In this document: positions 1-64,000 of the stretch, piece by piece | How the letters are laid out: the number at the start of each line of letters is the position of its first letter | How positions within the stretch are numbered: position 1 is the first letter of the stretch | Source of the DNA: Leptotrichia shahii | GTDB lineage: Bacteria > Fusobacteriota > Fusobacteriia > Fusobacteriales > Leptotrichiaceae | Direction: 5' to 3' | Length of the DNA: 64,000 nt | Assembly: GCF_008327825.1 (NCBI RefSeq) | Contig: NZ_AP019827.1 | Span: 1,550,001-1,614,000 of the forward strand | Notes under the pieces: model-generated | Told to the model about the DNA's origin: nothing | Seen by the model: the letters and a program-made list of their open reading frames with translations, nothing else | Databases searched by the model: none | Translations under genes and position numbers: made by a program

Positions 1-841
1 CAGGTGCCAAAGTCAAGTAAGTCGCCCCAAATAACGTGTCCGCTCTCGTAGTAAACACAGTTATTACAACTTCACCTTTTTCATTTTTTACAATATTCTC
101 ATTATTCCCTTTATAATCAAAGTCCAAAATAAAGTCTACTTCCGCTCCTGTCGATTTTCCAATCCAGTTTTTCTGCATAGCAAGCACTTGTTCAGGCCAA
201 TGACCTCTAAGTTCTTCATGTCCTTGCAGTAATTCTTCTGCATATTCTGTAATTTTGAAATACCATTGTGAAAGTTCCTTTTGAATTACATCTGTTTTAC
301 CGTGACGCCAGCATTTTCCACCTTCAACCTGCTCATTTGCAAGTACAGTATTACAGTCTGGACACCAGTTTACATAAGATTTTTTCTTGTAAACAAGCCC
401 TTTTTTATACATCTCAATAAAAAATTTCTGATTCCATTTATAGTATTCTGGAGTATAAGTACTAAGTTCTCTATTCCAGTCATAAGAAAGCCCCATAAGC
501 TTCATCTGTCTTCTCATATTGTCAATGTTCGCTTTAGTCCATTTTCCAGGATGTGCCCCATTATCAATAGCAGCATTTTCCGCAGGCAGCCCAAAACTGT
601 CCCATCCAAACGGATGCAGCACATTAAACCCTTTCATCTTCTTGTATCTTGCAATCGCATCTCCAATCGCATAATTTCTCAAATGCCCAACATGCAATTT
701 CCCTGACGGATATGCAAACATCTCAAGCACATAATAATTCTCTTTTCCATCAACTTTATTTTCCGATTTGAAAACATCCCCTTCAAACCACTTATCCTGC
801 CATTTTTTCTCAATTTCCGACGGTTTGTATTCCTTTATCAT
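1..841 (-). CDS. leuS: Leucyl-tRNA synthetase, N-terminal part (runs off window)
   Basis: Class I aminoacyl-tRNA synthetase that charges tRNA-Leu in the cytoplasm. Translating the minus strand from the ATG at 841 gives about 280 residues starting [18 protein letters not shown]. The class I HIGH signature appears as HVGH at residues 50-53, inside [17 protein letters not shown], typical of bacterial LeuRS. A zinc-type CPDC...C segment and the start of the editing insertion ([14 protein letters not shown]) follow. A GGAGG ribosome site lies just upstream of the ATG and a good promoter at 917-945. Only the N-terminal third is visible. Two tRNA-Leu genes lie about 3.3 kb away, but nothing shows they are linked in expression. 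Confidence 0.96.
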
Positions 842-916
842 TGTTTTCCTCCATTTTTTCAGTTTTTATTTTTCTGATACTTTTTATTTCATATCTTAAT
901 AATATATAATGTAATT

Positions 917-945
917 ATTGTACTATATTTTAGTTTTTTTGACAA
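917..945 (-). promoter_or_regulatory. Sigma-70 type promoter upstream of leuS
   Basis: On the minus strand TTGTCA (945-940) is followed after exactly 17 nt by TACAAT (922-917). The start codon of leuS lies about 75 nt downstream. No T-box antiterminator-like structure was recognised in the short leader. Confidence 0.65.
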
Positions 946-1069
946 TTAATTTTATTTTATCTTCTATAGCTTTAAATATAATTTATTTCTTCTTTCCAAT
1001 TTGTTCCATACATCTTTTTCATAAATTCTTCTTTCTCTTTTTCACTCAAAATTGCTCTCCTTTACCCTT

Positions 1070-1770
1070 CTAACTTTCAAAAAACTTAATTTCAGATAAC
1101 ATCACTCCTCTATTCTTAGCCTTACTACACATTTCCTTCAACTGAATTATTCCTTTCCGATTTCCCACAAAATTATAGTAATAATAGAAATAATCATTTT
1201 TAAAATTTATATATTTATTACTCGAAAATTTCTTTTTTAACAATTTTGTTTCCTTTTTCCTTTGACTTTTTAGTCTCTTATTATGTTCTGAAAAAAATAG
1301 AACTGGCATATTCACTATCTTTTCAGGAAATTTAAAATCTCTATTTTTTTCTCTATATTTTAAATATAACACCTCAAAAATAAAATTTAACATTTTTATA
1401 GAAGAAATATATTTTTTAAATATTTCTGTGTCATCAGGTTTTTGGGATTTTAATTCAATATGAAAAAGATAATAATTTTCAGTATTTTTCTCTTGTACCA
1501 AAATTATCGAATCAACTGACTTACATATTTACCATTAAAATAAGGAAAAAGACTAACTTTTGAATTTTCTAAATTATTTACATCAAAGGTTATTTGAAGC
1601 ACATTATAATTATCTGTTTCAAAATATATTTTTACTTTTTCTAATTTTGTTTCTTTAAATTCTTTTATTTTTACATTATTGTATTCAGGCACAATAAAAA
1701 AATCTTTATGTAATGTATTTTTACAATAATCAAAAAAATCCTTATTCTCCAAAATTATTCCCCTCGGCAT
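1070..1770 (-). pseudogene. Unknown partner of the ATPase, broken by a frameshift
   Basis: Two minus-strand reading frames abut here: 1504-1770 (about 88 aa, starting MPRGIILENKDFF) and 1070-1501 (143 aa, VQEKNTENYYLFHIELKSQ...). The second frame stays open upstream of 1501 to 1528 and reads ICKSVDSIILVQEKN, which looks like a smooth continuation of the first. Adding one A to the AAA at about 1531-1534 would give NGKICKSVDSIILVQEK and a single protein of roughly 235 aa. The 5' end overlaps the ATPase stop codon by 29 nt, and a GAGGGG also sits just ahead of an in-frame TTG, so the two were probably co-translated. No family was recognised. Basic, lysine-rich and asparagine-rich; function unknown. 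Confidence 0.5.
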
Positions 1771-2891
1771 AAAACAACAAAGTCTGATAAAGATTATCTG
1801 TTTCCTCAAGAACACTATTAAATGTTTCTATCTCAAATTCTCCATCATTTTCTTTAATTTTTTCAACAGTTTTATTGTGTAAATGAAATACATTTATATC
1901 ACTAGCTTTTAGTCCATATTCATTATTAATTTCGTATTTCCCCATTTCTTTCTCATTCATTCTATTCTTAACTTTTTCAAACAAAAGCATATTATCAATT
2001 TCTTCAGTAATGATTGGACTATGTGTACTTATTATAAATTTTATTCCTTGCTTTGACAAATAATTTATAAGTTTCACTATTTTTCTCTGATTTTCAGGAT
2101 GTAAATTCAATTCAATTTCATCAATAAAAACTATATCTCCTTTTTGAGCTTGATATTTTAAATACAAAAAGAAACCTGCTAAAGTTTTTACAGTTGAAGA
2201 AACTAATCCCATATTTAATTCCAAATCATTTTCATTTTTATAAATAATTTGATTAGATTTTATTATTATTTCACCTTCAATTATATTTTGAATATCAATA
2301 TTTTTTACAAGATTTCTATAAATTTCTGTTTCTTCCTTGCTTTCGTATTCCTCTAATTTATTTAATCGTATAATATATTCATTTACAGGTTCTGAATATC
2401 TTGAAATATTTTTTAACAAATTTATATCTTGTGATAATTCCAACTGTCTTAATATATTATTTCTATTTTCCAATAATTGATTATAAAATAAAATTGCACC
2501 ACTTCTTTCAGCAGGAAAAAAACATATATTATTTATTTCTATATTTTCTAAAAAATATTTTTTCATTTTCAGTAAATTTATCTTTCTCATCAAATTCTAT
2601 ATTTATTTTTGTATTTTCAAAACGGTTTTTATTTGTGTGAAAAACAAAAGGCAAGTCTGTTTCACGCAGTTCATCTGAAAAATTATTATTCTCCATTCTT
2701 TTTCCAATACTTCTTATTTCGTTATTTAATGTTCTTTCAATCCGAATATTTCTTAATACAGCATAAATAAAATTACTCAAATAAGTCTTCCCAGTATTAT
2801 TCTTCCCAATTATCAAATTAATCCCTTTTAAATCATTAAAATCTATTTCTCCACTTTCAATAGGACCTAAATTTTTAAATTTTATTATCAT
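1742..2891 (-). pseudogene. AAA-family (OLD/RecF-like) ATPase split by a homopolymer frameshift
   Basis: The N-terminal frame (2529-2891, 120 aa) starts MIIKFKNLGPIESGEIDF and holds a Walker A, GKNNTGKTYLSNF. The C-terminal frame (stop at 1742) holds the Walker B DIVFIDEIELNLHPENQ and the H-loop FIISTHSPIITEEID. The two frames overlap at 2529-2593. Shortening the A6 run at 2558-2563 (minus-strand reading) to A5 would give TENEKYFLENIEINNICFFPAE and one protein of about 370 aa. Such ATPases are typical of small defence or toxin-like modules with an adjacent partner, here the gene just downstream (1070-1770), which is also frameshifted. Whether the break is real decay, phase variation or a sequencing error cannot be decided here. 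Confidence 0.75.
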
Positions 2892-2911
2892 AATTTGCTT
2901 CCCTTCCTAAT

Positions 2912-3607
2912 CTAATACCCAAAATTCGGATTTTCAATAACCCATTTTCCATTCTTTTTATTAGCTTCCAAAATTTCTTTTCTTCCTACATATTTTCCAT
3001 TTTTTGTAATTCTTTCTAATTCTTGGTCCATCATTTCAATTTGAATTTCACTCGCTATTTTAAAATATTTTTTCATAGCTTTTTCATCATTTTCAGAAAT
3101 TGATTTTGAGTATTCTTCCATTGTCTTTCCTGTTTTTTTCTTAAAGGCTTTATCCATTTTGTCCATCATTTCTCCTGATCTTTCAAATATTTTGTCTATG
3201 CTCATTTCATCTGTATTCACAGGAAAGCCCAGTTTAACTTTTACGTATGCCTTATTTTCATTGATGTAGTCTATTTTTTCTATATCAATCTTATAATACT
3301 TATACATTGTATCTAGCATTTTAGAAAAATAATCTTCCCCAAAAAAAGATTCCATTAATTCTTTCATTTGATTTTTATCATTTTTTATATCGCTTGTAGC
3401 AGAAAATCCGTTCATCATTTTATTCATCATTCCAAACATTTCCTCTTTTGAATAGATTCTGCTCACTTCTTTTTCAATTTGAGAATTGTAATCCAAAAGA
3501 ATACTTTGGTTGAGCTTTACTGCTGGTTCTACTTCCACTTGATATTTTTCTTGTGTAAAATTTGATAAACTTAATAATACAAATAAACTTAAAATTATCT
3601 TTTTCAT
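2912..3607 (-). CDS. Secreted protein of unknown function
   Basis: Starts with a short signal peptide (MKKIILSLFVLLSLSNFTQ) and no lipobox cysteine, so it is probably exported or periplasmic. The 231 aa protein is rich in Met and charged residues (MMNKMMNGF, GEMMDKMDKAFKKKTGK) and has a mixed alpha/beta appearance ending ENPNFGY. A GGAGGAA ribosome site precedes the ATG at 3607. The spacing from the ATPase gene is 20 nt, so it could lie upstream in the same transcript. No family recognised. Confidence 0.75.
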   Translation of the reverse strand: MKKIILSLFVLLSLSNFTQEKYQVEVEPAVKLNQSILLDYNSQIEKEVSRIYSKEEMFGMMNKMMNGFSATSDIKNDKNQMKELMESFFGEDYFSKMLDTMYKYYKIDIEKIDYINENKAYVKVKLGFPVNTDEMSIDKIFERSGEMMDKMDKAFKKKTGKTMEEYSKSISENDEKAMKKYFKIASEIQIEMMDQELERITKNGKYVGRKEILEANKKNGKWVIENPNFGY

Positions 3608-3663
3608 ATTTTCCTCCTGCTTAAACTTAGTATTTAGTCATTTTAAAAATAAAAAAATTGATA

Positions 3664-3757
3664 AATACAGTATTTTTTATGTTTAATTATCTTAAAATCT
3701 CTTTTTATTCTCTGACAAAAATTATTGACTCCTTGTGATCATAAATACTGTTTTTGT
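3664..3757. repeat. Short dispersed repeat, family C copy 1
   Basis: Shares the start ATACAGTATTTT..ATGTTTAATT, a middle TCTCTGACAA and a GACTCCTTGTGATC-type end with 52287-52380. The ends ATACAGTATTTT and AAATACTGTTTTT are roughly inverted, so it looks like a small non-coding inverted-repeat element. Confidence 0.45.
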
Positions 3758-4091
3758 TCATTTATTTTTACAATTTTTTAAAACTTGATAATGTATTTGA
3801 ACTTATTTAAAATTGAACTATTAAAAATTATATAACTTTAGGATTCAGATAAAATAGTTATGGCTTTTGAGCTAGATTTTAAATTAGTTTTACTATAAAA
3901 ATAAATACTAAATTTACAATTATTTATTAGTTTTATTTTGAAATAACTTAATTGTTATTCTATGATTTATTATACCTTAATTACTCTAAAAATTAAAGAA
4001 AAATAATTTCAAGGATGAAGTATAAAAATTATAGGAGAAATGCCTTCATTTTATTTGCATGAAAAAAATTATTTAGATATGTTTAAAAAAA
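3758..4091. other. AT-rich intergenic stretch
   Basis: No open frame with a ribosome site, no strong hairpin followed by a T run and no known RNA motif was seen in this stretch ahead of the two tRNA genes. Confidence 0.5.
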
Positions 4092-4176
4092 TGGTGCGAG
4101 TGACGGGAGTCGAACCCGTACGGCTACTGCCACTACCCTCTGAAAATAGCATGTCTACCAATTCCATCACACTCGC
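4092..4176 (-). tRNA. tRNA-Leu (anticodon CAG)
   Basis: On the minus strand a 7-bp acceptor stem (GCGAGTG/CACTCGC), a D-arm with GGAATTGGTAGAC and an anticodon stem CTATT/GGTAG with loop TTCAGAG (anticodon CAG) are seen. The long variable arm of class II tRNAs and the T-arm CGGGTTCGACTCCCG follow. The CCA tail is encoded (4092-4094). Confidence 0.93.
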
Positions 4177-4227
4177 ATTAAAATATTAGATGTTTTATAA
4201 ATATTAAAAGATATTAATTTTTTATAA

Positions 4228-4313
4228 TGGTGCGAATGACGAGACTTGAACTCGTACAGCTAAAAGCCACTACCCCCTCAAGATAGCGTGTCTACCAATT
4301 CCACCACACTCGC
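4228..4313 (-). tRNA. tRNA-Leu (anticodon GAG)
   Basis: Close relative of its neighbour 51 nt away, with acceptor stem GCGAGTG and D-arm GGAATTGGTAGAC. The anticodon stem is CTATC/GGTAG with loop TTGAGGG (anticodon GAG), followed by a long variable arm, a T-arm CGAGTTCAAGTCTCG and an encoded CCA (4228-4230). Position 7 of the acceptor stem is a G.T pair. The two genes look like a tandem duplication that diverged to read CUG and CUC/CUU codons. Confidence 0.93.
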
Positions 4314-4446
4314 ATATTAAAAATCTTTTAATTAATTTTAATTGAAACTATTAAATCTTAAAATTATTATACATTCAAAATTAAAAAATGTCAATTAATA
4401 TTTAAAAATATCATATAATAACATAGACACAGCTTTTAGGTTCGGT

Positions 4447-4559
4447 TTTATACTATTTCCCATTAAAACAATAGATTTATCTGTTGGGTAAAGGGACACG
4501 ACCCTTGTCAGAAAATAAATAAAATATGATTTCTGTTTTTTAAATGGGGGTTAGTATTA
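4447..4559. repeat. Short inverted-repeat element, family B copy 1
   Basis: About 113 bp. It begins TTATACTATTTCCCATT and ends AAATGGGGGTTAGTATTA, so the two ends are near-inverted repeats (TAATACTA..CCCATTT). Similar copies lie at 36123-36243 and, truncated, at 53664-53760. Confidence 0.7.
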
Positions 4560-4569
4560 AATAAGTTTT

Positions 4570-4685
4570 ATTAGACTTGACTGGAAACTATATGTATTTA
4601 GAATTTGATAAAACAAAAATTTTGAAGCAAGGGGTCTTGACCCCTTGTGGAATAAAAAAACTTAGGTTATAGAACAGGTCTATTA
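4570..4685. repeat. Short inverted-repeat element, family A copy 1
   Basis: About 116 bp with inverted ends (right end read in reverse: ATAGACCTGTTCTATAACC). The perfect 9-bp central palindrome CAAGGGGTC-TT-GACCCCTTG is at 4628-4647. It sits directly after the family B element, so this gap consists almost wholly of repeats. Confidence 0.8.
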
Positions 4686-4747
4686 TATAAGAAATTCAAA
4701 ATAGAAATTATAAATTTAAAAAAAAAAGAGTAAAAAAGTTAATTTTA

Positions 4748-4756
4748 TGCTACAAT
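4748..4756 (+). promoter_or_regulatory. Possible extended -10 promoter for the opp operon
   Basis: TGCTACAAT fits an extended -10 (TGnTATAAT) with one mismatch, 44 nt before the oppD start codon. No convincing -35 box was seen 17 nt upstream. Confidence 0.4.
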
Positions 4757-4800
4757 ATGGGTATAAAATAAATTAAAAAAGTTTTTTTAAGGAGAAGAGC

Positions 4801-5793
4801 ATGGAAAAGGCGGAAACGTTAATAGAAATTAACAATCTTGTTACAAGTTTTCGGATAAAAGATGAATATTTTCCAGCTGTTGACAATGTTTCATTGAAAC
4901 TTAAAAGAAATGAGATATTAGCAATAGTAGGAGAATCAGGATGTGGAAAAAGTACACTTGCTACTTCCATTATTGGACTTCATAATCTGAATAATACGAG
5001 AATTGAAGGAGAAATAAATTTTGAAGGTAAAAATCTTTTGAAACTTGGGGAGGAAGAATACAATAAGATTCGTGGGAATAAAATTGGGATGATATTTCAA
5101 GATCCATTGTCGGCTTTGAATCCACTTATGAGAATTGGAGATCAGATTGAAGAGGGGATGGTTTACCATACAAAATTATCTAAAAAAGAAAGGGAAGCAC
5201 GTGTGCTTGAGCTATTAAATCACGTTGGCATAAAAAATACCAAACGTATAGCAAGACAATTTCCACATGAATTGTCGGGAGGAATGCGACAAAGGGTTAT
5301 GATTGCAATAGCACTTTCATGTAAGCCTGAAGTTATCATAGCTGATGAGCCTACAACAGCATTAGATGTTACAATTCAGGCACAAATACTGGATTTACTA
5401 AAAACTTTGCAAAGTGAGATAAATGCTGGGATTATATTAATTACTCATGATTTGGGTGTAGTTGCAGAAATGGCTGACAGAGTGGCAGTAATGTATGCTG
5501 GAGAAATTGTAGAAATTGCCAATGTAAAAGACTTGTTTGACAATCCAAAGCATCCTTATACAAGATCACTTTTAAGTTCAATTCCACAGCTTGACAGTGA
5601 ACACGAAAAGCTGCATGTAATTAAGGGAATCGTTCCATCAATAACTAAGATGGAGAGAACAGGCTGCCGATTTTCTAAAAGAATCCCTTGGATAAAGGAA
5701 AATGAACATGAAAAAAATCCAAAGCTGCATGAAATTGAGCCAGAACATTTTGTAAGATGTACTTGCTGGAAAAATTTTCATTTTGAAAAGTAA
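4801..5793 (+). CDS. oppD: Oligopeptide/dipeptide ABC transporter ATP-binding protein OppD
   Basis: One of two ATPases driving peptide import through the OppBC channel. Residues 44-52 are the Walker [18 protein letters not shown] (about 158-165) is the ABC signature, and [11 protein letters not shown] (Walker B) and [10 protein letters not shown] (H-loop) follow. The C-terminal extension has the [19 protein letters not shown] region with spaced cysteines (also RCTCW), the iron-sulfur-like tail known from OppD/DppD. Length 330 aa is normal. A GGAGAAG ribosome site precedes the ATG. It is first in a five-gene operon oppD-F-B-C-A; the substrate class (oligo- or dipeptides) cannot be fixed from sequence. 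Confidence 0.93.
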
Positions 5794-5843
5794 ATTTTAA
5801 AAATAAAAAAATTTTAAAAATTCAGAGAGGAAAAAATAGAAAT

Positions 5844-6815
5844 ATGAGTTTTATTGAAGTAAAAGATTTAAAAGTTCATTATCCTATTCGTGGAGGATTT
5901 TTTAATAAGATAATTGATTATGTTTATGCTGTAGATGGAGTCAGTTTTACTATTGAAAAAGGAAAGACTTATGGACTTGTGGGAGAATCGGGATCTGGAA
6001 AGTCTACAATTGGAAAGGCAATAATCGGGCTGGAAAAAATAAAAAGCGGTAAAATTATCTATGAGGGAAGAGAAATTGATAGAAAATTTAGAAATAGAAG
6101 AAGTGAGTATAATAGAAATGTACAAATGATATTTCAAGATTCGTTATCTAGCTTAAATCCTAAAAAAAGAGTGATTGATTTAATTTCAGAACCTTTAAGA
6201 AATTTTGAAAATTTAACACCAGATGAGGAAAAAAGGAAAGTATCGGAACTGCTAGAAATTGTAGGAATGAACAGGGAAGATATTTTTAAATATCCACATG
6301 AATTTTCTGGAGGGCAAAGACAAAGGCTAGGGATTGCACGGGCTGTTGCGACAAAGCCTAAGCTGATTATTGCAGATGAGCCTGTGTCGGCACTTGATTT
6401 GTCAGTTCAGGCACAAGTTTTGAATTATATGAAGGACATTCAGGAGCAGTTTGGGCTTAGTTATCTTTTTATTTCTCACGATTTGGGAGTTGTAAAGCAT
6501 ATGTGTGACTACATGTTTATAATGTACCACGGAAGATTTGTGGAAACAGGAGAGAAAAATGATATTTACAAAAATCCTGAACATTTTTATACAAAACGGT
6601 TAATTGCAGCAATTCCAGAAATACATCCAGAAAAACGCGCAGAAAATAAAAGAAGACGGTTAAAAATTGAAAAGGAATATTTAGCAAATGAAAAAAAATA
6701 TTATGATGAAAATGGACGTGTCTTTGATCTAAAAAAATTAACAGATACACATTTTGTTGCTTTTAAAGATAAAAATCTGAGAAATAATGGAAATAGTGAA
6801 AAAGGAGGCAAATAA
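5844..6815 (+). CDS. oppF: Oligopeptide ABC transporter ATP-binding protein OppF
   Basis: Second ATPase of the peptide importer. It shows a Walker A GESGSGKST (about residues 46-54), Q-loop QMIFQDSLSSLNPKKR, signature FSGGQRQRLGIARA, Walker B IIADEPVSALDLS and H-loop FISHDLGVVKH. The C-terminal oligopeptide-transporter extension (PEHFYTKRLIAAIPEIHPE) is typical of OppF. At 323 aa it is full length. It starts 50 nt after oppD with a GAGAGGAAA ribosome site and ends 3 nt before oppB, consistent with one transcript. Confidence 0.93.
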   Translation: MSFIEVKDLKVHYPIRGGFFNKIIDYVYAVDGVSFTIEKGKTYGLVGESGSGKSTIGKAIIGLEKIKSGKIIYEGREIDRKFRNRRSEYNRNVQMIFQDSLSSLNPKKRVIDLISEPLRNFENLTPDEEKRKVSELLEIVGMNREDIFKYPHEFSGGQRQRLGIARAVATKPKLIIADEPVSALDLSVQAQVLNYMKDIQEQFGLSYLFISHDLGVVKHMCDYMFIMYHGRFVETGEKNDIYKNPEHFYTKRLIAAIPEIHPEKRAENKRRRLKIEKEYLANEKKYYDENGRVFDLKKLTDTHFVAFKDKNLRNNGNSEKGGK

Positions 6816-6818
6816 TCA

Positions 6819-7781
6819 ATGTGGAAAACAGTTTTAAGAAGAATACTTGTTATGATACCGCAATTATTCATACTTAGTGTATTAATCTTCATTTTGGCAA
6901 AACTTATGCCAGGAGATCCATTTACTGGGCTGATTACACCGCAAACTGATCCTGCGGCACTTGAAGAATTGCGAAGAAAGGCAGGATTACTCGATCCTTG
7001 GCATATTCAGTATGTGAGATGGCTAAAAAATGCCGTTTCTGGAAATCTGGGAATGAGCTACACTTATAATGTTCCTGTAAAGACACTTATTGGGGAACGT
7101 GCAGTAAATACTTTTATTTTGTCGCTACTTAGCCTTGTTCTGACATATTGCATTGCAATACCGCTTGGAATGTTTGCTGGACGTTATCAGAACTCAATGC
7201 TTGACAAATTTGTTACATTTTATAATTATGTGAGCTATGCGATTCCGACTTTTGTGCTTTCGCTTATAATGATCTGGTTTTTTGGATACATGCTTGGATG
7301 GTTTCCAACAACTGGATCGGTGACAGCTGGACTTCATACTGGAACTTTTGGTCAAATTCTTGACAGGATTTATCATATAATATTGCCTGCAATTACGTAT
7401 GCGTTGCTGGGAACAACTTGGATTGTGCAGTATTTGAGAAATGAAGTAATTGATGCTAAGAATCTGGATTATGTAAAAACGGCGAAAAGTAAGGGAGTGC
7501 CTGAAAACAAGGTTTATTCTAGACATATTTTCAGAAATTCGATTTTACCAATTGCAGCTTTTTTTGGTTATTCGATAACAGGACTTCTGGGAGGTTCGAT
7601 TTTTATTGAAAAAATATTCAGTTATCCTGGAATGGGAGGACTGTTTGTAAATTCTATAATAACACGGGATTACAGTGTTGTTACTGCATTAATATTGCTT
7701 TTTGGATTTTTAACATTGCTTGGAAGTCTGCTTTCAGATATTATTCTTAGTATTGTTGATCCTAGAATTAGAATAGAGTAG
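6819..7781 (+). CDS. oppB: Oligopeptide ABC transporter permease OppB
   Basis: Inner-membrane permease subunit, 320 aa with about six membrane helices. It opens MWKTVLRRILVMIPQLFILS with the family's GDPFTGLITPQTDPAALEELR stretch. The conserved cytoplasmic EAA loop is YVKTAKSKGVPENKVYSRHIFRN. The stop is 11 nt before oppC, and an AAAGGAGG ribosome site lies inside the oppF 3' end. The paired permease is oppC. Confidence 0.93.
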   Translation: MWKTVLRRILVMIPQLFILSVLIFILAKLMPGDPFTGLITPQTDPAALEELRRKAGLLDPWHIQYVRWLKNAVSGNLGMSYTYNVPVKTLIGERAVNTFILSLLSLVLTYCIAIPLGMFAGRYQNSMLDKFVTFYNYVSYAIPTFVLSLIMIWFFGYMLGWFPTTGSVTAGLHTGTFGQILDRIYHIILPAITYALLGTTWIVQYLRNEVIDAKNLDYVKTAKSKGVPENKVYSRHIFRNSILPIAAFFGYSITGLLGGSIFIEKIFSYPGMGGLFVNSIITRDYSVVTALILLFGFLTLLGSLLSDIILSIVDPRIRIE

Positions 7782-7792
7782 GTGGTGAAGGA

Positions 7793-8728
7793 ATGTCTAA
7801 CAATGAAGTTTTAAAGGAGAATAATGAAAAAACAGAAAATTTTGAAATTATTAAGAAAAGTGGTAACAAGCCAACTGGAATTAGTGTTATTGCAAGGGAG
7901 ATACTAAAGGATAAATTAGCACTTGCTTCGCTTATTATTCTTGTAATCCTTTTTGGAATAATTTTTATTGGATCGCTTTTTGCAAATCAAGAGGAAATTA
8001 TGAAAATAAGCCTTTTAGATAAATATGCCATTCCTATGAAAGAGGGATTTTGGCTAGGCTCTGATTCTGGAGGGCGTTCAATATTGGGACAGCTTATACT
8101 AGGAGCGAGAAACTCGATTATTATTGGTTTTGCAATAACTATTTTAACTTCAGGAATTGGAATATTTTTGGGGTTAATAGCAGGATATTATGGAAAATGG
8201 GTGGATAATGTAATAATGAGAATTATTGACTTTATCACAATTTTACCGACACTTATGATAATTATTGTATTTGTTACAATTGTTCCAAAATATACAATTA
8301 CAACTTTTGTTCTTATAATGAGTACATTTTACTGGGTTGGATCAGCACGTCTTATTAGAAGCAAAGCACTTTCTGAAAGTAAAAAAGACTATGTTTTAGC
8401 TTCAAAAACTATGGGAACAAAGGATTTGACAATAATTTTCAGAGAAATATTACCTAATTTAAGTTCAATTATAATTGTAGAATTGACATTGGCATTTGCT
8501 GGAAATATTGGGATTGAAACAGGGCTTAGCTTTCTGGGATTTGGGTTGCCGCTTTCTACACCGAGTCTTGGGACATTAGTTGGTTATGCAGCAGATCCCG
8601 AAGTGCTGTCGACAAAATTGTGGATATGGCTTCCAGCTTCAATATTAATTTTGATTGTGATGCTTTGCATAAATTACGTTGGTCAGGCTTTAAATAGGGC
8701 AGCTGATGCAAAACAAAGAAGGGGATAA
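7793..8728 (+). CDS. oppC: Oligopeptide ABC transporter permease OppC
   Basis: Second permease, 311 aa. It has the long N-terminal cytoplasmic tail typical of OppC, an N-terminal helix (LASLIILVILFGIIFIGSLF), the LGSDSGGRSILGQLILGARNS signature and the EAA loop YVLASKTMGTKDLTIIFREILPN. Five or six membrane segments are evident. It is preceded by GGTGAAGG and lies between oppB and oppA. Confidence 0.92.
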   Translation: MSNNEVLKENNEKTENFEIIKKSGNKPTGISVIAREILKDKLALASLIILVILFGIIFIGSLFANQEEIMKISLLDKYAIPMKEGFWLGSDSGGRSILGQLILGARNSIIIGFAITILTSGIGIFLGLIAGYYGKWVDNVIMRIIDFITILPTLMIIIVFVTIVPKYTITTFVLIMSTFYWVGSARLIRSKALSESKKDYVLASKTMGTKDLTIIFREILPNLSSIIIVELTLAFAGNIGIETGLSFLGFGLPLSTPSLGTLVGYAADPEVLSTKLWIWLPASILILIVMLCINYVGQALNRAADAKQRRG

Positions 8729-8754
8729 AAATTTTAGGAAAAGGAGAGTTGACT

Positions 8755-10536
8755 ATGAAAAAATGGAAGTTGACAATAATATTTTTAGTGTTAATGTTTG
8801 CAATGTCGTGCAGTCCAGGTAAAAAGAGAAGTGAAATGCCTGGTGCAAAACTTAATTTATCATTATTTCCAATAAAAACGTCAAATAATGAGCCTGCAAT
8901 AGAAGGTGGAACTTTACAAGTGGCAATAGTAAAGGATGACCCGCTTGTTGGAGTTTTTAATGAAGTGCTTTATACAGATGGTTATGACGGCAATATTATT
9001 TCAACATTTTTAAGTTCAGGAATATTTGAAGTTGATGAAAATTTTGAAATAACAGATACAGGAGCCGCCACTCTTAAAGTTGATGCAAAAAAGAAAAAAG
9101 CTACAATAAAAATAAAAGATGGAATAAAATGGTCGGATGGACAGCCTTTAACTGCTGATGATGTAATTTATGCCTATGAAGTTGTCGGAAATAAGGATTA
9201 TCCAGGTGTAAGATATACAGAGGAAAGTCAGAAAATCGTTGGAATGAAGGAATATCATAGCGGAAGTGCCAAAAATATTTCAGGAATAAAAAAAATAGAT
9301 GATAAAACAGTGGAAATTTCATTCTCGCAGTTAGGACAAAGCATCTATGCAGTTGGAAATGGTTTAATTGGAAATGCATTACCAAAGCATTATTTAAAAG
9401 ATATTCCAATAAAAGATTTAATTTCATCGGATAAAATTAGGATAAAACCAGTAACATTAGGTCCATATAATCTTACAAAAGTTTCACGTGGAGAAAGCCT
9501 GGAATTTACTGCAAATCCATATTATTACAGAGGAAAACCTAAAATTAACAAGGCAATATTGCAAGTGGTAAATTCACAGTCTATAGTAGCAGCATTAAAA
9601 GCTGGAAAATATGACTATGTAATGAGTATGCCTGATTCTTTGTATAATAATTATAAAGATTTGAAAAATATAGAAACTTTGGGACAGCAAGATTTGTATT
9701 ATTCGTATTTGTCATTTAAATTAGGTCATTATGACAAGGCAAAAGGAGAAAATATAACAGATCCAAATGCCAAGATGGCAGATGTGAGATTACGTCAAGC
9801 TCTTGCTTATGGTATAAATATTGAAGAAATAGCGCAGGCATTTTATTTTGGATTAAGGCAGGAGGCAACATCATCAATTCCACCTGTTTTCAAAAAATAT
9901 TTTCCAAAGGACTTGAAGGGGTATCCATATAATCCTGAAAAAGCAAAGCAACTACTGGATGAAGCGGGATATAAGGATGTAAATGGAGATGGATACCGTG
10001 AAGATAAAAATGGAAAGCCTTTTGAAATAAAAATGGCATTTATGGCAGGAGGCGACGTGGCAGAGCCGCTTGCTCAAAATTATATTCAAAGCTGGAAAAA
10101 AATAGGTATAAAAGCTGTTCTTACATCAGGAAGATTATTAGCTTTTCAAAATTTTTACGAAAAAGTAGAAGGAGATTCTAAAGACATAGATGTCTTTTTT
10201 GGAGCATGGGGAGTTGGAACGACTCTAGATCCAACTGGTTCAGCAGGAAGAAAATCTCAACTTAATTATTCACGTTTTGTATCAGAAGAGAACGATAGAT
10301 TAATGGGAGAAATATTAGGTGAAAAGTCATTAACAATTCCAAATTATAAAGCAGAAGCATTTAAAAACTGGCAAAAATATTATATCGGACAGGCAGTGGA
10401 AGTTCCGCTAATGTACAGATATAAACTTACTCCAGTAAATAAACGGCTAAAAAATGTATATATTGGCTATGATGCGGCACTAAAGGATGAAGGAATTTAT
10501 AAGTGGGAACTTACAGCAATTAATCCAATGAGATAA
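8755..10536 (+). CDS. oppA: Peptide-binding lipoprotein OppA (solute-binding family 5)
   Basis: Extracytoplasmic binding protein that delivers peptides to OppBC. The ATG at 8755 is preferred to the in-frame TTG at 8749 because AAGGAGAG lies 8 nt before it. A lipoprotein signal MKKWKLTIIFLVLMFAMSC ends in the lipobox cysteine at residue 19. The family 5 signature region DGIKWSDGQPLTADDVIYAYE and the later RLRQALAYGINIEEIAQAFYFG are clear. Length 593 aa is normal. It is last in the operon, whereas oppA often comes first in other bacteria. Confidence 0.92.
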   Translation: MKKWKLTIIFLVLMFAMSCSPGKKRSEMPGAKLNLSLFPIKTSNNEPAIEGGTLQVAIVKDDPLVGVFNEVLYTDGYDGNIISTFLSSGIFEVDENFEITDTGAATLKVDAKKKKATIKIKDGIKWSDGQPLTADDVIYAYEVVGNKDYPGVRYTEESQKIVGMKEYHSGSAKNISGIKKIDDKTVEISFSQLGQSIYAVGNGLIGNALPKHYLKDIPIKDLISSDKIRIKPVTLGPYNLTKVSRGESLEFTANPYYYRGKPKINKAILQVVNSQSIVAALKAGKYDYVMSMPDSLYNNYKDLKNIETLGQQDLYYSYLSFKLGHYDKAKGENITDPNAKMADVRLRQALAYGINIEEIAQAFYFGLRQEATSSIPPVFKKYFPKDLKGYPYNPEKAKQLLDEAGYKDVNGDGYREDKNGKPFEIKMAFMAGGDVAEPLAQNYIQSWKKIGIKAVLTSGRLLAFQNFYEKVEGDSKDIDVFFGAWGVGTTLDPTGSAGRKSQLNYSRFVSEENDRLMGEILGEKSLTIPNYKAEAFKNWQKYYIGQAVEVPLMYRYKLTPVNKRLKNVYIGYDAALKDEGIYKWELTAINPMR

Positions 10537-10595
10537 ATATTTTGATGTATAAAATTAAAAAAATAGATAAATGTAATTAAATTTATCAAAAACTA

Positions 10596-10624
10596 TTGAA
10601 ATAATGCTAAAAAAGTGGTAAAGT
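10596..10624 (+). promoter_or_regulatory. Possible promoter for glgP
   Basis: TTGAAA (10596-10601), a 17-nt spacer and TAAAGT (10619-10624), 36 nt before the glgP ATG. The -10 box matches the consensus at only four of six positions. Confidence 0.45.
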
Positions 10625-10659
10625 GGAAATGGTAAATAAAAAAATATTTAGGAGGAAAT

Positions 10660-13125
10660 ATGAAAATTAATAAAGCTGAATTGAAAGACAATATTCTTAG
10701 AGAACTGAGAAGGCAATACGGTAAAACTCTTGAGGAAGCTCATGAATTTGAGCTATATAATGCAATTTCAAAAGTAGCTTTGGATTACGCAATGGAAAAA
10801 TGGTACAATACTAAAAAGACTTATGCTAAAAAACAGGTAAAGCAAATGTACTACTTTTCAGCAGAATTCCTAATGGGAAGATTTATGGGAAACAACCTAA
10901 TCAACTTGCAAATCAATGACGTTATTAGAGAAACATTAAATGAATTGGGCGTAGATATTAATAAAATTGAAGATCGTGAAATGGATGCAGGACTTGGAAA
11001 TGGAGGACTTGGAAGACTTGCAGCCTGCTTTTTAGATTCACTTGCAACATTATCATTACCGGGGCATGGATATGGGCTTAGATACAAATACGGAATGTTT
11101 GAGCAAAAAATTGAAAATGGATTCCAGATGGAATATCCAGATGACTGGACAAAATATGGTGACCCTTGGTCAATTAAAAGAATGGACAGAGTATTTGAAG
11201 TAAAATTTGGAGGGCAAATCGAAGTTCATCGTGACGAATTTGGAAAAGAATACTTTAGACGTGTAAATACTGAAACAGTTCACGCTGTAGCCTACGATGT
11301 TCCTGTTATCGGTTATGGAAATGATACAGTAAATACATTGAGATTGTGGGAAGCAAGATCTCCTGAAGGATTTGACTTAAAATTATTCAATGATCAGACT
11401 TATTTACAAGCTTCTGCAAAAGCAGTTCAAGCTGAAGATATTTCAAGAGTACTGTATCCAAATGATACTGAAAAAGATGGAAAACAATTAAGATTAAAAC
11501 AGCAGTTTTTCTTTACATCAGCTTCATTACAGGACATTATCAGAAGATACAAATCAGTTTTTGGAAATGATTTTTCAAAATTTGCAGACAAAGTGGCAAT
11601 TCAGCTAAATGATACTCACCCAGTAGTTGCAATTCCTGAATTGATGAGAATTTTCTTGGATAAGGAAAAATTAGGATGGGATGAAGCTTGGAATATATGT
11701 AAAAATGTATTTGCTTACACAAACCATACAATCTTGTCAGAAGCATTGGAAAAATGGGATATTTCATTATTCCAGCCATTATTGCCAAGAGCTTACCAAA
11801 TTATTGAAGAAATTAACAGAAGATTTATCGCAGAATTGCAGGAAAAATACCCTGGAGACTGGGAAAGAATCAATAAAATGTCAATTATTGGAAATGGACA
11901 AGTTAGAATGGCATGGCTTGCAATCGTAGGTTCACACAAAGTAAACGGAGTTGCGGCACTTCATACTGAGATTCTTAAAAATACAGAATTAAAAGAATGG
12001 AACGAATTGTATCCTGAAAAATTCCTAAATAAAACAAACGGAATTACTCAAAGAAGATGGCTATTAAAAGCAAATCCTGAATTAGCTGCACTAATTACAG
12101 AATTAATTGGAGATAAATGGATTACAGACTTATATGAACTGAAAAAATTGGAGCAATACTTGGATGATGACAATATTTTAAACAGAATTTCTGAAATTAA
12201 GCTGCATAATAAGGAAAGATTGGCAAAATACATAAAAGATACTACAGGAGTTGAAGTAAATCCTCATTCTATCTTTGATATCCAAGTTAAGAGACTGCAC
12301 GAATACAAAAGACAATTATTGAATGTACTTCATATTATGGATTTATACAACAGATTAAAAGAAAATCCTTATTTAGATGTTGAACCAAGAACATTTATCT
12401 TTGGAGCAAAATCAGCTGCTGGATATAGACGTGCAAAGGGAATTATCAAATTAATCAATGCTGTTGCTGAAAAAGTAAATAACGATACTGAAATTAATGG
12501 GAAAATCAAAGTTGTATTCCTTGAAAACTATAGAGTTTCACTTGCTGAAAAGATATTCCCATCGGCAGATGTATCAGAACAAATTTCTACAGCAAGTAAA
12601 GAAGCATCTGGAACTGGTAATATGAAATTTATGTTAAACGGTGCATTAACTCTTGGAACAATGGATGGAGCAAATGTGGAAATTGTTGAAGAAGTTGGAA
12701 ATGAAAATGCTTTCATCTTTGGGCTTTCTGCACAGGAAGTTGAAAATTATCAAGCAAATGGCGGTTATAATCCATTTGATGAATACAATAATGTAGAAGG
12801 GCTTAAGAAAGTTGTGGATCAGTTAGGTGACGGAACTTATGATGATAACCATACTGGAATTTTTAGAGAATTACAAAATTCATTGTTATATGGAGTAGAT
12901 GGTTCAAGACCAGATGTATATTTCCTATTAAAAGATTTTGCATCATACAGGGAAGCACAAGATAGACTTCAAAATCAATTTAAAGATAAAAGGGAATGGA
13001 CTAGAAAAGCACTTAAAAATATTGCAAATGCAGGAAAATTCAGTTCAGACAGAACTATTGCTGAATATGCCAAAGAAATATGGAATATTGAACCTGTTGA
13101 AATTCAAGATTATATAGAAGAATAA
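10660..13125 (+). CDS. glgP: Glycogen/maltodextrin phosphorylase
   Basis: PLP-dependent enzyme that releases glucose-1-phosphate from alpha-1,4-glucans. The 821 aa length is normal. Clear family blocks are YFSAEFLMGRFMGNNL near the N-terminus, GLGNGGLGRLAACFLDS, AIQLNDTHP, and the PLP-lysine motif EASGTGNMKFMLNGAL at about residue 650. It is a stand-alone gene with an AGGAGGAAAT ribosome site and its own likely promoter and terminator. No glgA/glgB/glgC neighbours are in the window. Confidence 0.95.
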   Translation: MKINKAELKDNILRELRRQYGKTLEEAHEFELYNAISKVALDYAMEKWYNTKKTYAKKQVKQMYYFSAEFLMGRFMGNNLINLQINDVIRETLNELGVDINKIEDREMDAGLGNGGLGRLAACFLDSLATLSLPGHGYGLRYKYGMFEQKIENGFQMEYPDDWTKYGDPWSIKRMDRVFEVKFGGQIEVHRDEFGKEYFRRVNTETVHAVAYDVPVIGYGNDTVNTLRLWEARSPEGFDLKLFNDQTYLQASAKAVQAEDISRVLYPNDTEKDGKQLRLKQQFFFTSASLQDIIRRYKSVFGNDFSKFADKVAIQLNDTHPVVAIPELMRIFLDKEKLGWDEAWNICKNVFAYTNHTILSEALEKWDISLFQPLLPRAYQIIEEINRRFIAELQEKYPGDWERINKMSIIGNGQVRMAWLAIVGSHKVNGVAALHTEILKNTELKEWNELYPEKFLNKTNGITQRRWLLKANPELAALITELIGDKWITDLYELKKLEQYLDDDNILNRISEIKLHNKERLAKYIKDTTGVEVNPHSIFDIQVKRLHEYKRQLLNVLHIMDLYNRLKENPYLDVEPRTFIFGAKSAAGYRRAKGIIKLINAVAEKVNNDTEINGKIKVVFLENYRVSLAEKIFPSADVSEQISTASKEASGTGNMKFMLNGALTLGTMDGANVEIVEEVGNENAFIFGLSAQEVENYQANGGYNPFDEYNNVEGLKKVVDQLGDGTYDDNHTGIFRELQNSLLYGVDGSRPDVYFLLKDFASYREAQDRLQNQFKDKREWTRKALKNIANAGKFSSDRTIAEYAKEIWNIEPVEIQDYIEE

Positions 13126-13147
13126 TCTTAAATTAAAATAAATTAAT

Positions 13148-13250
13148 ATTAGACTTATTCAGAAACTACATGTTCAGAATTTAATAAAACAAATATTCTG
13201 AAACAATGAATCTTAACCTCTTTTGGAAATAAAAAAACGAGGATAATATA
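13148..13250. repeat. Family A inverted-repeat element, decayed copy 2
   Basis: Begins ATTAGACTTATTCAGAAACTA and shares TCAGAATTTAATAAAAC and ATATTCTGAAAC with the family. The central palindrome has decayed to CAATGAATCTTAACCTCTTTTG. Confidence 0.6.
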
Positions 13251-13272
13251 AATCACAATTTTAAAGTAAAAT

Positions 13273-13322
13273 AAAAAAAGGAGTTATTTTTAATCTACAT
13301 TAAGGATAATTCCTTTTTTATT
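13273..13322 (+). terminator. Rho-independent terminator after glgP
   Basis: AAAAAAAGGAGTTAT and ATAATTCCTTTTTT form a long imperfect stem ending in a T run. The loop is about 18 nt, longer than usual. Confidence 0.6.
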
Positions 13323-13427
13323 AACTATTCTTGCTTTTTCTTTCTTATTTTAGTATAATTTAAAAGTAGATTTGTTATGAATTTTTATTTATTTCTAAAG
13401 AAATCTAAAGAAAAATTAAAAAAGTTA

Positions 13428-13436
13428 TGGTATAAT
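13428..13436 (+). promoter_or_regulatory. Extended -10 promoter for pheA
   Basis: TGGTATAAT is a perfect extended -10, 43 nt before the pheA ATG. No good -35 was seen. Confidence 0.55.
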
Positions 13437-13478
13437 AAAATAGGTTATTTTTAAATAAAAAATAAAAAGGAAAGATAG

Positions 13479-14663
13479 ATGAATACAAATAAAAATTTAG
13501 ATTTAGGTAAAATTCGGGAAAAGATTGATAAATTAGATAGCCAGCTGGTGGAGTTGCTGGAGGAAAGGCTGGAAATTGTACAACAAGTAGCACAATTTAA
13601 GAAGCAAACTGGGAAAAAGATCTTTGATGAGGAACGTGAGAAGGAAGTAGTTAAAAAAAATCTAAAAAGAGTGAAAAATAAGGAATTGAATCATTATATT
13701 GAACTGATTTTAAAGGATATTATGGATTCAAGTAAAGAATATCAAAAATTTAAAATAGGAATTTCAACTAAATATGTAAATGATCTGAACTTAGAAAATA
13801 AAAAGTTAGGATATACTGGTGTCCCAGGATCGTATGCCTATGAGGTTCTTATGAATATTTTGAAAAATAATAAAAATTTAGATATAGACAGTATTGAGGA
13901 AAATGAGAATATTTTTCATTTTAACTCACACAGGGATTTGGTGGAAGCGGTGCATACACGAAAAATTGATATCGGGATACTGCCGATAGAAAATTCCATT
14001 GTGGGGGAAGTTAGAGATAGCATTGACCTGATTAATACAAAAAATATTCATATAATAGGAGAAGTCAGACATAAAATTTCACATAATCTTTTAGGTGTAA
14101 AGGGAAGTAAAATTGAAGATATAAAGAATATTTATTCTCATGAACAGGCTTTTATGCAATGTTCACAATTTTTATCAAAGCACGAATGGCATCTTAACCG
14201 CATGACAAATACTGCAATTAGCGGAAAATATATTGCAGCAGAAGGTAAAAAGGAAAATGCCTGTATTGCAAATATAAAGACAAAGGAAGTTTATGGACTT
14301 GAACTGCTAAAGAAAAATATTAACAATGAAGAAGAAAACTATACAAGATTTTTTATCATTTCAAATGAAAATGTTGTAATTGACGGAAGTGATAAAATAA
14401 GCATTGTAACGAGTGCAAATAATGAATCGGGGGCATTAATCGGATTATTGCAGATTTTTTACAAGTATGGGCTAAATATGGTAAATTTAAAATCACGTCC
14501 AAGAGTAAATAAACCTTGGGAATATTATTTTTATATTGATTTTGAAGGAAATATGGCTAGTGAAAAGGTAAAGATGGCACTTGAAGAAATGCGGGAAAAA
14601 TCAAATTATTTACAAATTTTGGGTAATTATAAACTGTATAATTTGGAAATATATTCAAATTAG
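13479..14663 (+). CDS. pheA: Chorismate mutase / prephenate dehydratase
   Basis: Bifunctional enzyme converting chorismate to prephenate and on to phenylpyruvate for phenylalanine. Residues about 8-90 are an AroQ-type mutase helix bundle (KIREKIDKLDSQLVELLEERL). From about 110 the dehydratase domain starts at LGYTGVPGSYAYE and includes GILPIENSIVGEV and the catalytic TRF motif in NYTRFFIIS. The C-terminal ACT domain (NESGALIGLLQIFYKYGLN, then the LKSRPR motif) is the phenylalanine feedback site. Length 394 aa is normal. It heads an aromatic-biosynthesis block with aroE, aroK and aroQ downstream. Confidence 0.95.
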   Translation: MNTNKNLDLGKIREKIDKLDSQLVELLEERLEIVQQVAQFKKQTGKKIFDEEREKEVVKKNLKRVKNKELNHYIELILKDIMDSSKEYQKFKIGISTKYVNDLNLENKKLGYTGVPGSYAYEVLMNILKNNKNLDIDSIEENENIFHFNSHRDLVEAVHTRKIDIGILPIENSIVGEVRDSIDLINTKNIHIIGEVRHKISHNLLGVKGSKIEDIKNIYSHEQAFMQCSQFLSKHEWHLNRMTNTAISGKYIAAEGKKENACIANIKTKEVYGLELLKKNINNEEENYTRFFIISNENVVIDGSDKISIVTSANNESGALIGLLQIFYKYGLNMVNLKSRPRVNKPWEYYFYIDFEGNMASEKVKMALEEMREKSNYLQILGNYKLYNLEIYSN

Positions 14664-14700
14664 TAGGATTTTATAAATAAAAAAAGAAAGAACGAGTTAA

Positions 14701-15420
14701 ATGAGATTAGATAAGTTTTTGGCAAATTCGGGAATTGGAACGAGAAAAGAAGTTAAGGAAATTTTGAAAAAGAAAAAAATTAGTGTCAATGGTATTTTTG
14801 TAAAGGACGGAAAAATTCATATTGATGAAAAAAAAGATGTTATAAAATACGAAAATGAAGTTATCAGTTATAAGCCGTTTGTCTATATTATGATGAATAA
14901 ACCTGCTGGAGTTATTTCTGCAACGGAGGATAGCCACCATAAAACGGTTATTGACCTGTTAAATAATAAATACAGGACTTATGATGTTTTTCCTGTTGGA
15001 AGGCTGGATATTGATACTGAAGGCTTGATTTTACTTACAAATGATGGAATTTTATCGCATAATTTACTTTCGCCTAAAAAGCATGTAGATAAGAAATATT
15101 ATGTAAAAATCGCTAAACCGCTTAGTGAAAATGATGTGAAAACATTGGAAAATGGAATAAAGCTTGGAGAAAATTTTGTAACGAAAAAGGCAAAGATTGA
15201 AGTAATTTCTAAAGATTCGCATGAAAATGGCAATAATCAAGTTTATATAACAATTTCTGAAGGGAAGTTTCATCAAGTAAAGAGAATGTTTAAAGCTGTT
15301 AATAATGAAGTTCTTTATTTGAAGCGAATAACAATGGGAAATCTTTTATTAGATCAAAATTTAAAATTGGGAGAATATAGAGAATTGACAGAAGAAGAGC
15401 TGGATAAATTAAAATTTTAA
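14701..15420 (+). CDS. rsuA: Pseudouridine synthase, RsuA/RluB family
   Basis: Makes pseudouridine in rRNA. An N-terminal S4 RNA-binding domain (MRLDKFLANSGIGTRKEVKE..ISVNG) is followed by the catalytic domain with GRLDIDTEGLILLTNDG, where the Asp of GRLD is the catalytic residue. GKFHQVKRMF is the other family block. The 239 aa length and the S4 start resemble RsuA (16S rRNA), but RluB/RluF-type specificity cannot be excluded. It begins 37 nt after pheA. Confidence 0.88.
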   Translation: MRLDKFLANSGIGTRKEVKEILKKKKISVNGIFVKDGKIHIDEKKDVIKYENEVISYKPFVYIMMNKPAGVISATEDSHHKTVIDLLNNKYRTYDVFPVGRLDIDTEGLILLTNDGILSHNLLSPKKHVDKKYYVKIAKPLSENDVKTLENGIKLGENFVTKKAKIEVISKDSHENGNNQVYITISEGKFHQVKRMFKAVNNEVLYLKRITMGNLLLDQNLKLGEYRELTEEELDKLKF

Positions 15421-15522
15421 AGTAGATTTATTGGTAATTTATCTAATGAAATGTCTTGAAAGAAATAAAGATAAAAAAATTAAGTTGTAGAATAAATATA
15501 TTAAATAATAAGGCTATAAAAT

Positions 15523-15642
15523 TAATAGACTTGTTCAATAACTATATAAACTCAGAATTTAATAAAATAAATATCCTGAAGCAAGGGGTCTTGACCCCTT
15601 GTATAGATAAAAAATTTAGGTTGTCGAACATATCCAATATTA
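15523..15642. repeat. Family A inverted-repeat element, copy 3
   Basis: About 120 bp with the perfect CAAGGGGTC-TT-GACCCCTTG palindrome at 15582-15601. The left end is TAGACTTGTTCAATAAC and the right end, read in reverse, is GGATATGTTCGACAACC. It lies directly before aroE. Confidence 0.82.
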
Positions 15643-15667
15643 ATAACGCAGGAAGGAAAATGAAAGA

Positions 15668-16483
15668 ATGGAAAAATTTGGATTACTGGGAGAAAAATTA
15701 GGACATAGCTATTCAAAGGAAATTCATGAGATTTTTTTTGAGCTGACTGGAAAAAAAGCAAGCTATGACATGATTGAAAGGGAAATTGATGAAATTGAAG
15801 AATTGATGAAAAATATAAGAGATGGCAAATTTAATGGAATTAATGTTACAATTCCGTATAAACTGGAAGTTATTAAGTATCTTGATGAAGTGTCAGAAAC
15901 TGCTAAAAAAATTGGAGCAGTAAATACGATAACTTTTAGAGATGGAAAACTTGTTGGAGATAATTCAGATTATTTTGGTTTCCTTAAAACGTTGGAATTA
16001 AATGGAATTGATGTAAATGGTAAAAAAGTGCTTATTTTGGGAACTGGGGGTGCTTCTAAAGCTATTTATAACGGATTAATTGATAGTGGAGCGGAAAGCA
16101 TTTTTCTTGCAACAATTATAGAAAATGATACTTTTAAAGTGAGAAATCAAGACAGATTAATTCATTATTCATCAATTGCGGGACTTAGAAATATCGAATT
16201 AATTGTAAACTGTACACCAGTTGGAATGTATCCTGCAGTTGATAATTGTCCACTTGAGGATAAAAATTTAATTGATGTGAATGCAGTTGTGGATATTGTT
16301 TACAATCCTGAAGAAACTGTGCTTATGAAAAAGTATAAAATAAAAGGGACAAAAGTGGCAAACGGGCTTATGATGCTTATTTCACAAGCAATTAAATCTG
16401 AAGAAATATGGCATAATGAAGTATACGGAGCAGAAATTATTGAGAAAATCCATAAAAAATTGTCAGAAAAATTATATAAATAA
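15668..16483 (+). CDS. aroE: Shikimate dehydrogenase (NADP+)
   Basis: Reduces 3-dehydroshikimate to shikimate. It shows the N-terminal GLLGEKLGHSYSKEIHE, the catalytic-lysine block GINVTIPYK, GAVNTI, the nucleotide-binding LGTGGASKA and the NCTPVGMYP block. Length 271 aa is typical. The ribosome site GGAAGGAAAATGAAAG overlaps the edge of the repeat, so the repeat supplies much of the leader. Part of the pheA-aroE-aroK-aroQ group. Confidence 0.95.
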   Translation: MEKFGLLGEKLGHSYSKEIHEIFFELTGKKASYDMIEREIDEIEELMKNIRDGKFNGINVTIPYKLEVIKYLDEVSETAKKIGAVNTITFRDGKLVGDNSDYFGFLKTLELNGIDVNGKKVLILGTGGASKAIYNGLIDSGAESIFLATIIENDTFKVRNQDRLIHYSSIAGLRNIELIVNCTPVGMYPAVDNCPLEDKNLIDVNAVVDIVYNPEETVLMKKYKIKGTKVANGLMMLISQAIKSEEIWHNEVYGAEIIEKIHKKLSEKLYK

Positions 16484-16526
16484 AACAAAATATAGGACTC
16501 TTGTCCTTGTAAATACAGAAAAATAT

Positions 16527-16644
16527 ATTAGACCTGTTCGATAACCATACAAACTCAGAATTTAATAAAATAAATATCCTGAAGCGAGGGTTTTTGACCC
16601 CTTGTATAGATAAAAACTTAGGTTATCAAACATATCTGTATAAT
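16527..16644. repeat. Family A inverted-repeat element, copy 4
   Basis: Left end ATTAGACCTGTTCGATAACC; right end in reverse ACAGATATGTTTGATAACC. The central palindrome is mutated (GCGAGGGTTTTTGACCCCTTG). It lies between aroE and the next gene. Confidence 0.82.
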
Positions 16645-16677
16645 AAACAAAAAAGGGTTAAGAAGAAAGGAAGATTT

Positions 16678-17499
16678 ATGCTAAAAAAAATAATGATAGG
16701 AATAATCGTTGTTGCTAGTATTGGTTTTGCAAAAACAAATAAAGAGATAATTGATGAAGGGAACACAAGACAGAAAACAATTTTTGATAAATATTTTTCA
16801 TCAGCTGTGTTAAAAAGCGGACAAGCTGTTGGAAATTCTGCATATTCTGAAATAATGACAACTTTGTATAGCGAAAATCGTTCCTATTTTGACAGGGAAT
16901 TTGCAAAACTTTCAGGAAACAGAAAATCTAATTTTAGATCAATGTATGCATATTATAGTGATTATGTTGTAGAATATCCAAAATTTTTAAAAAGTGCATT
17001 TGGAAGTTTTTTGGAAGATATAGGAGAATTTCAGTCGTATTCCTATACAAATACTTATTTACTGCTGGAAACATTTAATTTAAATATGAATACGTATTTG
17101 GAAGCTGAAAAAGATGGCAAAACTATAGATGAAAATATTAATGCCATTTATGATTATTTATACAGCAGCGGTGATAAAATTTCAAAAGAGGAATATAAAA
17201 AAATGTCATCAACAAGAATAAAAGAACTCGTAAATGAAGAGTATGACAAACTGGAAAGAGTGCTGGATATGAGAGGAAATGAAGGAAAGGACAAGAAAAA
17301 AGCTGCATCTTCGGCAAAATCCAGTTTAAAAAAATTGAGAAAATTATATGGAAATTATGATAAATGGTTTGATGATTATATAGATACTTCATCGCTGTCT
17401 TATGAAAATAAAGAAAAATTAAAAAAATTAGTAAAATTTGAAAATATTTCAAATATTAAATTTATAATTCAATCAATTGAAAATAAACAGAAAAAATAA
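16678..17499 (+). CDS. Secreted protein of unknown function
   Basis: The ATG at 16678 follows AAAGGAAGATTT and begins a signal peptide (MLKKIMIGIIVVASIGFAK). The 273 aa product is helical and rich in Lys, Tyr and Ser, with charged segments such as DKKKAASSAKSSLKKLRK. An upstream open frame reads through repeat A4 and is not expected to be translated. No domain was recognised. Its place within the aromatic block gives no clue to its function. Confidence 0.7.
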   Translation: MLKKIMIGIIVVASIGFAKTNKEIIDEGNTRQKTIFDKYFSSAVLKSGQAVGNSAYSEIMTTLYSENRSYFDREFAKLSGNRKSNFRSMYAYYSDYVVEYPKFLKSAFGSFLEDIGEFQSYSYTNTYLLLETFNLNMNTYLEAEKDGKTIDENINAIYDYLYSSGDKISKEEYKKMSSTRIKELVNEEYDKLERVLDMRGNEGKDKKKAASSAKSSLKKLRKLYGNYDKWFDDYIDTSSLSYENKEKLKKLVKFENISNIKFIIQSIENKQKK

Positions 17500-17683
17500 T
17501 TTTTTTATGGAATTTATTCGATAACGGCATGAATTTTAAATCATATTTTTCATTCAACAAACGAAATATTATTTAATATCAGCAGAAAATTGAAATTTTT
17601 ATTGTATTATTATAAATAAATTAGGAGAAGAAAGGATTATGCGTTATCCTTGATTAACGTAAATTTATTATGTGGGAGTCAAG

Positions 17684-18520
17684 ATGAACAATAATAATTT
17701 AGAAGAAAAGAATCAGGAAATACAAGAAGAATTAAAAAATGAAAAAAATAATGAAACAGAAAATCTGAAAGTTCGGAAGAATATAAGTAAAAATGAGAAA
17801 TTAAACCATATTGATTTGTCAATTTATAATGAACTTGATGATTTTGCTGCAGAAGTGCTAGATACTGATAATTTTTTAAAGTATATAGAAGCTAGAAGAG
17901 AATACTTGTTTGAAGCTGAAGAAGCTGTCAAAAAGTATTTGGGAAAAGAATTTTTAAATGATTCTGAAAATAAGATTAGCACATTTTCAGATTTCTACTA
18001 TCAATATTTAGTAAAGTATTCAGATAATTATTTTTATAAATTTGCAGCAAAAGGTTATACAGATGGATTTAGGGAATTGCTTGAAAAAAAAGGTATAAAT
18101 CCTGACAGCTTAAATATAAAATGGGATAATATACGTTTAAAAGAACTAGAATATGATGAATCTCTTGTGGATATACTGTATTCAATTGTAAATTATGAGC
18201 TAGAGCATCGTGGATATTCTATTTTTGGAATAAATATGGGATATGAATCAACTTTATACTTTATTGTTTCAGAAAAGGCTTTTTTAAGAATTGATAACGA
18301 ACCAGAATTATTCACAATTTTTGATATCGGATTTTTAGAAACAATTTATAATGAAATTTATGAAGTTGTGGGTGATCTTGGAACTGAAAATGTTAGAGCT
18401 GGAGATTTTTTAGAAAAACGTGGAAATGAATATTACACTTTATTTTCAGATTCAAGTAAAAATGTAGTAATTGAAAATATTGATGAAAATGATGAATCAA
18501 AAATAAAGATAATTTTATAA
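17684..18520 (+). CDS. Unknown protein with acidic, low-complexity N-terminus
   Basis: The ATG at 17684 follows GGGAGTCAAG; the in-frame GTG at 17672 lies too close to that site. The first 45 residues are Asn/Glu/Lys-rich and probably disordered. The remaining ~230 residues look globular, with a hydrophobic strand pattern near YSIFGINMGYESTLYFIVSE. There is no signal peptide, so it is cytoplasmic. It ends 19 nt before the DUF4250 gene, so the two are probably co-transcribed. No confident family assignment. Confidence 0.7.
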   Translation: MNNNNLEEKNQEIQEELKNEKNNETENLKVRKNISKNEKLNHIDLSIYNELDDFAAEVLDTDNFLKYIEARREYLFEAEEAVKKYLGKEFLNDSENKISTFSDFYYQYLVKYSDNYFYKFAAKGYTDGFRELLEKKGINPDSLNIKWDNIRLKELEYDESLVDILYSIVNYELEHRGYSIFGINMGYESTLYFIVSEKAFLRIDNEPELFTIFDIGFLETIYNEIYEVVGDLGTENVRAGDFLEKRGNEYYTLFSDSSKNVVIENIDENDESKIKIIL

Positions 18521-18539
18521 AAACAAATAGGGAGATGAA

Positions 18540-18728
18540 ATGATAAATTTTGAAACTAAAGATATAATGCTGCTTTATAGCCTTGTAAATATGAAATTAC
18601 GTGATGAATTTTTAGATTTGGATGATTTGGCAAATTATTATGGCATTGATAAAGATAGCTTGTTAAATAGATTTTTAAAAGCTGGATATGAATATTCAGA
18701 AAGTGAAAATCAATTTAAGAGAATATAA
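18540..18728 (+). CDS. DUF4250 family small protein
   Basis: A 62 aa protein with the pattern of DUF4250: MLLYSLVNMKLRDEFLDLDDLANYYGIDKD and a C-terminal GYEYSESENQF. The family is widespread in anaerobes and resembles a small helix-turn-helix, but its role is unknown. A GGGAGATGAA ribosome site precedes the ATG. Confidence 0.8.
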   Translation: MINFETKDIMLLYSLVNMKLRDEFLDLDDLANYYGIDKDSLLNRFLKAGYEYSESENQFKRI

Positions 18729-18842
18729 TTTACTATTTAGATAAATAAAATATTATTTTTAAATAAAATTTAGTATAAATTATAAAATTTGAATAAAGTA
18801 AAGAAATAAAAAACTTTACTTTATTAGGAAAGTAGATGATTT

Positions 18843-19337
18843 ATGAAAAATATAGTATTAATTGGAATGCCTGGTTGCGGGAAAAGTACGATTGGGTATC
18901 GGATGTCTCAAAAAATTAATTATTCCTTTTTTGATGCTGATAAATATTTGGAAGAAAAGGAAAATAGAATTATTTCAGATATTTTTTCAAAGGAAGGCGA
19001 AGAATATTTCAGAAAACTTGAAACGAAATATTTAAAAGACCTTTCTAAAAAAGAACAAATCATTATTTCAACTGGTGGAGGAGCTGTTAAAAAAAAGGAA
19101 AATATTGATATTTTGAAACAAAATGGGATCATTATATTTCTTAACAGAACAATTGAAGATATTTCAAAGGAAAACCATGAAAATAGGCCTCTTCTACAAA
19201 ATGTTGAAAATCTTTGGAAATTGTATGACGAAAGAATAAATTTATATAGAAAATATGCGGATATTATAATAAAAAATGATGATGATATGAATGTAATTGT
19301 TGAGAGAATAATTACAACTTTAAAAGGAAAACTTTAG
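18843..19337 (+). CDS. aroK: Shikimate kinase
   Basis: Phosphorylates shikimate at O3. The P-loop GMPGCGKST is at residues 8-16. FDADKYLE, the shikimate-binding FRKLE, STGGGAV and the lid Arg in NRPLL are all present. Length 164 aa is normal. aroQ follows after 25 nt, so the two are probably one transcript. Confidence 0.94.
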   Translation: MKNIVLIGMPGCGKSTIGYRMSQKINYSFFDADKYLEEKENRIISDIFSKEGEEYFRKLETKYLKDLSKKEQIIISTGGGAVKKKENIDILKQNGIIIFLNRTIEDISKENHENRPLLQNVENLWKLYDERINLYRKYADIIIKNDDDMNVIVERIITTLKGKL

Positions 19338-19362
19338 ATTAAACAATAATGAGGTGTAAAAA

Positions 19363-19803
19363 ATGAAAAAAATAATGATTATAAATGGACCTAATCTAAA
19401 TTTCTTGGGAATCAGGGAAAAAAATATCTATGGAAATGATGATTATGAAAGTATTTGCAGTTATATAAAGGAAAAATTTTCAGATAAAAAAGTGAGAATA
19501 GATATTTTACAGTCAAATTCTGAAGGAAAAATTATAGATTTTCTACAATCAGCATATTTTAGAAGTTTTGATGGAATTGTGATAAATCCAGGAGCTTACA
19601 CTCATTACAGCTATGCAATTCTTGATGCAATAAAATCAATATCTGTTCCAACGGTAGAAGTTCATTTGAGTAATATTCACGAAAGGGAAGAATTTAGAAA
19701 AACTTCAGTTACAGCAGCAGCCTGTATTGCTCAAATTTATGGAAAAGGTAAGGATGGATATGTGGAAGCTATTGAGCTTCTTTTAAAAGAAAAAAATTTT
19801 TAA
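19363..19803 (+). CDS. aroQ: 3-dehydroquinate dehydratase, type II
   Basis: Dehydrates 3-dehydroquinate to 3-dehydroshikimate, two steps before aroK. Family blocks present are IINGPNLNFLGIRE, the catalytic Tyr in NIYG, QSNSEGKIIDFLQ, NPGAYTHYSYAILDA with the catalytic His/Tyr region, and VEVHLSNIHEREEFRKTS. Length 146 aa is typical. It lies in the shikimate cluster. Confidence 0.95.
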   Translation: MKKIMIINGPNLNFLGIREKNIYGNDDYESICSYIKEKFSDKKVRIDILQSNSEGKIIDFLQSAYFRSFDGIVINPGAYTHYSYAILDAIKSISVPTVEVHLSNIHEREEFRKTSVTAAACIAQIYGKGKDGYVEAIELLLKEKNF

Positions 19804-19829
19804 TAAAAACGAAAAATAAGGATTTTAAA

Positions 19830-20264
19830 ATGGAAGAAAATAATAAAAGTGTAGAAATATGCAGACTAGCATTAAAAATGTCAATTTCTTCACGAGATGA
19901 AGAACGTAAGTTAATGAAGGAATATAAGGAAAAAGGAATAAAAACAGCGGCAGTAAATGTCGGTGGAGCAATGCCCCAGTCACGTTTTAAGTTTATAGAG
20001 AGTGCATTAATGGCAGCAAAGCGTAATAATCTTATTCAAGATGTGCATGCTCACGATGGGGCAGTAATTGGAGCAATGCGAGAAGCAATGAGTCAAATTG
20101 AGGCGATTATAAACGGGCTTAGTGTTGGTGGTAAAATTGGATTGGCAAGAGAAGGAGAACATCTGGCTGTGGCAATATTTTTAAGTGTTGGAATATTACA
20201 GTTTAACGAAGTGATAACTTCTGTTGCTCATCGTTCTGTTTCAATACTTGATAATGAAAAATAA
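19830..20264 (+). CDS. HutP-like RNA-binding regulator
   Basis: Resembles Bacillus HutP, the Mg2+- and histidine-dependent antiterminator of the hut operon: 144 aa ending in VGGKIGLAREGEHLAVAIFLSVGILQFNEVITSVAHRSV. The GEH and AHRSV segments carry the His residues that coordinate metal in HutP. No histidine-utilisation gene is near; it sits 26 nt after aroQ at the end of the aromatic block. It may sense another amino acid or regulate genes elsewhere, which is inference. Confidence 0.8.
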   Translation: MEENNKSVEICRLALKMSISSRDEERKLMKEYKEKGIKTAAVNVGGAMPQSRFKFIESALMAAKRNNLIQDVHAHDGAVIGAMREAMSQIEAIINGLSVGGKIGLAREGEHLAVAIFLSVGILQFNEVITSVAHRSVSILDNEK

Positions 20265-20303
20265 CTGTTAATAAATAAAATAAAAAATAAGGAGAAACTT
20301 GCG

Positions 20304-20975
20304 ATGGGGAAAAAATTTTTTGATGAAATTGAATTATTTCTATTTGATATGGATGGATTGCTATTTGACACAGAAACTATTTATGTTGAGTATGGACGTG
20401 AAGTGGCTAAGAAAATGGGATATACGATAACGAAGGAAATCGTGGAAAAAACGACAGGTGTTGTAAATGATAAGGCAAGAATGCTATTTAAAGAGGCATT
20501 AGGAGAGGATTTCCCTTACGACGAAGTAATGGGAACAGTAAGAGCCCATATATTTGAACTGGCTAAAAAAAGTGAAGTGCCATTAAAGCCAGGAGCCTTG
20601 GAACTGCTAGAATTTTTAAAGGAAAATAAAAAGCAGATGATTTTAGCAACTTCTTCAGATTTATATATGGCAAAAGCTCTAATTGAAGGAAAAGACTTAG
20701 CAAAATATTTTTCTCATTTTGTAACAGCAGAGGACGTAGTTCACGGCAAGCCAGATCCTGAAGTATTTCTGATTGGGGCAAAGAAAGCAGGAGTAGCTCC
20801 AGAAAAGACAGCAGTATTTGAAGATTCTTTTAATGGAATAAGAGCGGCACATGCAGCGGGAACATTTCCAATTATGGTACCAGATAAATTAAAACCAACA
20901 GAAGAAATTGAAAAATTAGTTTACAAAAAATTTAACAGCTTAATTGAGGCACTCGATTATTTTCAAGGAAAATAA
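20304..20975 (+). CDS. HAD-superfamily hydrolase (beta-phosphoglucomutase/GS1-like)
   Basis: Phosphatase or phosphomutase of HAD subfamily IA. The nucleophile motif FLFDMDGLLFDTE is at residues about 13-25, motif II is LATSS, and motifs III/IV lie in HGKPDPEVFLIGAKK and VFEDSFNGIRAAHAAG. Length 223 aa is standard. The substrate cannot be told from sequence. It is part of a run of plus-strand genes with short gaps. Confidence 0.85.
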   Translation: MGKKFFDEIELFLFDMDGLLFDTETIYVEYGREVAKKMGYTITKEIVEKTTGVVNDKARMLFKEALGEDFPYDEVMGTVRAHIFELAKKSEVPLKPGALELLEFLKENKKQMILATSSDLYMAKALIEGKDLAKYFSHFVTAEDVVHGKPDPEVFLIGAKKAGVAPEKTAVFEDSFNGIRAAHAAGTFPIMVPDKLKPTEEIEKLVYKKFNSLIEALDYFQGK

Positions 20976-21013
20976 TTAATATAAATAAAATATTAAAGAG
21001 AGAAGGGAAATTA

Positions 21014-21991
21014 ATGTTTTTCGATATGCATGCAGATGTGTGGACAGATAATTTTTGGGAATATAAAAAGGGGAATAAAGATGTTATAAGAAATAAATAT
21101 AAGGAAAGATTTTTAAAGGGAGGACTTTCTGGAGGGATTTTTGTAATTTATTTGAATGCAAATGAAGTGGAAAATCCTGAAGAATATTTTTTTGCAGATT
21201 TAAGGGCAATGACTGAAGAATTGCATTATGCAAGGGATTTGATAAAAATAATAAAAGAGCCGTCTGATTTTAAAATGATGGAAAAAAGTCTGGATGAAAA
21301 AAATAAAAAATTTGGAGTTGTGCTTGGAATTGAAGGACTCCCTGGAATTGGGAATAAACTTGACTATCTTTATTTGCTGTATCAGCTTGGAGTGCGACAT
21401 ATTGGAATGACTTGGAATGAAACGAATGCTTTTGCGACAGGACAAAGTGGAGATAAAAACAGAGGACTTACACCACTTGGAATTGATGCTGTGAAAATTA
21501 TCAATGAACTTGGAATTTTGCTTGATGTTTCACATGCAAATGATAAAACTTTCTGGAATATTGTAAAACATTCTAAAAAACCATTTTTTGCTTCCCACTC
21601 AAATGCCAGAAGCCTTTGTCCAGCAATGAGAAATTTGACTGATGATCAGATTTTGTGTATTGGCGAACATGGAGGAATGGTTGGAATGAACAGTTATCAC
21701 AATTTTGTAAGTCAAAATGAGAGTGAAAAAAATTTGGAAATGCTTTTGAATCATCTGGAATATGTGGCTAATAAAATTGGACTCGATAAAGTTGGATTTG
21801 GACTTGATTTTGCAGAATATTATACGCCAGAAGGGGAAGAAGTTTCCGGGCTTTCAGGATTGCACGATGTTACAGAGCTGAGAAATGTGGAAAAAGCCTT
21901 GAAAAATAGAGGATATTCTCTAAATGAAATCGAGATGGTAACTTATAAAAATTTTATCGACTTTTTTGGAAGAGTAAGAAATTTTAAATAA
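21014..21991 (+). CDS. Membrane-dipeptidase family (M19) peptidase
   Basis: Zinc dipeptidase of the renal dipeptidase family, likely acting on dipeptides in the cytoplasm since no signal peptide is seen. The zinc ligands lie in FDMHADVW, then VLGIEGLPG, LLDVSHANDKTFWNI, FASHSNARSLCPAMRNLTDDQI and the C-terminal VGFGLDFAEY. Length 325 aa is usual for the bacterial branch. The next gene is a C26 amidase, so this pair may handle peptide or gamma-glutamyl compounds (inference). Confidence 0.88.
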   Translation: MFFDMHADVWTDNFWEYKKGNKDVIRNKYKERFLKGGLSGGIFVIYLNANEVENPEEYFFADLRAMTEELHYARDLIKIIKEPSDFKMMEKSLDEKNKKFGVVLGIEGLPGIGNKLDYLYLLYQLGVRHIGMTWNETNAFATGQSGDKNRGLTPLGIDAVKIINELGILLDVSHANDKTFWNIVKHSKKPFFASHSNARSLCPAMRNLTDDQILCIGEHGGMVGMNSYHNFVSQNESEKNLEMLLNHLEYVANKIGLDKVGFGLDFAEYYTPEGEEVSGLSGLHDVTELRNVEKALKNRGYSLNEIEMVTYKNFIDFFGRVRNFK

Positions 21992-22041
21992 AAAAAGCAG
22001 CTTTAAAAAGTTAAAGAAAAGTAAAGAAGGGAACAGAAAAA

Positions 22042-22770
22042 ATGAATAACAAAAGAAAACCATTAATAGGAATCACCACTTCGCTGGAACTAAATCCAAA
22101 CAGACTAAATGATCATAAAACAATAGTTTCAGTAGATTACAGCAAAGCTGTCATAAATTCTGGAGGAATTCCATTTATTTTGCCAATAACGGAAAATATT
22201 GAAGTTATAAAAGAGCAAATACAGCTTTTGGATGGACTTTTACTTTCGGGAGGAGGAGATCCTGATCCTGCTTTGTATGGGGAAGATTGCTTGCAGGAAG
22301 TTGGAAGTATTACACCAGAAAGAGATAAATTTGAACTTGTAATCTTGGATGAATTTATGAAAACTGGAAAACCTATTTTGGGAATTTGCCGTGGACTGCA
22401 AATTGCAAATGTTTATTTTGGTGGAAGTTTGTATCAAGATGTAAAATACATAGATACAACAATTAACCATATGCAAAAATGGCTTCCAGACTTGCCAACA
22501 CATGATATAAAAATTGAAGAGGGCAATATTTTATTTGAAATTTTTGGAAAAAAAGCAAGAACAAATTCTTATCATCATCAAATGATAAAAGATTTGGGAA
22601 ATGGATTAACTTCGATTGCAAAAGCAAACGATGGAATAATAGAGGCTTTTCAAAACAAAAATCACAAATTCTTTTATGCCGTTCAATGGCATCCTGAAAT
22701 GATGGCAGTCCGTGGCAATGAGAAAATGCAAGAGATTTTTGATAAATTTATTAAAAGTTGTAATAATTAA
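22042..22770 (+). CDS. Gamma-glutamyl hydrolase family (peptidase C26) protein
   Basis: Class I glutamine-amidotransferase fold related to PuuD, which cleaves gamma-glutamyl-GABA. The nucleophile elbow is GICRGLQIANVYFGGSLYQD with Cys at about residue 115, and the His/Glu of the triad are in VQWHPEMM. LLSGGGDPDPALYGE is the family oxyanion region. At 242 aa it is complete. The actual gamma-glutamyl substrate is unknown. Confidence 0.88.
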   Translation: MNNKRKPLIGITTSLELNPNRLNDHKTIVSVDYSKAVINSGGIPFILPITENIEVIKEQIQLLDGLLLSGGGDPDPALYGEDCLQEVGSITPERDKFELVILDEFMKTGKPILGICRGLQIANVYFGGSLYQDVKYIDTTINHMQKWLPDLPTHDIKIEEGNILFEIFGKKARTNSYHHQMIKDLGNGLTSIAKANDGIIEAFQNKNHKFFYAVQWHPEMMAVRGNEKMQEIFDKFIKSCNN

Positions 22771-22785
22771 CTTCTATAAAAAAAC

Positions 22786-22814
22786 AAAAGCTGGCTAAAT
22801 GTCAGCTTTTTCTC
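22786..22814. terminator. Bidirectional terminator between convergent genes
   Basis: AAAAGCTG (22786-22793) and CAGCTTTT (22803-22810) form a perfect 8-bp stem with a 9-nt loop and T runs on both strands, between the C26 gene and the convergent CDF gene. Confidence 0.75.
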
Positions 22815-22850
22815 TTATAGTTAAAATTTTCTCACTTTTAAAAGTATGTG

Positions 22851-23768
22851 TTAAAAGTGTGGATTTGTTTCAGGATTTTCAATTTGAACTGTCACATGTT
22901 CTATTCCGTATTCATTTTTTAAAAGTTCTACCACATCATTTACAATCTCGTAATCATTTACACCATCATATTCATCAAGTAAAATATGAAATGAGATACT
23001 TATATTTTCTTCAGAAATATTCCATAAATGAAATTCATGAATATCCTTTATTTTATCAATTGTCAAAATTTTAGCATGTATTTCGTCAATGTCTAAATCA
23101 CTAGGAACAGCTTCCATCAAAATAAAAAATGCCTCTTTTGCAATTTTTAATCCGCCAGTAAAAATAACAACGCTTATAATCACACTTATTATTATATCAA
23201 AAATAACAAGGTTAGTTAATTTCAAAATAATCGCAGCAATTATAACTCCAACAGAATTTAACGTATCGCCTAAAAAATGCCATAATGCACTCTTTACATT
23301 AAGATTTTTTTCTTTTTTTAAACTTTTCATAAGCACAAACATAAGTATTATATTAACCAAAAGTCCGATTACTGCAATTGTGAACATCGTAAAAAAATCA
23401 ACATGCTCTGGATTGAAAAGCCGTTTTACAGCCTCAATAACTATTCCGACTGAAATTATCATAAGAGCCAGTCCATTTATGAATGCAGAAATTATCTCAA
23501 TTCTCAAAAATCCATAAGTAAAATTTTTGTTTGGCTTTTTGGCTGAATAAAATACTGCTATAATACTGAACAAAAGTGCAACGACATCCGAAAACATATG
23601 AAATGAATCTGAAATAAGTGCAAGTGAACCACTAAATATCCCGCCAAATAATTCAACTAAAGCAAAAAATAGTGTCAGTAAAATTGAAGTTATCAAAGTT
23701 TTCTTTGATTGTGCCTGATATTTATAATGCTTTATATGATGGTACTTAAAATCAATTTTTTTATTCAT
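22851..23768 (-). CDS. Cation diffusion facilitator (CDF) metal exporter
   Basis: Integral membrane efflux protein (CzcD/ZitB type) exporting Zn2+ or a similar metal in exchange for protons. Six membrane segments are visible. The metal site motifs are SGSLALISDSFHMFSDVVAL (helix II, D and HxxxD) and the matching helix V WHFLGDTLNSVG. A His-rich N-terminus (YHHIKHYKYQ) and a C-terminal cytoplasmic domain (DEIHAKILTIDKIKDIHEFHLW) are typical. 305 aa. Confidence 0.92.
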   Translation of the reverse strand: MNKKIDFKYHHIKHYKYQAQSKKTLITSILLTLFFALVELFGGIFSGSLALISDSFHMFSDVVALLFSIIAVFYSAKKPNKNFTYGFLRIEIISAFINGLALMIISVGIVIEAVKRLFNPEHVDFFTMFTIAVIGLLVNIILMFVLMKSLKKEKNLNVKSALWHFLGDTLNSVGVIIAAIILKLTNLVIFDIIISVIISVVIFTGGLKIAKEAFFILMEAVPSDLDIDEIHAKILTIDKIKDIHEFHLWNISEENISISFHILLDEYDGVNDYEIVNDVVELLKNEYGIEHVTVQIENPETNPHF

Positions 23769-23900
23769 CTTATCTTTCCTTCTTTCCTATAAAAATATTT
23801 AATTTATTTTAATTATATAATAGAAGTTTTTTTATTTCAACAACATAATTTTATTTTATAGCAAAACTATTTTGAAATCTTAAAATTATTTTTAATATGG

Positions 23901-23929
23901 TTGCAGATTGCAATTTTGTATGGTAAACT
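23901..23929 (+). promoter_or_regulatory. Possible promoter for the TPR/DUF4037/DUF4125 genes
   Basis: TTGCAG, a 17-nt spacer ending TGG, then TAAACT (23924-23929), about 90 nt before the TPR gene. Moderate match only. Confidence 0.35.
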
Positions 23930-24020
23930 TTTGTTAGAAATAATAATTAAAATAGATTCAAATCATACTTTTATAACATAAAAATTAAGTAATAAAATTA
24001 ATATAAAGGAGAAATATAAA

Positions 24021-24851
24021 ATGTCAAATATATTTGAAAAAAAAGTTAGAATAAATGAATTGACAAACTTAAGAAAAGAACTTATGCAACAGGGAAATGT
24101 TGTGGAAGAGGTTAAAGTATTAAAAGAATTAGCAGAACTTACAGAAGATGTTTTTGGTGAGGAAAGCGATGAAAATATTAAAATTTTGAATGAAGTTGGG
24201 GGAACTCTTAAATATGTTGGGGAGTTTGACACGGCGAAAGATGCTTTATTAAAGGCACAAGGCTTTATTGAGAAAAAGTATGGCAAAGATAGTATTCCGT
24301 ATGCGACTTGCAGTCTAAACTTGGCAGAAGTTTACAGATTTATGAAAAAATACGATAAAACAGAAGATATTTATCTTAATACGATGAAAATTTATGAAGC
24401 TAATAATCTTCAAAATGATTATGTCTATGCAAGCGTATGTAACAATTTAGCTTTATTTTATCAAGAACTTGGGCGATTTGAAGAAGCGATTGATCTGCAG
24501 GAAAAAAGTCTGAAAGTACTGGAAAAAGTTGGAGAAAATCCCATTCAGTATGCAATTACGCTAAGTAATCTAGTACAGCCTTATTTAAAAGTAAAAAATA
24601 TCGAAAAAGCTGAAGAATATTTACAAAAATCATTAAAATTAATTGAAAAGGAAGTTGGGAAATCTCACAATTTATATGCGGCAGTTTTGAATAATATGGC
24701 AACTTTTTATTTTGAAGAGAATGAATACGAAAAGGCATTGAAATTATTCGAGGAAAGTGCAGAAATCTGTGAAAAAACATTTGGAAAGGAAAGTAATAAT
24801 TATAAAAATATTTTGGAAAATATTCAAATTGTAAAAGAAAAAATGGTTTAG
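24021..24851 (+). CDS. Tetratricopeptide-repeat protein
   Basis: 276 aa with several consecutive TPR/Kinesin-light-chain-like repeats, for example LAEVYRFMKKYDKTEDIY, LALFYQELGRFEEAIDL and MATFYFEENEYEKALKLF. No signal peptide or membrane span is present. Such repeats form a protein-binding solenoid. It ends 21 nt before the DUF4037 gene, and a DUF4125 gene follows, an arrangement I recall from other Firmicutes and Fusobacteria; the trio's joint function is unknown. Confidence 0.85.
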   Translation: MSNIFEKKVRINELTNLRKELMQQGNVVEEVKVLKELAELTEDVFGEESDENIKILNEVGGTLKYVGEFDTAKDALLKAQGFIEKKYGKDSIPYATCSLNLAEVYRFMKKYDKTEDIYLNTMKIYEANNLQNDYVYASVCNNLALFYQELGRFEEAIDLQEKSLKVLEKVGENPIQYAITLSNLVQPYLKVKNIEKAEEYLQKSLKLIEKEVGKSHNLYAAVLNNMATFYFEENEYEKALKLFEESAEICEKTFGKESNNYKNILENIQIVKEKMV

Positions 24852-24872
24852 ATTTTTTTAGAAGGAGAAAAA

Positions 24873-25826
24873 ATGGATTCAAATAAAATAAAAGGACTGG
24901 AACTTTCAAGGAAATATTTTGAAGAAATTTATCTGCCAGTTATAAAAAGTGAGTTTTCAGAAGTTTTTGAAAAAATGGCGGCTGGACTTGCGGGAGAAGG
25001 TTCAGAATGTTTTGGATTTGATGATGAGATTTCGCAGGATCATGATTTTGGACCGTCTTGCTGTATTTGGCTAACTTCGGAGGATTATGGGAAATATGGG
25101 CTGAATTTGCAAAAAAGGCTTAATGAACTACCTAAGGAATTCTTGGGATTTAGGGCATTGAATGTGAGTGAATTTGGAGATGGACGACGTGGAGTTCTGA
25201 ATATGGATGATTGGTTTTTTAAGTTTTTGGGGGATATGAAAGCACCTGAAAATTTGTATGATTGGAGATTGATTCCAGAAGAATTGCTTTCCACGGCGGT
25301 TAATGGGGAAGTTTTTTTAGATAATTTGGGAAAATTTACAAAAATTAGAAGTGACTTGGAAAAATATTTTCCAGAAGATATACGGCTTAATAAAATAGCC
25401 ACAAGATGTATGAAAATGGCACAATCTGGGCAATATAACTATTTGCGGTGTATGAGGAGAAATGAGATTGTGTCGGCAAGACTGGCAGAAACTGAATTTA
25501 TAAATGAGACAATTCATATAATTTTTTTATTAAATAAAAAGTATAAGCTGTTTTATAAATGGATGCCAAAAGCCTTGAAAAATTTAAAAATTTTAGGAGA
25601 AAAAACGTATTTTCTAATTGAGGAATTAGTAAAATTGCCAGTTGGTGCAGTAAATCGAAAATTTCAAATTATTGAAGAAATAAGTGCTAATGTGATTTTA
25701 GAATTGAAATATCAAAATATTGTTCCACGACAATTAACAAGTGATTTTTTACAGGATTACGGACCTTTTGTGCAAAATAAAATAGAAGACGAAAAGTTAA
25801 GAAACTGGAATCCTGCGATGGATTAA
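24873..25826 (+). CDS. DUF4037 (nucleotidyltransferase-like) protein
   Basis: 317 aa. GLAGEGSECFGFDDEISQDHDFGP resembles the GS..(x)..D.D core of nucleotidyltransferase folds and is the hallmark of DUF4037. A helical C-terminal half follows. A GAAGGAGAAAAA ribosome site precedes the ATG, and it follows the TPR gene closely. Substrate and activity are not known; minimal nucleotidyltransferase activity is inference from the motif. Confidence 0.82.
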   Translation: MDSNKIKGLELSRKYFEEIYLPVIKSEFSEVFEKMAAGLAGEGSECFGFDDEISQDHDFGPSCCIWLTSEDYGKYGLNLQKRLNELPKEFLGFRALNVSEFGDGRRGVLNMDDWFFKFLGDMKAPENLYDWRLIPEELLSTAVNGEVFLDNLGKFTKIRSDLEKYFPEDIRLNKIATRCMKMAQSGQYNYLRCMRRNEIVSARLAETEFINETIHIIFLLNKKYKLFYKWMPKALKNLKILGEKTYFLIEELVKLPVGAVNRKFQIIEEISANVILELKYQNIVPRQLTSDFLQDYGPFVQNKIEDEKLRNWNPAMD

Positions 25827-25836
25827 TGTAAAAAAT

Positions 25837-25952
25837 ATTAGATATATTCAATAACTATACTTAGGATTTAATAAATAAAATATCCTGAAGCAAGGGGGTC
25901 TTGACCCCTTGTAAAGACAAAAAAACTTAGTTTATCGAACATATATCTATTA
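25837..25952. repeat. Family A inverted-repeat element, copy 5
   Basis: Left end ATTAGATATATTCAATAACTA, right end in reverse ATAGATATATGTTCGATAAAC. The central palindrome is CAAGGGGGTCTTGACCCCTTG, with one extra G. It separates the DUF4037 and DUF4125 genes. Confidence 0.82.
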
Positions 25953-25996
25953 TATTTTATAAAATAATTATGGATTTAAAAATAGGAGAATCAAAA

Positions 25997-26620
25997 ATGG
26001 AAATAGAAGTTAGTAAAAAAGAAAGTTTTATTAGACAAATTTTAAAAAGAGAATGGGAATTTTTTCAAAATGTGCATCATACAGAAGGAAGAGCAGAATG
26101 TCAAGATAATCCACAGGAATTTGAAATTATGAGAAGAAGCCAATGGGAAACACTGCCTGATGAAATCTTGGAAAGTTATCTGGAAGACTTGATTTTAGCA
26201 AAACATCGTGGCGAAAACATCGTTCAGGATAAATATGCCAGAATGATGAAATATAGTGCTCCAAAAGAATATGAAGTAATCAAAAACTATTTACCTGAAA
26301 TTTCACAAGAAAAAAAAGAATTAATTCAAAAAATAGTAAAAATTTATTTACATTGGGAAGAAGAAATAATAGAAAAATATCCAAAACTTACCGCAAAAGG
26401 TCGTCCTTTACACTCAAAATATGATACTCCAAATTATACTTCAATTGAAACTTATTTAAAGGGAGAATTATCTTCATATTCAATAAAAACTTTAAAATTG
26501 TATTACGAATATATCCAAAACTGCGTTTCAAATAATATAAATTTAGCAGAAAATAATTTGGAAAATATTGTGCTGGAAAAAGGATACAAAACAATTGAAG
26601 AAGCGGAAGAAAGTTTGTAA
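25997..26620 (+). CDS. DUF4125 family protein
   Basis: 207 aa from the ATG at 25997, chosen because AGGAG lies 8 nt upstream; the in-frame ATG at 25970 has no ribosome site. Conserved-looking blocks are REWEFFQNVHHTEGRAECQDN and RRSQWETLPDEILESYLEDL. A repeat element lies between it and the DUF4037 gene, but the three-gene module TPR/DUF4037/DUF4125 is still collinear. Cytoplasmic, with no known activity. Confidence 0.82.
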   Translation: MEIEVSKKESFIRQILKREWEFFQNVHHTEGRAECQDNPQEFEIMRRSQWETLPDEILESYLEDLILAKHRGENIVQDKYARMMKYSAPKEYEVIKNYLPEISQEKKELIQKIVKIYLHWEEEIIEKYPKLTAKGRPLHSKYDTPNYTSIETYLKGELSSYSIKTLKLYYEYIQNCVSNNINLAENNLENIVLEKGYKTIEEAEESL

Positions 26621-26663
26621 AAAATAGTTTAAATTTTTTTTGAATAATAAATTTTTCTTATCT

Positions 26664-26688
26664 AACAAGGGGTAAAAATCCCCTTGTT
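26664..26688 (+). terminator. Hairpin terminator after the DUF4125 gene
   Basis: AACAAGGGG and CCCCTTGTT form a perfect 9-bp stem with loop TAAAAAT, followed by TATTAAAA. The T run is weak, and the stem resembles the family A palindrome, so it may be a repeat remnant reused as a terminator. Confidence 0.5.
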
Positions 26689-26723
26689 ATTAAAATGAAA
26701 TATTGTTTTTTTATTAAATTAAT

Positions 26724-26840
26724 ATTATAGATTTATTCGATAACTATACAAACTCAGAATTTATCAAAATAAATATCCTAAAACAAAGCGTCTTGACCCC
26801 TTGTGGAGATAAAAAACTTAGTTTATCAAACACATATTTT
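26724..26840. repeat. Family A inverted-repeat element, copy 6
   Basis: Left end ATAGATTTATTCGATAAC and right end in reverse AAATATGTGTTTGATAAAC. The palindrome is mutated to CAAAGCGTCTTGACCCCTTG. Confidence 0.75.
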
Positions 26841-27033
26841 ATAAACCGTGTTCTTCCAATATCAATATAGTATTATATTCTACTTCCACTTCTCGCGAAC
26901 CTCTATCCATTGCCATTTTATATATTTTTCACCTTCTATTATTTTTCCTTTTTTTCCTTAAGTGCCATTAACCCCTCATTTTTTCTAATTCTGATTACTT
27001 GTATTTAATACTTTTTAAAATTTTATTTTTTAT
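26841..27033. other. Intergenic remnant with a possible broken minus-strand mini-ORF
   Basis: On the minus strand GAGGGGTTAATG (about 26970) starts MALKEKKEK and then stops. Adding one A to the A7 run at 26949-26955 would extend it to IIEGEKYIKWQWIEVREKWK. It is too short to call a gene. Confidence 0.25.
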
Positions 27034-28323
27034 TTAAATATTTTTACACAACTTTTTATAATCATTATTTATCCAGTTTCTATAATTTATCCAAATTGCA
27101 TCATAAAGCGGTTCGCCTATCAATTTTTGAATATATAATTTCCCTTCTGGAAAATATTTTTTATTATGGACTTGTATAGTAGTAACAACCTGATAAATAT
27201 CATCGTGCGGAATAGTTTTATAGTCTTTCGTTGATAGCAAAGGAAGCAAATAGCACTCATTATCAAAATCATACACCCAATCATCCACTAATCTGACATT
27301 ATAACCACAATGTATCATTCTATCAAACAAAACTTCAGCCATCGTAAAGGCAAAATCTCCCTCGTGTCCTCTATCCATTTCCTTCAAATTACCAAAATTT
27401 TCTTCCAGTTTTTTCCAAGAAGGTTTTTCAACATATTTTAGCTTAATTTTAGGCAAAAATTCAAATTCCGTTATTTTTAACCACTCACTTTTCTCAAATT
27501 TATTGTCAAGTACGAAAAATATTTGACTTTTACTATATTCATAATCCTTCCAGTTTTTTAGAATTTCTCTATAATAAAGTTCAGTATTTCCTTCTGGATT
27601 TAATTCATTACCGTATAAACGATTATCATCTATACGGCAATCTACATAAAAATCACCTTTATCAAATTCTTCAAGATAGCTTCCGTAATTATTATATGGA
27701 TATTTTAAAAGAGAAATGTCAACTTTAGAATTTTTTAATGAAATTTTTTCTTTAATAAGTGAAAATATATTTGATAAAAAATTTTCTTCCCTTTCTTTTC
27801 CTTGATATTTTTCTTCATCATAGTTATATATTGTTTTTACATTTCCAGAAACAATGATTTTCTTCTTTCCATTAATTTCTATTCTTCTCAAATCTGTTTT
27901 ATCGGGATTTACTAATTTTAAATAATTAAGTCTATCATAATTGAACCAGTTTTCAAAAGCCTGTACCAAGGAATCTTTATAATTAAGGTTCATTTGAGAT
28001 CCATTCCAATTTTTCATTCCTTCAGGAAAATATTTTTCGTGAAAAAGATGAATATTAATGCTCACTGACATTTTTTTATCAGTAGTTCCACCCCCGACAA
28101 ATAAAGGCAATAAGTAATATCCAGTTTCAATCTCATGAATATACTGATATTCTCCTATTTCCTTCAATTCCACTTTTATTCCTTTTTCCGTCAGAAATTC
28201 AGAAAATACTTCTGCAATCTTCATTTTTTCTGGACTTTCATAATAATAATCCAAAAGCTGCTGTGTATCGTATTCTAATACACTAGGCAATTTGTTTTCA
28301 AACTCGCTTAAATTCTTATTCAC
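27034..28323 (-). CDS. Unknown protein with an internal domain duplication
   Basis: 429 aa, no signal peptide. The N- and C-terminal parts look like copies of one domain. Residues about 30-150 contain GYYLLPLFVGGGTTD, INIHLFHEKYFPEG and QAFENWFNYD. Residues about 325-425 contain CYLLPLLSTKDYK, TTIQVHNKKYFPEG and DAIWINYRNWINND. The middle 150 residues are unrelated. This resembles DUF6348-type proteins found in contact-dependent toxin/immunity regions, but that assignment is tentative. A GGAGGAAT ribosome site precedes the ATG. Confidence 0.7.
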   Translation of the reverse strand: MNKNLSEFENKLPSVLEYDTQQLLDYYYESPEKMKIAEVFSEFLTEKGIKVELKEIGEYQYIHEIETGYYLLPLFVGGGTTDKKMSVSINIHLFHEKYFPEGMKNWNGSQMNLNYKDSLVQAFENWFNYDRLNYLKLVNPDKTDLRRIEINGKKKIIVSGNVKTIYNYDEEKYQGKEREENFLSNIFSLIKEKISLKNSKVDISLLKYPYNNYGSYLEEFDKGDFYVDCRIDDNRLYGNELNPEGNTELYYREILKNWKDYEYSKSQIFFVLDNKFEKSEWLKITEFEFLPKIKLKYVEKPSWKKLEENFGNLKEMDRGHEGDFAFTMAEVLFDRMIHCGYNVRLVDDWVYDFDNECYLLPLLSTKDYKTIPHDDIYQVVTTIQVHNKKYFPEGKLYIQKLIGEPLYDAIWINYRNWINNDYKKLCKNI

Positions 28324-28396
28324 AAAAAATTCCTCCTAGTTTTTGTCAAATTATTTCAAAGCCATTTCAGTACAAATTAACCAAATTTCAATTATT

Positions 28397-28888
28397 TTAT
28401 TGCATGCTTTCTTCTGCAATCTCCATCTGCACTGAAATATCCTCTTCTTCATAATTAAAGACTCTTTCAATTCTGTCTTTCAAAATTTTCAAATATTTTT
28501 CCTTGTATTCTTCATTTCGTTGCATTTTATTAATTTCACATTCCCAAATCGTAATCACACTAATATCCATCTCAAAAAGCTTCTCACGAACCTTAATATC
28601 CCTCTCTACATTTCTCCTAAACTTCTTTTCCCAATATTCAGCATGTGTCTTAGGAAAAGTTGCAATTTTACAATTTTCATGCCTATGCCAAAAACATCCG
28701 TTCACAAATATTGCAGTATTGTATTTCAATATAAAAATGTCAGGCGTTCCTGGAAGCCGTGAATAATTCACTCTATATCTATACCCCATTTTATAAAGCA
28801 ATTTACGAATATAAATTTCAGGTTTAGTGTTTTTAGATTTTATTCTTGCCATGTTCTGGCTTCTTGTGAGAGGTTTTTTCTTTTTCAT
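28397..28888 (-). CDS. vsr: Very short patch repair endonuclease (Vsr)
   Basis: Nicks next to T:G mismatches produced by deamination of 5-methylcytosine. Family features are TRSQNMARIKSKNTKPE at the N-terminus, the GTPDIFI active-site Asp, and FVNGCFWHRHENC with conserved Cys/His. Length 163 aa is normal. Vsr normally accompanies a cytosine-5 methyltransferase, but none is in this window. Its ATG overlaps the stop of an upstream small ORF (ATGA), suggesting coupled translation. Confidence 0.92.
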   Translation of the reverse strand: MKKKKPLTRSQNMARIKSKNTKPEIYIRKLLYKMGYRYRVNYSRLPGTPDIFILKYNTAIFVNGCFWHRHENCKIATFPKTHAEYWEKKFRRNVERDIKVREKLFEMDISVITIWECEINKMQRNEEYKEKYLKILKDRIERVFNYEEEDISVQMEIAEESMQ

Positions 28889-29057
28889 TTTTCCACATCC
28901 TTATGGACATTTATCCGGGATTCAACTATACATGCTCTTCCTATTAGTGCTGTAAGTGCTAATATCGCTGTTCCCAGTATTACTTGCACAAAAAACTTAA
29001 CATTATAATGCAAAATATCAATAAAAATAGTAATTTCTATTTTTTTATAAATTTCAT
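28885..29057 (-). pseudogene. Small membrane protein gene upstream of vsr, one base out of frame
   Basis: A good ribosome site (AAAAGGTGATTTT) precedes an ATG at 29057 that reads only MKFIKK before a stop. Lengthening the A7 run (29040-29046) by one base would join it to an open frame. That frame continues IEITIFIDILHYNVKFF and has one hydrophobic span (VQVILGTAILALTALIG). Its stop TGA at 28885-28887 overlaps the vsr start as ATGA. The predicted protein is about 57 aa. The coupling to vsr argues that it was, or is, a real gene. Too short for any family assignment. Confidence 0.5.
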
Positions 29058-29072
29058 AAAATCACCTTTTAC

Positions 29073-29627
29073 TTATTTTTTAATTGCATCTAAAAACTCA
29101 TCAAAACTATCAGAAATTGCACAAAAAAAGAATAATTCATAAATATTAATATACACTTCTCCAGTTCTTCTTTCAATGAATAACATAAATTCTTCATCTT
29201 CTGCAATTGGAATCAGATCTTCTTTTTTAAACTCTTCAATTTCTGTTTCTCCAAATAACATTTTATACATTTGAAACCAATGTTTCTGCTCATTTTTTAC
29301 TTCTTCATCTTCAAAAAACAATTTATTTGGAATGTCTATTTCCATTTCATCAATATTGTATTTTTCATTTAACAGTTCACCAACTACTTCCTTTTTCATC
29401 CCTGTAAACATTGGCAAATATGAAAAACAGTAATCCTTTATTTCGTCAATTGTTTTTTTAGAAATTTTATATTTTGCACGATTTTTTATAGCTAAAGCAT
29501 CAAATTTTTCAACTTCATCTTTATATTTTTTAATATTTATTTTATCCAAAAATTCCGAATTAAAATATTCTCTTTCCTCATTTTTTCTTTTCCAAGAATT
29601 TTCATAATCAATTATATTATTTTCCAT
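29073..29627 (-). CDS. Possible SUKH/SMI1-like protein, function unknown
   Basis: 184 aa, acidic, cytoplasmic. The C-terminal pattern (LIPIAEDEEFMLFIERRTGEV...ISDSFDEFLDAI) resembles SUKH (SMI1/KNR4) immunity-type domains, in which a strand-rich core precedes a DSFxEFL helix; this is a tentative likeness. Its ATG overlaps the purB stop by one base (TAATG), so it is translated from the purB transcript. No toxin gene was seen beside it. Confidence 0.65.
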   Translation of the reverse strand: MENNIIDYENSWKRKNEEREYFNSEFLDKINIKKYKDEVEKFDALAIKNRAKYKISKKTIDEIKDYCFSYLPMFTGMKKEVVGELLNEKYNIDEMEIDIPNKLFFEDEEVKNEQKHWFQMYKMLFGETEIEEFKKEDLIPIAEDEEFMLFIERRTGEVYINIYELFFFCAISDSFDEFLDAIKK

Positions 29628-31069
29628 TAAACTCTCAATTCTTCCCTATCCTCAACAATCTCATCCTTATATCTATCCAAAATCGGATTAATCTCATTAT
29701 TAATAAAATCCTCTGTTTGTTGTCCAGCAAATCCAGTATAATTAGCAGAAACCAAGATTCCTTCCATATCTTCTGCTTTAAGTCCCAATCTGCCGTCTTT
29801 TATGATTCTGTCAATTAATCTGTTAGGATTTCCATTCAATTTAATTTCCTTTGTTTCTTCCATCGAAAGTTCTCTTATGATTTCATGAACTTCCTGTCTA
29901 TCCATTCCTTTTTTAACTGATTCCATAATGATATTTTCAGTTGCCATAAATGGTAATTCCTTTTGAATATTTGCTTCAATTACTTTTGGATAAACGACAA
30001 CTCCGTCCATAATGTTAAGCCAAATAATTAAGATTGCATCAACTGCCAAGAATGCTTGTGGAATTGAAAGTCTTTTACTTGCAGAATCGTCCAATGTTCT
30101 TTCAAACCATTGTGTTGAAAAAACTAATGCTCCTGTTTGTGAGCTTGAAATTACATATTTTGCAAGTGATGAAATTCTTTCACTTCTCATTGGATTTCTC
30201 TTGTATGCCATCGCACTTGACCCAATTTGATTTTTTTCAAACGGTTCTTCTAATTCCTTCAAATGCTGCAATAGTCTAAAATCATTTGTAAATTTGTGAG
30301 AAGATTGAGCAATATTTGACAATAAATTCAAGATTTGCGCATCCACTTTTCTATCATAAGTTTGTCCTGAAACACCTTGTTTTTTACGAAATCCAGCTTT
30401 TTCAGTAACCAATTCATCCAACTGTTTTACTTTTTCAAAATCTCCTTCAAACAATTCTTTAAAACTAGCCTGAGTCCCTGTAGTCCCTTTAACTCCTCTA
30501 AATCTCAAGTTTTCAAGTCTAAATTCCAGCTCCTCAAAATCAAGAAGTAACGAATGAAGCCACAAAGTCGCTCTTTTCCCAACAGTAGTAAGCTGTGCCG
30601 CTTGGAAATGAGTAAATCCTAAAGTTGGCAAATCTTTGTACTGCAATGCAAAATCTCTCATTTTTTCAATCAAAGTAAGCATTCTTCTTTTAATAACTAA
30701 AAGCCCTTCCTTAATTTGAATCAAATCAGTATTATCCCCAACATACGCACTTGTTGCTCCCAAGTGAATGATTTTTCTCGCATTTTTCGCCTGTTCTCCA
30801 TAAGTATGAACATGAGCCATCACATCGTGTCTCAATTTTTTCTCAAATTCTGCCGCAACTTCAAAATCCACATCATCCTTAAATTTTTTAAGTTCCTCAA
30901 TCTGCTCATCCGTAATAAAATCAAGCCCAAGCTCTTTCTCAGCCTCCGCCAAATTAATCCATAGCTTTCTCCAAGTTCTAAACTTAAACTCAGGTGAAAA
31001 AATGTGCAACATTTCCTTACTTGAATATCTCTCCGCCAACGGATTTGAATATATACTCATATTTTCCAT
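29627..31069 (-). CDS. purB: Adenylosuccinate lyase
   Basis: Catalyses two steps of purine synthesis (SAICAR to AICAR and adenylosuccinate to AMP). The fumarase/aspartase superfamily signature is GSSAMAYKRNPMRSERI, and the conserved THFQAAQLTTVGKR His region is present. Length 480 aa fits the longer PurB branch. A GAGGAATTGAG ribosome site precedes the first ATG; an internal ATG three codons later (MSIYSNPLAERY) is also possible. purA, the preceding step to AMP, lies about 1.7 kb upstream on the same strand. Confidence 0.95.
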   Translation of the reverse strand: MENMSIYSNPLAERYSSKEMLHIFSPEFKFRTWRKLWINLAEAEKELGLDFITDEQIEELKKFKDDVDFEVAAEFEKKLRHDVMAHVHTYGEQAKNARKIIHLGATSAYVGDNTDLIQIKEGLLVIKRRMLTLIEKMRDFALQYKDLPTLGFTHFQAAQLTTVGKRATLWLHSLLLDFEELEFRLENLRFRGVKGTTGTQASFKELFEGDFEKVKQLDELVTEKAGFRKKQGVSGQTYDRKVDAQILNLLSNIAQSSHKFTNDFRLLQHLKELEEPFEKNQIGSSAMAYKRNPMRSERISSLAKYVISSSQTGALVFSTQWFERTLDDSASKRLSIPQAFLAVDAILIIWLNIMDGVVVYPKVIEANIQKELPFMATENIIMESVKKGMDRQEVHEIIRELSMEETKEIKLNGNPNRLIDRIIKDGRLGLKAEDMEGILVSANYTGFAGQQTEDFINNEINPILDRYKDEIVEDREELRV

Positions 31070-31160
31070 TTTCTCAATTCCTCCTAATTATTTTTATTTG
31101 TTTTTCTCTATAGTTAATACAACTTACCTTCATTAAAAAAAATTTATTACTTATTAGTTA

Positions 31161-31700
31161 CTAATGGTATAAGTTCTTTTCAAGATTTTTTAAAGATTCT
31201 TCAATAGGCATTGTGGAATTTGTATCTGCATCCAAAATAGAAATCGCCCCATCCTTAAAAGAAATTTTCTTCACTTCATCTTTATTCACACTAAGACTAA
31301 AATCAAATGGTTTGTATTTAATTCCTTCATCACTTTCATAAAATCCAATTACAAATATCTCTTGATCACTATAAACAAAATTTTCCAACATTTTTTTAAA
31401 AATCACTTTACTTACAATAATTTTAGGATTTTTGCCATTTACTTGAAAGTCTTTTTCTGTATAAACTTTTTTATTATTTCCAGTTGCCTTAAAATTTTCA
31501 TATTCCAATTCTATTTTATTTTTATCAGTTTTTGAAACTCTGGTTCCAACTAATTTCAATGTAATCGTATTAAAAGATAAATTTTGTGCAACACTTTCAT
31601 TCACAGTTTTATCAATTTTAGACTTTTTATCATTTTGTGCTGAAACTGAAAACGAAACAATCCCAATACCTAGCATCAACATTATCAGTATTTTTTTCAT
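31161..31700 (-). CDS. Secreted protein of unknown function
   Basis: Signal peptide MKKILIMLMLGIGIVSFSVSAQ with an A-x-A-like cleavage site. The mature part (about 157 aa) is strand-rich, for example LSFNTITLKLVGTRVSK and IFVIGFYESDEG. No cysteine or known domain is present. An AAGGGAATAG ribosome site precedes the ATG. It lies between purB and a rhodanese lipoprotein. Confidence 0.72.
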   Translation of the reverse strand: MKKILIMLMLGIGIVSFSVSAQNDKKSKIDKTVNESVAQNLSFNTITLKLVGTRVSKTDKNKIELEYENFKATGNNKKVYTEKDFQVNGKNPKIIVSKVIFKKMLENFVYSDQEIFVIGFYESDEGIKYKPFDFSLSVNKDEVKKISFKDGAISILDADTNSTMPIEESLKNLEKNLYH

Positions 31701-31764
31701 TGCCTATTCCCTTCTTATTCAAAATACAGTATTTTTTCTTTTACATCTTTAAATACTACATTTG

Positions 31765-32202
31765 TTATTTCACAACTTCCCCATTCCAATCTTTTATTCC
31801 ACCAAAATCAATCACATTTGTATAACCTTTTTCAATCAATTTTAATGCTGCTTCCCTACTTCGTCTTCCACTTCTGCAATAAACTAGAATTAAATCGTCT
31901 TTATTTTTCAATTTTATTTCTGCTTCATTTTCAATAGTTTCCAGTGGAACAGAAATCGCATTTGGAATATGCCCTTCATTATATTCTTCCAAAGTTCTAA
32001 CATCTACAACTATAACTTTTTGAGTTTCCATCATCTTTTTTGCTTCATCTGAAGTTATCTTTTTATATTCTGCTTTTTTTCCATTTTTTGATTCTTTTGA
32101 CATTGTTAAACTCTGTTTTTCATTTCCTGTTTTACTACAAGAAAATTCAAATACAGAAAATAATCCAATCATTGTCAGCAACATTATTTTTCTTATCTTC
32201 AT
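31765..32202 (-). CDS. Rhodanese-like lipoprotein
   Basis: The start is placed at the ATG at 32202, six codons inside the longest frame, because GGAGAG lies just upstream. A lipoprotein signal MKIRKIMLLTMIGLFSVFEFSC is followed by a linker and a single rhodanese domain. That domain contains VIVVDVRTLEEYNEGHIPNA and the active-site loop VYCRSGRRS, with the catalytic Cys. It probably transfers sulfur or handles thiols on the outer face of the cell membrane; the partner is unknown. 145 aa. Confidence 0.88.
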   Translation of the reverse strand: MKIRKIMLLTMIGLFSVFEFSCSKTGNEKQSLTMSKESKNGKKAEYKKITSDEAKKMMETQKVIVVDVRTLEEYNEGHIPNAISVPLETIENEAEIKLKNKDDLILVYCRSGRRSREAALKLIEKGYTNVIDFGGIKDWNGEVVK

Positions 32203-32237
32203 TTTATCTCTCCATTTCATTATCCAAATTTTTTATT

Positions 32238-32708
32238 TCATAATTTTTTCTCAAATTCAATATCTTGTTTTTCTTTTATAAAATTCTTATTTCTATCCAA
32301 AAGTCTTTCCCTAAATTCCAAAACTTTATCTTCATAATTTTCTATATTAGCAAGATACAGAAATAATTTCAGATTATCTGTATCCAATTTAAAAAAACTT
32401 CCTTTTTTTCAAGTAAAGATTTGTTTACTTTATTATAAAAAGTTAAATATGATTTATCTTCACTGTATTTAATAATATTTCTTTTTGGAATAAAAAATTT
32501 ATATTTCTCTTTTTTTTCATTATTATCAAATTCATAAAAATCTTTTTCTGAAATAAATTCTTCTAGTCTTATTTTAAGTTCTTCTTCTATTCCCGAGTAA
32601 TGATTATAAATTTTCAGTTGTCGTTCTAAAGATGAAAAATCAATAGTTGAAGCATTAGAACTGTTAAGAATATTTATAAAAATTAAAATTAATAAAATTT
32701 TTTTTCAT
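32238..32708 (-). pseudogene. Secreted protein gene with two homopolymer frameshifts
   Basis: From the ATG at 32708 the frame stops after 14 codons. Shortening the A8 run (32698-32705) by one base gives a signal peptide, ILLILIFINILNSSNAS, followed by TIDFSSLERQLKIYNHYSGIEEE. About 100 codons later, lengthening the A7 run at 32403-32409 by one base extends the protein through GSFFKLDTDNLKLFLYLANI to a TGA at 32238. With both changes it would be an intact ~155 aa exported protein. No family recognised. Confidence 0.55.
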
Positions 32709-32737
32709 AATTCGATATTCCTTATCAAATTTCTGTT

Positions 32738-34039
<1,302 letters not shown>

Positions 34040-34148
34040 TCATTCCTCCCAAATTTTTAGAATTCTCTTACTTATTTTATTGAAATGTAAAAAATTAAAA
34101 AAATTTATATGTTTCATCTAAATTAAAATTTTTATCTTTTTACTATTT

Positions 34149-34177
34149 ATTTTACTATATTTATTAGTTTTTTTCAA
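34149..34177 (-). promoter_or_regulatory. Promoter for purA
   Basis: On the minus strand TTGAAA (34177-34172), a 17-nt spacer and TAAAAT (34154-34149), about 110 nt upstream of purA. Confidence 0.55.
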
Positions 34178-34275
34178 TATTGTCTTTGCTTTATTTCTAA
34201 AATAAGAAACTTTTTCTACCAAACTATTTTATCAACTAATGCAAGAATACTTAAAACTTTAATAATTTCCAAAAT

Positions 34276-34305
34276 AAAATAGGCTGATATCGCCTATTTT
34301 TGTAT
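34276..34305 (-). terminator. Terminator of the Na/Pi cotransporter gene
   Basis: AAAATAGGC and GCCTATTTT form a perfect 9-bp stem with loop TGATATC, just past the stop codon at 34323. It reads as a terminator on either strand. Confidence 0.75.
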
Positions 34306-34322
34306 TTTATTTTTTTAATTTA

Positions 34323-35966
34323 TTATTTAACAGTTTTATTTTCAATCATTTTTTCAACTAAATTTCTAGCATGATCTCCAATTCTCGTAAAATGTGATAC
34401 AACATCTATATAGTAAAGTCCAGCTTTTACATCGCATTCCTGCTTGCTCACACGTTTTATATGAGCTTTTCTTACTTCTTTTTCTTTTGCATAAAGTTTA
34501 TTGTGCAAGTCAACTACTGTAAAGGCTTTTTCTGTATCATTGTTTTTAAGTGCTTCCTCAGCTGTTTCTATGATTTCTTTTGAAATTAAAAATAATTTTT
34601 GTACTTCTGCATGAGCTACTTTAGTAAATACCAACTTTTTCTTAATTTCATATCTAACATCTCTTACGATTCCAATTGCGTGATCTCCAATACGTTCCAC
34701 ATCACGGCACATATCCAAATACATGCTGATTTCTTCCCCATCTTTTTCAGTTATGTGTTCCTGTGACAACGTTGTCAAATATTTTGTAATTTCCTGATCA
34801 ATATTATTTATTGATTCTTCTGTTTTTTCAACTTTTTCGGCAACTTTTTCATTATGTTCATGGAAAAAATCGATTGATCTGCTAAGATTTTTTACTGCAA
34901 TTGAAATCATTGATAACATTTCCTGTTTTACTTGCCCCAATGCAATTGATGGTGTATGAACTAGGGCTGCATCCAAAAATCGTGGCTGATGTTCTACAAC
35001 ATCTTCATCTTTTTCTTTAATCAATTTTACAACAATGTATTCTAGAACACCAATAAATGGAAATAACAGAATTGTTGTTATGATATTAAATGAACCATGC
35101 GCAAATGCTATTGTAACCTTCGGATTCAAATGAAGAATTTTTGACATTGTTTCTACAAAAATTGAAAATGGCGATAACATAATCATAAAAAATATTGTTC
35201 CAATGACATTAAACATTGTATGTGACAATGCAAGCCTTTTTGCTGAAGTATTAGCACCAATTACTGCGATTATAGCTGTTATTGTTGTTCCAATATTATC
35301 TCCAAAAAGTACAGGCAGTGCAGCTTTCAACGTTATAAGATGCTCCTGATAGACATTCTGCAAAATACTAATTGTAGCACTTGAAGCCTGAACAAGCATT
35401 GTAATCATTGTTCCGATAAATACTCCCAAAATTGGACTATGGCTAAGTCTTACTGTCAGTTCTGTAAATGCTGGCAAATGTTTAAGTGGTTCCATTGCTT
35501 TAGACATCAACGTTAATGCAAAAAATATTCCTCCAAAACCAAATAAAATTCTACCTAAATTATTTATAAAATTATTTTTTACAAAAAACAGACATGCCGC
35601 TCCTAGAAATAATATCGGTAATGCATATTCAGTAATATTAAATCCAATAATAAATGTTGTGATTGTTGTACCGATATTGGCACCCATAATAATTCCGATA
35701 GCTTGTCGTAAAGTTAAAAGTCCTGCTCCAACTAATCCAATTGTAATAACTGATGTACCTGAACTTGACTGTATTAACGCTGTTACAAGTATTCCAACTA
35801 GAACTCCTAAAAATGGTGAAGTCGTATATTTATCCAAAATATATCTAAGTCTGTCTCCAGCCGCCATTTGCAGCCCGTCTCCCATATATTTTATACAGAA
35901 TAGAAATAATCCTAATCCACCTAAAAATCCAAATGCCATTTGCTGATAGTTAATCGCATTCATCAA
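34323..35966 (-). CDS. Na+/phosphate cotransporter family protein with PhoU-like domain
   Basis: 547 aa membrane protein of the PNaS (NptA) family. The two inverted QSSS-type repeats that form the transport site are TALIQSSSGTSVITIG and MLVQASSATISILQN, each with a GANIGTT/GDNIGTT block. The C-terminal ~200 residues are a cytoplasmic PhoU-like helical bundle (CRDVERIGDHAIGIVRDV, SHFTRIGDHARNLVE). Phosphate import is the likely role, though some relatives move other anions. It ends in a clear terminator. Confidence 0.92.
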   Translation of the reverse strand: MMNAINYQQMAFGFLGGLGLFLFCIKYMGDGLQMAAGDRLRYILDKYTTSPFLGVLVGILVTALIQSSSGTSVITIGLVGAGLLTLRQAIGIIMGANIGTTITTFIIGFNITEYALPILFLGAACLFFVKNNFINNLGRILFGFGGIFFALTLMSKAMEPLKHLPAFTELTVRLSHSPILGVFIGTMITMLVQASSATISILQNVYQEHLITLKAALPVLFGDNIGTTITAIIAVIGANTSAKRLALSHTMFNVIGTIFFMIMLSPFSIFVETMSKILHLNPKVTIAFAHGSFNIITTILLFPFIGVLEYIVVKLIKEKDEDVVEHQPRFLDAALVHTPSIALGQVKQEMLSMISIAVKNLSRSIDFFHEHNEKVAEKVEKTEESINNIDQEITKYLTTLSQEHITEKDGEEISMYLDMCRDVERIGDHAIGIVRDVRYEIKKKLVFTKVAHAEVQKLFLISKEIIETAEEALKNNDTEKAFTVVDLHNKLYAKEKEVRKAHIKRVSKQECDVKAGLYYIDVVSHFTRIGDHARNLVEKMIENKTVK

Positions 35967-36418
35967 ATCAATCCTCTCTTCATTTTTAATTTTTTATTTT
36001 AGCTTTAAAAATTCTATCACGTTGTATTTATACCATATTTTTTTTCAATTTGCTACTTTTTTTTACTAGAATTTCAAATAAAAAATAATATGTAATTCAA
36101 AATTTACAATACCTATCTTATTTGATACTATTTCCCATTTAAACAACATATTAGCTATAAATTTTTTGCAAGGATATCAAGACCCTTTGTTAGCAAATAA
36201 TATAGAATATAATTTCTATTTTTTTAAAATGGGGTTTAGTATTATTAGTCCAGCTGCACTAGATAATTTCATTTTTTCTTATTTTTTTTAACAACTGTTC
36301 TTTATGTTTTTAGAATATATATCAAATAAAAATACATAAGTATTAAATATTTTAAAAGATTGAAAATAGATTTATTTTTCTAATAAATTTTAAATGAATT
36401 TAGTATTGATTCATAAAA
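35967..36418. other. Intergenic region containing a repeat element
   Basis: Apart from the family B element at 36123-36243 the stretch is AT-rich. No open frame with a ribosome site or strong promoter was seen. Confidence 0.5.
36123..36243. repeat. Family B inverted-repeat element, copy 2
   Basis: Starts TGATACTATTTCCCATTT and ends AAAATGGGGTTTAGTATT, so the ends are inverted repeats. It shares the TTAGCAAATAATATA and AATTTCTATTTTTTT segments with the other copies. Confidence 0.7.
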
Positions 36419-37405
36419 CTAATATAATTTTGTTCCACATTCTGGACAAAATTTACTTCCATTTGTCTTTGTTCCACATTCTGGACAGAATTTTGGAACA
36501 GTTGTATTTCCTGAAGATTGATTATTTTGTGATGCCTGATTATTATTATTTGGGGCTTGGTTTTGCTGATTCATCTGATTTGCCATCTGCTGTCCCATCA
36601 TCATTCCCATTTGCATACCTGCAACGTTTCCAGCCATATTTCCTGCACCTGTTCCATTTTCCATAGAGTCAGCCATTGCCATTTGAGTATACTTGTTTAC
36701 ATCCCCAACCATACTTTGTCCTGCTGCCTTTTCCTGCATACGTTTTATTTCTTCTGGATAATTGAAGCTGGAAATAGTGAAACTTGGAATGCAAAGTCCG
36801 ATTTTTCTCATTTCAAAATCCATATCTTCTTTAATCCCATTTCCAATTTCATAAGAATTAACCTGAAGGTTAAACATATCTTTTCCTTCTCTAGCTATCC
36901 ATTTCATAAGAAGCTGATCCAGCATTGAAATTACTCTTTCTTTTACATCATCAATATTATACTGCTGCTTAATTCCAGCAATTTTATCAATAAATACATT
37001 ATAGTTGTCAACTTTACAAGCCATTACGCCAAAAGCTCTTATTGGCATTCCTCCTGGAAGTCCTGGTGCTGGAATATTAATAGCATTTTTAGTTCCCCAT
37101 TTTACAGTAACTTCCTTTGTATTGATAAAAAGCACTTCAGCTCTCATTCCTGAATTAAATCCAAACTTAAATCCTTTTAATGTCGACAAAAAAGGAACTA
37201 TTTGTGAAACGACATCATAACTTCCTTCATCTTCAAAAACACCTTCTATTTTTCCATTAGAAAGAAAAATTGCATCTTGCCCAGGTCTTATAATTAATTT
37301 TGAGCCTTTTTTTATTTCTTTATTTGACCATTTCCAAAAAAGAGTCTCATCATCATACTGCTCCCATTCTATAACATTGGCAAGCTGATTTCCAAATAAT
37401 CCCAT
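36419..37405 (-). CDS. SPFH-domain protein with C-terminal zinc ribbon (YdjI-like)
   Basis: 328 aa. Residues about 15-215 form an SPFH/virion-core-like domain of the Bacillus YdjI type (NVIEWEQYDDETLFWKWSN, VKWGTKNAINIPAPGLPGG). A Met/Gln/Asn-rich linker follows (about 230-300), then two CPECG zinc-ribbon half-sites (KFCPECGTK twice). In Bacillus, ydjI is co-transcribed with a PspA gene and ydjG; the same order is kept here. A membrane-stress or scaffold role is inferred from that context. Confidence 0.88.
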   Translation of the reverse strand: MGLFGNQLANVIEWEQYDDETLFWKWSNKEIKKGSKLIIRPGQDAIFLSNGKIEGVFEDEGSYDVVSQIVPFLSTLKGFKFGFNSGMRAEVLFINTKEVTVKWGTKNAINIPAPGLPGGMPIRAFGVMACKVDNYNVFIDKIAGIKQQYNIDDVKERVISMLDQLLMKWIAREGKDMFNLQVNSYEIGNGIKEDMDFEMRKIGLCIPSFTISSFNYPEEIKRMQEKAAGQSMVGDVNKYTQMAMADSMENGTGAGNMAGNVAGMQMGMMMGQQMANQMNQQNQAPNNNNQASQNNQSSGNTTVPKFCPECGTKTNGSKFCPECGTKLY

Positions 37406-37434
37406 TACAGATTTCTCCTTTCAATTTTTATTTT

Positions 37435-38124
37435 TTATATTCCCATTTCCTTTTTCAATCTTTCAAGTTCGTCATCAACCGCAGATGAATTTTCCTTGGA
37501 TTCTGCATCATCATATTTCTTCATAAGATCACCAACTTCATCCCTTTTTGGAGAATTAAGTTCTATACTTGCATTTGCTTCGTCCAACATTCTATTAGCC
37601 TTTTCTTCAACAGAATTAAATGCATCCATTTTCCCGCTTATACCAGTAGAAGATGATAATTTACTAATTTTTTGAGCAGATTTTGCCATTTTTATTTTTG
37701 TCTTTATTTCATTTCTTCTAGCATTAAGTTTTTGTATATCCACTGTAAGTTTATCATGCATTTCTCTCATTTTTAAAGAGTTTTCAACCGCAACCATTTT
37801 TTCCTTTTCAAGCGATTCTAATTTTATTTTAATAGATTCCTTTTTTTCCAAAAACATTCTTGCATCAGCTTCATTTCCAGCTTGAAGGGCTTTTTTCGCA
37901 TAACTTTCCATTTTTTTAATTTCATCTTCACATTCCAAAACTTTTCTTTTTGCTGCGCTTTCCTGTGCCATTACAGCAACTGTTTCAGCCTTTACACTCC
38001 CAAGATCCTTTTCCATATCCCTTAAATACTGATCTATCATTTTTTCAGGATCTTCCATTTTATCCAGCACCGCATTAATATTTGATGCCATTATTGTTTT
38101 AAATCTTTCTAAAATACCAGCCAT
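37435..38124 (-). CDS. pspA: PspA/IM30 family membrane-stress protein
   Basis: 229 aa and almost wholly coiled-coil. It begins MAGILERFKTIMASNINAVLDKMEDPEKMIDQYLRDME, the membrane-binding amphipathic helix and first hairpin of PspA/Vipp1 (ESCRT-III-like). It protects or remodels the inner membrane. It lies between the SPFH and zinc-ribbon genes with gaps of about 25-30 nt, so the three form one operon. Confidence 0.93.
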   Translation of the reverse strand: MAGILERFKTIMASNINAVLDKMEDPEKMIDQYLRDMEKDLGSVKAETVAVMAQESAAKRKVLECEDEIKKMESYAKKALQAGNEADARMFLEKKESIKIKLESLEKEKMVAVENSLKMREMHDKLTVDIQKLNARRNEIKTKIKMAKSAQKISKLSSSTGISGKMDAFNSVEEKANRMLDEANASIELNSPKRDEVGDLMKKYDDAESKENSSAVDDELERLKKEMGI

Positions 38125-38148
38125 TTTTTATTCCTCCAATATATTTTT

Positions 38149-39219
38149 TTATTTATTCATATAGTAAAATAACAATCCCAATGCTATTACAGCCAATATA
38201 ACTGCAATAGCTATTTTTACAGCCGATTTTGGATATTCTCCGACTATTTTCCCATTTTCCCCATTTATAACAATTTGATAAGATTTCCCATTAAACGAAT
38301 AAGACATTGAATATACAGGTAATAGTAAAAGCCTGTAATATTCATCGCTCCAATAGACAGAATATCTTATATCTCGTACTCTGTCATATCTTCTTAGCAC
38401 ATCTGAAGAAATTGTATTATAAATTTCATTTTCCATTTTTACTTTAGCTTCTTCGTAGCCTTGCCTCATGGAAATTTTAAAAATTTCAGAATTGTACCCT
38501 GACAAATATCTTGAATCAAAATTTATCGTATTTTCCACATTAAATCCTCCAAGACTTTTTAAAAGCCTGTCATTTAGCGTTCTGGAAGCTCTCATTATGA
38601 CATTTCTGAATTTATTTTCAACTTCTCCACTTACATAATACCAGTCTGTAACTATCCTTGTCTTCGTCTTTCCATCCTCTTCGTAAGTTTCCGTTCTATC
38701 AATCCCTCCCTGAGCGGTATATTCACTATCTGCATTATTGTCAAAAGACCAGTATGGAAGATATATTCCAGTTATTTTTCCGCTTTGATACAAATTTTTT
38801 AAAACATTCGGAGCAAACCATCTTCTTTTTATCCAATTTGAAAAAAGATTCCCTATCTCTCTTTTATCCACAATAAAAGGTCTTATTCCATCAGGCTCTA
38901 ATACAGATACCGCCTTTTCGCTCAACACGATATTTGTATCGCAATAAGGGCATTTTTTTGAAGTTTCAAGTGGTTCCATCTCGACCATAGCTCCGCAGGA
39001 ACTACATTGAACAATAGTTTTTTCTTCAGATATTTTACTTTTTATCCTTTTTTCATAATCATCTATATCGTGTCTTTTATGTGTAAAAACTTTTGGCAAT
39101 TCTTCTTCTGTTTCACAATTCTCACATTTCAGATTCCCAGATTTCGGATCAAACCGCATCATTCCACCACAATTTTTACATCTAAAATCATCACTTTTCA
39201 TTAAAATACTCCTTGACAA
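38149..39219 (-). CDS. Zinc-ribbon membrane protein, YdjG-like
   Basis: 356 aa. There are two N-terminal zinc ribbons: CKNCGG..CENCETEEE (residues about 14-40) and CSSCGA..CPYCD. A ~200-residue soluble domain (RPFIVDKREIGNLFSNWIKRRWFAP) and one C-terminal membrane helix (AIAVILAVIALGLLFYYM) follow. The architecture matches Bacillus YdjG, the partner of the PspA-like protein. First gene of the three-gene cassette; its stop-to-start distance to pspA is 25 nt. Confidence 0.87.
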   Translation of the reverse strand: MSRSILMKSDDFRCKNCGGMMRFDPKSGNLKCENCETEEELPKVFTHKRHDIDDYEKRIKSKISEEKTIVQCSSCGAMVEMEPLETSKKCPYCDTNIVLSEKAVSVLEPDGIRPFIVDKREIGNLFSNWIKRRWFAPNVLKNLYQSGKITGIYLPYWSFDNNADSEYTAQGGIDRTETYEEDGKTKTRIVTDWYYVSGEVENKFRNVIMRASRTLNDRLLKSLGGFNVENTINFDSRYLSGYNSEIFKISMRQGYEEAKVKMENEIYNTISSDVLRRYDRVRDIRYSVYWSDEYYRLLLLPVYSMSYSFNGKSYQIVINGENGKIVGEYPKSAVKIAIAVILAVIALGLLFYYMNK

Positions 39220-39248
39220 AAGGTTTTTAACCTCAAGTTAAATAAAAT

Positions 39249-39278
39249 TTAATAAATAAACATAGAATCTCCAAAGCT
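39249..39278 (-). CDS. queA: queA exon 2 (last nine codons, beyond the IStron)
   Basis: Immediately after the element's last base (G at 39279) the minus strand reads AGC TTT GGA GAT TCT ATG TTT ATT TAT TAA, i.e. SFGDSMFIY-stop. QueA proteins end in a RFxSxGDAMFI motif. Joined to exon 1 (...EEKYRFY) this gives EEKYRFYSFGDSMFIY, an intact QueA C-terminus. The reading frame is restored only if bases 39279-41222 are removed exactly. Confidence 0.88.
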   Translation of the reverse strand, partial: SFGDSMFIY

Positions 39279-39400
39279 CTGAACCTCCCATGACTAAAGT
39301 CGCAGGGTTCTAAAATCTTTAAAAATATTCAAAAATTTTCTAAGAAGTTTGATAGCTTTACACTACCCTTATTCTTTTAGGCGTGTTCAGCTCACCTCTA
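39279..39400 (-). ncRNA. Predicted omega (guide) RNA region at the IStron right end, copy 1
   Basis: TnpB nucleases use an RNA made from the tnpB 3' end plus the right end, with the guide taken from the flanking DNA. The terminal hairpin is GAACCCTGCGACTTTAGTC...GGGAGGTTC (39281-39310), with outer stem GAACC/GGTTC and inner GACT/AGTC. The predicted guide would start at queA exon 2 (AGCTTTGGAGATTCTATG). The 5' limit is an estimate. Confidence 0.55.
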
Positions 39401-40602
39401 TTGTATAGGACGCTTAAGTCCACAACTTTACTTTTTCTTAATATATTTAATGCTCCATTACAATCTGCATTTAATTGATAGTCTTTACTTGTTTGATACA
39501 GTCCTCTTTTTATTCTTCTTCCACTGAATATATATTCTTGTAGATTTTCTTTATCATATATTGGAATTTTATCTCCATCAAAGAAACTTGCTTTTGAGGT
39601 ATAACTTTCTTCTTGCAGTTTAAATTTTATTCCATATAGTTTACATAGATATATTAATTTATCTCTTAATTTTCCATATGGTATATTTACAAAGTTTTGA
39701 TTATTTATACTTCCAATATTTGATTTTCTTTGAAAATCTTCATTATATCCTAAAACTAGTTTTCCTATATCATTATTAAGACAATAATTTAATATTATTC
39801 TTGCTGCTTTTGAAAGATAATCTTCTATACGATTGTTTCTCTTTCTAGTTATTCTCTTTTGCCTTAATGTTATATGCTCTATCTTTTGTTTATCTTTAAT
39901 GCTTTGCAATGTTGCATTTGTCTTATTATAGTATTGATTAATTGATTTTAATTTTCTACCATCTATTATGAATGAAGCTCCAGTATTTGTAACACAAGTA
40001 CAAAGATTATCTATACCTAAATCTATTCCTAGTGCATTGTTTTCATTTAATTCCCTTTGAACTTCTTCTACTTCATAAATGTATTGAATTTCAAAGTACC
40101 TAGAATGTTGTTTTGGTATTATTCTAATCTCTTTTATCTTCTTGCCTTTCAATACTGGTGGTAGTTTTATTGCGATTTCCTTATGTGTCTTTCTAAATGA
40201 ATTTGAATAAGGAACTATCAGTATATCATCTTTTAATCTTACAAAACCTATAACAAGAGTAGTAAAACCATCTTTAGCAAAATATTTAGGTAATTTTATT
40301 TTACCATTATATTTACCATTCTTAGCAAGTTTTAAAAGTCCAAAAAATGATTTGAAACTTCCGTCTACTTCTTTTAGAATTTGTTGAGCCATATTAGAAT
40401 TTAACTTCTTATAGTTCTCACTATTTTTAAGCATTTTATAGTTTTCGTTATAACTTAAATACTTTTTCTTATTAAAATAGTATTGTCTAATATTATATAT
40501 AGCTTCATTAGTTAAGTTCTTGGCTATATGAGATAAATATTTTAAATTCCTAAACTCCTTTTTACTAAGATGTTTTACTTGTTGTTTTAAAGTTAAATAC
40601 AT
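39358..40602 (-). CDS. tnpB: TnpB RNA-guided nuclease (IS605 OrfB), IStron copy 1
   Basis: 414 aa. The start is the ATG at 40602, with GGAGG 8 nt upstream and an extended -10 TGGTATAAT at 40630-40638. RuvC-like residues are Asp in ALGIDLGIDN (about 195), Glu in VLGYNED and Asp in NADCNGALNI near the C-terminus. The usual CxxC zinc-finger cysteines are absent: the stretch between EESYTSKASF and the last Asp has FSGRRIKRGLYQTS instead, a known zinc-less branch. It is over 90% identical by eye to copy 2. Predicted to cut the empty queA site lacking the element and so favour element retention (inference from TnpB biology). Confidence 0.93.
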   Translation of the reverse strand: MYLTLKQQVKHLSKKEFRNLKYLSHIAKNLTNEAIYNIRQYYFNKKKYLSYNENYKMLKNSENYKKLNSNMAQQILKEVDGSFKSFFGLLKLAKNGKYNGKIKLPKYFAKDGFTTLVIGFVRLKDDILIVPYSNSFRKTHKEIAIKLPPVLKGKKIKEIRIIPKQHSRYFEIQYIYEVEEVQRELNENNALGIDLGIDNLCTCVTNTGASFIIDGRKLKSINQYYNKTNATLQSIKDKQKIEHITLRQKRITRKRNNRIEDYLSKAARIILNYCLNNDIGKLVLGYNEDFQRKSNIGSINNQNFVNIPYGKLRDKLIYLCKLYGIKFKLQEESYTSKASFFDGDKIPIYDKENLQEYIFSGRRIKRGLYQTSKDYQLNADCNGALNILRKSKVVDLSVLYNRGELNTPKRIRVV

Positions 40603-40707
40603 AGATATCACCTCCTTTTCATCAGAGATATTATACCATGTATTCTACATTTTATCTGTAAAAAAAGTAATATCTTTTATTTATTTTTAAATATTTTTAA
40701 AGTTTTT

Positions 40708-41222
40708 AAAACCCCACAACAGTGGGAAGCGTCGTTCACATAAGTTCGCTACTACTTATGCAGTTCTCTTGGCATATACACTCCTTAATAAATTAAGGAG
40801 ATTAGCCTTGAACTTCTTGTTATCTCTAACAAGCACAGACTATATCTTATCCATAGTGTATCTCAATACCTTAGGCGAAACCACTTCCAATACCTATCGC
40901 TTGTATTGTACTCCCCTCACGAGGGATAGTCGTTGAACTTTCCTTTTCAGGCTTAGCTGCTGATTGTCTATTATCATAATGTTTAGGATTTAACCTTGCA
41001 TCATCTAGTATATTTTTTCTGCTTTCGCTACCTTCACACTTATACCATATTTGAACGAAGGTATTATGTTGTGGTTATACTAGCTTTAAGAGTTCCCAGC
41101 AGTTCAGTTTCTTTGTTGCACGATTTTGCTCCGTGTCTACATACAAGTTTCCCTATATGCTTACTAAAATTTTCGTGCAATTTATCTCACGACTAAAGTT
41201 GCGAGTGTTCTTGCACTATTTA
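40708..41222 (-). ncRNA. Group I intron catalytic core, IStron copy 1
   Basis: Minus strand. The internal guide GTAAG (41164-41160) pairs with the exon end UUUAU, giving the required U.G at the splice site. P4 is CTGCTG (41102-41097) with CAGCAG (40962-40957) inside AATCAGCAGCTAAGC. P7 is GACTA (40931-40927, in GTTCAACGACTA) with TAGTC (40842-40838, in AAGATATAGTC). These are the classic P, Q, R and S elements. Two hairpins after R (CCCTCGTGAGGG and CAATAC..GTATTG) suggest subgroup IA. P8 is GTAT-TGAG-ATAC (40869-40858). P9-type hairpins and a CCCAC/GTGGG stem close the core before tnpB. Confidence 0.92.
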
Positions 41223-42215
41223 ATAAAATCTATATTTCTCTTCAATAGCCTTTTTATAAGCCTCAAAAATAAATTCTTTTCCACCAAATGCTGAAATTAG
41301 CATAATTAACGTAGATTTCGGCAAATGAAAATTTGTAATTATCGCATCAACAATTTTAAATTTATAATTTCCATAAATAAAAATACTTGTATTTCCTTCA
41401 TCTGCCATAAGTTTTCCATTTTCATAAGCAGCTGATTCCAATGTTCTTACTGATGTCGTTCCTACTGCAATCACACGATTTCCATTTTTCTTAGCCTCAT
41501 TGACAATTTTAGCCGTTTCATCAGGCACTCGGTATTTTTCACTGTGCATTTTATGATCCAACACATTTTCCACCTTCACAGGTCTAAATGTCCCAAGTCC
41601 CACATCCAAGAATACTTCCGCAATAATAATTCCTTTTTGACGAATTTTTTCTAATAATTCTTTCGTAAAATGAAGTCCTGCAGTTGGAGCGGCAACAGAT
41701 TCCCCCTCTTTTGCATATACAGTCTGATATCTATTCTTGTCCTCCAGTTTTTCAGTAATATATGGTGGAAGCGGCATTTCTCCCAACCTATCCAAAATTT
41801 CCTCAAATCTTCCTTCAAAACTAAATTTTACAACTCTATTCCCATCATCTTTAATTTCTAAAAGCTCTGCCTCCAGAATTCCTTCCAAAAATATAATTTT
41901 CTGCCCAATTTTCAACTTTTTCGCAGGTTTTAGCAAAACCTCCCACGTATACAAATCATATCTTTTTAAAAGAAAACATTCAAGCACAACACCATTTTCT
42001 TTATGACCTAATAATCTTGCGGGAATAACTTTTGTACGGTTAATTACAAGAACATCGCCTTTTTTCAAATAATCTATAATGTCATAAAATTTTTTATACT
42101 CCAATATTTTTTCTTTTTTATTTAACACTAACAATCTTGAATGATCTCTTGGATTAACTGCATGCTGTGCTATCAGCTCTTCAGGCAATTCAAAATCAAA
42201 ATCTGAAATTTTCAT
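41220..42215 (-). CDS. queA: S-adenosylmethionine:tRNA ribosyltransferase-isomerase, exon 1
   Basis: Makes epoxyqueuosine in tRNA anticodons (Asn, Asp, His, Tyr). 331 codons are seen, from [20 protein letters not shown] to EEKYRFY. Family blocks are [40 protein letters not shown] and [16 protein letters not shown]. Exon 1 ends at 41223; the TAA at 41220-41222 is the first codon of the IStron, so unspliced RNA yields a protein nine residues short. After splicing it continues into exon 2 at 39278. The GDAMFI-type tail lost without splicing is conserved in the family. Confidence 0.95.
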
Positions 42216-42285
42216 TTAAATTATTTTTCTCACTTTCTATTATTTTTTATATTCCCTCTTTTCATTCTTCCTTTTTTAAAGGAAA

Positions 42286-42307
42286 CAGGGAATTTAATAA
42301 TTCCCTG
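42286..42307 (-). terminator. Hairpin after the lysozyme-like gene
   Basis: CAGGGAATT and AATTCCCTG form a perfect 9-bp stem with a TAAT loop, downstream of the stop at 42347. The following T tract is short (TTTCCTTT), so it could be a weak terminator or processing site. Confidence 0.5.
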
Positions 42308-42346
42308 CCAATTTCCATAATTTTTATGTATTTTAAATATATCCTA

Positions 42347-43420
42347 TTAATATGCACTTCCAATTTCAAATGTTTTATAAGTATCTACTCGGTTATACCA
42401 TCCTTGCAGCCATCTGCTTTCATTTCTTGGAGCATTTCTTACACGTCTGGCTAATATGTCTTTAGCAGAATTGCTAAATTCCACTAATGCACTTTGTCCA
42501 GTCGCTGTCCCCTTCATATTCTCAAGCACTTGTCTTAATCCCCAAGCAACATTATTATATGATGAAACACCTTTTAATCCCTCACCTTTGAAATTTACAT
42601 AGTCAATTAATGCATATAGCCCATTGGGAGTATTTACCATTCTTTCAAATTGATTTTTTAAATTTTCTTTATTTGAAGAAGCCTGTATCATTTTGTCAAG
42701 CGAACCTTTTAGCCTGTCATAAATAAACATTACTTGAATATCCCTTGTACTGTCAAAAAATGCAATTAATTCTTGAATATCCCTATCACCACTAGCTTTT
42801 TTAGACATCAACTCTGATTTGCTGTTCCAAGGAGAATGTTTAAATTCTGCAAGTAATTTTGGCAATGTAACACCTTTTTCCTTATAATAGGCAATCATAT
42901 CAGGTAAGCTGTCTCCAAATCCGCTTCTTCCACCACTAGCCTTAAACCACGTGAAATGCCCTATTCCAAGTGACGGAAAATTTTCTCCATCGTTCCAGTC
43001 AACTAGATTATTTCTAACTCCACCAGTTTCGTTTTGGAAAATTTTCTCCGCTACAGCGAGCAATTGTTCCCTTGATAACTTCATATCGGGCGTTCCTTGC
43101 TGAGTTTTTCTGTTTGCTGTATAAGTGTTTACATTTGGACGTTCGTAACTTCCACTATCACGCATATTTTTCAAACTTGTATTTACATTTAAATCTATAC
43201 TTTTATTATTATATTGATCTTTAATTAATTTTTCCAATTGAGAATTATTAGTTTTAGTTGAAGCCACCGATGCAGGTTCTGTTTTAGGCGTGCTTACGCT
43301 TTCAATGTTCCCTTTTAACGACACCTCCTTAATATTTTCACTTCCAAATGATACTATTGAGTATGCTAAACTCAATAACGATACTCCTGTTCTTTTAAAA
43401 AATCTCCTATCACTAATCAT
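42347..43420 (-). CDS. Exported protein with possible lysozyme-like domain
   Basis: 357 aa with a hydrophobic N-terminus (RRFFKRTGVSLLSLAYSIVSFGS), a Ser/Thr-rich linker to about 110, and a globular domain starting KLSREQLLAVAEKIFQNETGG. Within it, VDWNDGENFPSLGIGHFTWF has the Glu-rich and aromatic look of muramidase-type folds, so cell-wall cleavage is possible but unproved. It ends AYKTFEIG-like and is followed by a hairpin. The gene downstream is queA, with no evident link. Confidence 0.7.
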   Translation of the reverse strand: MISDRRFFKRTGVSLLSLAYSIVSFGSENIKEVSLKGNIESVSTPKTEPASVASTKTNNSQLEKLIKDQYNNKSIDLNVNTSLKNMRDSGSYERPNVNTYTANRKTQQGTPDMKLSREQLLAVAEKIFQNETGGVRNNLVDWNDGENFPSLGIGHFTWFKASGGRSGFGDSLPDMIAYYKEKGVTLPKLLAEFKHSPWNSKSELMSKKASGDRDIQELIAFFDSTRDIQVMFIYDRLKGSLDKMIQASSNKENLKNQFERMVNTPNGLYALIDYVNFKGEGLKGVSSYNNVAWGLRQVLENMKGTATGQSALVEFSNSAKDILARRVRNAPRNESRWLQGWYNRVDTYKTFEIGSAY

Positions 43421-43490
43421 TAACTCATCTCCATTCTTTTTTTAAATAATTTTTATATTTTTTAAATACTAAAAATCATTTAATGCTTAA

Positions 43491-44663
43491 TTAACTTTCA
43501 ATTTTATTTATAATTTTCTGTCCTACAACAACTCTATCCAATCCCGCTAAATCCTTTATAACTTCAACATTTTTAAGACCAGAGCTTGTCATAATTTCTA
43601 TAATATTTTTCGCCTGCTTATAGCCAATCTCAAATAATAAATACCCAAAATTAGCTAAATAATCAGATGCCTTCCGACAAATCTCGTAATAAAAATATAA
43701 TCCGTCATTTTCTGCAAAAAGTGCTTCGCTTGGCTCATGTAATAAAGCGTCATCTGACATAATACCAACTTCACTAAGGGAAATATACGGCGGATTTGAC
43801 ACTATCATATCAAACTCTCTAAATTCAACATTTTCAAATAAATCAGATTTCAAAAATTTTATATTTGAAACCTTTAAAATCTCTTTATTTTTTTGAGCAG
43901 TTTCAAGCGCTTTTTCTGAAATATCCACACCTAGCACATAAGAACCTTCTATTTCTAATGCAGCTGTAATCCCTATTATACCACTTCCAACACCAATATC
44001 AAGTATTTTTGGATGAACTTTTGAATTTATATTGTCTTTATCCACAAAATCTTGAGTTTTTAAAATATTATGCTTCAGAATATCTATCATTTTTTCAACT
44101 AAGATCTCTGTATCTTGGCGTGGAATTAAAACTCCCTTGTCAACGTAAAATTTTCTTCCATAAAATTCTTGCTCATTTAGCAAATATTGAACCGGAAACT
44201 TTTCACGTCCAATTTTTTGAATAAAATATCTGATTTTCTCGATTTTCTCATCTTCAATATCATCTCTATACTTTGTAAAAAGCATCATTCTATCAATATT
44301 CAAAACATGTGAAAATACAATTTCTGCAATTAATTTACCTTCTTCAATATCATTTTTTTTAAGATATTGAATACTTTTGTCAAGCAGCAATTTTAATTGT
44401 TTTTCAGACTTTACTATATTTTCAAAATCGTTATCACCAAATATATTTTTTTCTTTTGATTCATTTATAACTTCATTTAATTTTTCTCGAATTTTTTTTA
44501 ACTCATTTTCTAATAATATTCTCTCAAATTCAGCATACAGCATAATTCTTTCCATTTTCATTACTTCAGCAATTATGCTTTCCGCTGTTAATCGAGCATT
44601 CTTTATATTTTTTTTTTCCAAATAATTAACCGATTTATTTAAAATATCCAGCAAATTATTCAT
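43491..44663 (-). CDS. prmC: PrmC release-factor glutamine methyltransferase with duplicated N-domain
   Basis: Methylates the GGQ glutamine of release factors. The catalytic domain has [13 protein letters not shown] (SAM motif) and [12 protein letters not shown] (NPPY). At about 390 aa it is some 100 residues longer than usual, because the helical N-domain appears twice: [29 protein letters not shown] and [27 protein letters not shown]. The start is the ATG at 44663, overlapping the prfA stop by 8 nt; a TTG at 44675 is also in frame. The prfA-prmC order is the classic operon. Confidence 0.93.
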
Positions 44664-45738
44664 TATTATTTCCAACCTCTTTCAATAATTCAGCTTGTTC
44701 ATAAGCTATCAAGGCATCTATCATTTCATCCAGATCCCCATCCAAAATTCCTTCAAGCCTATGAAGCGTCAATTTAATCCTGTGATCCGTAACTCTTCCC
44801 TGTGGGAAGTTATAAGTTCTGATTTTTTCAGATCTATCTCCACTTCCAACTTGTGAACGTCTTTCGTTTTCAACTGCACTTCTTTGTTTTTCGCATTCTA
44901 TTTCATACAATTTAGAAACTAATACTTTCATTGCAGCTTCCTTATTTTTTATTTGCGAACGTCCATCTTGTGAAGTTACCACAAGTCCAGTCGGCAAATG
45001 GGTAATTCTTACAGCAGAATCAGTAGTATTTACGTGCTGTCCACCTGCACCGCTCGATCTGTACGTATCAATTTTTAAATCACTTGGATTAATTTCAACT
45101 TCACTTACATCATCTATTTCAGGCAATACTGCGACTGTAATTGTAGATGTATGAACTCTTCCTGAAGATTCAGTAGCTGGAACTCTTTGTACACGATGAA
45201 CTCCACTTTCAAATTTTAACCTTGAATAAGCTCCATGTCCTTTAATCAAAAATGTTACTTCTTTCAGTCCACCGACACCGATTTCATTTTTTTCAATAAT
45301 TTCAGTTTTCCAACGGTTTCTTTCTGCATATCTTGTAAACATTCTGAAAATATCAGCTGCAAATAATGCCGCTTCATCTCCACCTGCTCCAGCACGGATT
45401 TCCATGATAACATTTTTATCATCGTTGGGATCCTTTGGAAGTAAAAGAACTTTTAATTCTTCTTCAAGATGTGGAATTTCTTCTTCAATCAGATGAATTT
45501 CTTCATGCATCATTTCCTTCATTTCTGCATCTTTTTCAGATTTTAAGTCTTCTTTTAAACCTTCCATTTCTTCTCTACGGTTTTTGTAATATGTATATTT
45601 TCTAACAACTTCATCAATGCTGTTCAAAGCCTTATTGTACTCCATAATTTTCTTTGGATCTGATACAACTTCAGGATCCATAAGCATTTTTGTAAGTTCC
45701 TCGTGCTTTAGGACAACATCGTCTAATTTTTGAAACAT
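44656..45738 (-). CDS. prfA: Peptide chain release factor 1
   Basis: Reads UAG and UAA stop codons. 360 aa. The catalytic GGQ is in [19 protein letters not shown]. The anticodon-like segment for RF1 (PAxT) lies in [16 protein letters not shown]. It is translationally coupled to prmC, whose product methylates that glutamine. Confidence 0.96.
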
Positions 45739-45833
45739 AATCTATTTTCCAACTCCTAAATTCTCGATTTTATTTAAACAATTTGTAATCAAAATTATTT
45801 TTGAACCTTAATTATATTTAGATATTGCTAACA

Positions 45834-45910
45834 AGGTGTTAAGACCTCTTGCTTCAGAATATTTATTTTATTAAATTCTGAGTTTGTATAATTACCAAAC
45901 AGGTCTACTA
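45834..45910. repeat. Family A inverted-repeat element, partial copy 7 (reverse orientation)
   Basis: Contains AACAAGGTGTTAAGACCTCTTGCTTCAG, TTATTAAATTCTGAGTTTGTAT and ACCAAACAGGTCTACTAAT, the family A sequence read on the minus strand. The other end is not clearly present. Confidence 0.7.
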
Positions 45911-46008
45911 ATCTTTTTAATTATCTAAAATAAATTTTCTCAATAATTCTTTTTCAGATAACTTTTAACGTTAGATATTATAGCACATTTTTTAATCTTT
46001 TTCAATTT

Positions 46009-46833
46009 TTAATTATACAAAATTCCAAATTGCATCATTATAAATAATATAGCAAATGCAACTGAAAACCCAAGCAGTCCACCCGCCAGAACTTCCCTAA
46101 TACTATGAATCCCAGACTTAACTCTGCTTTGAGCAACTAATGCAGCCATAAAGAATCCCAAAACCAGTATTCTTATATCCGAAGTCATAAATGCCAATAT
46201 TCCAAAAGCTGCAAAGGCTATCGCACTATGTCCGCTGGGCATACCGCCTTCAAGCGGCGTACCTTTTCTAAAAAAAGTTTTTAAAACAATTACCAAAATT
46301 GAAACTAAAATTAATATCAAAATTGAAATATTACCTTTTCTACCAGCTATAACGTGCAATTTATTCGCACCATCAAAAATATCCAGTAATTTATCATAAA
46401 ACAGCAAATATCCCACACAAAGTGCGTTAATCGCAGCAACCAGAACCGCTCCAGCCGCTACATCCTTAGCCAATTTTGCAAGTGGATGCCGTTCAGGAGA
46501 AACCAAATCAATGATTGCCTCAACTGCAGTATTTACAAGCTCTGTAATTATAACAAATGATACTGATAATGAAATTATCAAAATTTCCACTTTGCTCGCA
46601 TTTATAAGAATCGCCAAAATTACAATAATAATTGCCGCAAGTATATGAACTTTCATATGCTTCTCATCTTTCAATGCAGAAATTAACCCTTCAATAGCAA
46701 AATTAAAACTGTCAACAAGTCTTTTATCCCTTGCCCTTTCCTTTTTTATATCCCAATTATATCTATTCTTCTTATGAAACAATGAAAATATTGATCTTTT
46801 CTTTTTTTTATCATTATTTTTATTTTTCTCCAT
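46009..46833 (-). CDS. Diacylglycerol/undecaprenol kinase fused to a PAP2 phosphatase
   Basis: 274 aa. A basic N-terminal tail is followed by a DgkA-type kinase domain (residues about 40-150: SFNFAIEGLISALKDEKHMKVH, ITELVNTAVEAIIDLVSPERHPLAKLAKDVAAGAV). From about 180 a PAP2 domain has GGMPSGHSAIAFAAFG and SRVKSGIHSIREVLAGG. Membrane-embedded. In Gram-positives DgkA acts on undecaprenol, and a PAP2 phosphatase dephosphorylates undecaprenyl pyrophosphate, so one protein could do both lipid-carrier steps (inference). Confidence 0.9.
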   Translation of the reverse strand: MEKNKNNDKKKKRSIFSLFHKKNRYNWDIKKERARDKRLVDSFNFAIEGLISALKDEKHMKVHILAAIIIVILAILINASKVEILIISLSVSFVIITELVNTAVEAIIDLVSPERHPLAKLAKDVAAGAVLVAAINALCVGYLLFYDKLLDIFDGANKLHVIAGRKGNISILILILVSILVIVLKTFFRKGTPLEGGMPSGHSAIAFAAFGILAFMTSDIRILVLGFFMAALVAQSRVKSGIHSIREVLAGGLLGFSVAFAILFIMMQFGILYN

Positions 46834-46871
46834 TAAATTTTCTACTCCTTCCTAAATTTTTTGTAAAAAAT

Positions 46872-47342
46872 TTATCTAATATAATTAAATTTACTCAAAA
46901 TTTCTTCTTCCCGCTTTCTCATAACAATCTTATCTTCTTCCTCAATATGGTCATATCCCAGCAAATGCAACATTCCGTGACATAAAACATAGTAAAATTC
47001 ACGTTCATCAGAATGTCCATATTCACTAGACTGCTCTCTCACACGATCAATTGAAATTACAATGTCACCTAACATATTGACTGCTCCTACGTTTTCTGTT
47101 TCATTGTAGGCAAAAGAAATTACATCAGTTGGAGCATCCTTTTGACGATATTCACGATTTATTTCCTTAATTTCCTCATTTGTTGTAATCAGCAGTGAAA
47201 GATAGTATTCATTTTTGTCAAAATTTTCCTTGTATTCATCTTTTAAAATATAGCTTACAAATTCATTTATTTTTTCTTCATCGAAGAAACTGTCAATTTT
47301 TTCAATACTATAAGTTATGTCTATTTCTATTTTTTTTTTCAT
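46872..47342 (-). CDS. ybeY: Endoribonuclease YbeY, rRNA maturation factor
   Basis: Single-strand RNA nuclease needed for 16S rRNA 3' processing. The zinc-binding H-x3-H-x5-H motif is HGMLHLLGYDH, near the C-terminus. The earlier block NREYRQKDAPTDVISFAY is also conserved. 156 aa is typical. It precedes the DgkA-PAP2 gene, and pgpH is upstream, an arrangement seen in many Firmicutes. Confidence 0.95.
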   Translation of the reverse strand: MKKKIEIDITYSIEKIDSFFDEEKINEFVSYILKDEYKENFDKNEYYLSLLITTNEEIKEINREYRQKDAPTDVISFAYNETENVGAVNMLGDIVISIDRVREQSSEYGHSDEREFYYVLCHGMLHLLGYDHIEEEDKIVMRKREEEILSKFNYIR

Positions 47343-47391
47343 TTTTTATACCTTCTCCATTTTCTAATTAGATATATTCAATAACCTAAAT

Positions 47392-49449
47392 TTATTTATG
47401 TTTTTTAGTTCTTTCATCCATTTTTGGATATTTTATTCTTTCATGATAAACACCTTGTAGCGTATTTATAAATGATTGAATAACTTTCTCCAGTTCTCCT
47501 AAAGTTAAATCAGAATCGCTTAATTGCTTGTCTTCAATTTTTGATTTTACTAAATATCGGATAAAATTCTCAATTCCTTCTTTGCTCTTATTTTCAAGTG
47601 TTCTTGTAGCCGCTTCCACTGTATCTGCCAGAAGGATTATGCCTGATTCCTTTGTTTTCGGCTTAGGCCCACTGTATCTAAAGTTGCTTTCTACAACCTT
47701 CTCACCGTTTTCTAGTGCCTTATAGTAAAAATATTGAGTCAAGGTTGTTCCATGATGCTGCAAAATCACATCTAATATCTCCTTTGGCAATTTACTCTCT
47801 TTACCCATTATATATCCATCTTTTGTATGTGAAGTCAATATTAATGCACTTAATGACGGCTTTATCTTATTATGCGGATTAATTCCATCTCGCTGATTTT
47901 CCACGAAGAATTCTGGACGCTTCATTTTTCCAATATCGTGATAATACGAAGCAATTCTTGCAAAAGTGGCATTCGCTCCTATACTTTCAGCCGCCCCTTC
48001 AGCCAATGCTCCAACCATTATACTATGATGAAAAGTTCCTGGAGCTTTTATAAGCAGCTGTTTAAGCAGCGTGTGTGAAAAGTCGCTTAATTCCAGCAAT
48101 TTCATTGTTGTCAAAATATCAAAGTAATCTTCAAAATATGGTAACACCGCAAGCGACATCATTCCAGTAAGAATACCAGAAAATACTGAAAATACTATCA
48201 TTAACATAATTAATCCTAAATTTGACTGATTTACCATTCCATAGCTAAATGCCAGCAATGCCTGAAATATCCCCAAAAAAAAGCTCAATTTAATAATATC
48301 ACTTCTACCAACAAGATCATCTGCCTTATAAATCGCAACAAGTGAAACTGCTATTGTCACAAAAAACCACGATTCCTCCTGAGATAGCATAACCATATTA
48401 GAAAATGTTACAATAATTGCATAAGTTTTATTTCCTAAAATTGTCGAAATAATTGGGAGCATTGCAAAGGGAAGTAAGTAAATAAGAAACTGATTATTTA
48501 AAAATAAAACATAAAACATATTTACAACTATTATTGTAATCAATGTCGGATAAAATGCATTTGATTCTACAATTTTTCTTACATTTTTTTTGAGGAGATA
48601 ATATATTAAAATTAAAAGTAATGAAAATGTTGTTACTAGCCCAACTGCTTTTTTAAACTTATCTTCATTTCTTACCAAATTCAGTTTTTCCAACTTCAAA
48701 AATGCATCTGAATCAATTATTTCGCCCTTCTTTACAATAATATCTCCTTTGTAAATCTTTATTTCCTTATCTCTCAACGACATCATATTATCTGCAATTT
48801 TTTTCTTTGTTGCTTCCTTATTTATGACTAAATTCGGCTTTATAAAATTTTGAAGAACTTTCATATCCAAATTATCAGCCTGTATATCCTTTCTTCGGAT
48901 TATTTTTGGCAAATTCTCCATTTTATAAATTCCTGTGCTGTAAATTTCAGACATAATCTCATTAAGATTTACAGAATATTCTACATTTTCTGTTCTTGCC
49001 GCTATCTCTCTAATATCTGCATTAGTAAATGTATATTTATTGTCTTTTATATATTTTTCAAGAGTTGCGTCATCAGATAAATTCATATTTCGAATATCAC
49101 GTAAAAATTTATTAAGTAAAATTACCGTTTCTCTATTTACATCCTTTATTTTATCAAATTCAGGCTGTGTTGTCTTCACTATTTTTTCTTCAATGCTGTC
49201 ATCTAAAATATCTACAAAATACGATACATTTTTATAAGCCACAATATCAGATTTTGCAATACTTCCAACATTATAGTTTATATTTAGTCTTGACATTTCT
49301 ATAATTATTCCAAATATCATAAATGTTATCGCCAAAATAGCAAATCTAAACATAAATCTATTTTTGATATAAGATTGGGATTCATTATTTTTTTTCTTTT
49401 TTTCTTTTATTTCAAGAAGAAATTCCCGCCCTAATATATTTACTCTCAT
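47392..49449 (-). CDS. pgpH: c-di-AMP phosphodiesterase PgpH (7TM-HD family)
   Basis: 685 aa. One N-terminal membrane helix (FRFAILAITFMIFGIIIEM), a large extracellular 7TMR-HDED domain, about seven membrane helices (residues 270-440) and a cytoplasmic HD domain with HHSIMVGALAE and YYHDIGKMKRPEFFVENQ are visible. The last contains the HD metal residues. The family hydrolyses the second messenger c-di-AMP. It is next to ybeY and the DgkA-PAP2 gene, the usual pgpH-ybeY-dgkA order. Confidence 0.93.
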   Translation of the reverse strand: MRVNILGREFLLEIKEKKKKNNESQSYIKNRFMFRFAILAITFMIFGIIIEMSRLNINYNVGSIAKSDIVAYKNVSYFVDILDDSIEEKIVKTTQPEFDKIKDVNRETVILLNKFLRDIRNMNLSDDATLEKYIKDNKYTFTNADIREIAARTENVEYSVNLNEIMSEIYSTGIYKMENLPKIIRRKDIQADNLDMKVLQNFIKPNLVINKEATKKKIADNMMSLRDKEIKIYKGDIIVKKGEIIDSDAFLKLEKLNLVRNEDKFKKAVGLVTTFSLLLILIYYLLKKNVRKIVESNAFYPTLITIIVVNMFYVLFLNNQFLIYLLPFAMLPIISTILGNKTYAIIVTFSNMVMLSQEESWFFVTIAVSLVAIYKADDLVGRSDIIKLSFFLGIFQALLAFSYGMVNQSNLGLIMLMIVFSVFSGILTGMMSLAVLPYFEDYFDILTTMKLLELSDFSHTLLKQLLIKAPGTFHHSIMVGALAEGAAESIGANATFARIASYYHDIGKMKRPEFFVENQRDGINPHNKIKPSLSALILTSHTKDGYIMGKESKLPKEILDVILQHHGTTLTQYFYYKALENGEKVVESNFRYSGPKPKTKESGIILLADTVEAATRTLENKSKEGIENFIRYLVKSKIEDKQLSDSDLTLGELEKVIQSFINTLQGVYHERIKYPKMDERTKKHK

Positions 49450-49511
49450 TTTCCCTATCCTTTCCTAAATTTTATAAGCCTCCCTTTTTATTTTTATCGT
49501 ATTTTAAATTT

Positions 49512-51980
49512 TTATTTCATTCTCTTTAAAATCTCATTTTTACTTTCAACTACTCTATTCCTTGGAAGAGCAGCCAAAAATTTCTTCCCATACATTTTTT
49601 TTATTATTCTATTATCAAGAACTATTATATTCCCGCTATCCGACTTACTTCTAATAAGCCTTCCAATTCCTTGCTTAAATTTAATTACAGCCTGTGGAAC
49701 TTGATAATCATTAAACGGATTTTGTCCATTTCTTTTAATATTTTCAATAATTGCCTCTGTCACAGGATCATTTGGCACCTTAAATGGCAATTTTGTAATA
49801 ATTACCGATTTCAGCTGCTCTCCTTGCACATCGACTCCTTCCCAGAAACTGTCTGTACCAAATAATATTGGATTTTTAGAATGTTTAAATATTTCAATCA
49901 TTTCATGACGGGGAAAATCATTTTGCCTTATAAGCGTATATTCCTTTTGTGAAAACCGTGATTTTATTCGGTTATATAAAAAATTTAAGGTACTGTACGA
50001 AGTAAATAATAAAAAACAATGCCCCTTCGTACTTTTTATCGCTTTTTCAACAAATCCTTCCAAATCCCTCATAAACTCAACATTCGTTGGATCAAGTGCA
50101 TCTTCTGGAATATAGACTTTCATTTGCTTTTCATAATCAAATGGTGATTTTACAATTTTTTCGTCTATTTTTTTATGTTTTTCCTTTATAAGTCCGATAC
50201 TTTTTTTGTAATAGTCAAATTTATTGTCAACAGCAAGTGTAGCTGAAGTAAAAATCATCCTATCCATTTTCGTAAACAAGTTGTCATTCAGTTCATCTGA
50301 AATATCAAAAGGTGTCGCATACAATTTTACATTTGGACGTACTGTTGTAATATTTGCCCAGTAGACATAGCCTTCCTCTTTTCCTTCTAAAATAAACTCA
50401 AACTTTTTATAATATTGCTTCAGTCTTTCATAATACCTTGAAAATTCAAATAAAAATCCATCCTTATCTTCAAGATTATAATTGTTCACTTTATTCAGAA
50501 ATTTATTAATTTTTATAACCAAATTTCCATAATTTTCCTTAAACTGGCTATTTAGTTTCATTGCCTCACGAAAAAACTTGCTCCCTTGCATTTTTTCCTT
50601 ATCAATTTTCATTTTAATTTCCCTATTATCATTATTTTCTGAAAAAAGACAAGTCAACTTATCAAAAATATCAATTCCCTTATCATAAAATTTATTCAGT
50701 TCTTCAACAACATCTTCCTTCAATTCATCAACTTCTTTGTATTCTTCACTTGAAAGGCTTTCATTCAAGTAAGTCAAAAGTCTTACAAGAGCCCCTCCAT
50801 TACTTGATTTCACTACACGTCTATTATAAATGTTTCCCATAAGCCGTCCAAATGAAATTTTTGACGTTTCAAAAGTAAAATAATTTCTAGCAGTATCTTC
50901 AATATTATGAGCTTCATCAAAAACTACAATATCATAATTTGGCAAAATCGAATAATTTGTGTAAAATCCAGTTTGATTTCTAATTGCCAAATCAGCAAAG
51001 AACATGTGATGATTCACAATAAGAAGCGTCGCATCTGAAATATTCTTTCTCGCATTAAAAAAATGACATTTTGAATAATATGGGCATTTCACGCCTTTGC
51101 ACATATCAGCTTCACTATTCACTTTTTCCCAAATACTGTTTGAAATTTCATATTTCAGCTCATTCCTGTCACCTGTCTTTGTAACCTTTCTATCCCATTC
51201 GATAAGATTTCTTATAATATTTTTTTCCTTTTTTTCATCTTCTGTATCCGTTTCCTTATCAACAACCTCCAAATTATAAAGTTTCCTTTTACAAAGATAG
51301 TTCCCTCTTCCTTTCACAATCTGGTAATTAAAATCTTCATCAATAATTTTTTTCAAAAGCGGAATATCCTTATTAATAAGCTGTTCCTGCAAATTAATCG
51401 TATTTGTAGAAACAACTACCTTTAGATTATTTTCAATAGCATAAATCAATGTAGGCAAAAGATAAGCAATCGTCTTTCCAGTCCCAGTCCCAGCTTCCAC
51501 TATCAGCTTCTTATTCTCATTCATACTTTTTTCAATAAACTTAGCCATTTCATACTGCTCCCGCCGTACTTCAAATTTACCAAAATTCCTATGGATAACT
51601 CCATTTTCTCCAAAATAATCATCAATATCAATTTTTATAAATTCTCTTAAAGGCACAACTACACAAATATCATTCACATCGTTATTTACAATATATGAAG
51701 CTCCTCCAACTTCTCCATACATACTAGAAATATTCACATCTTCATCAGACGGAATCAGCACTCCAGATGGATGATTATGTATTATAACCTCATTTTTTCT
51801 CATCATATTCAGTAATGCAGCAACAGAGCTTTCATTTCCCCTAGCAATAACCTCAAATTCAGAAACAATTCCCTTTTCATCAGGAATCCCTCTAAAAAAT
51901 ACTTCATTTCCGCTAGCCTCCTCAATCTCTATCCTCATCTCATTTGCTGCTTTTTTACTAATAAATTCAGAAATTTTCAT
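49512..51980 (-). CDS. DinG-type helicase with N-terminal JAMM (RadC-like) domain
   Basis: 822 aa from the ATG at 51980, preceded by AGGAGGAAT. The first ~150 residues form a JAB/JAMM metalloprotease-like domain with NEVIIHNHPSGVLIPSDEDV (HxH..S..D motif). From about 160 a superfamily 2 XPD/DinG helicase begins: Walker A VEAGTGTGKT, four cysteines for an iron-sulfur cluster around GNYLCKRK and CKGVKCPYYSKC, the DEAH box VFDEAHNIED, and motif VI QGIGRLIRS. Likely unwinds DNA in repair. The JAMM domain, if active, could remove or sense a modifier, but this is speculative. Confidence 0.92.
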   Translation of the reverse strand: MKISEFISKKAANEMRIEIEEASGNEVFFRGIPDEKGIVSEFEVIARGNESSVAALLNMMRKNEVIIHNHPSGVLIPSDEDVNISSMYGEVGGASYIVNNDVNDICVVVPLREFIKIDIDDYFGENGVIHRNFGKFEVRREQYEMAKFIEKSMNENKKLIVEAGTGTGKTIAYLLPTLIYAIENNLKVVVSTNTINLQEQLINKDIPLLKKIIDEDFNYQIVKGRGNYLCKRKLYNLEVVDKETDTEDEKKEKNIIRNLIEWDRKVTKTGDRNELKYEISNSIWEKVNSEADMCKGVKCPYYSKCHFFNARKNISDATLLIVNHHMFFADLAIRNQTGFYTNYSILPNYDIVVFDEAHNIEDTARNYFTFETSKISFGRLMGNIYNRRVVKSSNGGALVRLLTYLNESLSSEEYKEVDELKEDVVEELNKFYDKGIDIFDKLTCLFSENNDNREIKMKIDKEKMQGSKFFREAMKLNSQFKENYGNLVIKINKFLNKVNNYNLEDKDGFLFEFSRYYERLKQYYKKFEFILEGKEEGYVYWANITTVRPNVKLYATPFDISDELNDNLFTKMDRMIFTSATLAVDNKFDYYKKSIGLIKEKHKKIDEKIVKSPFDYEKQMKVYIPEDALDPTNVEFMRDLEGFVEKAIKSTKGHCFLLFTSYSTLNFLYNRIKSRFSQKEYTLIRQNDFPRHEMIEIFKHSKNPILFGTDSFWEGVDVQGEQLKSVIITKLPFKVPNDPVTEAIIENIKRNGQNPFNDYQVPQAVIKFKQGIGRLIRSKSDSGNIIVLDNRIIKKMYGKKFLAALPRNRVVESKNEILKRMK

Positions 51981-52078
51981 TATTCCTCCTATACTAAAGA
52001 TTTTACTATATAAAAAGTTTTTTTTCAACTTTTCTTTACAAAAAAATAACCATTGCTTATACAACAATGATTATTTGT

Positions 52079-52258
52079 TTAGAAATTAATTTTTCTTTTT
52101 TTATTCATTTCATTTTTTTTCTTATTTTGGTCTATTCTCACTGGTTTTGTTACTTTTTTACTCACATCCTTACTATGTGCCTCCAACGGTATTGACAATA
52201 ATTCAACCAATAAAATTTCAAATGCTTTTTTCCTCCTTATTCTGCTTTTTATAGCCAT
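52079..52258 (-). CDS. Possible small secreted or basic peptide
   Basis: 59 codons from the ATG at 52258, with a hydrophobic stretch (FEILLVELLSIPLEAHS) followed by a very basic tail (QNKKKNEMNKKRKINF). No good ribosome site lies before that ATG. An AAGGAGG sits inside the frame, so the true start may be downstream or the 5' end broken. Unrecognised; low confidence. Confidence 0.3.
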   Translation of the reverse strand: MAIKSRIRRKKAFEILLVELLSIPLEAHSKDVSKKVTKPVRIDQNKKKNEMNKKRKINF

Positions 52259-52286
52259 TTGTAAAAGCAGAAAAATTTCAGAAAAT

Positions 52287-52380
52287 ACAGTATTTTAATG
52301 TTTAATTTTCTTGTTTTTCTCCGCTCTCTGACAAGAGGTCTTGATCTCTTATGATTTACTGCTGTTATTCAGTCTTTATT
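52287..52380. repeat. Short dispersed repeat, family C copy 2
   Basis: ATACAGTATTTTAATGTTTAAT, CTCTGACAAGAGGTCTTGATCTC and TTACTGCTGTTATTC match the layout of 3664-3757. The central part is a palindrome, AAGAGGTC/GATCTCTT-like. Confidence 0.45.
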
Positions 52381-52400
52381 GCTTTTACAATTGCCTATTT

Positions 52401-53624
52401 TTATTCTTCAAAATAGTTTTTTTGCAATCCATAAGTCGATATCTTCCGATTAACCAAATAAGCAAAAATCACAATTATCACAAAAAATGGCAAATTATTA
52501 AATCCAAAAACTTCTCCGCCAATAAAAATCGGTGCCAACAAAGTATTCGTTGCACTTCCAAACACGCTTATATACCCTGCGGCTGCAGCAAATTCAATTG
52601 GTAATCCAAAGAAAAATGCTATCACAATCCCTAGCGAAGCTCCAATCGAAAACAGCGGTGTTACTTCTCCACCTTGAAATCCAGCAGCCAATGTCAACGT
52701 CGTCAATAATAATTTTAGTATCCAGTCATATACATAAATTTGCTTCCCTGAAAAACTATTTTCAATCAAATTCGTTCCCAGCCCAGTATATCGACCTTCA
52801 TGCAACATCAAAAGTATTATGCCAAGAAAAATTCCAATAGAAAAAATTCGATAATATGGATTTTTAATTTTTTCTGAAATAAATTTTTTCAAAAAATTTT
52901 GCAAATAGACAAATAGATTTCCAGCAATTCCAAAAATTATTCCTAAAATTGCAAATTTTACAAATGTCATTGGAGTTATTGACAAATTCGTATTTACAAT
53001 GTGAGTAAACTTTTCCAGTCCTAAAAAAGATGAAGTCCAACTAGCAGTAAATACTGCAACAATAGCTGGAAGCAAAGCATACAACTGTAAATTCCCCAGC
53101 GTCAAAACTTCTAAGGCAAAAAATAACGCTGCGATTGGTGTTTGAAATAATCCGCCAAAACCTGCCGCCATTCCTGTTACCAAAAACACTTTAGACTTGT
53201 CAGGAAAATTAAAGTACTTATTAAACCTATGAGAAAGCGTTGCTCCCAGCTGCACTGCAACCCCTTCACGCCCAGCACTTCCCCCAAACAAATGTGTAAT
53301 CCAAGTTGCAACTGTCACAACAGGAATAAGCCTCAACGGAATCTCTTCTTCAGTCTTATGCCCAATCTCAAAAATCAATCCCATTCCCTTGCCAGCTTTT
53401 CCAGCAAACTTTCTATAAATGAAAACAATTAAAAGCCCTGCTAAAGCGATAAAAGGCACAAGACAATACAAATACTCTTTTCTAATATCCCCAATCAAGA
53501 GAAGCTCTCTTCCAAAAATCGTATCAGTCACTCCAACAATAAAACCAATGATAACCGCTACTGCTATCAATTTTAAATATAGGAAATAAGAATACTGATA
53601 GCTTTCCTTTATATTTTTTAACAT
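52401..53624 (-). CDS. CLC-family anion channel/antiporter, probably the fluoride (CLC-F) type
   Basis: 407 aa with about ten to twelve membrane segments. GGSAGREGVAVQLGA is the CLC motif holding the gating Glu (usually GREGP/GKEGP). The usual first anion motif GSGIP is replaced by GKAGKGMGLIFE, and the second by GFQGGEVTPLFSIGA, both of which I associate with CLC-F fluoride/proton antiporters. The length also fits that short clade. An AAAGGAAAATT ribosome site precedes the ATG. Chloride transport cannot be excluded. Confidence 0.85.
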   Translation of the reverse strand: MLKNIKESYQYSYFLYLKLIAVAVIIGFIVGVTDTIFGRELLLIGDIRKEYLYCLVPFIALAGLLIVFIYRKFAGKAGKGMGLIFEIGHKTEEEIPLRLIPVVTVATWITHLFGGSAGREGVAVQLGATLSHRFNKYFNFPDKSKVFLVTGMAAGFGGLFQTPIAALFFALEVLTLGNLQLYALLPAIVAVFTASWTSSFLGLEKFTHIVNTNLSITPMTFVKFAILGIIFGIAGNLFVYLQNFLKKFISEKIKNPYYRIFSIGIFLGIILLMLHEGRYTGLGTNLIENSFSGKQIYVYDWILKLLLTTLTLAAGFQGGEVTPLFSIGASLGIVIAFFFGLPIEFAAAAGYISVFGSATNTLLAPIFIGGEVFGFNNLPFFVIIVIFAYLVNRKISTYGLQKNYFEE

Positions 53625-53663
53625 TTAATTTTCCTTTCTAAATATTCATTATACTAAGCACTA

Positions 53664-53760
53664 TTTTATACTATTCCCCATTTGAACAGCGGACTGTTTA
53701 TAATCTTCTTTGCAAAGAGTCAAGATTCTCTTGTTAGCAAATAATATAAAATATATTTAA
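53664..53760. repeat. Family B inverted-repeat element, truncated copy 3
   Basis: Starts TTTATACTATTCCCCATTT and shares TTGTTAGCAAATAATATA with copy 2, but the right inverted end is missing. Confidence 0.6.
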
Positions 53761-53766
53761 AAAACT

Positions 53767-53817
53767 AAAAAAGCCATTTAACACAATTGAAAAAATTGTA
53801 TAAACAGCTTTTTTTTA
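53767..53817 (-). terminator. Terminator after the MliC-like gene
   Basis: A long imperfect hairpin, AAAAAGCCATTTAACACAATT / AATTGTATAAACAGCTTTTT, bounded by A and T runs, just past the stop at 53846. Confidence 0.65.
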
Positions 53818-53845
53818 ATTTTGAATTTTTAATTTTTACTTGTAA

Positions 53846-54478
53846 CTATTCTTCAATTGAACCATGGTCAGTACTTGTTAAATTACAGCTTTTATCTTTT
53901 CCATTTTCTGTATAAACAGCATCATTTCCTTTTATTTGGATTGAAACAGTTCCATCAGCATATTTTTCTCCACTAGCAGATACTGCAGAATTCAAGTTAT
54001 GAATAGTTCCATAACCATCAGCTAATTTTACCTTGTCTGTAGAAACATTTTCTACTGTTAAATCTTGATAACCATCACAAGAAAATTTTCTCAATAAGTT
54101 ACCGCTTGCAGTTTTTTTAGTTGAAGATGTATCACTTGTTAAATTACAGCTTTCATCAGTTCCATTTGATGTAAATACAGCATCATTTCCTTTTATTTGA
54201 ATTGAAACTCCATTACCTTTGTATTCTTCACCGCTAGCAGATTTTGTTAATTTCAAGTTATAAACTTTTCCAGTTCCATCTGTCAATTTAACTTTATTTG
54301 TAGAAAGATTTTCTACTGTTAAATCTTTGCTGTTGCAGCTAAACTTTCTTGTTAAATTTGATTTAGAAACTGTTTCAGTTTTTTTTCTTGAAGATTTTGA
54401 CATAGCTGAATAACCAATAGAACCGATAGCCAATACTCCAATTAAAGTTGCCAAAATCATTTTTTTTGTAGATTTCAT
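53846..54478 (-). CDS. Exported protein with two MliC-like (lysozyme inhibitor) domains
   Basis: About 210 aa. A signal peptide (MKSTKKMILATLIGVLAIGSIGYSAMS) is followed by two tandem ~70-residue repeats. Repeat 1 begins RKFSCNSKDLTVENLSTNKVKLTDG and repeat 2 begins RKFSCDGYQDLTVENVSTDKVKLADG. Each ends SIQIKGNDAV(F/Y)T..G..(E/K)SCNLTS. The F.C.....V.L.DG....L..SASGxxY..G......G.A.....C spacing matches MliC/PliC inhibitors of C-type lysozyme. It may protect the cell wall from host lysozyme. The ATG at 54478 is preferred to a GTG at 54487. Confidence 0.82.
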   Translation of the reverse strand: MKSTKKMILATLIGVLAIGSIGYSAMSKSSRKKTETVSKSNLTRKFSCNSKDLTVENLSTNKVKLTDGTGKVYNLKLTKSASGEEYKGNGVSIQIKGNDAVFTSNGTDESCNLTSDTSSTKKTASGNLLRKFSCDGYQDLTVENVSTDKVKLADGYGTIHNLNSAVSASGEKYADGTVSIQIKGNDAVYTENGKDKSCNLTSTDHGSIEE

Positions 54479-54644
54479 AACATTCACTCTCTTTTCTTCA
54501 ATTTAATTTTTGAAATTTTTATCTCTCAAATTTCAGTAGGAGTATACTACACTTTACTTTGTTTTTAATATTAAATTGATTATATTTTTAATAGTCTTAC
54601 AATTTATTTGAATTTATCTAAAATCAATCAAAATATAGTGGCTA

Positions 54645-55325
54645 TTACCTATGCAATCTTCGCTTAAACTCTTCCTTATACGATTTGTAGGCATATCGCA
54701 ACATTATGCTTAAAATAAATAATGGAATCGAAGAAAATATGCTCCAAGTCATTTTTTTGCTTATAATTAATTCTAAAACTAAAAGAAATATTCCAACAAA
54801 AAAAATAAAAAAATTCAATATTTTTAACCTGTCATCTTTATGCTTATCCCAGACATACGAAAAAACAAGACTAATGAGATAAAATGCAAAAACAATAGGA
54901 ATTCCACGTCCAATGCTCCAGCTCAATTTTTTATCCCCAAAATCAAGCAAAAGAAAAAAAGCTGTAAGACCAATCAATATCAAAAATAAATTTGTTCTCA
55001 TTCTATAGGAATCTAAAAATACAAATAATCCCAAATCAAAGATTAAAATAGATGGAATCGCATAATATCCCCATTCCAGTTTCCCATACATTATCAAATT
55101 TTGAAAAAAAACCTCCAATATTGAAATAATTGAAATTGTAAAAAATGATAGAAATACAGTCTTTTTCACTTTCTTCATCTTCATTTCATACAAATTTATA
55201 TTAACAATCGGATATTCCCTTGCAAATTCCTCTTCCAATCCCTTTATTTCAGGAACATCCGTTTCACACAGCGGACATCTTTTTACTCCATCTTCCAGCT
55301 CTACTCCACATTTTATACAATACAT
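54645..55325 (-). CDS. DUF6320-type zinc-ribbon membrane protein
   Basis: 226 aa from the ATG at 55325 (GAGGG 8 nt upstream). The N-terminal zinc ribbon is CIKCGVELEDGVKRCPLC. Residues 55-220 form about six membrane helices with repeated LSWSIGRGIP and MTWSIFSSIP motifs at helix edges. Such proteins occur next to condensation-domain acyltransferases, and here it begins 46 nt after that gene's stop. Function unknown, but probably tied to that acyltransferase. Confidence 0.82.
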   Translation of the reverse strand: MYCIKCGVELEDGVKRCPLCETDVPEIKGLEEEFAREYPIVNINLYEMKMKKVKKTVFLSFFTISIISILEVFFQNLIMYGKLEWGYYAIPSILIFDLGLFVFLDSYRMRTNLFLILIGLTAFFLLLDFGDKKLSWSIGRGIPIVFAFYLISLVFSYVWDKHKDDRLKILNFFIFFVGIFLLVLELIISKKMTWSIFSSIPLFILSIMLRYAYKSYKEEFKRRLHR

Positions 55326-55370
55326 TTTTATTTCCCTCTTTATTATTTTTTTAACAATATTTTTCAATTT

Positions 55371-56645
55371 TTAAAAATAGTTAGTAACTATTTTAGATCT
55401 TATTCCTCTTTTTCGTAAATAAACAAAAAAATCCCTTTCAATATCATAATCTGCAGTTAAATTTCCAAAATTTATATAAACTTTTTTACTATCACTTATA
55501 ACTCCCATCTTAATTTTGCACCTTTTGCTTGGTGGTGGCAAAAATCTAAATCCTTTTAAATATTTTTCATACTTTTTATCAATTTCAAAAATCCCCAAAT
55601 TGGAAAATCCTGTTGTGTAACCACGTTCTCCATAATAATCAAATATAAATGGAAAAAATATCCGTTTTATCAAATATGGAACGGACTTTATAACTATATT
55701 TCTCATTGGATTCATTGCTTTATAAATACTTTTATAAAATTCCTTTTTTGTAATCTTTAAGGCAAAATAATTATCTAGATAAGTGATAATTTCAGATAGG
55801 GAATATGCCCCAAGACTGGCATCCACACTTGGAGTTATATTTATAAAAAAATTCCTATATGTCTTTTCCTCAAAAATTTTTCGTAAATCAACAGGAACTC
55901 CTATAACAATCGGATTTTTCGCACCAGAATACCTATCCAGCAAAACTTTAAAATAAACCGCAAGTAAATATTTTCCAATTGTCGTTTTATACTTCTTGCT
56001 TTCCATTTTCAAATTATCAACAGAAATCTCACCAGTTGTAATATGATACTGCCCCTTCTCCAGTATTTTTATTGGCAAATGAAATGCAGATTTTATTGTA
56101 GTTTCCTTACTTACTTTCCGCATATATTTTTCATAAAGGTCAACATATTTACTTTCCTTTACACCATTTTCCTCATCATAATTTCCAAATATTTCTTCAT
56201 TCTTTTCCAAAATCTTTTTTTTATTTTCTAAAAAACTTTTATTTTCAAAATTTTTAATTTTATCCCCTTTTTTTTTCGGAAAATCAATCATTTTTTTATT
56301 TTTTATCAAATCTTTATCTTTTATTTCAATCTTCTCTTCATTTTCATTTTTTCCCTTATTTTCAATAATATCTACATTCCCAAAATTTCTGTTCCTACTG
56401 CTTTTGGAAAAATACTTCTCTTCCACATATTCTTCAATTAAATCCTGAAAAAATAGCATCGCACCCTTCCCATCTGTTAAAAAATGTGCAATTTCTATTG
56501 ACAATTTATTATTAAAATAAATAATTCGCAACGGATTGTCCTTTTGTATATCCGTACAAGGATAAGTTTTTTCCTCTTCAATCATAAAATGTGTCTTTTT
56601 CTGCTGTAAATAATTCCAAAAAATTCCTTTTTTCAATTCAGAATT
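55371..56645 (-). CDS. Condensation-type acyltransferase, exon 2 (C-terminal 424 residues)
   Basis: Resembles alcohol acetyltransferase/condensation-domain proteins. Exon 2 begins NSELKKGIFWNYLQQKKTHF right after the IStron. The catalytic HxxxDG is HFLTDG (in EIAHFLTDGKGAMLFFQDL). A basic Lys/Asn/Glu-rich insert (about residues 75-140) interrupts the core. VGVPVDLRKIFEEKTYRNFF and SNLGIFEIDKKYEKY are family blocks. Without splicing, the TTG at 56636 could start a fragment, but the conserved first strand and tunnel lie in exon 1 (58616-58825). The intact protein would be about 480-495 aa. Confidence 0.87.
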   Translation of the reverse strand, partial: NSELKKGIFWNYLQQKKTHFMIEEEKTYPCTDIQKDNPLRIIYFNNKLSIEIAHFLTDGKGAMLFFQDLIEEYVEEKYFSKSSRNRNFGNVDIIENKGKNENEEKIEIKDKDLIKNKKMIDFPKKKGDKIKNFENKSFLENKKKILEKNEEIFGNYDEENGVKESKYVDLYEKYMRKVSKETTIKSAFHLPIKILEKGQYHITTGEISVDNLKMESKKYKTTIGKYLLAVYFKVLLDRYSGAKNPIVIGVPVDLRKIFEEKTYRNFFINITPSVDASLGAYSLSEIITYLDNYFALKITKKEFYKSIYKAMNPMRNIVIKSVPYLIKRIFFPFIFDYYGERGYTTGFSNLGIFEIDKKYEKYLKGFRFLPPPSKRCKIKMGVISDSKKVYINFGNLTADYDIERDFFVYLRKRGIRSKIVTNYF

Positions 56646-56770
56646 CTGAACCTCCCACGACTAAAGTCACAGGGTTCTAAAATCTTTAAAAACATTTAAA
56701 AATTTTCTAAGAAGTTTGATAGCTTTACACTACCCTTATTCTTTTAGGCGTGTCCAGCTCACCTCTATTG
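56646..56770 (-). ncRNA. Predicted omega (guide) RNA region at the IStron right end, copy 2
   Basis: The right-end hairpin GAACCCTGTGACTTTAGTC...GGGAGGTTC (56648-56677) differs from copy 1 by C-to-T and T-to-C changes that lie in the variable flanks of the inner stem. The predicted guide is AATTCTGAATTGAAAAAA from exon 2. The 5' limit is estimated. Confidence 0.5.
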
Positions 56771-57972
56771 TATAGGATACTTAAATCCACAACTTTACTT
56801 TTTCTTAAAATATTTAATGTTCCATTACAATCCGCATTTATGAGTTTACCTGCACTTGTTTGATATAGTCCTCTTTTTATTCTTTTTCCACTGAATATAT
56901 ATTCTTTTTGATTTTCTTTATCATATATCGGGATTTCATCTCCATCAAAGAAACTTGCTTTTGATGTATAACTTTCTTCTTGCAGTTTAAATTCTATTCC
57001 ATATAGTCTACATAGATATATTAATTTATCTCTTAATTTCCCATATGGTATATTTACAAAGTTTTGATTATTTATACTTCCTATATTTGAATTTCTTTGA
57101 AAATCTTCATTATATCCTAGAACTATTCTTCCTATATCATTATTAAGGCAATAATTTATAATTATTCTTGCTGCTTTTGAAAGATAATCTTCTATACGAT
57201 TATTTCTCTTTCTAGCTATTCTCTTTTGTCTTAATGTTGTGCGGGAGGTCTTTTGCTTATCTTTTATACTATGTAATTTTGCATTTATCTTATTATAGTA
57301 TTGATTTATTGATTTTAATTTTCTACTATCTATTATGAATGAAGCTCCAGTATTTGTAACACAAGTACAAAGATTATCTATACCTAAATCAATTCCTAGT
57401 GCATTTTCTTTATTTAATTCCCTTTGAAATTCTTTTACTTCGTAAGTATATTGAATTTCAAAGTACCTAGAATGTTGTTTTGGTATTATTCTAATCTCTT
57501 TTATCTTCTTGCCTTTTAATACTGGTGGTAGCTTTATTGCGATTTCCTTATGTGTCTTTCTAAATGAATTTGAATAAGGAACTATCAGCATACCATCTTT
57601 TAATCTAACAAAACCTATAACAAGAGTTGTAAATCCATCTTTAGCAAGATATTTAGGTAATTTTATATCTTTAAAATTATATTGACCATTCCTAGCAAGT
57701 TTTAAAAGTCCAAAAAATGATTTGAAACTTCCGTCTACTTCTTTTAAAATTTGTTGAGCCATATTAGAATTTAACTTCTTATAGTTCTCACTATTTTTAA
57801 GCATTTTATAGTTTTCGTTATAACTTAAATACTTTTTCTTATTAAAATAATACTGTCTAATATTATATATAGTTTCATTAGTTAAGTTCTTGGCTATATG
57901 AGATAAATATTTTAAATTCCTAAACTCCTTTTTACTAAGATGTTTTACCTGTTGTTTTAATGTTAAATACAT
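56725..57972 (-). CDS. tnpB: TnpB RNA-guided nuclease (IS605 OrfB), IStron copy 2
   Basis: 415 aa from MYLTLKQQVKHLSKKEF. RuvC-like residues are Asp195 (GIDLGIDN), Glu289 (VLGYNED) and Asp381 (NADCNGTLNI). As in copy 1 there is no CxxC pair. The last motif has NGTLNI where copy 1 has NGALNI. GGAGG lies 8 nt before the ATG, and TGGTATAAT upstream. A one-residue length difference (YNFKDIKLPK vs YNGKIKLPK) and scattered substitutions show separate evolution rather than very recent duplication. Confidence 0.93.
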   Translation of the reverse strand: MYLTLKQQVKHLSKKEFRNLKYLSHIAKNLTNETIYNIRQYYFNKKKYLSYNENYKMLKNSENYKKLNSNMAQQILKEVDGSFKSFFGLLKLARNGQYNFKDIKLPKYLAKDGFTTLVIGFVRLKDGMLIVPYSNSFRKTHKEIAIKLPPVLKGKKIKEIRIIPKQHSRYFEIQYTYEVKEFQRELNKENALGIDLGIDNLCTCVTNTGASFIIDSRKLKSINQYYNKINAKLHSIKDKQKTSRTTLRQKRIARKRNNRIEDYLSKAARIIINYCLNNDIGRIVLGYNEDFQRNSNIGSINNQNFVNIPYGKLRDKLIYLCRLYGIEFKLQEESYTSKASFFDGDEIPIYDKENQKEYIFSGKRIKRGLYQTSAGKLINADCNGTLNILRKSKVVDLSILYNRGELDTPKRIRVV

Positions 57973-58079
57973 ATATAATCACCTCCTTTTTATCAAAGAT
58001 ATTATACCATGTATTCTACATTTTATCTGTCAAAAAAAGTAATATTTTTTATTTATTTTTAAATATTTTTAAAGTTTTT

Positions 58080-58615
58080 AAAACCCTACAACAGTGGGAA
58101 GCGTCGTTCACATAAGTTCGCTACTACTTATGCAGTTCTCTTGGCATATATACTCCTTAATAAATTAAGAAGATTATCCCTGAACTTCTTGTTATCTCTA
58201 ACAAGCACAGACTATATCTTATCCATATCCTATTTCAAGGACTTAGGCGAAACCACTTCCAATACCTATCGCTTGTATTGTACTCCCCTCACGAGGGATA
58301 GTCGTTGAACTTTCCTTTTCAGGCTTAGCTGCTGATTGTCTATTATATTCCTTTCTATACGTACGGCTCAATGTTTAGGATTTAACCTTGCATCATCTAG
58401 TATATTTTTTCTGCTTTCGCTACCTTCACACTTATACCATGTCTTCACTTAGATATTATGTTGTGGTTATACTAGCTTTAAGAGTTCCCAGCAGTTCAGT
58501 TTCTTTGTTGCACGATTTTGCTCCGTGTCTACATACAAGTTTCCCTATATGCTTACTAAAATTTTCGTGCAATTCATTTCACGACTAAAAGTTGCGAGCG
58601 TTCTTGCACTATTTA
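58080..58615 (-). ncRNA. Group I intron catalytic core, IStron copy 2
   Basis: The internal guide is GTAAG at 58556-58552. P4 pairs CTGCTG (58494-58489) with CAGCAG (58334-58329); P7 pairs GACTA (58303-58299) with TAGTC (58214-58210). The presumed P8 is TCCT-TGAAAT-AGGA (58241-58228), where copy 1 has GTAT-TGAG-ATAC: both strands changed and pairing is kept. A second stem (ATATC..GGTAT here, ATACC..GGTAT in copy 1) is kept through a U.G pair. These changes support a functional folded RNA. Confidence 0.92.
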
Positions 58616-58825
58616 ATAAAACGGATACTTCTTTTCAAGCAAAATCGCCACATTCCTCAATACTTCTAAATCAATATTTTCTGAAAATAATGCCGAAAGT
58701 CTGAAACATGTTGTTCTTCCTTCACTAATTATCGAAGAATACGTTTTTGCAAAGGCATCTAACTCATACCAAATTTTTTCATTTTTCACTTTTCCCTCCC
58801 TTCTTATTTTTTTATTATCATTCAT
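58613..58825 (-). CDS. Condensation-type acyltransferase, exon 1 (N-terminal)
   Basis: Reads KNEKIWYELDAFAKTYSSII, then TTCFRLSALFSENIDLEVLRNVAILLEKKYPFY, the N-terminal strand and helix of the acyltransferase (W-x-LD..AK.YSS; FR.SA.. E.ID). It ends at 58616 and its stop codon (58613-58615) belongs to the IStron. The ATG at 58825 has no ribosome site. A GTG at 58789 follows AGGGAGGGAAAA and is the more likely start. Splicing joins it to exon 2 at 56645. Confidence 0.86.
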   Translation of the reverse strand: MNDNKKIRREGKVKNEKIWYELDAFAKTYSSIISEGRTTCFRLSALFSENIDLEVLRNVAILLEKKYPFY

Positions 58826-58840
58826 AAATTTATAATTTCA

Positions 58841-58942
58841 TATTAGATATGTTTAATAACCTAAGGTTTTTTATCTGTATAGGGGGCAAGATCCCTTAGT
58901 TCAGGATAAAATTTTAAGTTTATATAGTTATCTAATGGGACT
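58841..58942. repeat. Family A inverted-repeat element, copy 8 (reverse orientation)
   Basis: ATTAGATATGTTTAATAACCTAAGGTTTTTTATC at one end, a degraded palindrome (GGGGGCAAGATCCCTTAGTTCAGGAT) and TATAGTTATCTAATGG at the other end. It lies just upstream of the acyltransferase gene. Confidence 0.72.
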
Positions 58943-58969
58943 ATTTTTATTAGAAATACTATTTAAGAA

Positions 58970-59821
58970 TTACTTTTCTAAATATTTTTTCAATTTTTCA
59001 TAATTTTTCTTTGCCTCTTCATACCCAATGTTATAAACTTTCTGTAACTTATCTCTATTTTTCTCAATTCTTCCCAACTTCAGCGGAACTGACGGCTGAA
59101 TCACAAAAATTTCCCCCTTTTTCTCTAAATCATAAATATGATCCAAAGTCGCATTATATCGACTGTATCTTGTTTTCATAAGCTCCACAAATTTAGGATA
59201 TTTTTTATATCTTATTGCTGAAATTGTTCCTAACCTGCTCTGTTTCTTACGATAATTTTTATCTCTCGTCAGCACCACGATATTTTTTGTATTTCCCTTT
59301 TTTATAGAATAATCTAAAGGAATCGGATCAGAAACCCCTCCATCTAAGTAATTTTTTCCATTTAATTTAACAAATCTAGATAAAAACGGAAGCGAAGCCG
59401 ACGCCCTTAAAGTATCAATTTCCTTTATCGCATCTTTAACCACAGGATATTCCGCCTCTCCAGTTTCACAGTTTGTAACAACTGCTTGAAATTCTGTCTT
59501 ACTATTTTTAAAAGTTTCATTATCAAACGGATTATATTTTTCAGGAATATCGTGATACGCATATTGTTCCTCAAAAAAATCTCCAGTCTTTATCAAATTA
59601 TAAAAACTTGCATATTCTCTCTTATTTATATGATCCGCAATTGCATTAAATCCTCTTTTATACTGTTTTGAAGTATAACTTGCCCCCAATGCCGCCCCAG
59701 CTGACACTCCAATCAAATTATCCACTTCGATATTTTTTTCTAGAAAAAAATCTAAAACTCCCGCAGTAAAAATCCCTCTCATTCCTCCACCTTCAAGAAC
59801 TAACGCTGTTTTTCTATTCAT
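58970..59821 (-). CDS. Patatin-like phospholipase
   Basis: 283 aa from the ATG at 59821 (AAGGGG 9 nt upstream). The oxyanion motif is LEGGGMRGIFTAG, the nucleophile elbow is GVSAGAALG with the catalytic Ser, and the dyad Asp is in YLDGGVSDPIP. No signal peptide, so probably a cytoplasmic or membrane-associated lipid hydrolase, RssA/YjjU-like. The substrate is unknown. It begins a separate minus-strand unit divergent from the tnpA/cysteine desulfurase unit. Confidence 0.9.
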   Translation of the reverse strand: MNRKTALVLEGGGMRGIFTAGVLDFFLEKNIEVDNLIGVSAGAALGASYTSKQYKRGFNAIADHINKREYASFYNLIKTGDFFEEQYAYHDIPEKYNPFDNETFKNSKTEFQAVVTNCETGEAEYPVVKDAIKEIDTLRASASLPFLSRFVKLNGKNYLDGGVSDPIPLDYSIKKGNTKNIVVLTRDKNYRKKQSRLGTISAIRYKKYPKFVELMKTRYSRYNATLDHIYDLEKKGEIFVIQPSVPLKLGRIEKNRDKLQKVYNIGYEEAKKNYEKLKKYLEK

Positions 59822-60005
59822 CAGTTTCATCCCCTTCAATACTATTTTACATTATTATACACCTATTAATCATATTTTTCTACTTTTTTTAATAAACCTT
59901 AGCAATTCAAATCTTATTTATTTTAATAAGATCTAGCAAAAAATCTCCAACTTCTACAAGTGGAAAATACCACAATTAACATTGCAATTTATATTATGAA
60001 AAAAT

Positions 60006-60034
60006 TTGAAAAAATAAAATGTTTATGATATAAT
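60006..60034 (+). promoter_or_regulatory. Strong promoter for tnpA and the cysteine desulfurase
   Basis: TTGAAA (60006-60011), 17 nt, then TATAAT (60029-60034) with a TG one base before it (extended -10). It lies 36 nt before the tnpA ATG. It probably drives the downstream cysteine desulfurase too. Confidence 0.75.
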
Positions 60035-60070
60035 TTATTCAGTAAAATAACTTAAAAGAGGTTAATAACA

Positions 60071-60472
60071 ATGTCATATAATAATAATTATTATTCAGTC
60101 TTTAACATAAATTATCGTATGATTTTTTGTATAAAATATCGGAAAAAAGTCATTAATGATGAAATTTCTAACAGATTGAAAGAAATTTTTGAAAAAATAT
60201 GTCCAAAATACAATATCATTCTTAAAGAATGGGAACACAATATTGATCATATCCGTATGTTGATTAATGCCAAACCGAATACTGAGCTTTCTAAGTTTGT
60301 GAATACTTACAAGAGTGCTTCCAGCAGATTGATAAAAAAAGATTTCCCCGAAATAAGAGAAAAATTATGGAAAGAGTATTTTTGGAGCAGAAGTTATTTA
60401 GTTATGAGTGTTGGGGATGCACCACTAGAAATAATGAATAAATATATTCAAGAACAAAAGGAGAAAATTTAA
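60071..60472 (+). CDS. tnpA: IS200/IS605 family transposase TnpA, catalytic His changed
   Basis: 133 aa Y1-type single-strand transposase. Typical blocks are CIKYRKKVINDEISNRLKEIF, AKPNTELSKFVNTYKSASSRLIKKDFP, WKEYFWSRSYL and the catalytic Tyr at about 125 (NKYIQEQ). The metal-binding HUH motif, usually DHxHxLI, reads DHIRMLI: the second His is Arg (codon CGT), so it should be inactive. The stop is 2 nt before the next gene, leaving no room for a right end. It looks like a fixed remnant, not a mobile unit, and is 1.2 kb from IStron copy 2. Confidence 0.9.
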   Translation: MSYNNNYYSVFNINYRMIFCIKYRKKVINDEISNRLKEIFEKICPKYNIILKEWEHNIDHIRMLINAKPNTELSKFVNTYKSASSRLIKKDFPEIREKLWKEYFWSRSYLVMSVGDAPLEIMNKYIQEQKEKI

Positions 60473-60474
60473 AG

Positions 60475-61611
60475 ATGAAAATAGTATATTTAGATAATGC
60501 TGCAACTACAAAAATGTCCAACAAAGTAATGGAAGAGATGACAAAATCATTTAGCGAAAATTATGGAAATCCATCTTCTGTACATTCATTGGGACAACGT
60601 GCAAAGTCAGCTATAGAAAGGGCAAGACATATTGTAGCACAGAATTTGAAAGTTGAAACGACTGAAATTGTGTTTACATCTGGCGGAGCTGAGGGGAATA
60701 ATCTTGCGATAAGGGGATTTTTAAAGGCGAACAATGATAAAGGAAAACATATTATAACATCTAAGATTGAGCATTCTACGATTTTAAAAACCTTTGAGCA
60801 GCTGGAAAATGAAGGGTATGAAGTTTCATATATTGGTGTCGATGAAAAGGGAGTTGTGGATATTGAAAAATTGAAGCAGGAATTGAGGGAAGATACGGCA
60901 CTTGTTTCGATAATGTTTGTGAATAATGAAACTGGGGTTATTCAGCCGATTAAGGAAATTGGGGAAATTTTGGCAGAGAGAAATATATTTTTTCATGCAG
61001 ATGCAGTTCAGGCAATAGGAAAATTGAAAATTTTACCAAAAGATTTGAAGATAACTGCTTTGACAGCAACAGCTCATAAATTTTACGGGCCTAAGGGAGC
61101 AGGATTTGTATTTATTGATAAAAAATATTCACTTGAAAAGGAAATCTGGGGTGGCTCACAGGAAAGGAACAGAAGGGCTGGAACAGAAAATGTTCACGGA
61201 ATTTTGGGACTTGGTGTGGCACTTGAGGAAGTTTATGAAAATTTGGAAGAAATATCAGAAAAAGAAGATAAACTGCAAAATTATCTAGAAAATAAACTGA
61301 AAACTGAAATTAAAAAATTAGGTAAAAAAGTACGGATAAATGGAGAAAAATCCAATAGAATAAAAACAACAACAAACGTTTACATAGAAGGAGTGGATAT
61401 TCAAATGCTGCTGGTAGCACTAGATTTAAGAGGAATCTGCATAAGCGGCGGTTCAGCATGCATGTCAGGCTCGCTTGAAAATTCGCACGTTTTGAAGGCT
61501 ATGGGACTTATCGATGAGGAGTTGAAAGGTTCATTTAGAATTAGCATTGGGAAAGACACTACTGTTAAAGAAATAGATTATTTTATAGAAAATTTAATTG
61601 AAGTTATTTAA
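60475..61611 (+). CDS. Cysteine desulfurase (NifS/IscS family)
   Basis: PLP enzyme that takes sulfur from cysteine for iron-sulfur clusters or thionucleosides. 378 aa. Substrate and PLP contacts are in YLDNAATTKMSNKV and YGNPSSVHSLGQRAK; the PLP lysine is in TATAHKFYGPKGAG; and the active-site Cys is in SGGSACMSGSLENSHVLKAMG. No IscU partner is adjacent. Its AAGGAG ribosome site lies inside the 3' end of tnpA, and the start is 2 nt after that stop, so translation is coupled to the transposase ORF. Confidence 0.92.
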   Translation: MKIVYLDNAATTKMSNKVMEEMTKSFSENYGNPSSVHSLGQRAKSAIERARHIVAQNLKVETTEIVFTSGGAEGNNLAIRGFLKANNDKGKHIITSKIEHSTILKTFEQLENEGYEVSYIGVDEKGVVDIEKLKQELREDTALVSIMFVNNETGVIQPIKEIGEILAERNIFFHADAVQAIGKLKILPKDLKITALTATAHKFYGPKGAGFVFIDKKYSLEKEIWGGSQERNRRAGTENVHGILGLGVALEEVYENLEEISEKEDKLQNYLENKLKTEIKKLGKKVRINGEKSNRIKTTTNVYIEGVDIQMLLVALDLRGICISGGSACMSGSLENSHVLKAMGLIDEELKGSFRISIGKDTTVKEIDYFIENLIEVI

Positions 61612-61711
61612 ATATAAAAATGCAAAACAGGTTATCAGGTAGTCTTTTTACAAAAAGAATAGAAAATGAGAAAGCAAAATTTAATAAATTGTTAGTAGAA
61701 AGGGAATTAAA

Positions 61712-62503
61712 ATGAATAATATAAAAGCAATATTTATGGATTTGGATGGAACGGTGCTAACAAGTGAGCATAAGGTTTCGGAAAATTTGATAAGAAAATT
61801 GAGAGAAGTGGAAGAAAAAGGAGTGAAAATATTTATTGCGACTGGAAGAACCTTTTCTTCGTCAAAGCCTTTTGTGGAAATGCTGGGGATAAAAAATCCA
61901 GTAATTAATTATAATGGCGGAAGAATTACAAATCCTTTGAATAGTGAAGTTATTTTTGAGAAACCTGTTGAGGCACAGGATGTTAAGGAACTTATTAAAG
62001 TTTCGAGGGAAAAAAGAATTCATTTGAATTTATATATGGATGACAAATTATATATTGAAAATGAAACAGATGAAGGTGCAAAATATTCAGAAAGCGTGGA
62101 AATTCCATATTATGTGAAAAATTTTGACGAATTTATTGGAAAAACTTCTACAAAAGCGTTATTTATTGCAGAAAATTCGATTTTACTGGAGTTAAAAAAG
62201 GAATTGGAAGAAAAATTGCCACATATTAATTTTGTATTTTCAAAACCGCATTATTTAGAATGCTTGAATAAGGAAGTAAATAAAGGGCTGGCAATAAAGG
62301 AACTGTTGAAAAAATATGATATTTCTCCAGAAGAAACAATGGCATTTGGGGATCAGTGGAATGATTTGGAAATGTTGAAGTTTGTGAAATATGGGTATCT
62401 TATGGGGAATGCTACGGAAGAGCTGAAACAGGAATTTTCAAAAGAAAGAATTACATTGTCAAATGATGAAGATGGAATTTATGAAATAATAAAAGAACTT
62501 TAG
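61712..62503 (+). CDS. HAD-superfamily Cof-type phosphatase
   Basis: 263 aa. Motif I is IFMDLDGTVLTSEHKVSE, with the nucleophile Asp at about residue 10. The cap domain (type C2B) spans about 85-190, and motif IV is MAFGDQWNDLEMLKFVKYG. Members of the YidA/Cof group hydrolyse sugar phosphates and flavin or pyridoxal phosphates; the substrate here is unknown. An AGAAAGGGAATT ribosome site precedes the ATG. Confidence 0.87.
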   Translation: MNNIKAIFMDLDGTVLTSEHKVSENLIRKLREVEEKGVKIFIATGRTFSSSKPFVEMLGIKNPVINYNGGRITNPLNSEVIFEKPVEAQDVKELIKVSREKRIHLNLYMDDKLYIENETDEGAKYSESVEIPYYVKNFDEFIGKTSTKALFIAENSILLELKKELEEKLPHINFVFSKPHYLECLNKEVNKGLAIKELLKKYDISPEETMAFGDQWNDLEMLKFVKYGYLMGNATEELKQEFSKERITLSNDEDGIYEIIKEL

Positions 62504-62536
62504 GTATTTTATAAAAATAGAAATTAGGTAGAAATT

Positions 62537-64000
62537 ATGGAAAATAAATTTGTACATTTGAAATTGCATACGGAGTATTCACTGCTTGAAGGAGTAGGGA
62601 AAATAGATGAATATGTTGAAAAGGCTAAGAAAATAGGAGTAAAAGCACTTGCAATTACCGATACTTCGATGTTTGGGGCAATCGAGTTTTTTAAGAAGTG
62701 TAAAAATGCTGGAATAAAGCCGATTATTGGACTTGAGGTGTTTCTTGATGGACTGGAGAAAGTAGGGGAGTTTTCGCTTACTTTACTTGCTAAAAATCAG
62801 AATGGGTATAAGAATTTATCAAAATTGTCGTCAATTTCATATAGCAGATTTACACGGAATCGGAATAAAATTAAGTATGATGAATTGAAAAAATATTCAG
62901 ATGACTTGTATATTTTGTCAGGTGGCATAAATAGTGAGGTTGTAAAGGGTATTCTAGATTTGGAAAATACTCAAGTTAGAAGGGTTATTGAGAAACTTGG
63001 TAAGGATTTTGGGGATAATTTTTTTATTGAAGTTCCTGCTGTGGAAAGGCTGGGAAAGGCTAGGAAAATGCTTTTTGACATTGTGCGTAAAAATAAATTT
63101 GATAATTTTGTTATTACAAACGATGTTTATTATCCAAATCGGGAAGATGCAGTTTTGCAGAAAATTGTGGAATCAATAAAAGAGGGAAGCAAAATTGATA
63201 CAGAAAAATCGGAAAATAGTGAAATTTTGTATGATGACCTATATCTAAAATCTGAAAATGAAATAGAAAAAAGTTTTGAAAATAAGGAATATAGCGAGTT
63301 TTATGAAACTGGAATTAATAATGTGGAAAAAATTGTGGAAAACTGCAATGTTGATTTTGAGTTTCATCATTTTAAATTTCCAAAATATTCGTTGCCACAA
63401 AATGTAAGTGAAAAGGAATTTTTGCGAAATCTAGTATTTGAGGGGCTTTTTCACAAATACTTGAAAAAATCTGTTTCAGATTCTGAAAAATTGCAGCTGG
63501 ATAAAAATTTTGAGATAATTGAAAAAGAGATTGCAAAAGATGAAATTGCTGGGCAGAAATTGAAGGAAGTTAAAATTCGGGAAGAATTATTAAAAAATAA
63601 TTTGGAAAATGTTTTGGAGCGTGCAGAGTATGAGCTGGAAATTATTGATAAAATGGGATACAATGGATATTTTATCATTGTCTGGGATTTTATAAAATTC
63701 TCACGTGAAAATGGGGTTTATGTTGGGCCTGGAAGGGGTTCTGCGGCTGGGAGCATTGTTTCGTATGCCTTGAATATTACGGAAATTGATCCGATTGAAT
63801 ATAATCTGATTTTTGAGCGGTTTTTGAATCCTGAACGTATTTCGATGCCTGATATTGACATAGATTTTGATCAGGAACAGCGGGAAATTGTCATAAATTA
63901 TGTGGTGAATAAATATGGGGCGGAATACGTGGCACATATTATTACGTTTGGAACGCTAAAGGCTAGGCTTGCGATTCGTGATGTGGGGCGTGTGTTAAAT
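62537..64000 (+). CDS. dnaE: DNA polymerase III alpha subunit, N-terminal part (runs off window)
   Basis: Replicative polymerase. The ATG at 62537 starts MENKFVHLKLHTEYSLLEGVG, the PHP domain (residues 1-200) with ALAITDTSMFGAIEF and IKPIIGLEVFL. The polymerase core follows: MGYNGYFIIVWDFI, GPGRGSAAGSIVSYAL (about residue 396) and the catalytic PDIDIDFD (about 438). About 488 residues are visible; a full DnaE is 1000-1200. A TAGGTAGAAATT leader gives a weak ribosome site. Confidence 0.96.
   Translation, partial: MENKFVHLKLHTEYSLLEGVGKIDEYVEKAKKIGVKALAITDTSMFGAIEFFKKCKNAGIKPIIGLEVFLDGLEKVGEFSLTLLAKNQNGYKNLSKLSSISYSRFTRNRNKIKYDELKKYSDDLYILSGGINSEVVKGILDLENTQVRRVIEKLGKDFGDNFFIEVPAVERLGKARKMLFDIVRKNKFDNFVITNDVYYPNREDAVLQKIVESIKEGSKIDTEKSENSEILYDDLYLKSENEIEKSFENKEYSEFYETGINNVEKIVENCNVDFEFHHFKFPKYSLPQNVSEKEFLRNLVFEGLFHKYLKKSVSDSEKLQLDKNFEIIEKEIAKDEIAGQKLKEVKIREELLKNNLENVLERAEYELEIIDKMGYNGYFIIVWDFIKFSRENGVYVGPGRGSAAGSIVSYALNITEIDPIEYNLIFERFLNPERISMPDIDIDFDQEQREIVINYVVNKYGAEYVAHIITFGTLKARLAIRDVGRVLN

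Follow-up and report, generated by a model that had tools for sequence, protein, structure and literature searches.

A broken IS605-type tnpA heading a cysteine desulfurase operon in Leptotrichia shahii: probable scar of a rearrangement with promoter capture

In the Leptotrichia shahii genome considered here (G000), a lone transposase gene, tnpA, stands immediately before a cluster encoding a cysteine desulfurase, a HAD phosphatase and the alpha subunit of DNA polymerase III. The window that we analysed is a 64,000-nucleotide stretch of this genome, and its parts are listed in Table 1; a second contig of the genome matches Leptotrichia plasmids only. We consider it very probable that the arrangement is the scar of a rearrangement breakpoint at which the cluster captured the promoter of an IS605-type element, the broken tnpA most likely being a passenger. 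The case is a further example of processes already known, in that an IS605 element lies at the breakpoint of a rearrangement and its promoter has probably been captured; it is not a new kind of system. It would nevertheless illustrate that a housekeeping gene cluster can swap its 5' control region for that of a transposon while keeping its ribosome-binding site, and it cautions against reading domestication into every operon that begins with an intact transposase frame. A preliminary description of the locus had depicted a lone TnpA with a strong promoter as fused into a desulfurase operon, a picture that our analysis supports, the promoter being that of the element; the roles that it proposed for TnpA were not supported, as discussed below.

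Table 1. Features of the fusion locus (window coordinates; L001 is an intact copy of the element in G000, with tnpA, tnpB and both ends)
Feature	Position	Strand	Remarks
Gene for a patatin-like phospholipase, flanking the breakpoint on the left	58970..59839	-	Pfam PF01734 and PF19890
Sequence natively upstream of the patatin gene	59840..59900		match to the uninterrupted G003 locus stops at 59900 (blastn)
19 bp unlike flank or element	59901..59919		gap between both homology blocks
Remnant of an IS605-type element, with left end, promoter and tnpA as far as the tnpB Shine-Dalgarno	59920..60463	+	82% identity to intact copy L001
Left-end subterminal hairpin, weakened	59946..59966	+	-2.5 vs -6.7 kcal/mol in L001, folded as DNA
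Element promoter TTGAAA-17-TATAAT, extended -10, putative driver of the operon	60006..60034	+	same hexamers in L001
tnpA, 133 aa, intact frame; HUH reads HIR; H8Y, H16R, H62R; Tyr125 kept	60071..60472	+	
AAAAGGAG, junction microhomology	60456..60463	+	overlap of two homology blocks
NifS/IscS-type cysteine desulfurase	60475..61611	+	Pfam Aminotran_5, 1e-76
Cof-type HAD-IIB hydrolase (HAD phosphatase), next gene in the conserved cluster	61712..62503	+	
dnaE (DNA polymerase III alpha), runs past the window end	62537..64000	+	L175:2538-6095

The two sides of the fusion can be traced separately. On the left, the patatin side of the window is 90% identical in DNA to the patatin locus of the relative G003. 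Homology to L001 spans the whole remnant, and the desulfurase loci of G001, G002 and G003 are homologous to the window from position 60456 on (85-90% over about 1.1 kb). These last two blocks overlap by exactly 8 bp, AAAAGGAG, which serves tnpB as its Shine-Dalgarno sequence in intact elements and does the same for the desulfurase in relatives. At the fusion, the desulfurase has kept this Shine-Dalgarno but has neither its native leader nor the gene that lay upstream. Because the joint sits at this shared site, the tnpA stop codon, TAA, is followed by only two nucleotides (AG) before the desulfurase ATG. The spacing was correctly recorded in the preliminary description, which suggested that tnpA may persist as a leader that couples translation. 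In that case, ribosomes terminating on tnpA would re-initiate at the desulfurase start, and the frame would be kept for that purpose. The TAA-AG-ATG spacing with a Shine-Dalgarno within the tnpA tail would suit such coupling, as would the near-identical layout of tnpA and tnpB in intact elements and a desulfurase start codon predicted to be less open (0.31) than those of relatives (0.41-0.61). Against this, the spacing is a mechanical by-product of the junction, and the desulfurase retains its own Shine-Dalgarno, predicted to be as open (0.60) as in congeners without a leader open reading frame (0.53-0.60). The arrangement is also absent from relatives: in all 12 congeners the desulfurase lacks this tnpA in front, a state of affairs that the preliminary description had itself counted against a role for TnpA. 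Translational coupling thus appears unlikely.

Comparison with the congeners also reveals how the two flanks came together. A membrane gene, F0, usually precedes the desulfurase; among the mapped loci it is F0 that adjoins the desulfurase and not the patatin gene. In G002 and G003 the patatin gene lies away from the desulfurase and next to one encoding a stomatin-like protein, and in G001 and G003 the desulfurase cluster has a PTS gene at its side. In G000, the stomatin-like gene now adjoins the PTS gene at about 553438-553450, so that the two junctions are reciprocal and lie about 1.06 Mb apart. Since what remained of the one locus is now joined to what remained of the other, the fusion marks a rearrangement breakpoint; it is present in the window genome only, among the genomes compared. 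Very probably, an IS605-type element with its left end, tnpA, tnpB and right end sat at one or the other locus, and the patatin and desulfurase loci were united by a rearrangement spanning about 1.06 Mb. The element was severed at the tnpB Shine-Dalgarno and spliced, at the shared 8 bp, to the Shine-Dalgarno of the desulfurase. The comparison shows that this locus lost tnpB and the right end of the element, and on the desulfurase side the native leader together with its upstream gene. These features inspire an analogy with Helicobacter pylori, where IS605 is found at inversion breakpoints in the form of inverted element pairs (PMC8002640). In Leptotrichia, too, one of the two ends of the large rearrangement carries an element of this family; in contrast to the H. 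pylori pairs, no element sequence, tnpB or right end was found at the second, reciprocal junction. Two tnpB remnants elsewhere in G000 (1640146-1640357 and 2054474-2054722) were considered as the missing half and rejected, being divergent and located off that junction. Searches of G000 for F0 and for a LemA-like gene, run without a positive control, found neither.

The remnant itself is readily recognized. Its left end, promoter, tnpA and tnpB Shine-Dalgarno are homologous to those of resident intact tnpA-tnpB copies such as the one at G000:C1:56245 (82% identity in DNA, 85% in protein). Unlike these, it lacks tnpB and the right end, has lost the HUH motif and is fused to a host gene. In all 18 other copies tnpB starts a few nucleotides past tnpA, and 16 of the 18 match the right-end pattern; neither tnpB nor a right end was found 3' of the window tnpA, where homology to the element stops at 60463. 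The earlier statement that no transposon right end fits is therefore borne out and extended to tnpB. The idea of an IS200-like, tnpA-only element with a right end of its own was ruled out, as the 18 other copies all run into tnpB. The left end is still there, with a hairpin that folds more weakly than in L001.

The protein carries the Y1 domain of the IS200/IS605 transposases, with a match to Pfam Y1_Tnp over the entire profile (1-121 of 121; 2e-41, 141 bits) and to the NCBIfam IS200/IS605 transposase model (6e-40). The catalytic tyrosine and the glutamine that follows it (YxxxQ; Y125-IQE-Q129) are retained, as is His60. The metal-binding HUH motif is not: in alignment with the ISHp608 TnpA structures, HIR in the window protein (DHIRMLI, codon CGT) lies opposite HIH. 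Histidine occupies position 62 in 115 of 118 distinct relatives, and positions 8 and 16 in 107 of 118 each; the window protein has R, Y and R, respectively, at these sites, which are 91-97% conserved, and it has also lost an aspartate (D57N). The motif loss makes it almost certain that the enzyme is catalytically dead, and with the right end gone as well the copy would be immobile. The intact frame and the Arg in place of the second HUH His were thus accurately described at the outset and the change to HIR was rightly read as inactivating; the extent of the damage was underestimated, since H8Y and H16R had been overlooked. The weakened left end and the HAD and dnaE genes farther downstream had likewise gone unremarked. 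The preliminary description also allowed that active His in most copies would suggest a sequencing error; the element would then be live and the Arg an artefact of sequencing or assembly. His is indeed the rule, the motif reading HIH in 17 of the 18 other close tnpA copies in these genomes and HIQ in one (G002), and CGT is a single base away from CAT. An error would, however, have to explain two further near-invariant histidines lost, a decayed left-end hairpin, the missing tnpB and right end, a reciprocal junction elsewhere in the assembly and, for a single base, a copy that differs by about 51 substitutions; we regard its probability as close to negligible. The G002 copy with HIQ (L199:2696-3085) is itself decaying and one residue short, yet it has kept tnpB and the right end. 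Outside the genus, the best tnpA matches reach at most 64% identity (in a genome contig collection without Leptotrichia), and the best matches reached 64% in viral collections, over part of the length, and 57% in plasmid collections.

That the reading frame has survived can be accounted for without invoking a function. Compared with a consensus built from the mobile copies, tnpA in the window shows 30 synonymous and 21 non-synonymous differences (dS 0.55, dN 0.07; whole-branch omega 0.125), while the mobile copies among themselves average a dN of 0.0105 and a dS of 0.057, a ratio of about 0.18. Genes around tnpA differ from sister species by dS values mostly of 0.22-0.36, rising to 0.58 against G003. 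Because the dS of tnpA exceeds most of these between-species values, and because the fusion is found in one genome only, most of the divergence probably dates from before the fusion, when the element was live. For this reason, omega was dropped as proof of domestication. The same low omega, with the open frame, might be taken to mean that a catalytically dead TnpA has been retained because it binds DNA and thereby regulates its own promoter or other copies. But a long active lineage alone would yield such a value, the losses reach beyond the HUH site (H8, H16, D57N), and the left-end hairpin, which would be the target, is weakened; we find this role very improbable. A broader version, in which an HUH-less TnpA is retained as a pseudoenzyme whose translation or left-end binding sets the expression of the desulfurase/dnaE operon, seems to us improbable, and nothing in the sequence analysis would support a need for TnpA translation or for a tnpA RNA.

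In 1000 neutral simulations, amino acid changes averaged 35, with a minimum of 27, and 92% of the runs gained a stop codon. The 19 changes observed fall below this minimum and rule out plain neutrality across the whole branch; therefore, either the gene died recently or constraint acted on the frame before its death. From the simulations, the stop hazard is about 5% per neutral substitution, and 5-20 substitutions after death would leave a chance of no stop of roughly 0.8-0.4 (indels ignored). Were all 21 non-synonymous changes neutral and subsequent to death, that death would date back about 0.066 substitutions per site, and less if only the changes at conserved sites came afterwards. These figures fit a recent death, and tnpA would most likely be a young passenger pseudogene that has not yet acquired a stop. 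Some selection on the frame after the fusion is possible.

Whereas tnpA itself appears to be a passenger, its promoter is likely to be the working feature. Insertion-sequence promoters can activate neighbouring genes. The strong promoter noticed in the preliminary description proved to be a sigma-70-like site that matches the consensus at 11 of 12 positions and has a TG before the -10 hexamer. Promoter-like sites in the region are in no excess over shuffled sequence (7 vs 6.4 +/- 2.6), and the element promoter is the best of them; it is also seen in intact copies, one of which is identical over 22 nt around the -10. As in other cases of IS promoter capture, a transposon promoter lies ahead of a host gene, and no terminator-like site was found between it and the desulfurase. 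The present case differs in that rearrangement removed the native leader, the joint runs from Shine-Dalgarno to Shine-Dalgarno, tnpA forms the first open reading frame, and activation is presumed. The desulfurase, whose top NCBIfam models are NifS/IscS (mostly scoring under their equivalog cut-offs), is still under purifying selection, to judge from its divergence from G011 (dN 0.026, dS 0.262), so that its expression may be presumed, with the element promoter as the simplest source. As the nearest good promoter, this would now probably transcribe the desulfurase, HAD and dnaE genes, the last starting 33 nt past the HAD gene, with the desulfurase being translated from its own Shine-Dalgarno.

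Transcription through tnpA invites one more comparison. Salmonella IS200 produces a 5'tnpA RNA; the leader that gives rise to it contains a stem-loop masking the start of tnpA (PMC12594629), and the preliminary description had suggested a regulator of this kind. What the two cases share is a tnpA of IS200 type that is immobile and may play a part in the host, and the Salmonella precedent would allow a small tnpA-derived RNA acting in trans (PMC12594629). Unlike its Salmonella counterpart (PMC12594629), the window tnpA has no structured leader over its start codon: the predicted leader measures 29 nt and folds no better than shuffled sequences (z -0.3). An Rfam search of the locus gave no match. 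Such an RNA is, in our estimation, extremely improbable.

Other traces of these elements are scattered through the genomes. A tnpB-only derivative with the same internal tnpA deletions occurs in at least four of them and retains about 33-48 nt of tnpA together with the tnpB Shine-Dalgarno; it is found at L205:1340-2704 (G000), L181:6812-8200 and 18122-19470 (G002), L162:251-1634 (G012) and L043 (G004), and probably spreads with TnpA supplied in trans. An element remnant of about 210 bp in G003 (L178:4880-5091) consists of left and right ends only. Near the patatin gene, the window itself contains a lone TnpB of the RNA-guided nuclease family (56725-57972, minus strand), which belongs to a different subgroup and has no tnpA of its own. 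The G004 derivative lies about 180 bp upstream of the desulfurase, in opposite orientation, at a site that is empty in G012, and in G006 a different tnpA (L045) is found about 330 bp upstream, again in opposite orientation. IS200/IS605-family elements have thus inserted upstream of the same desulfurase independently in 2 of the 12 congeners, and the region may attract them.
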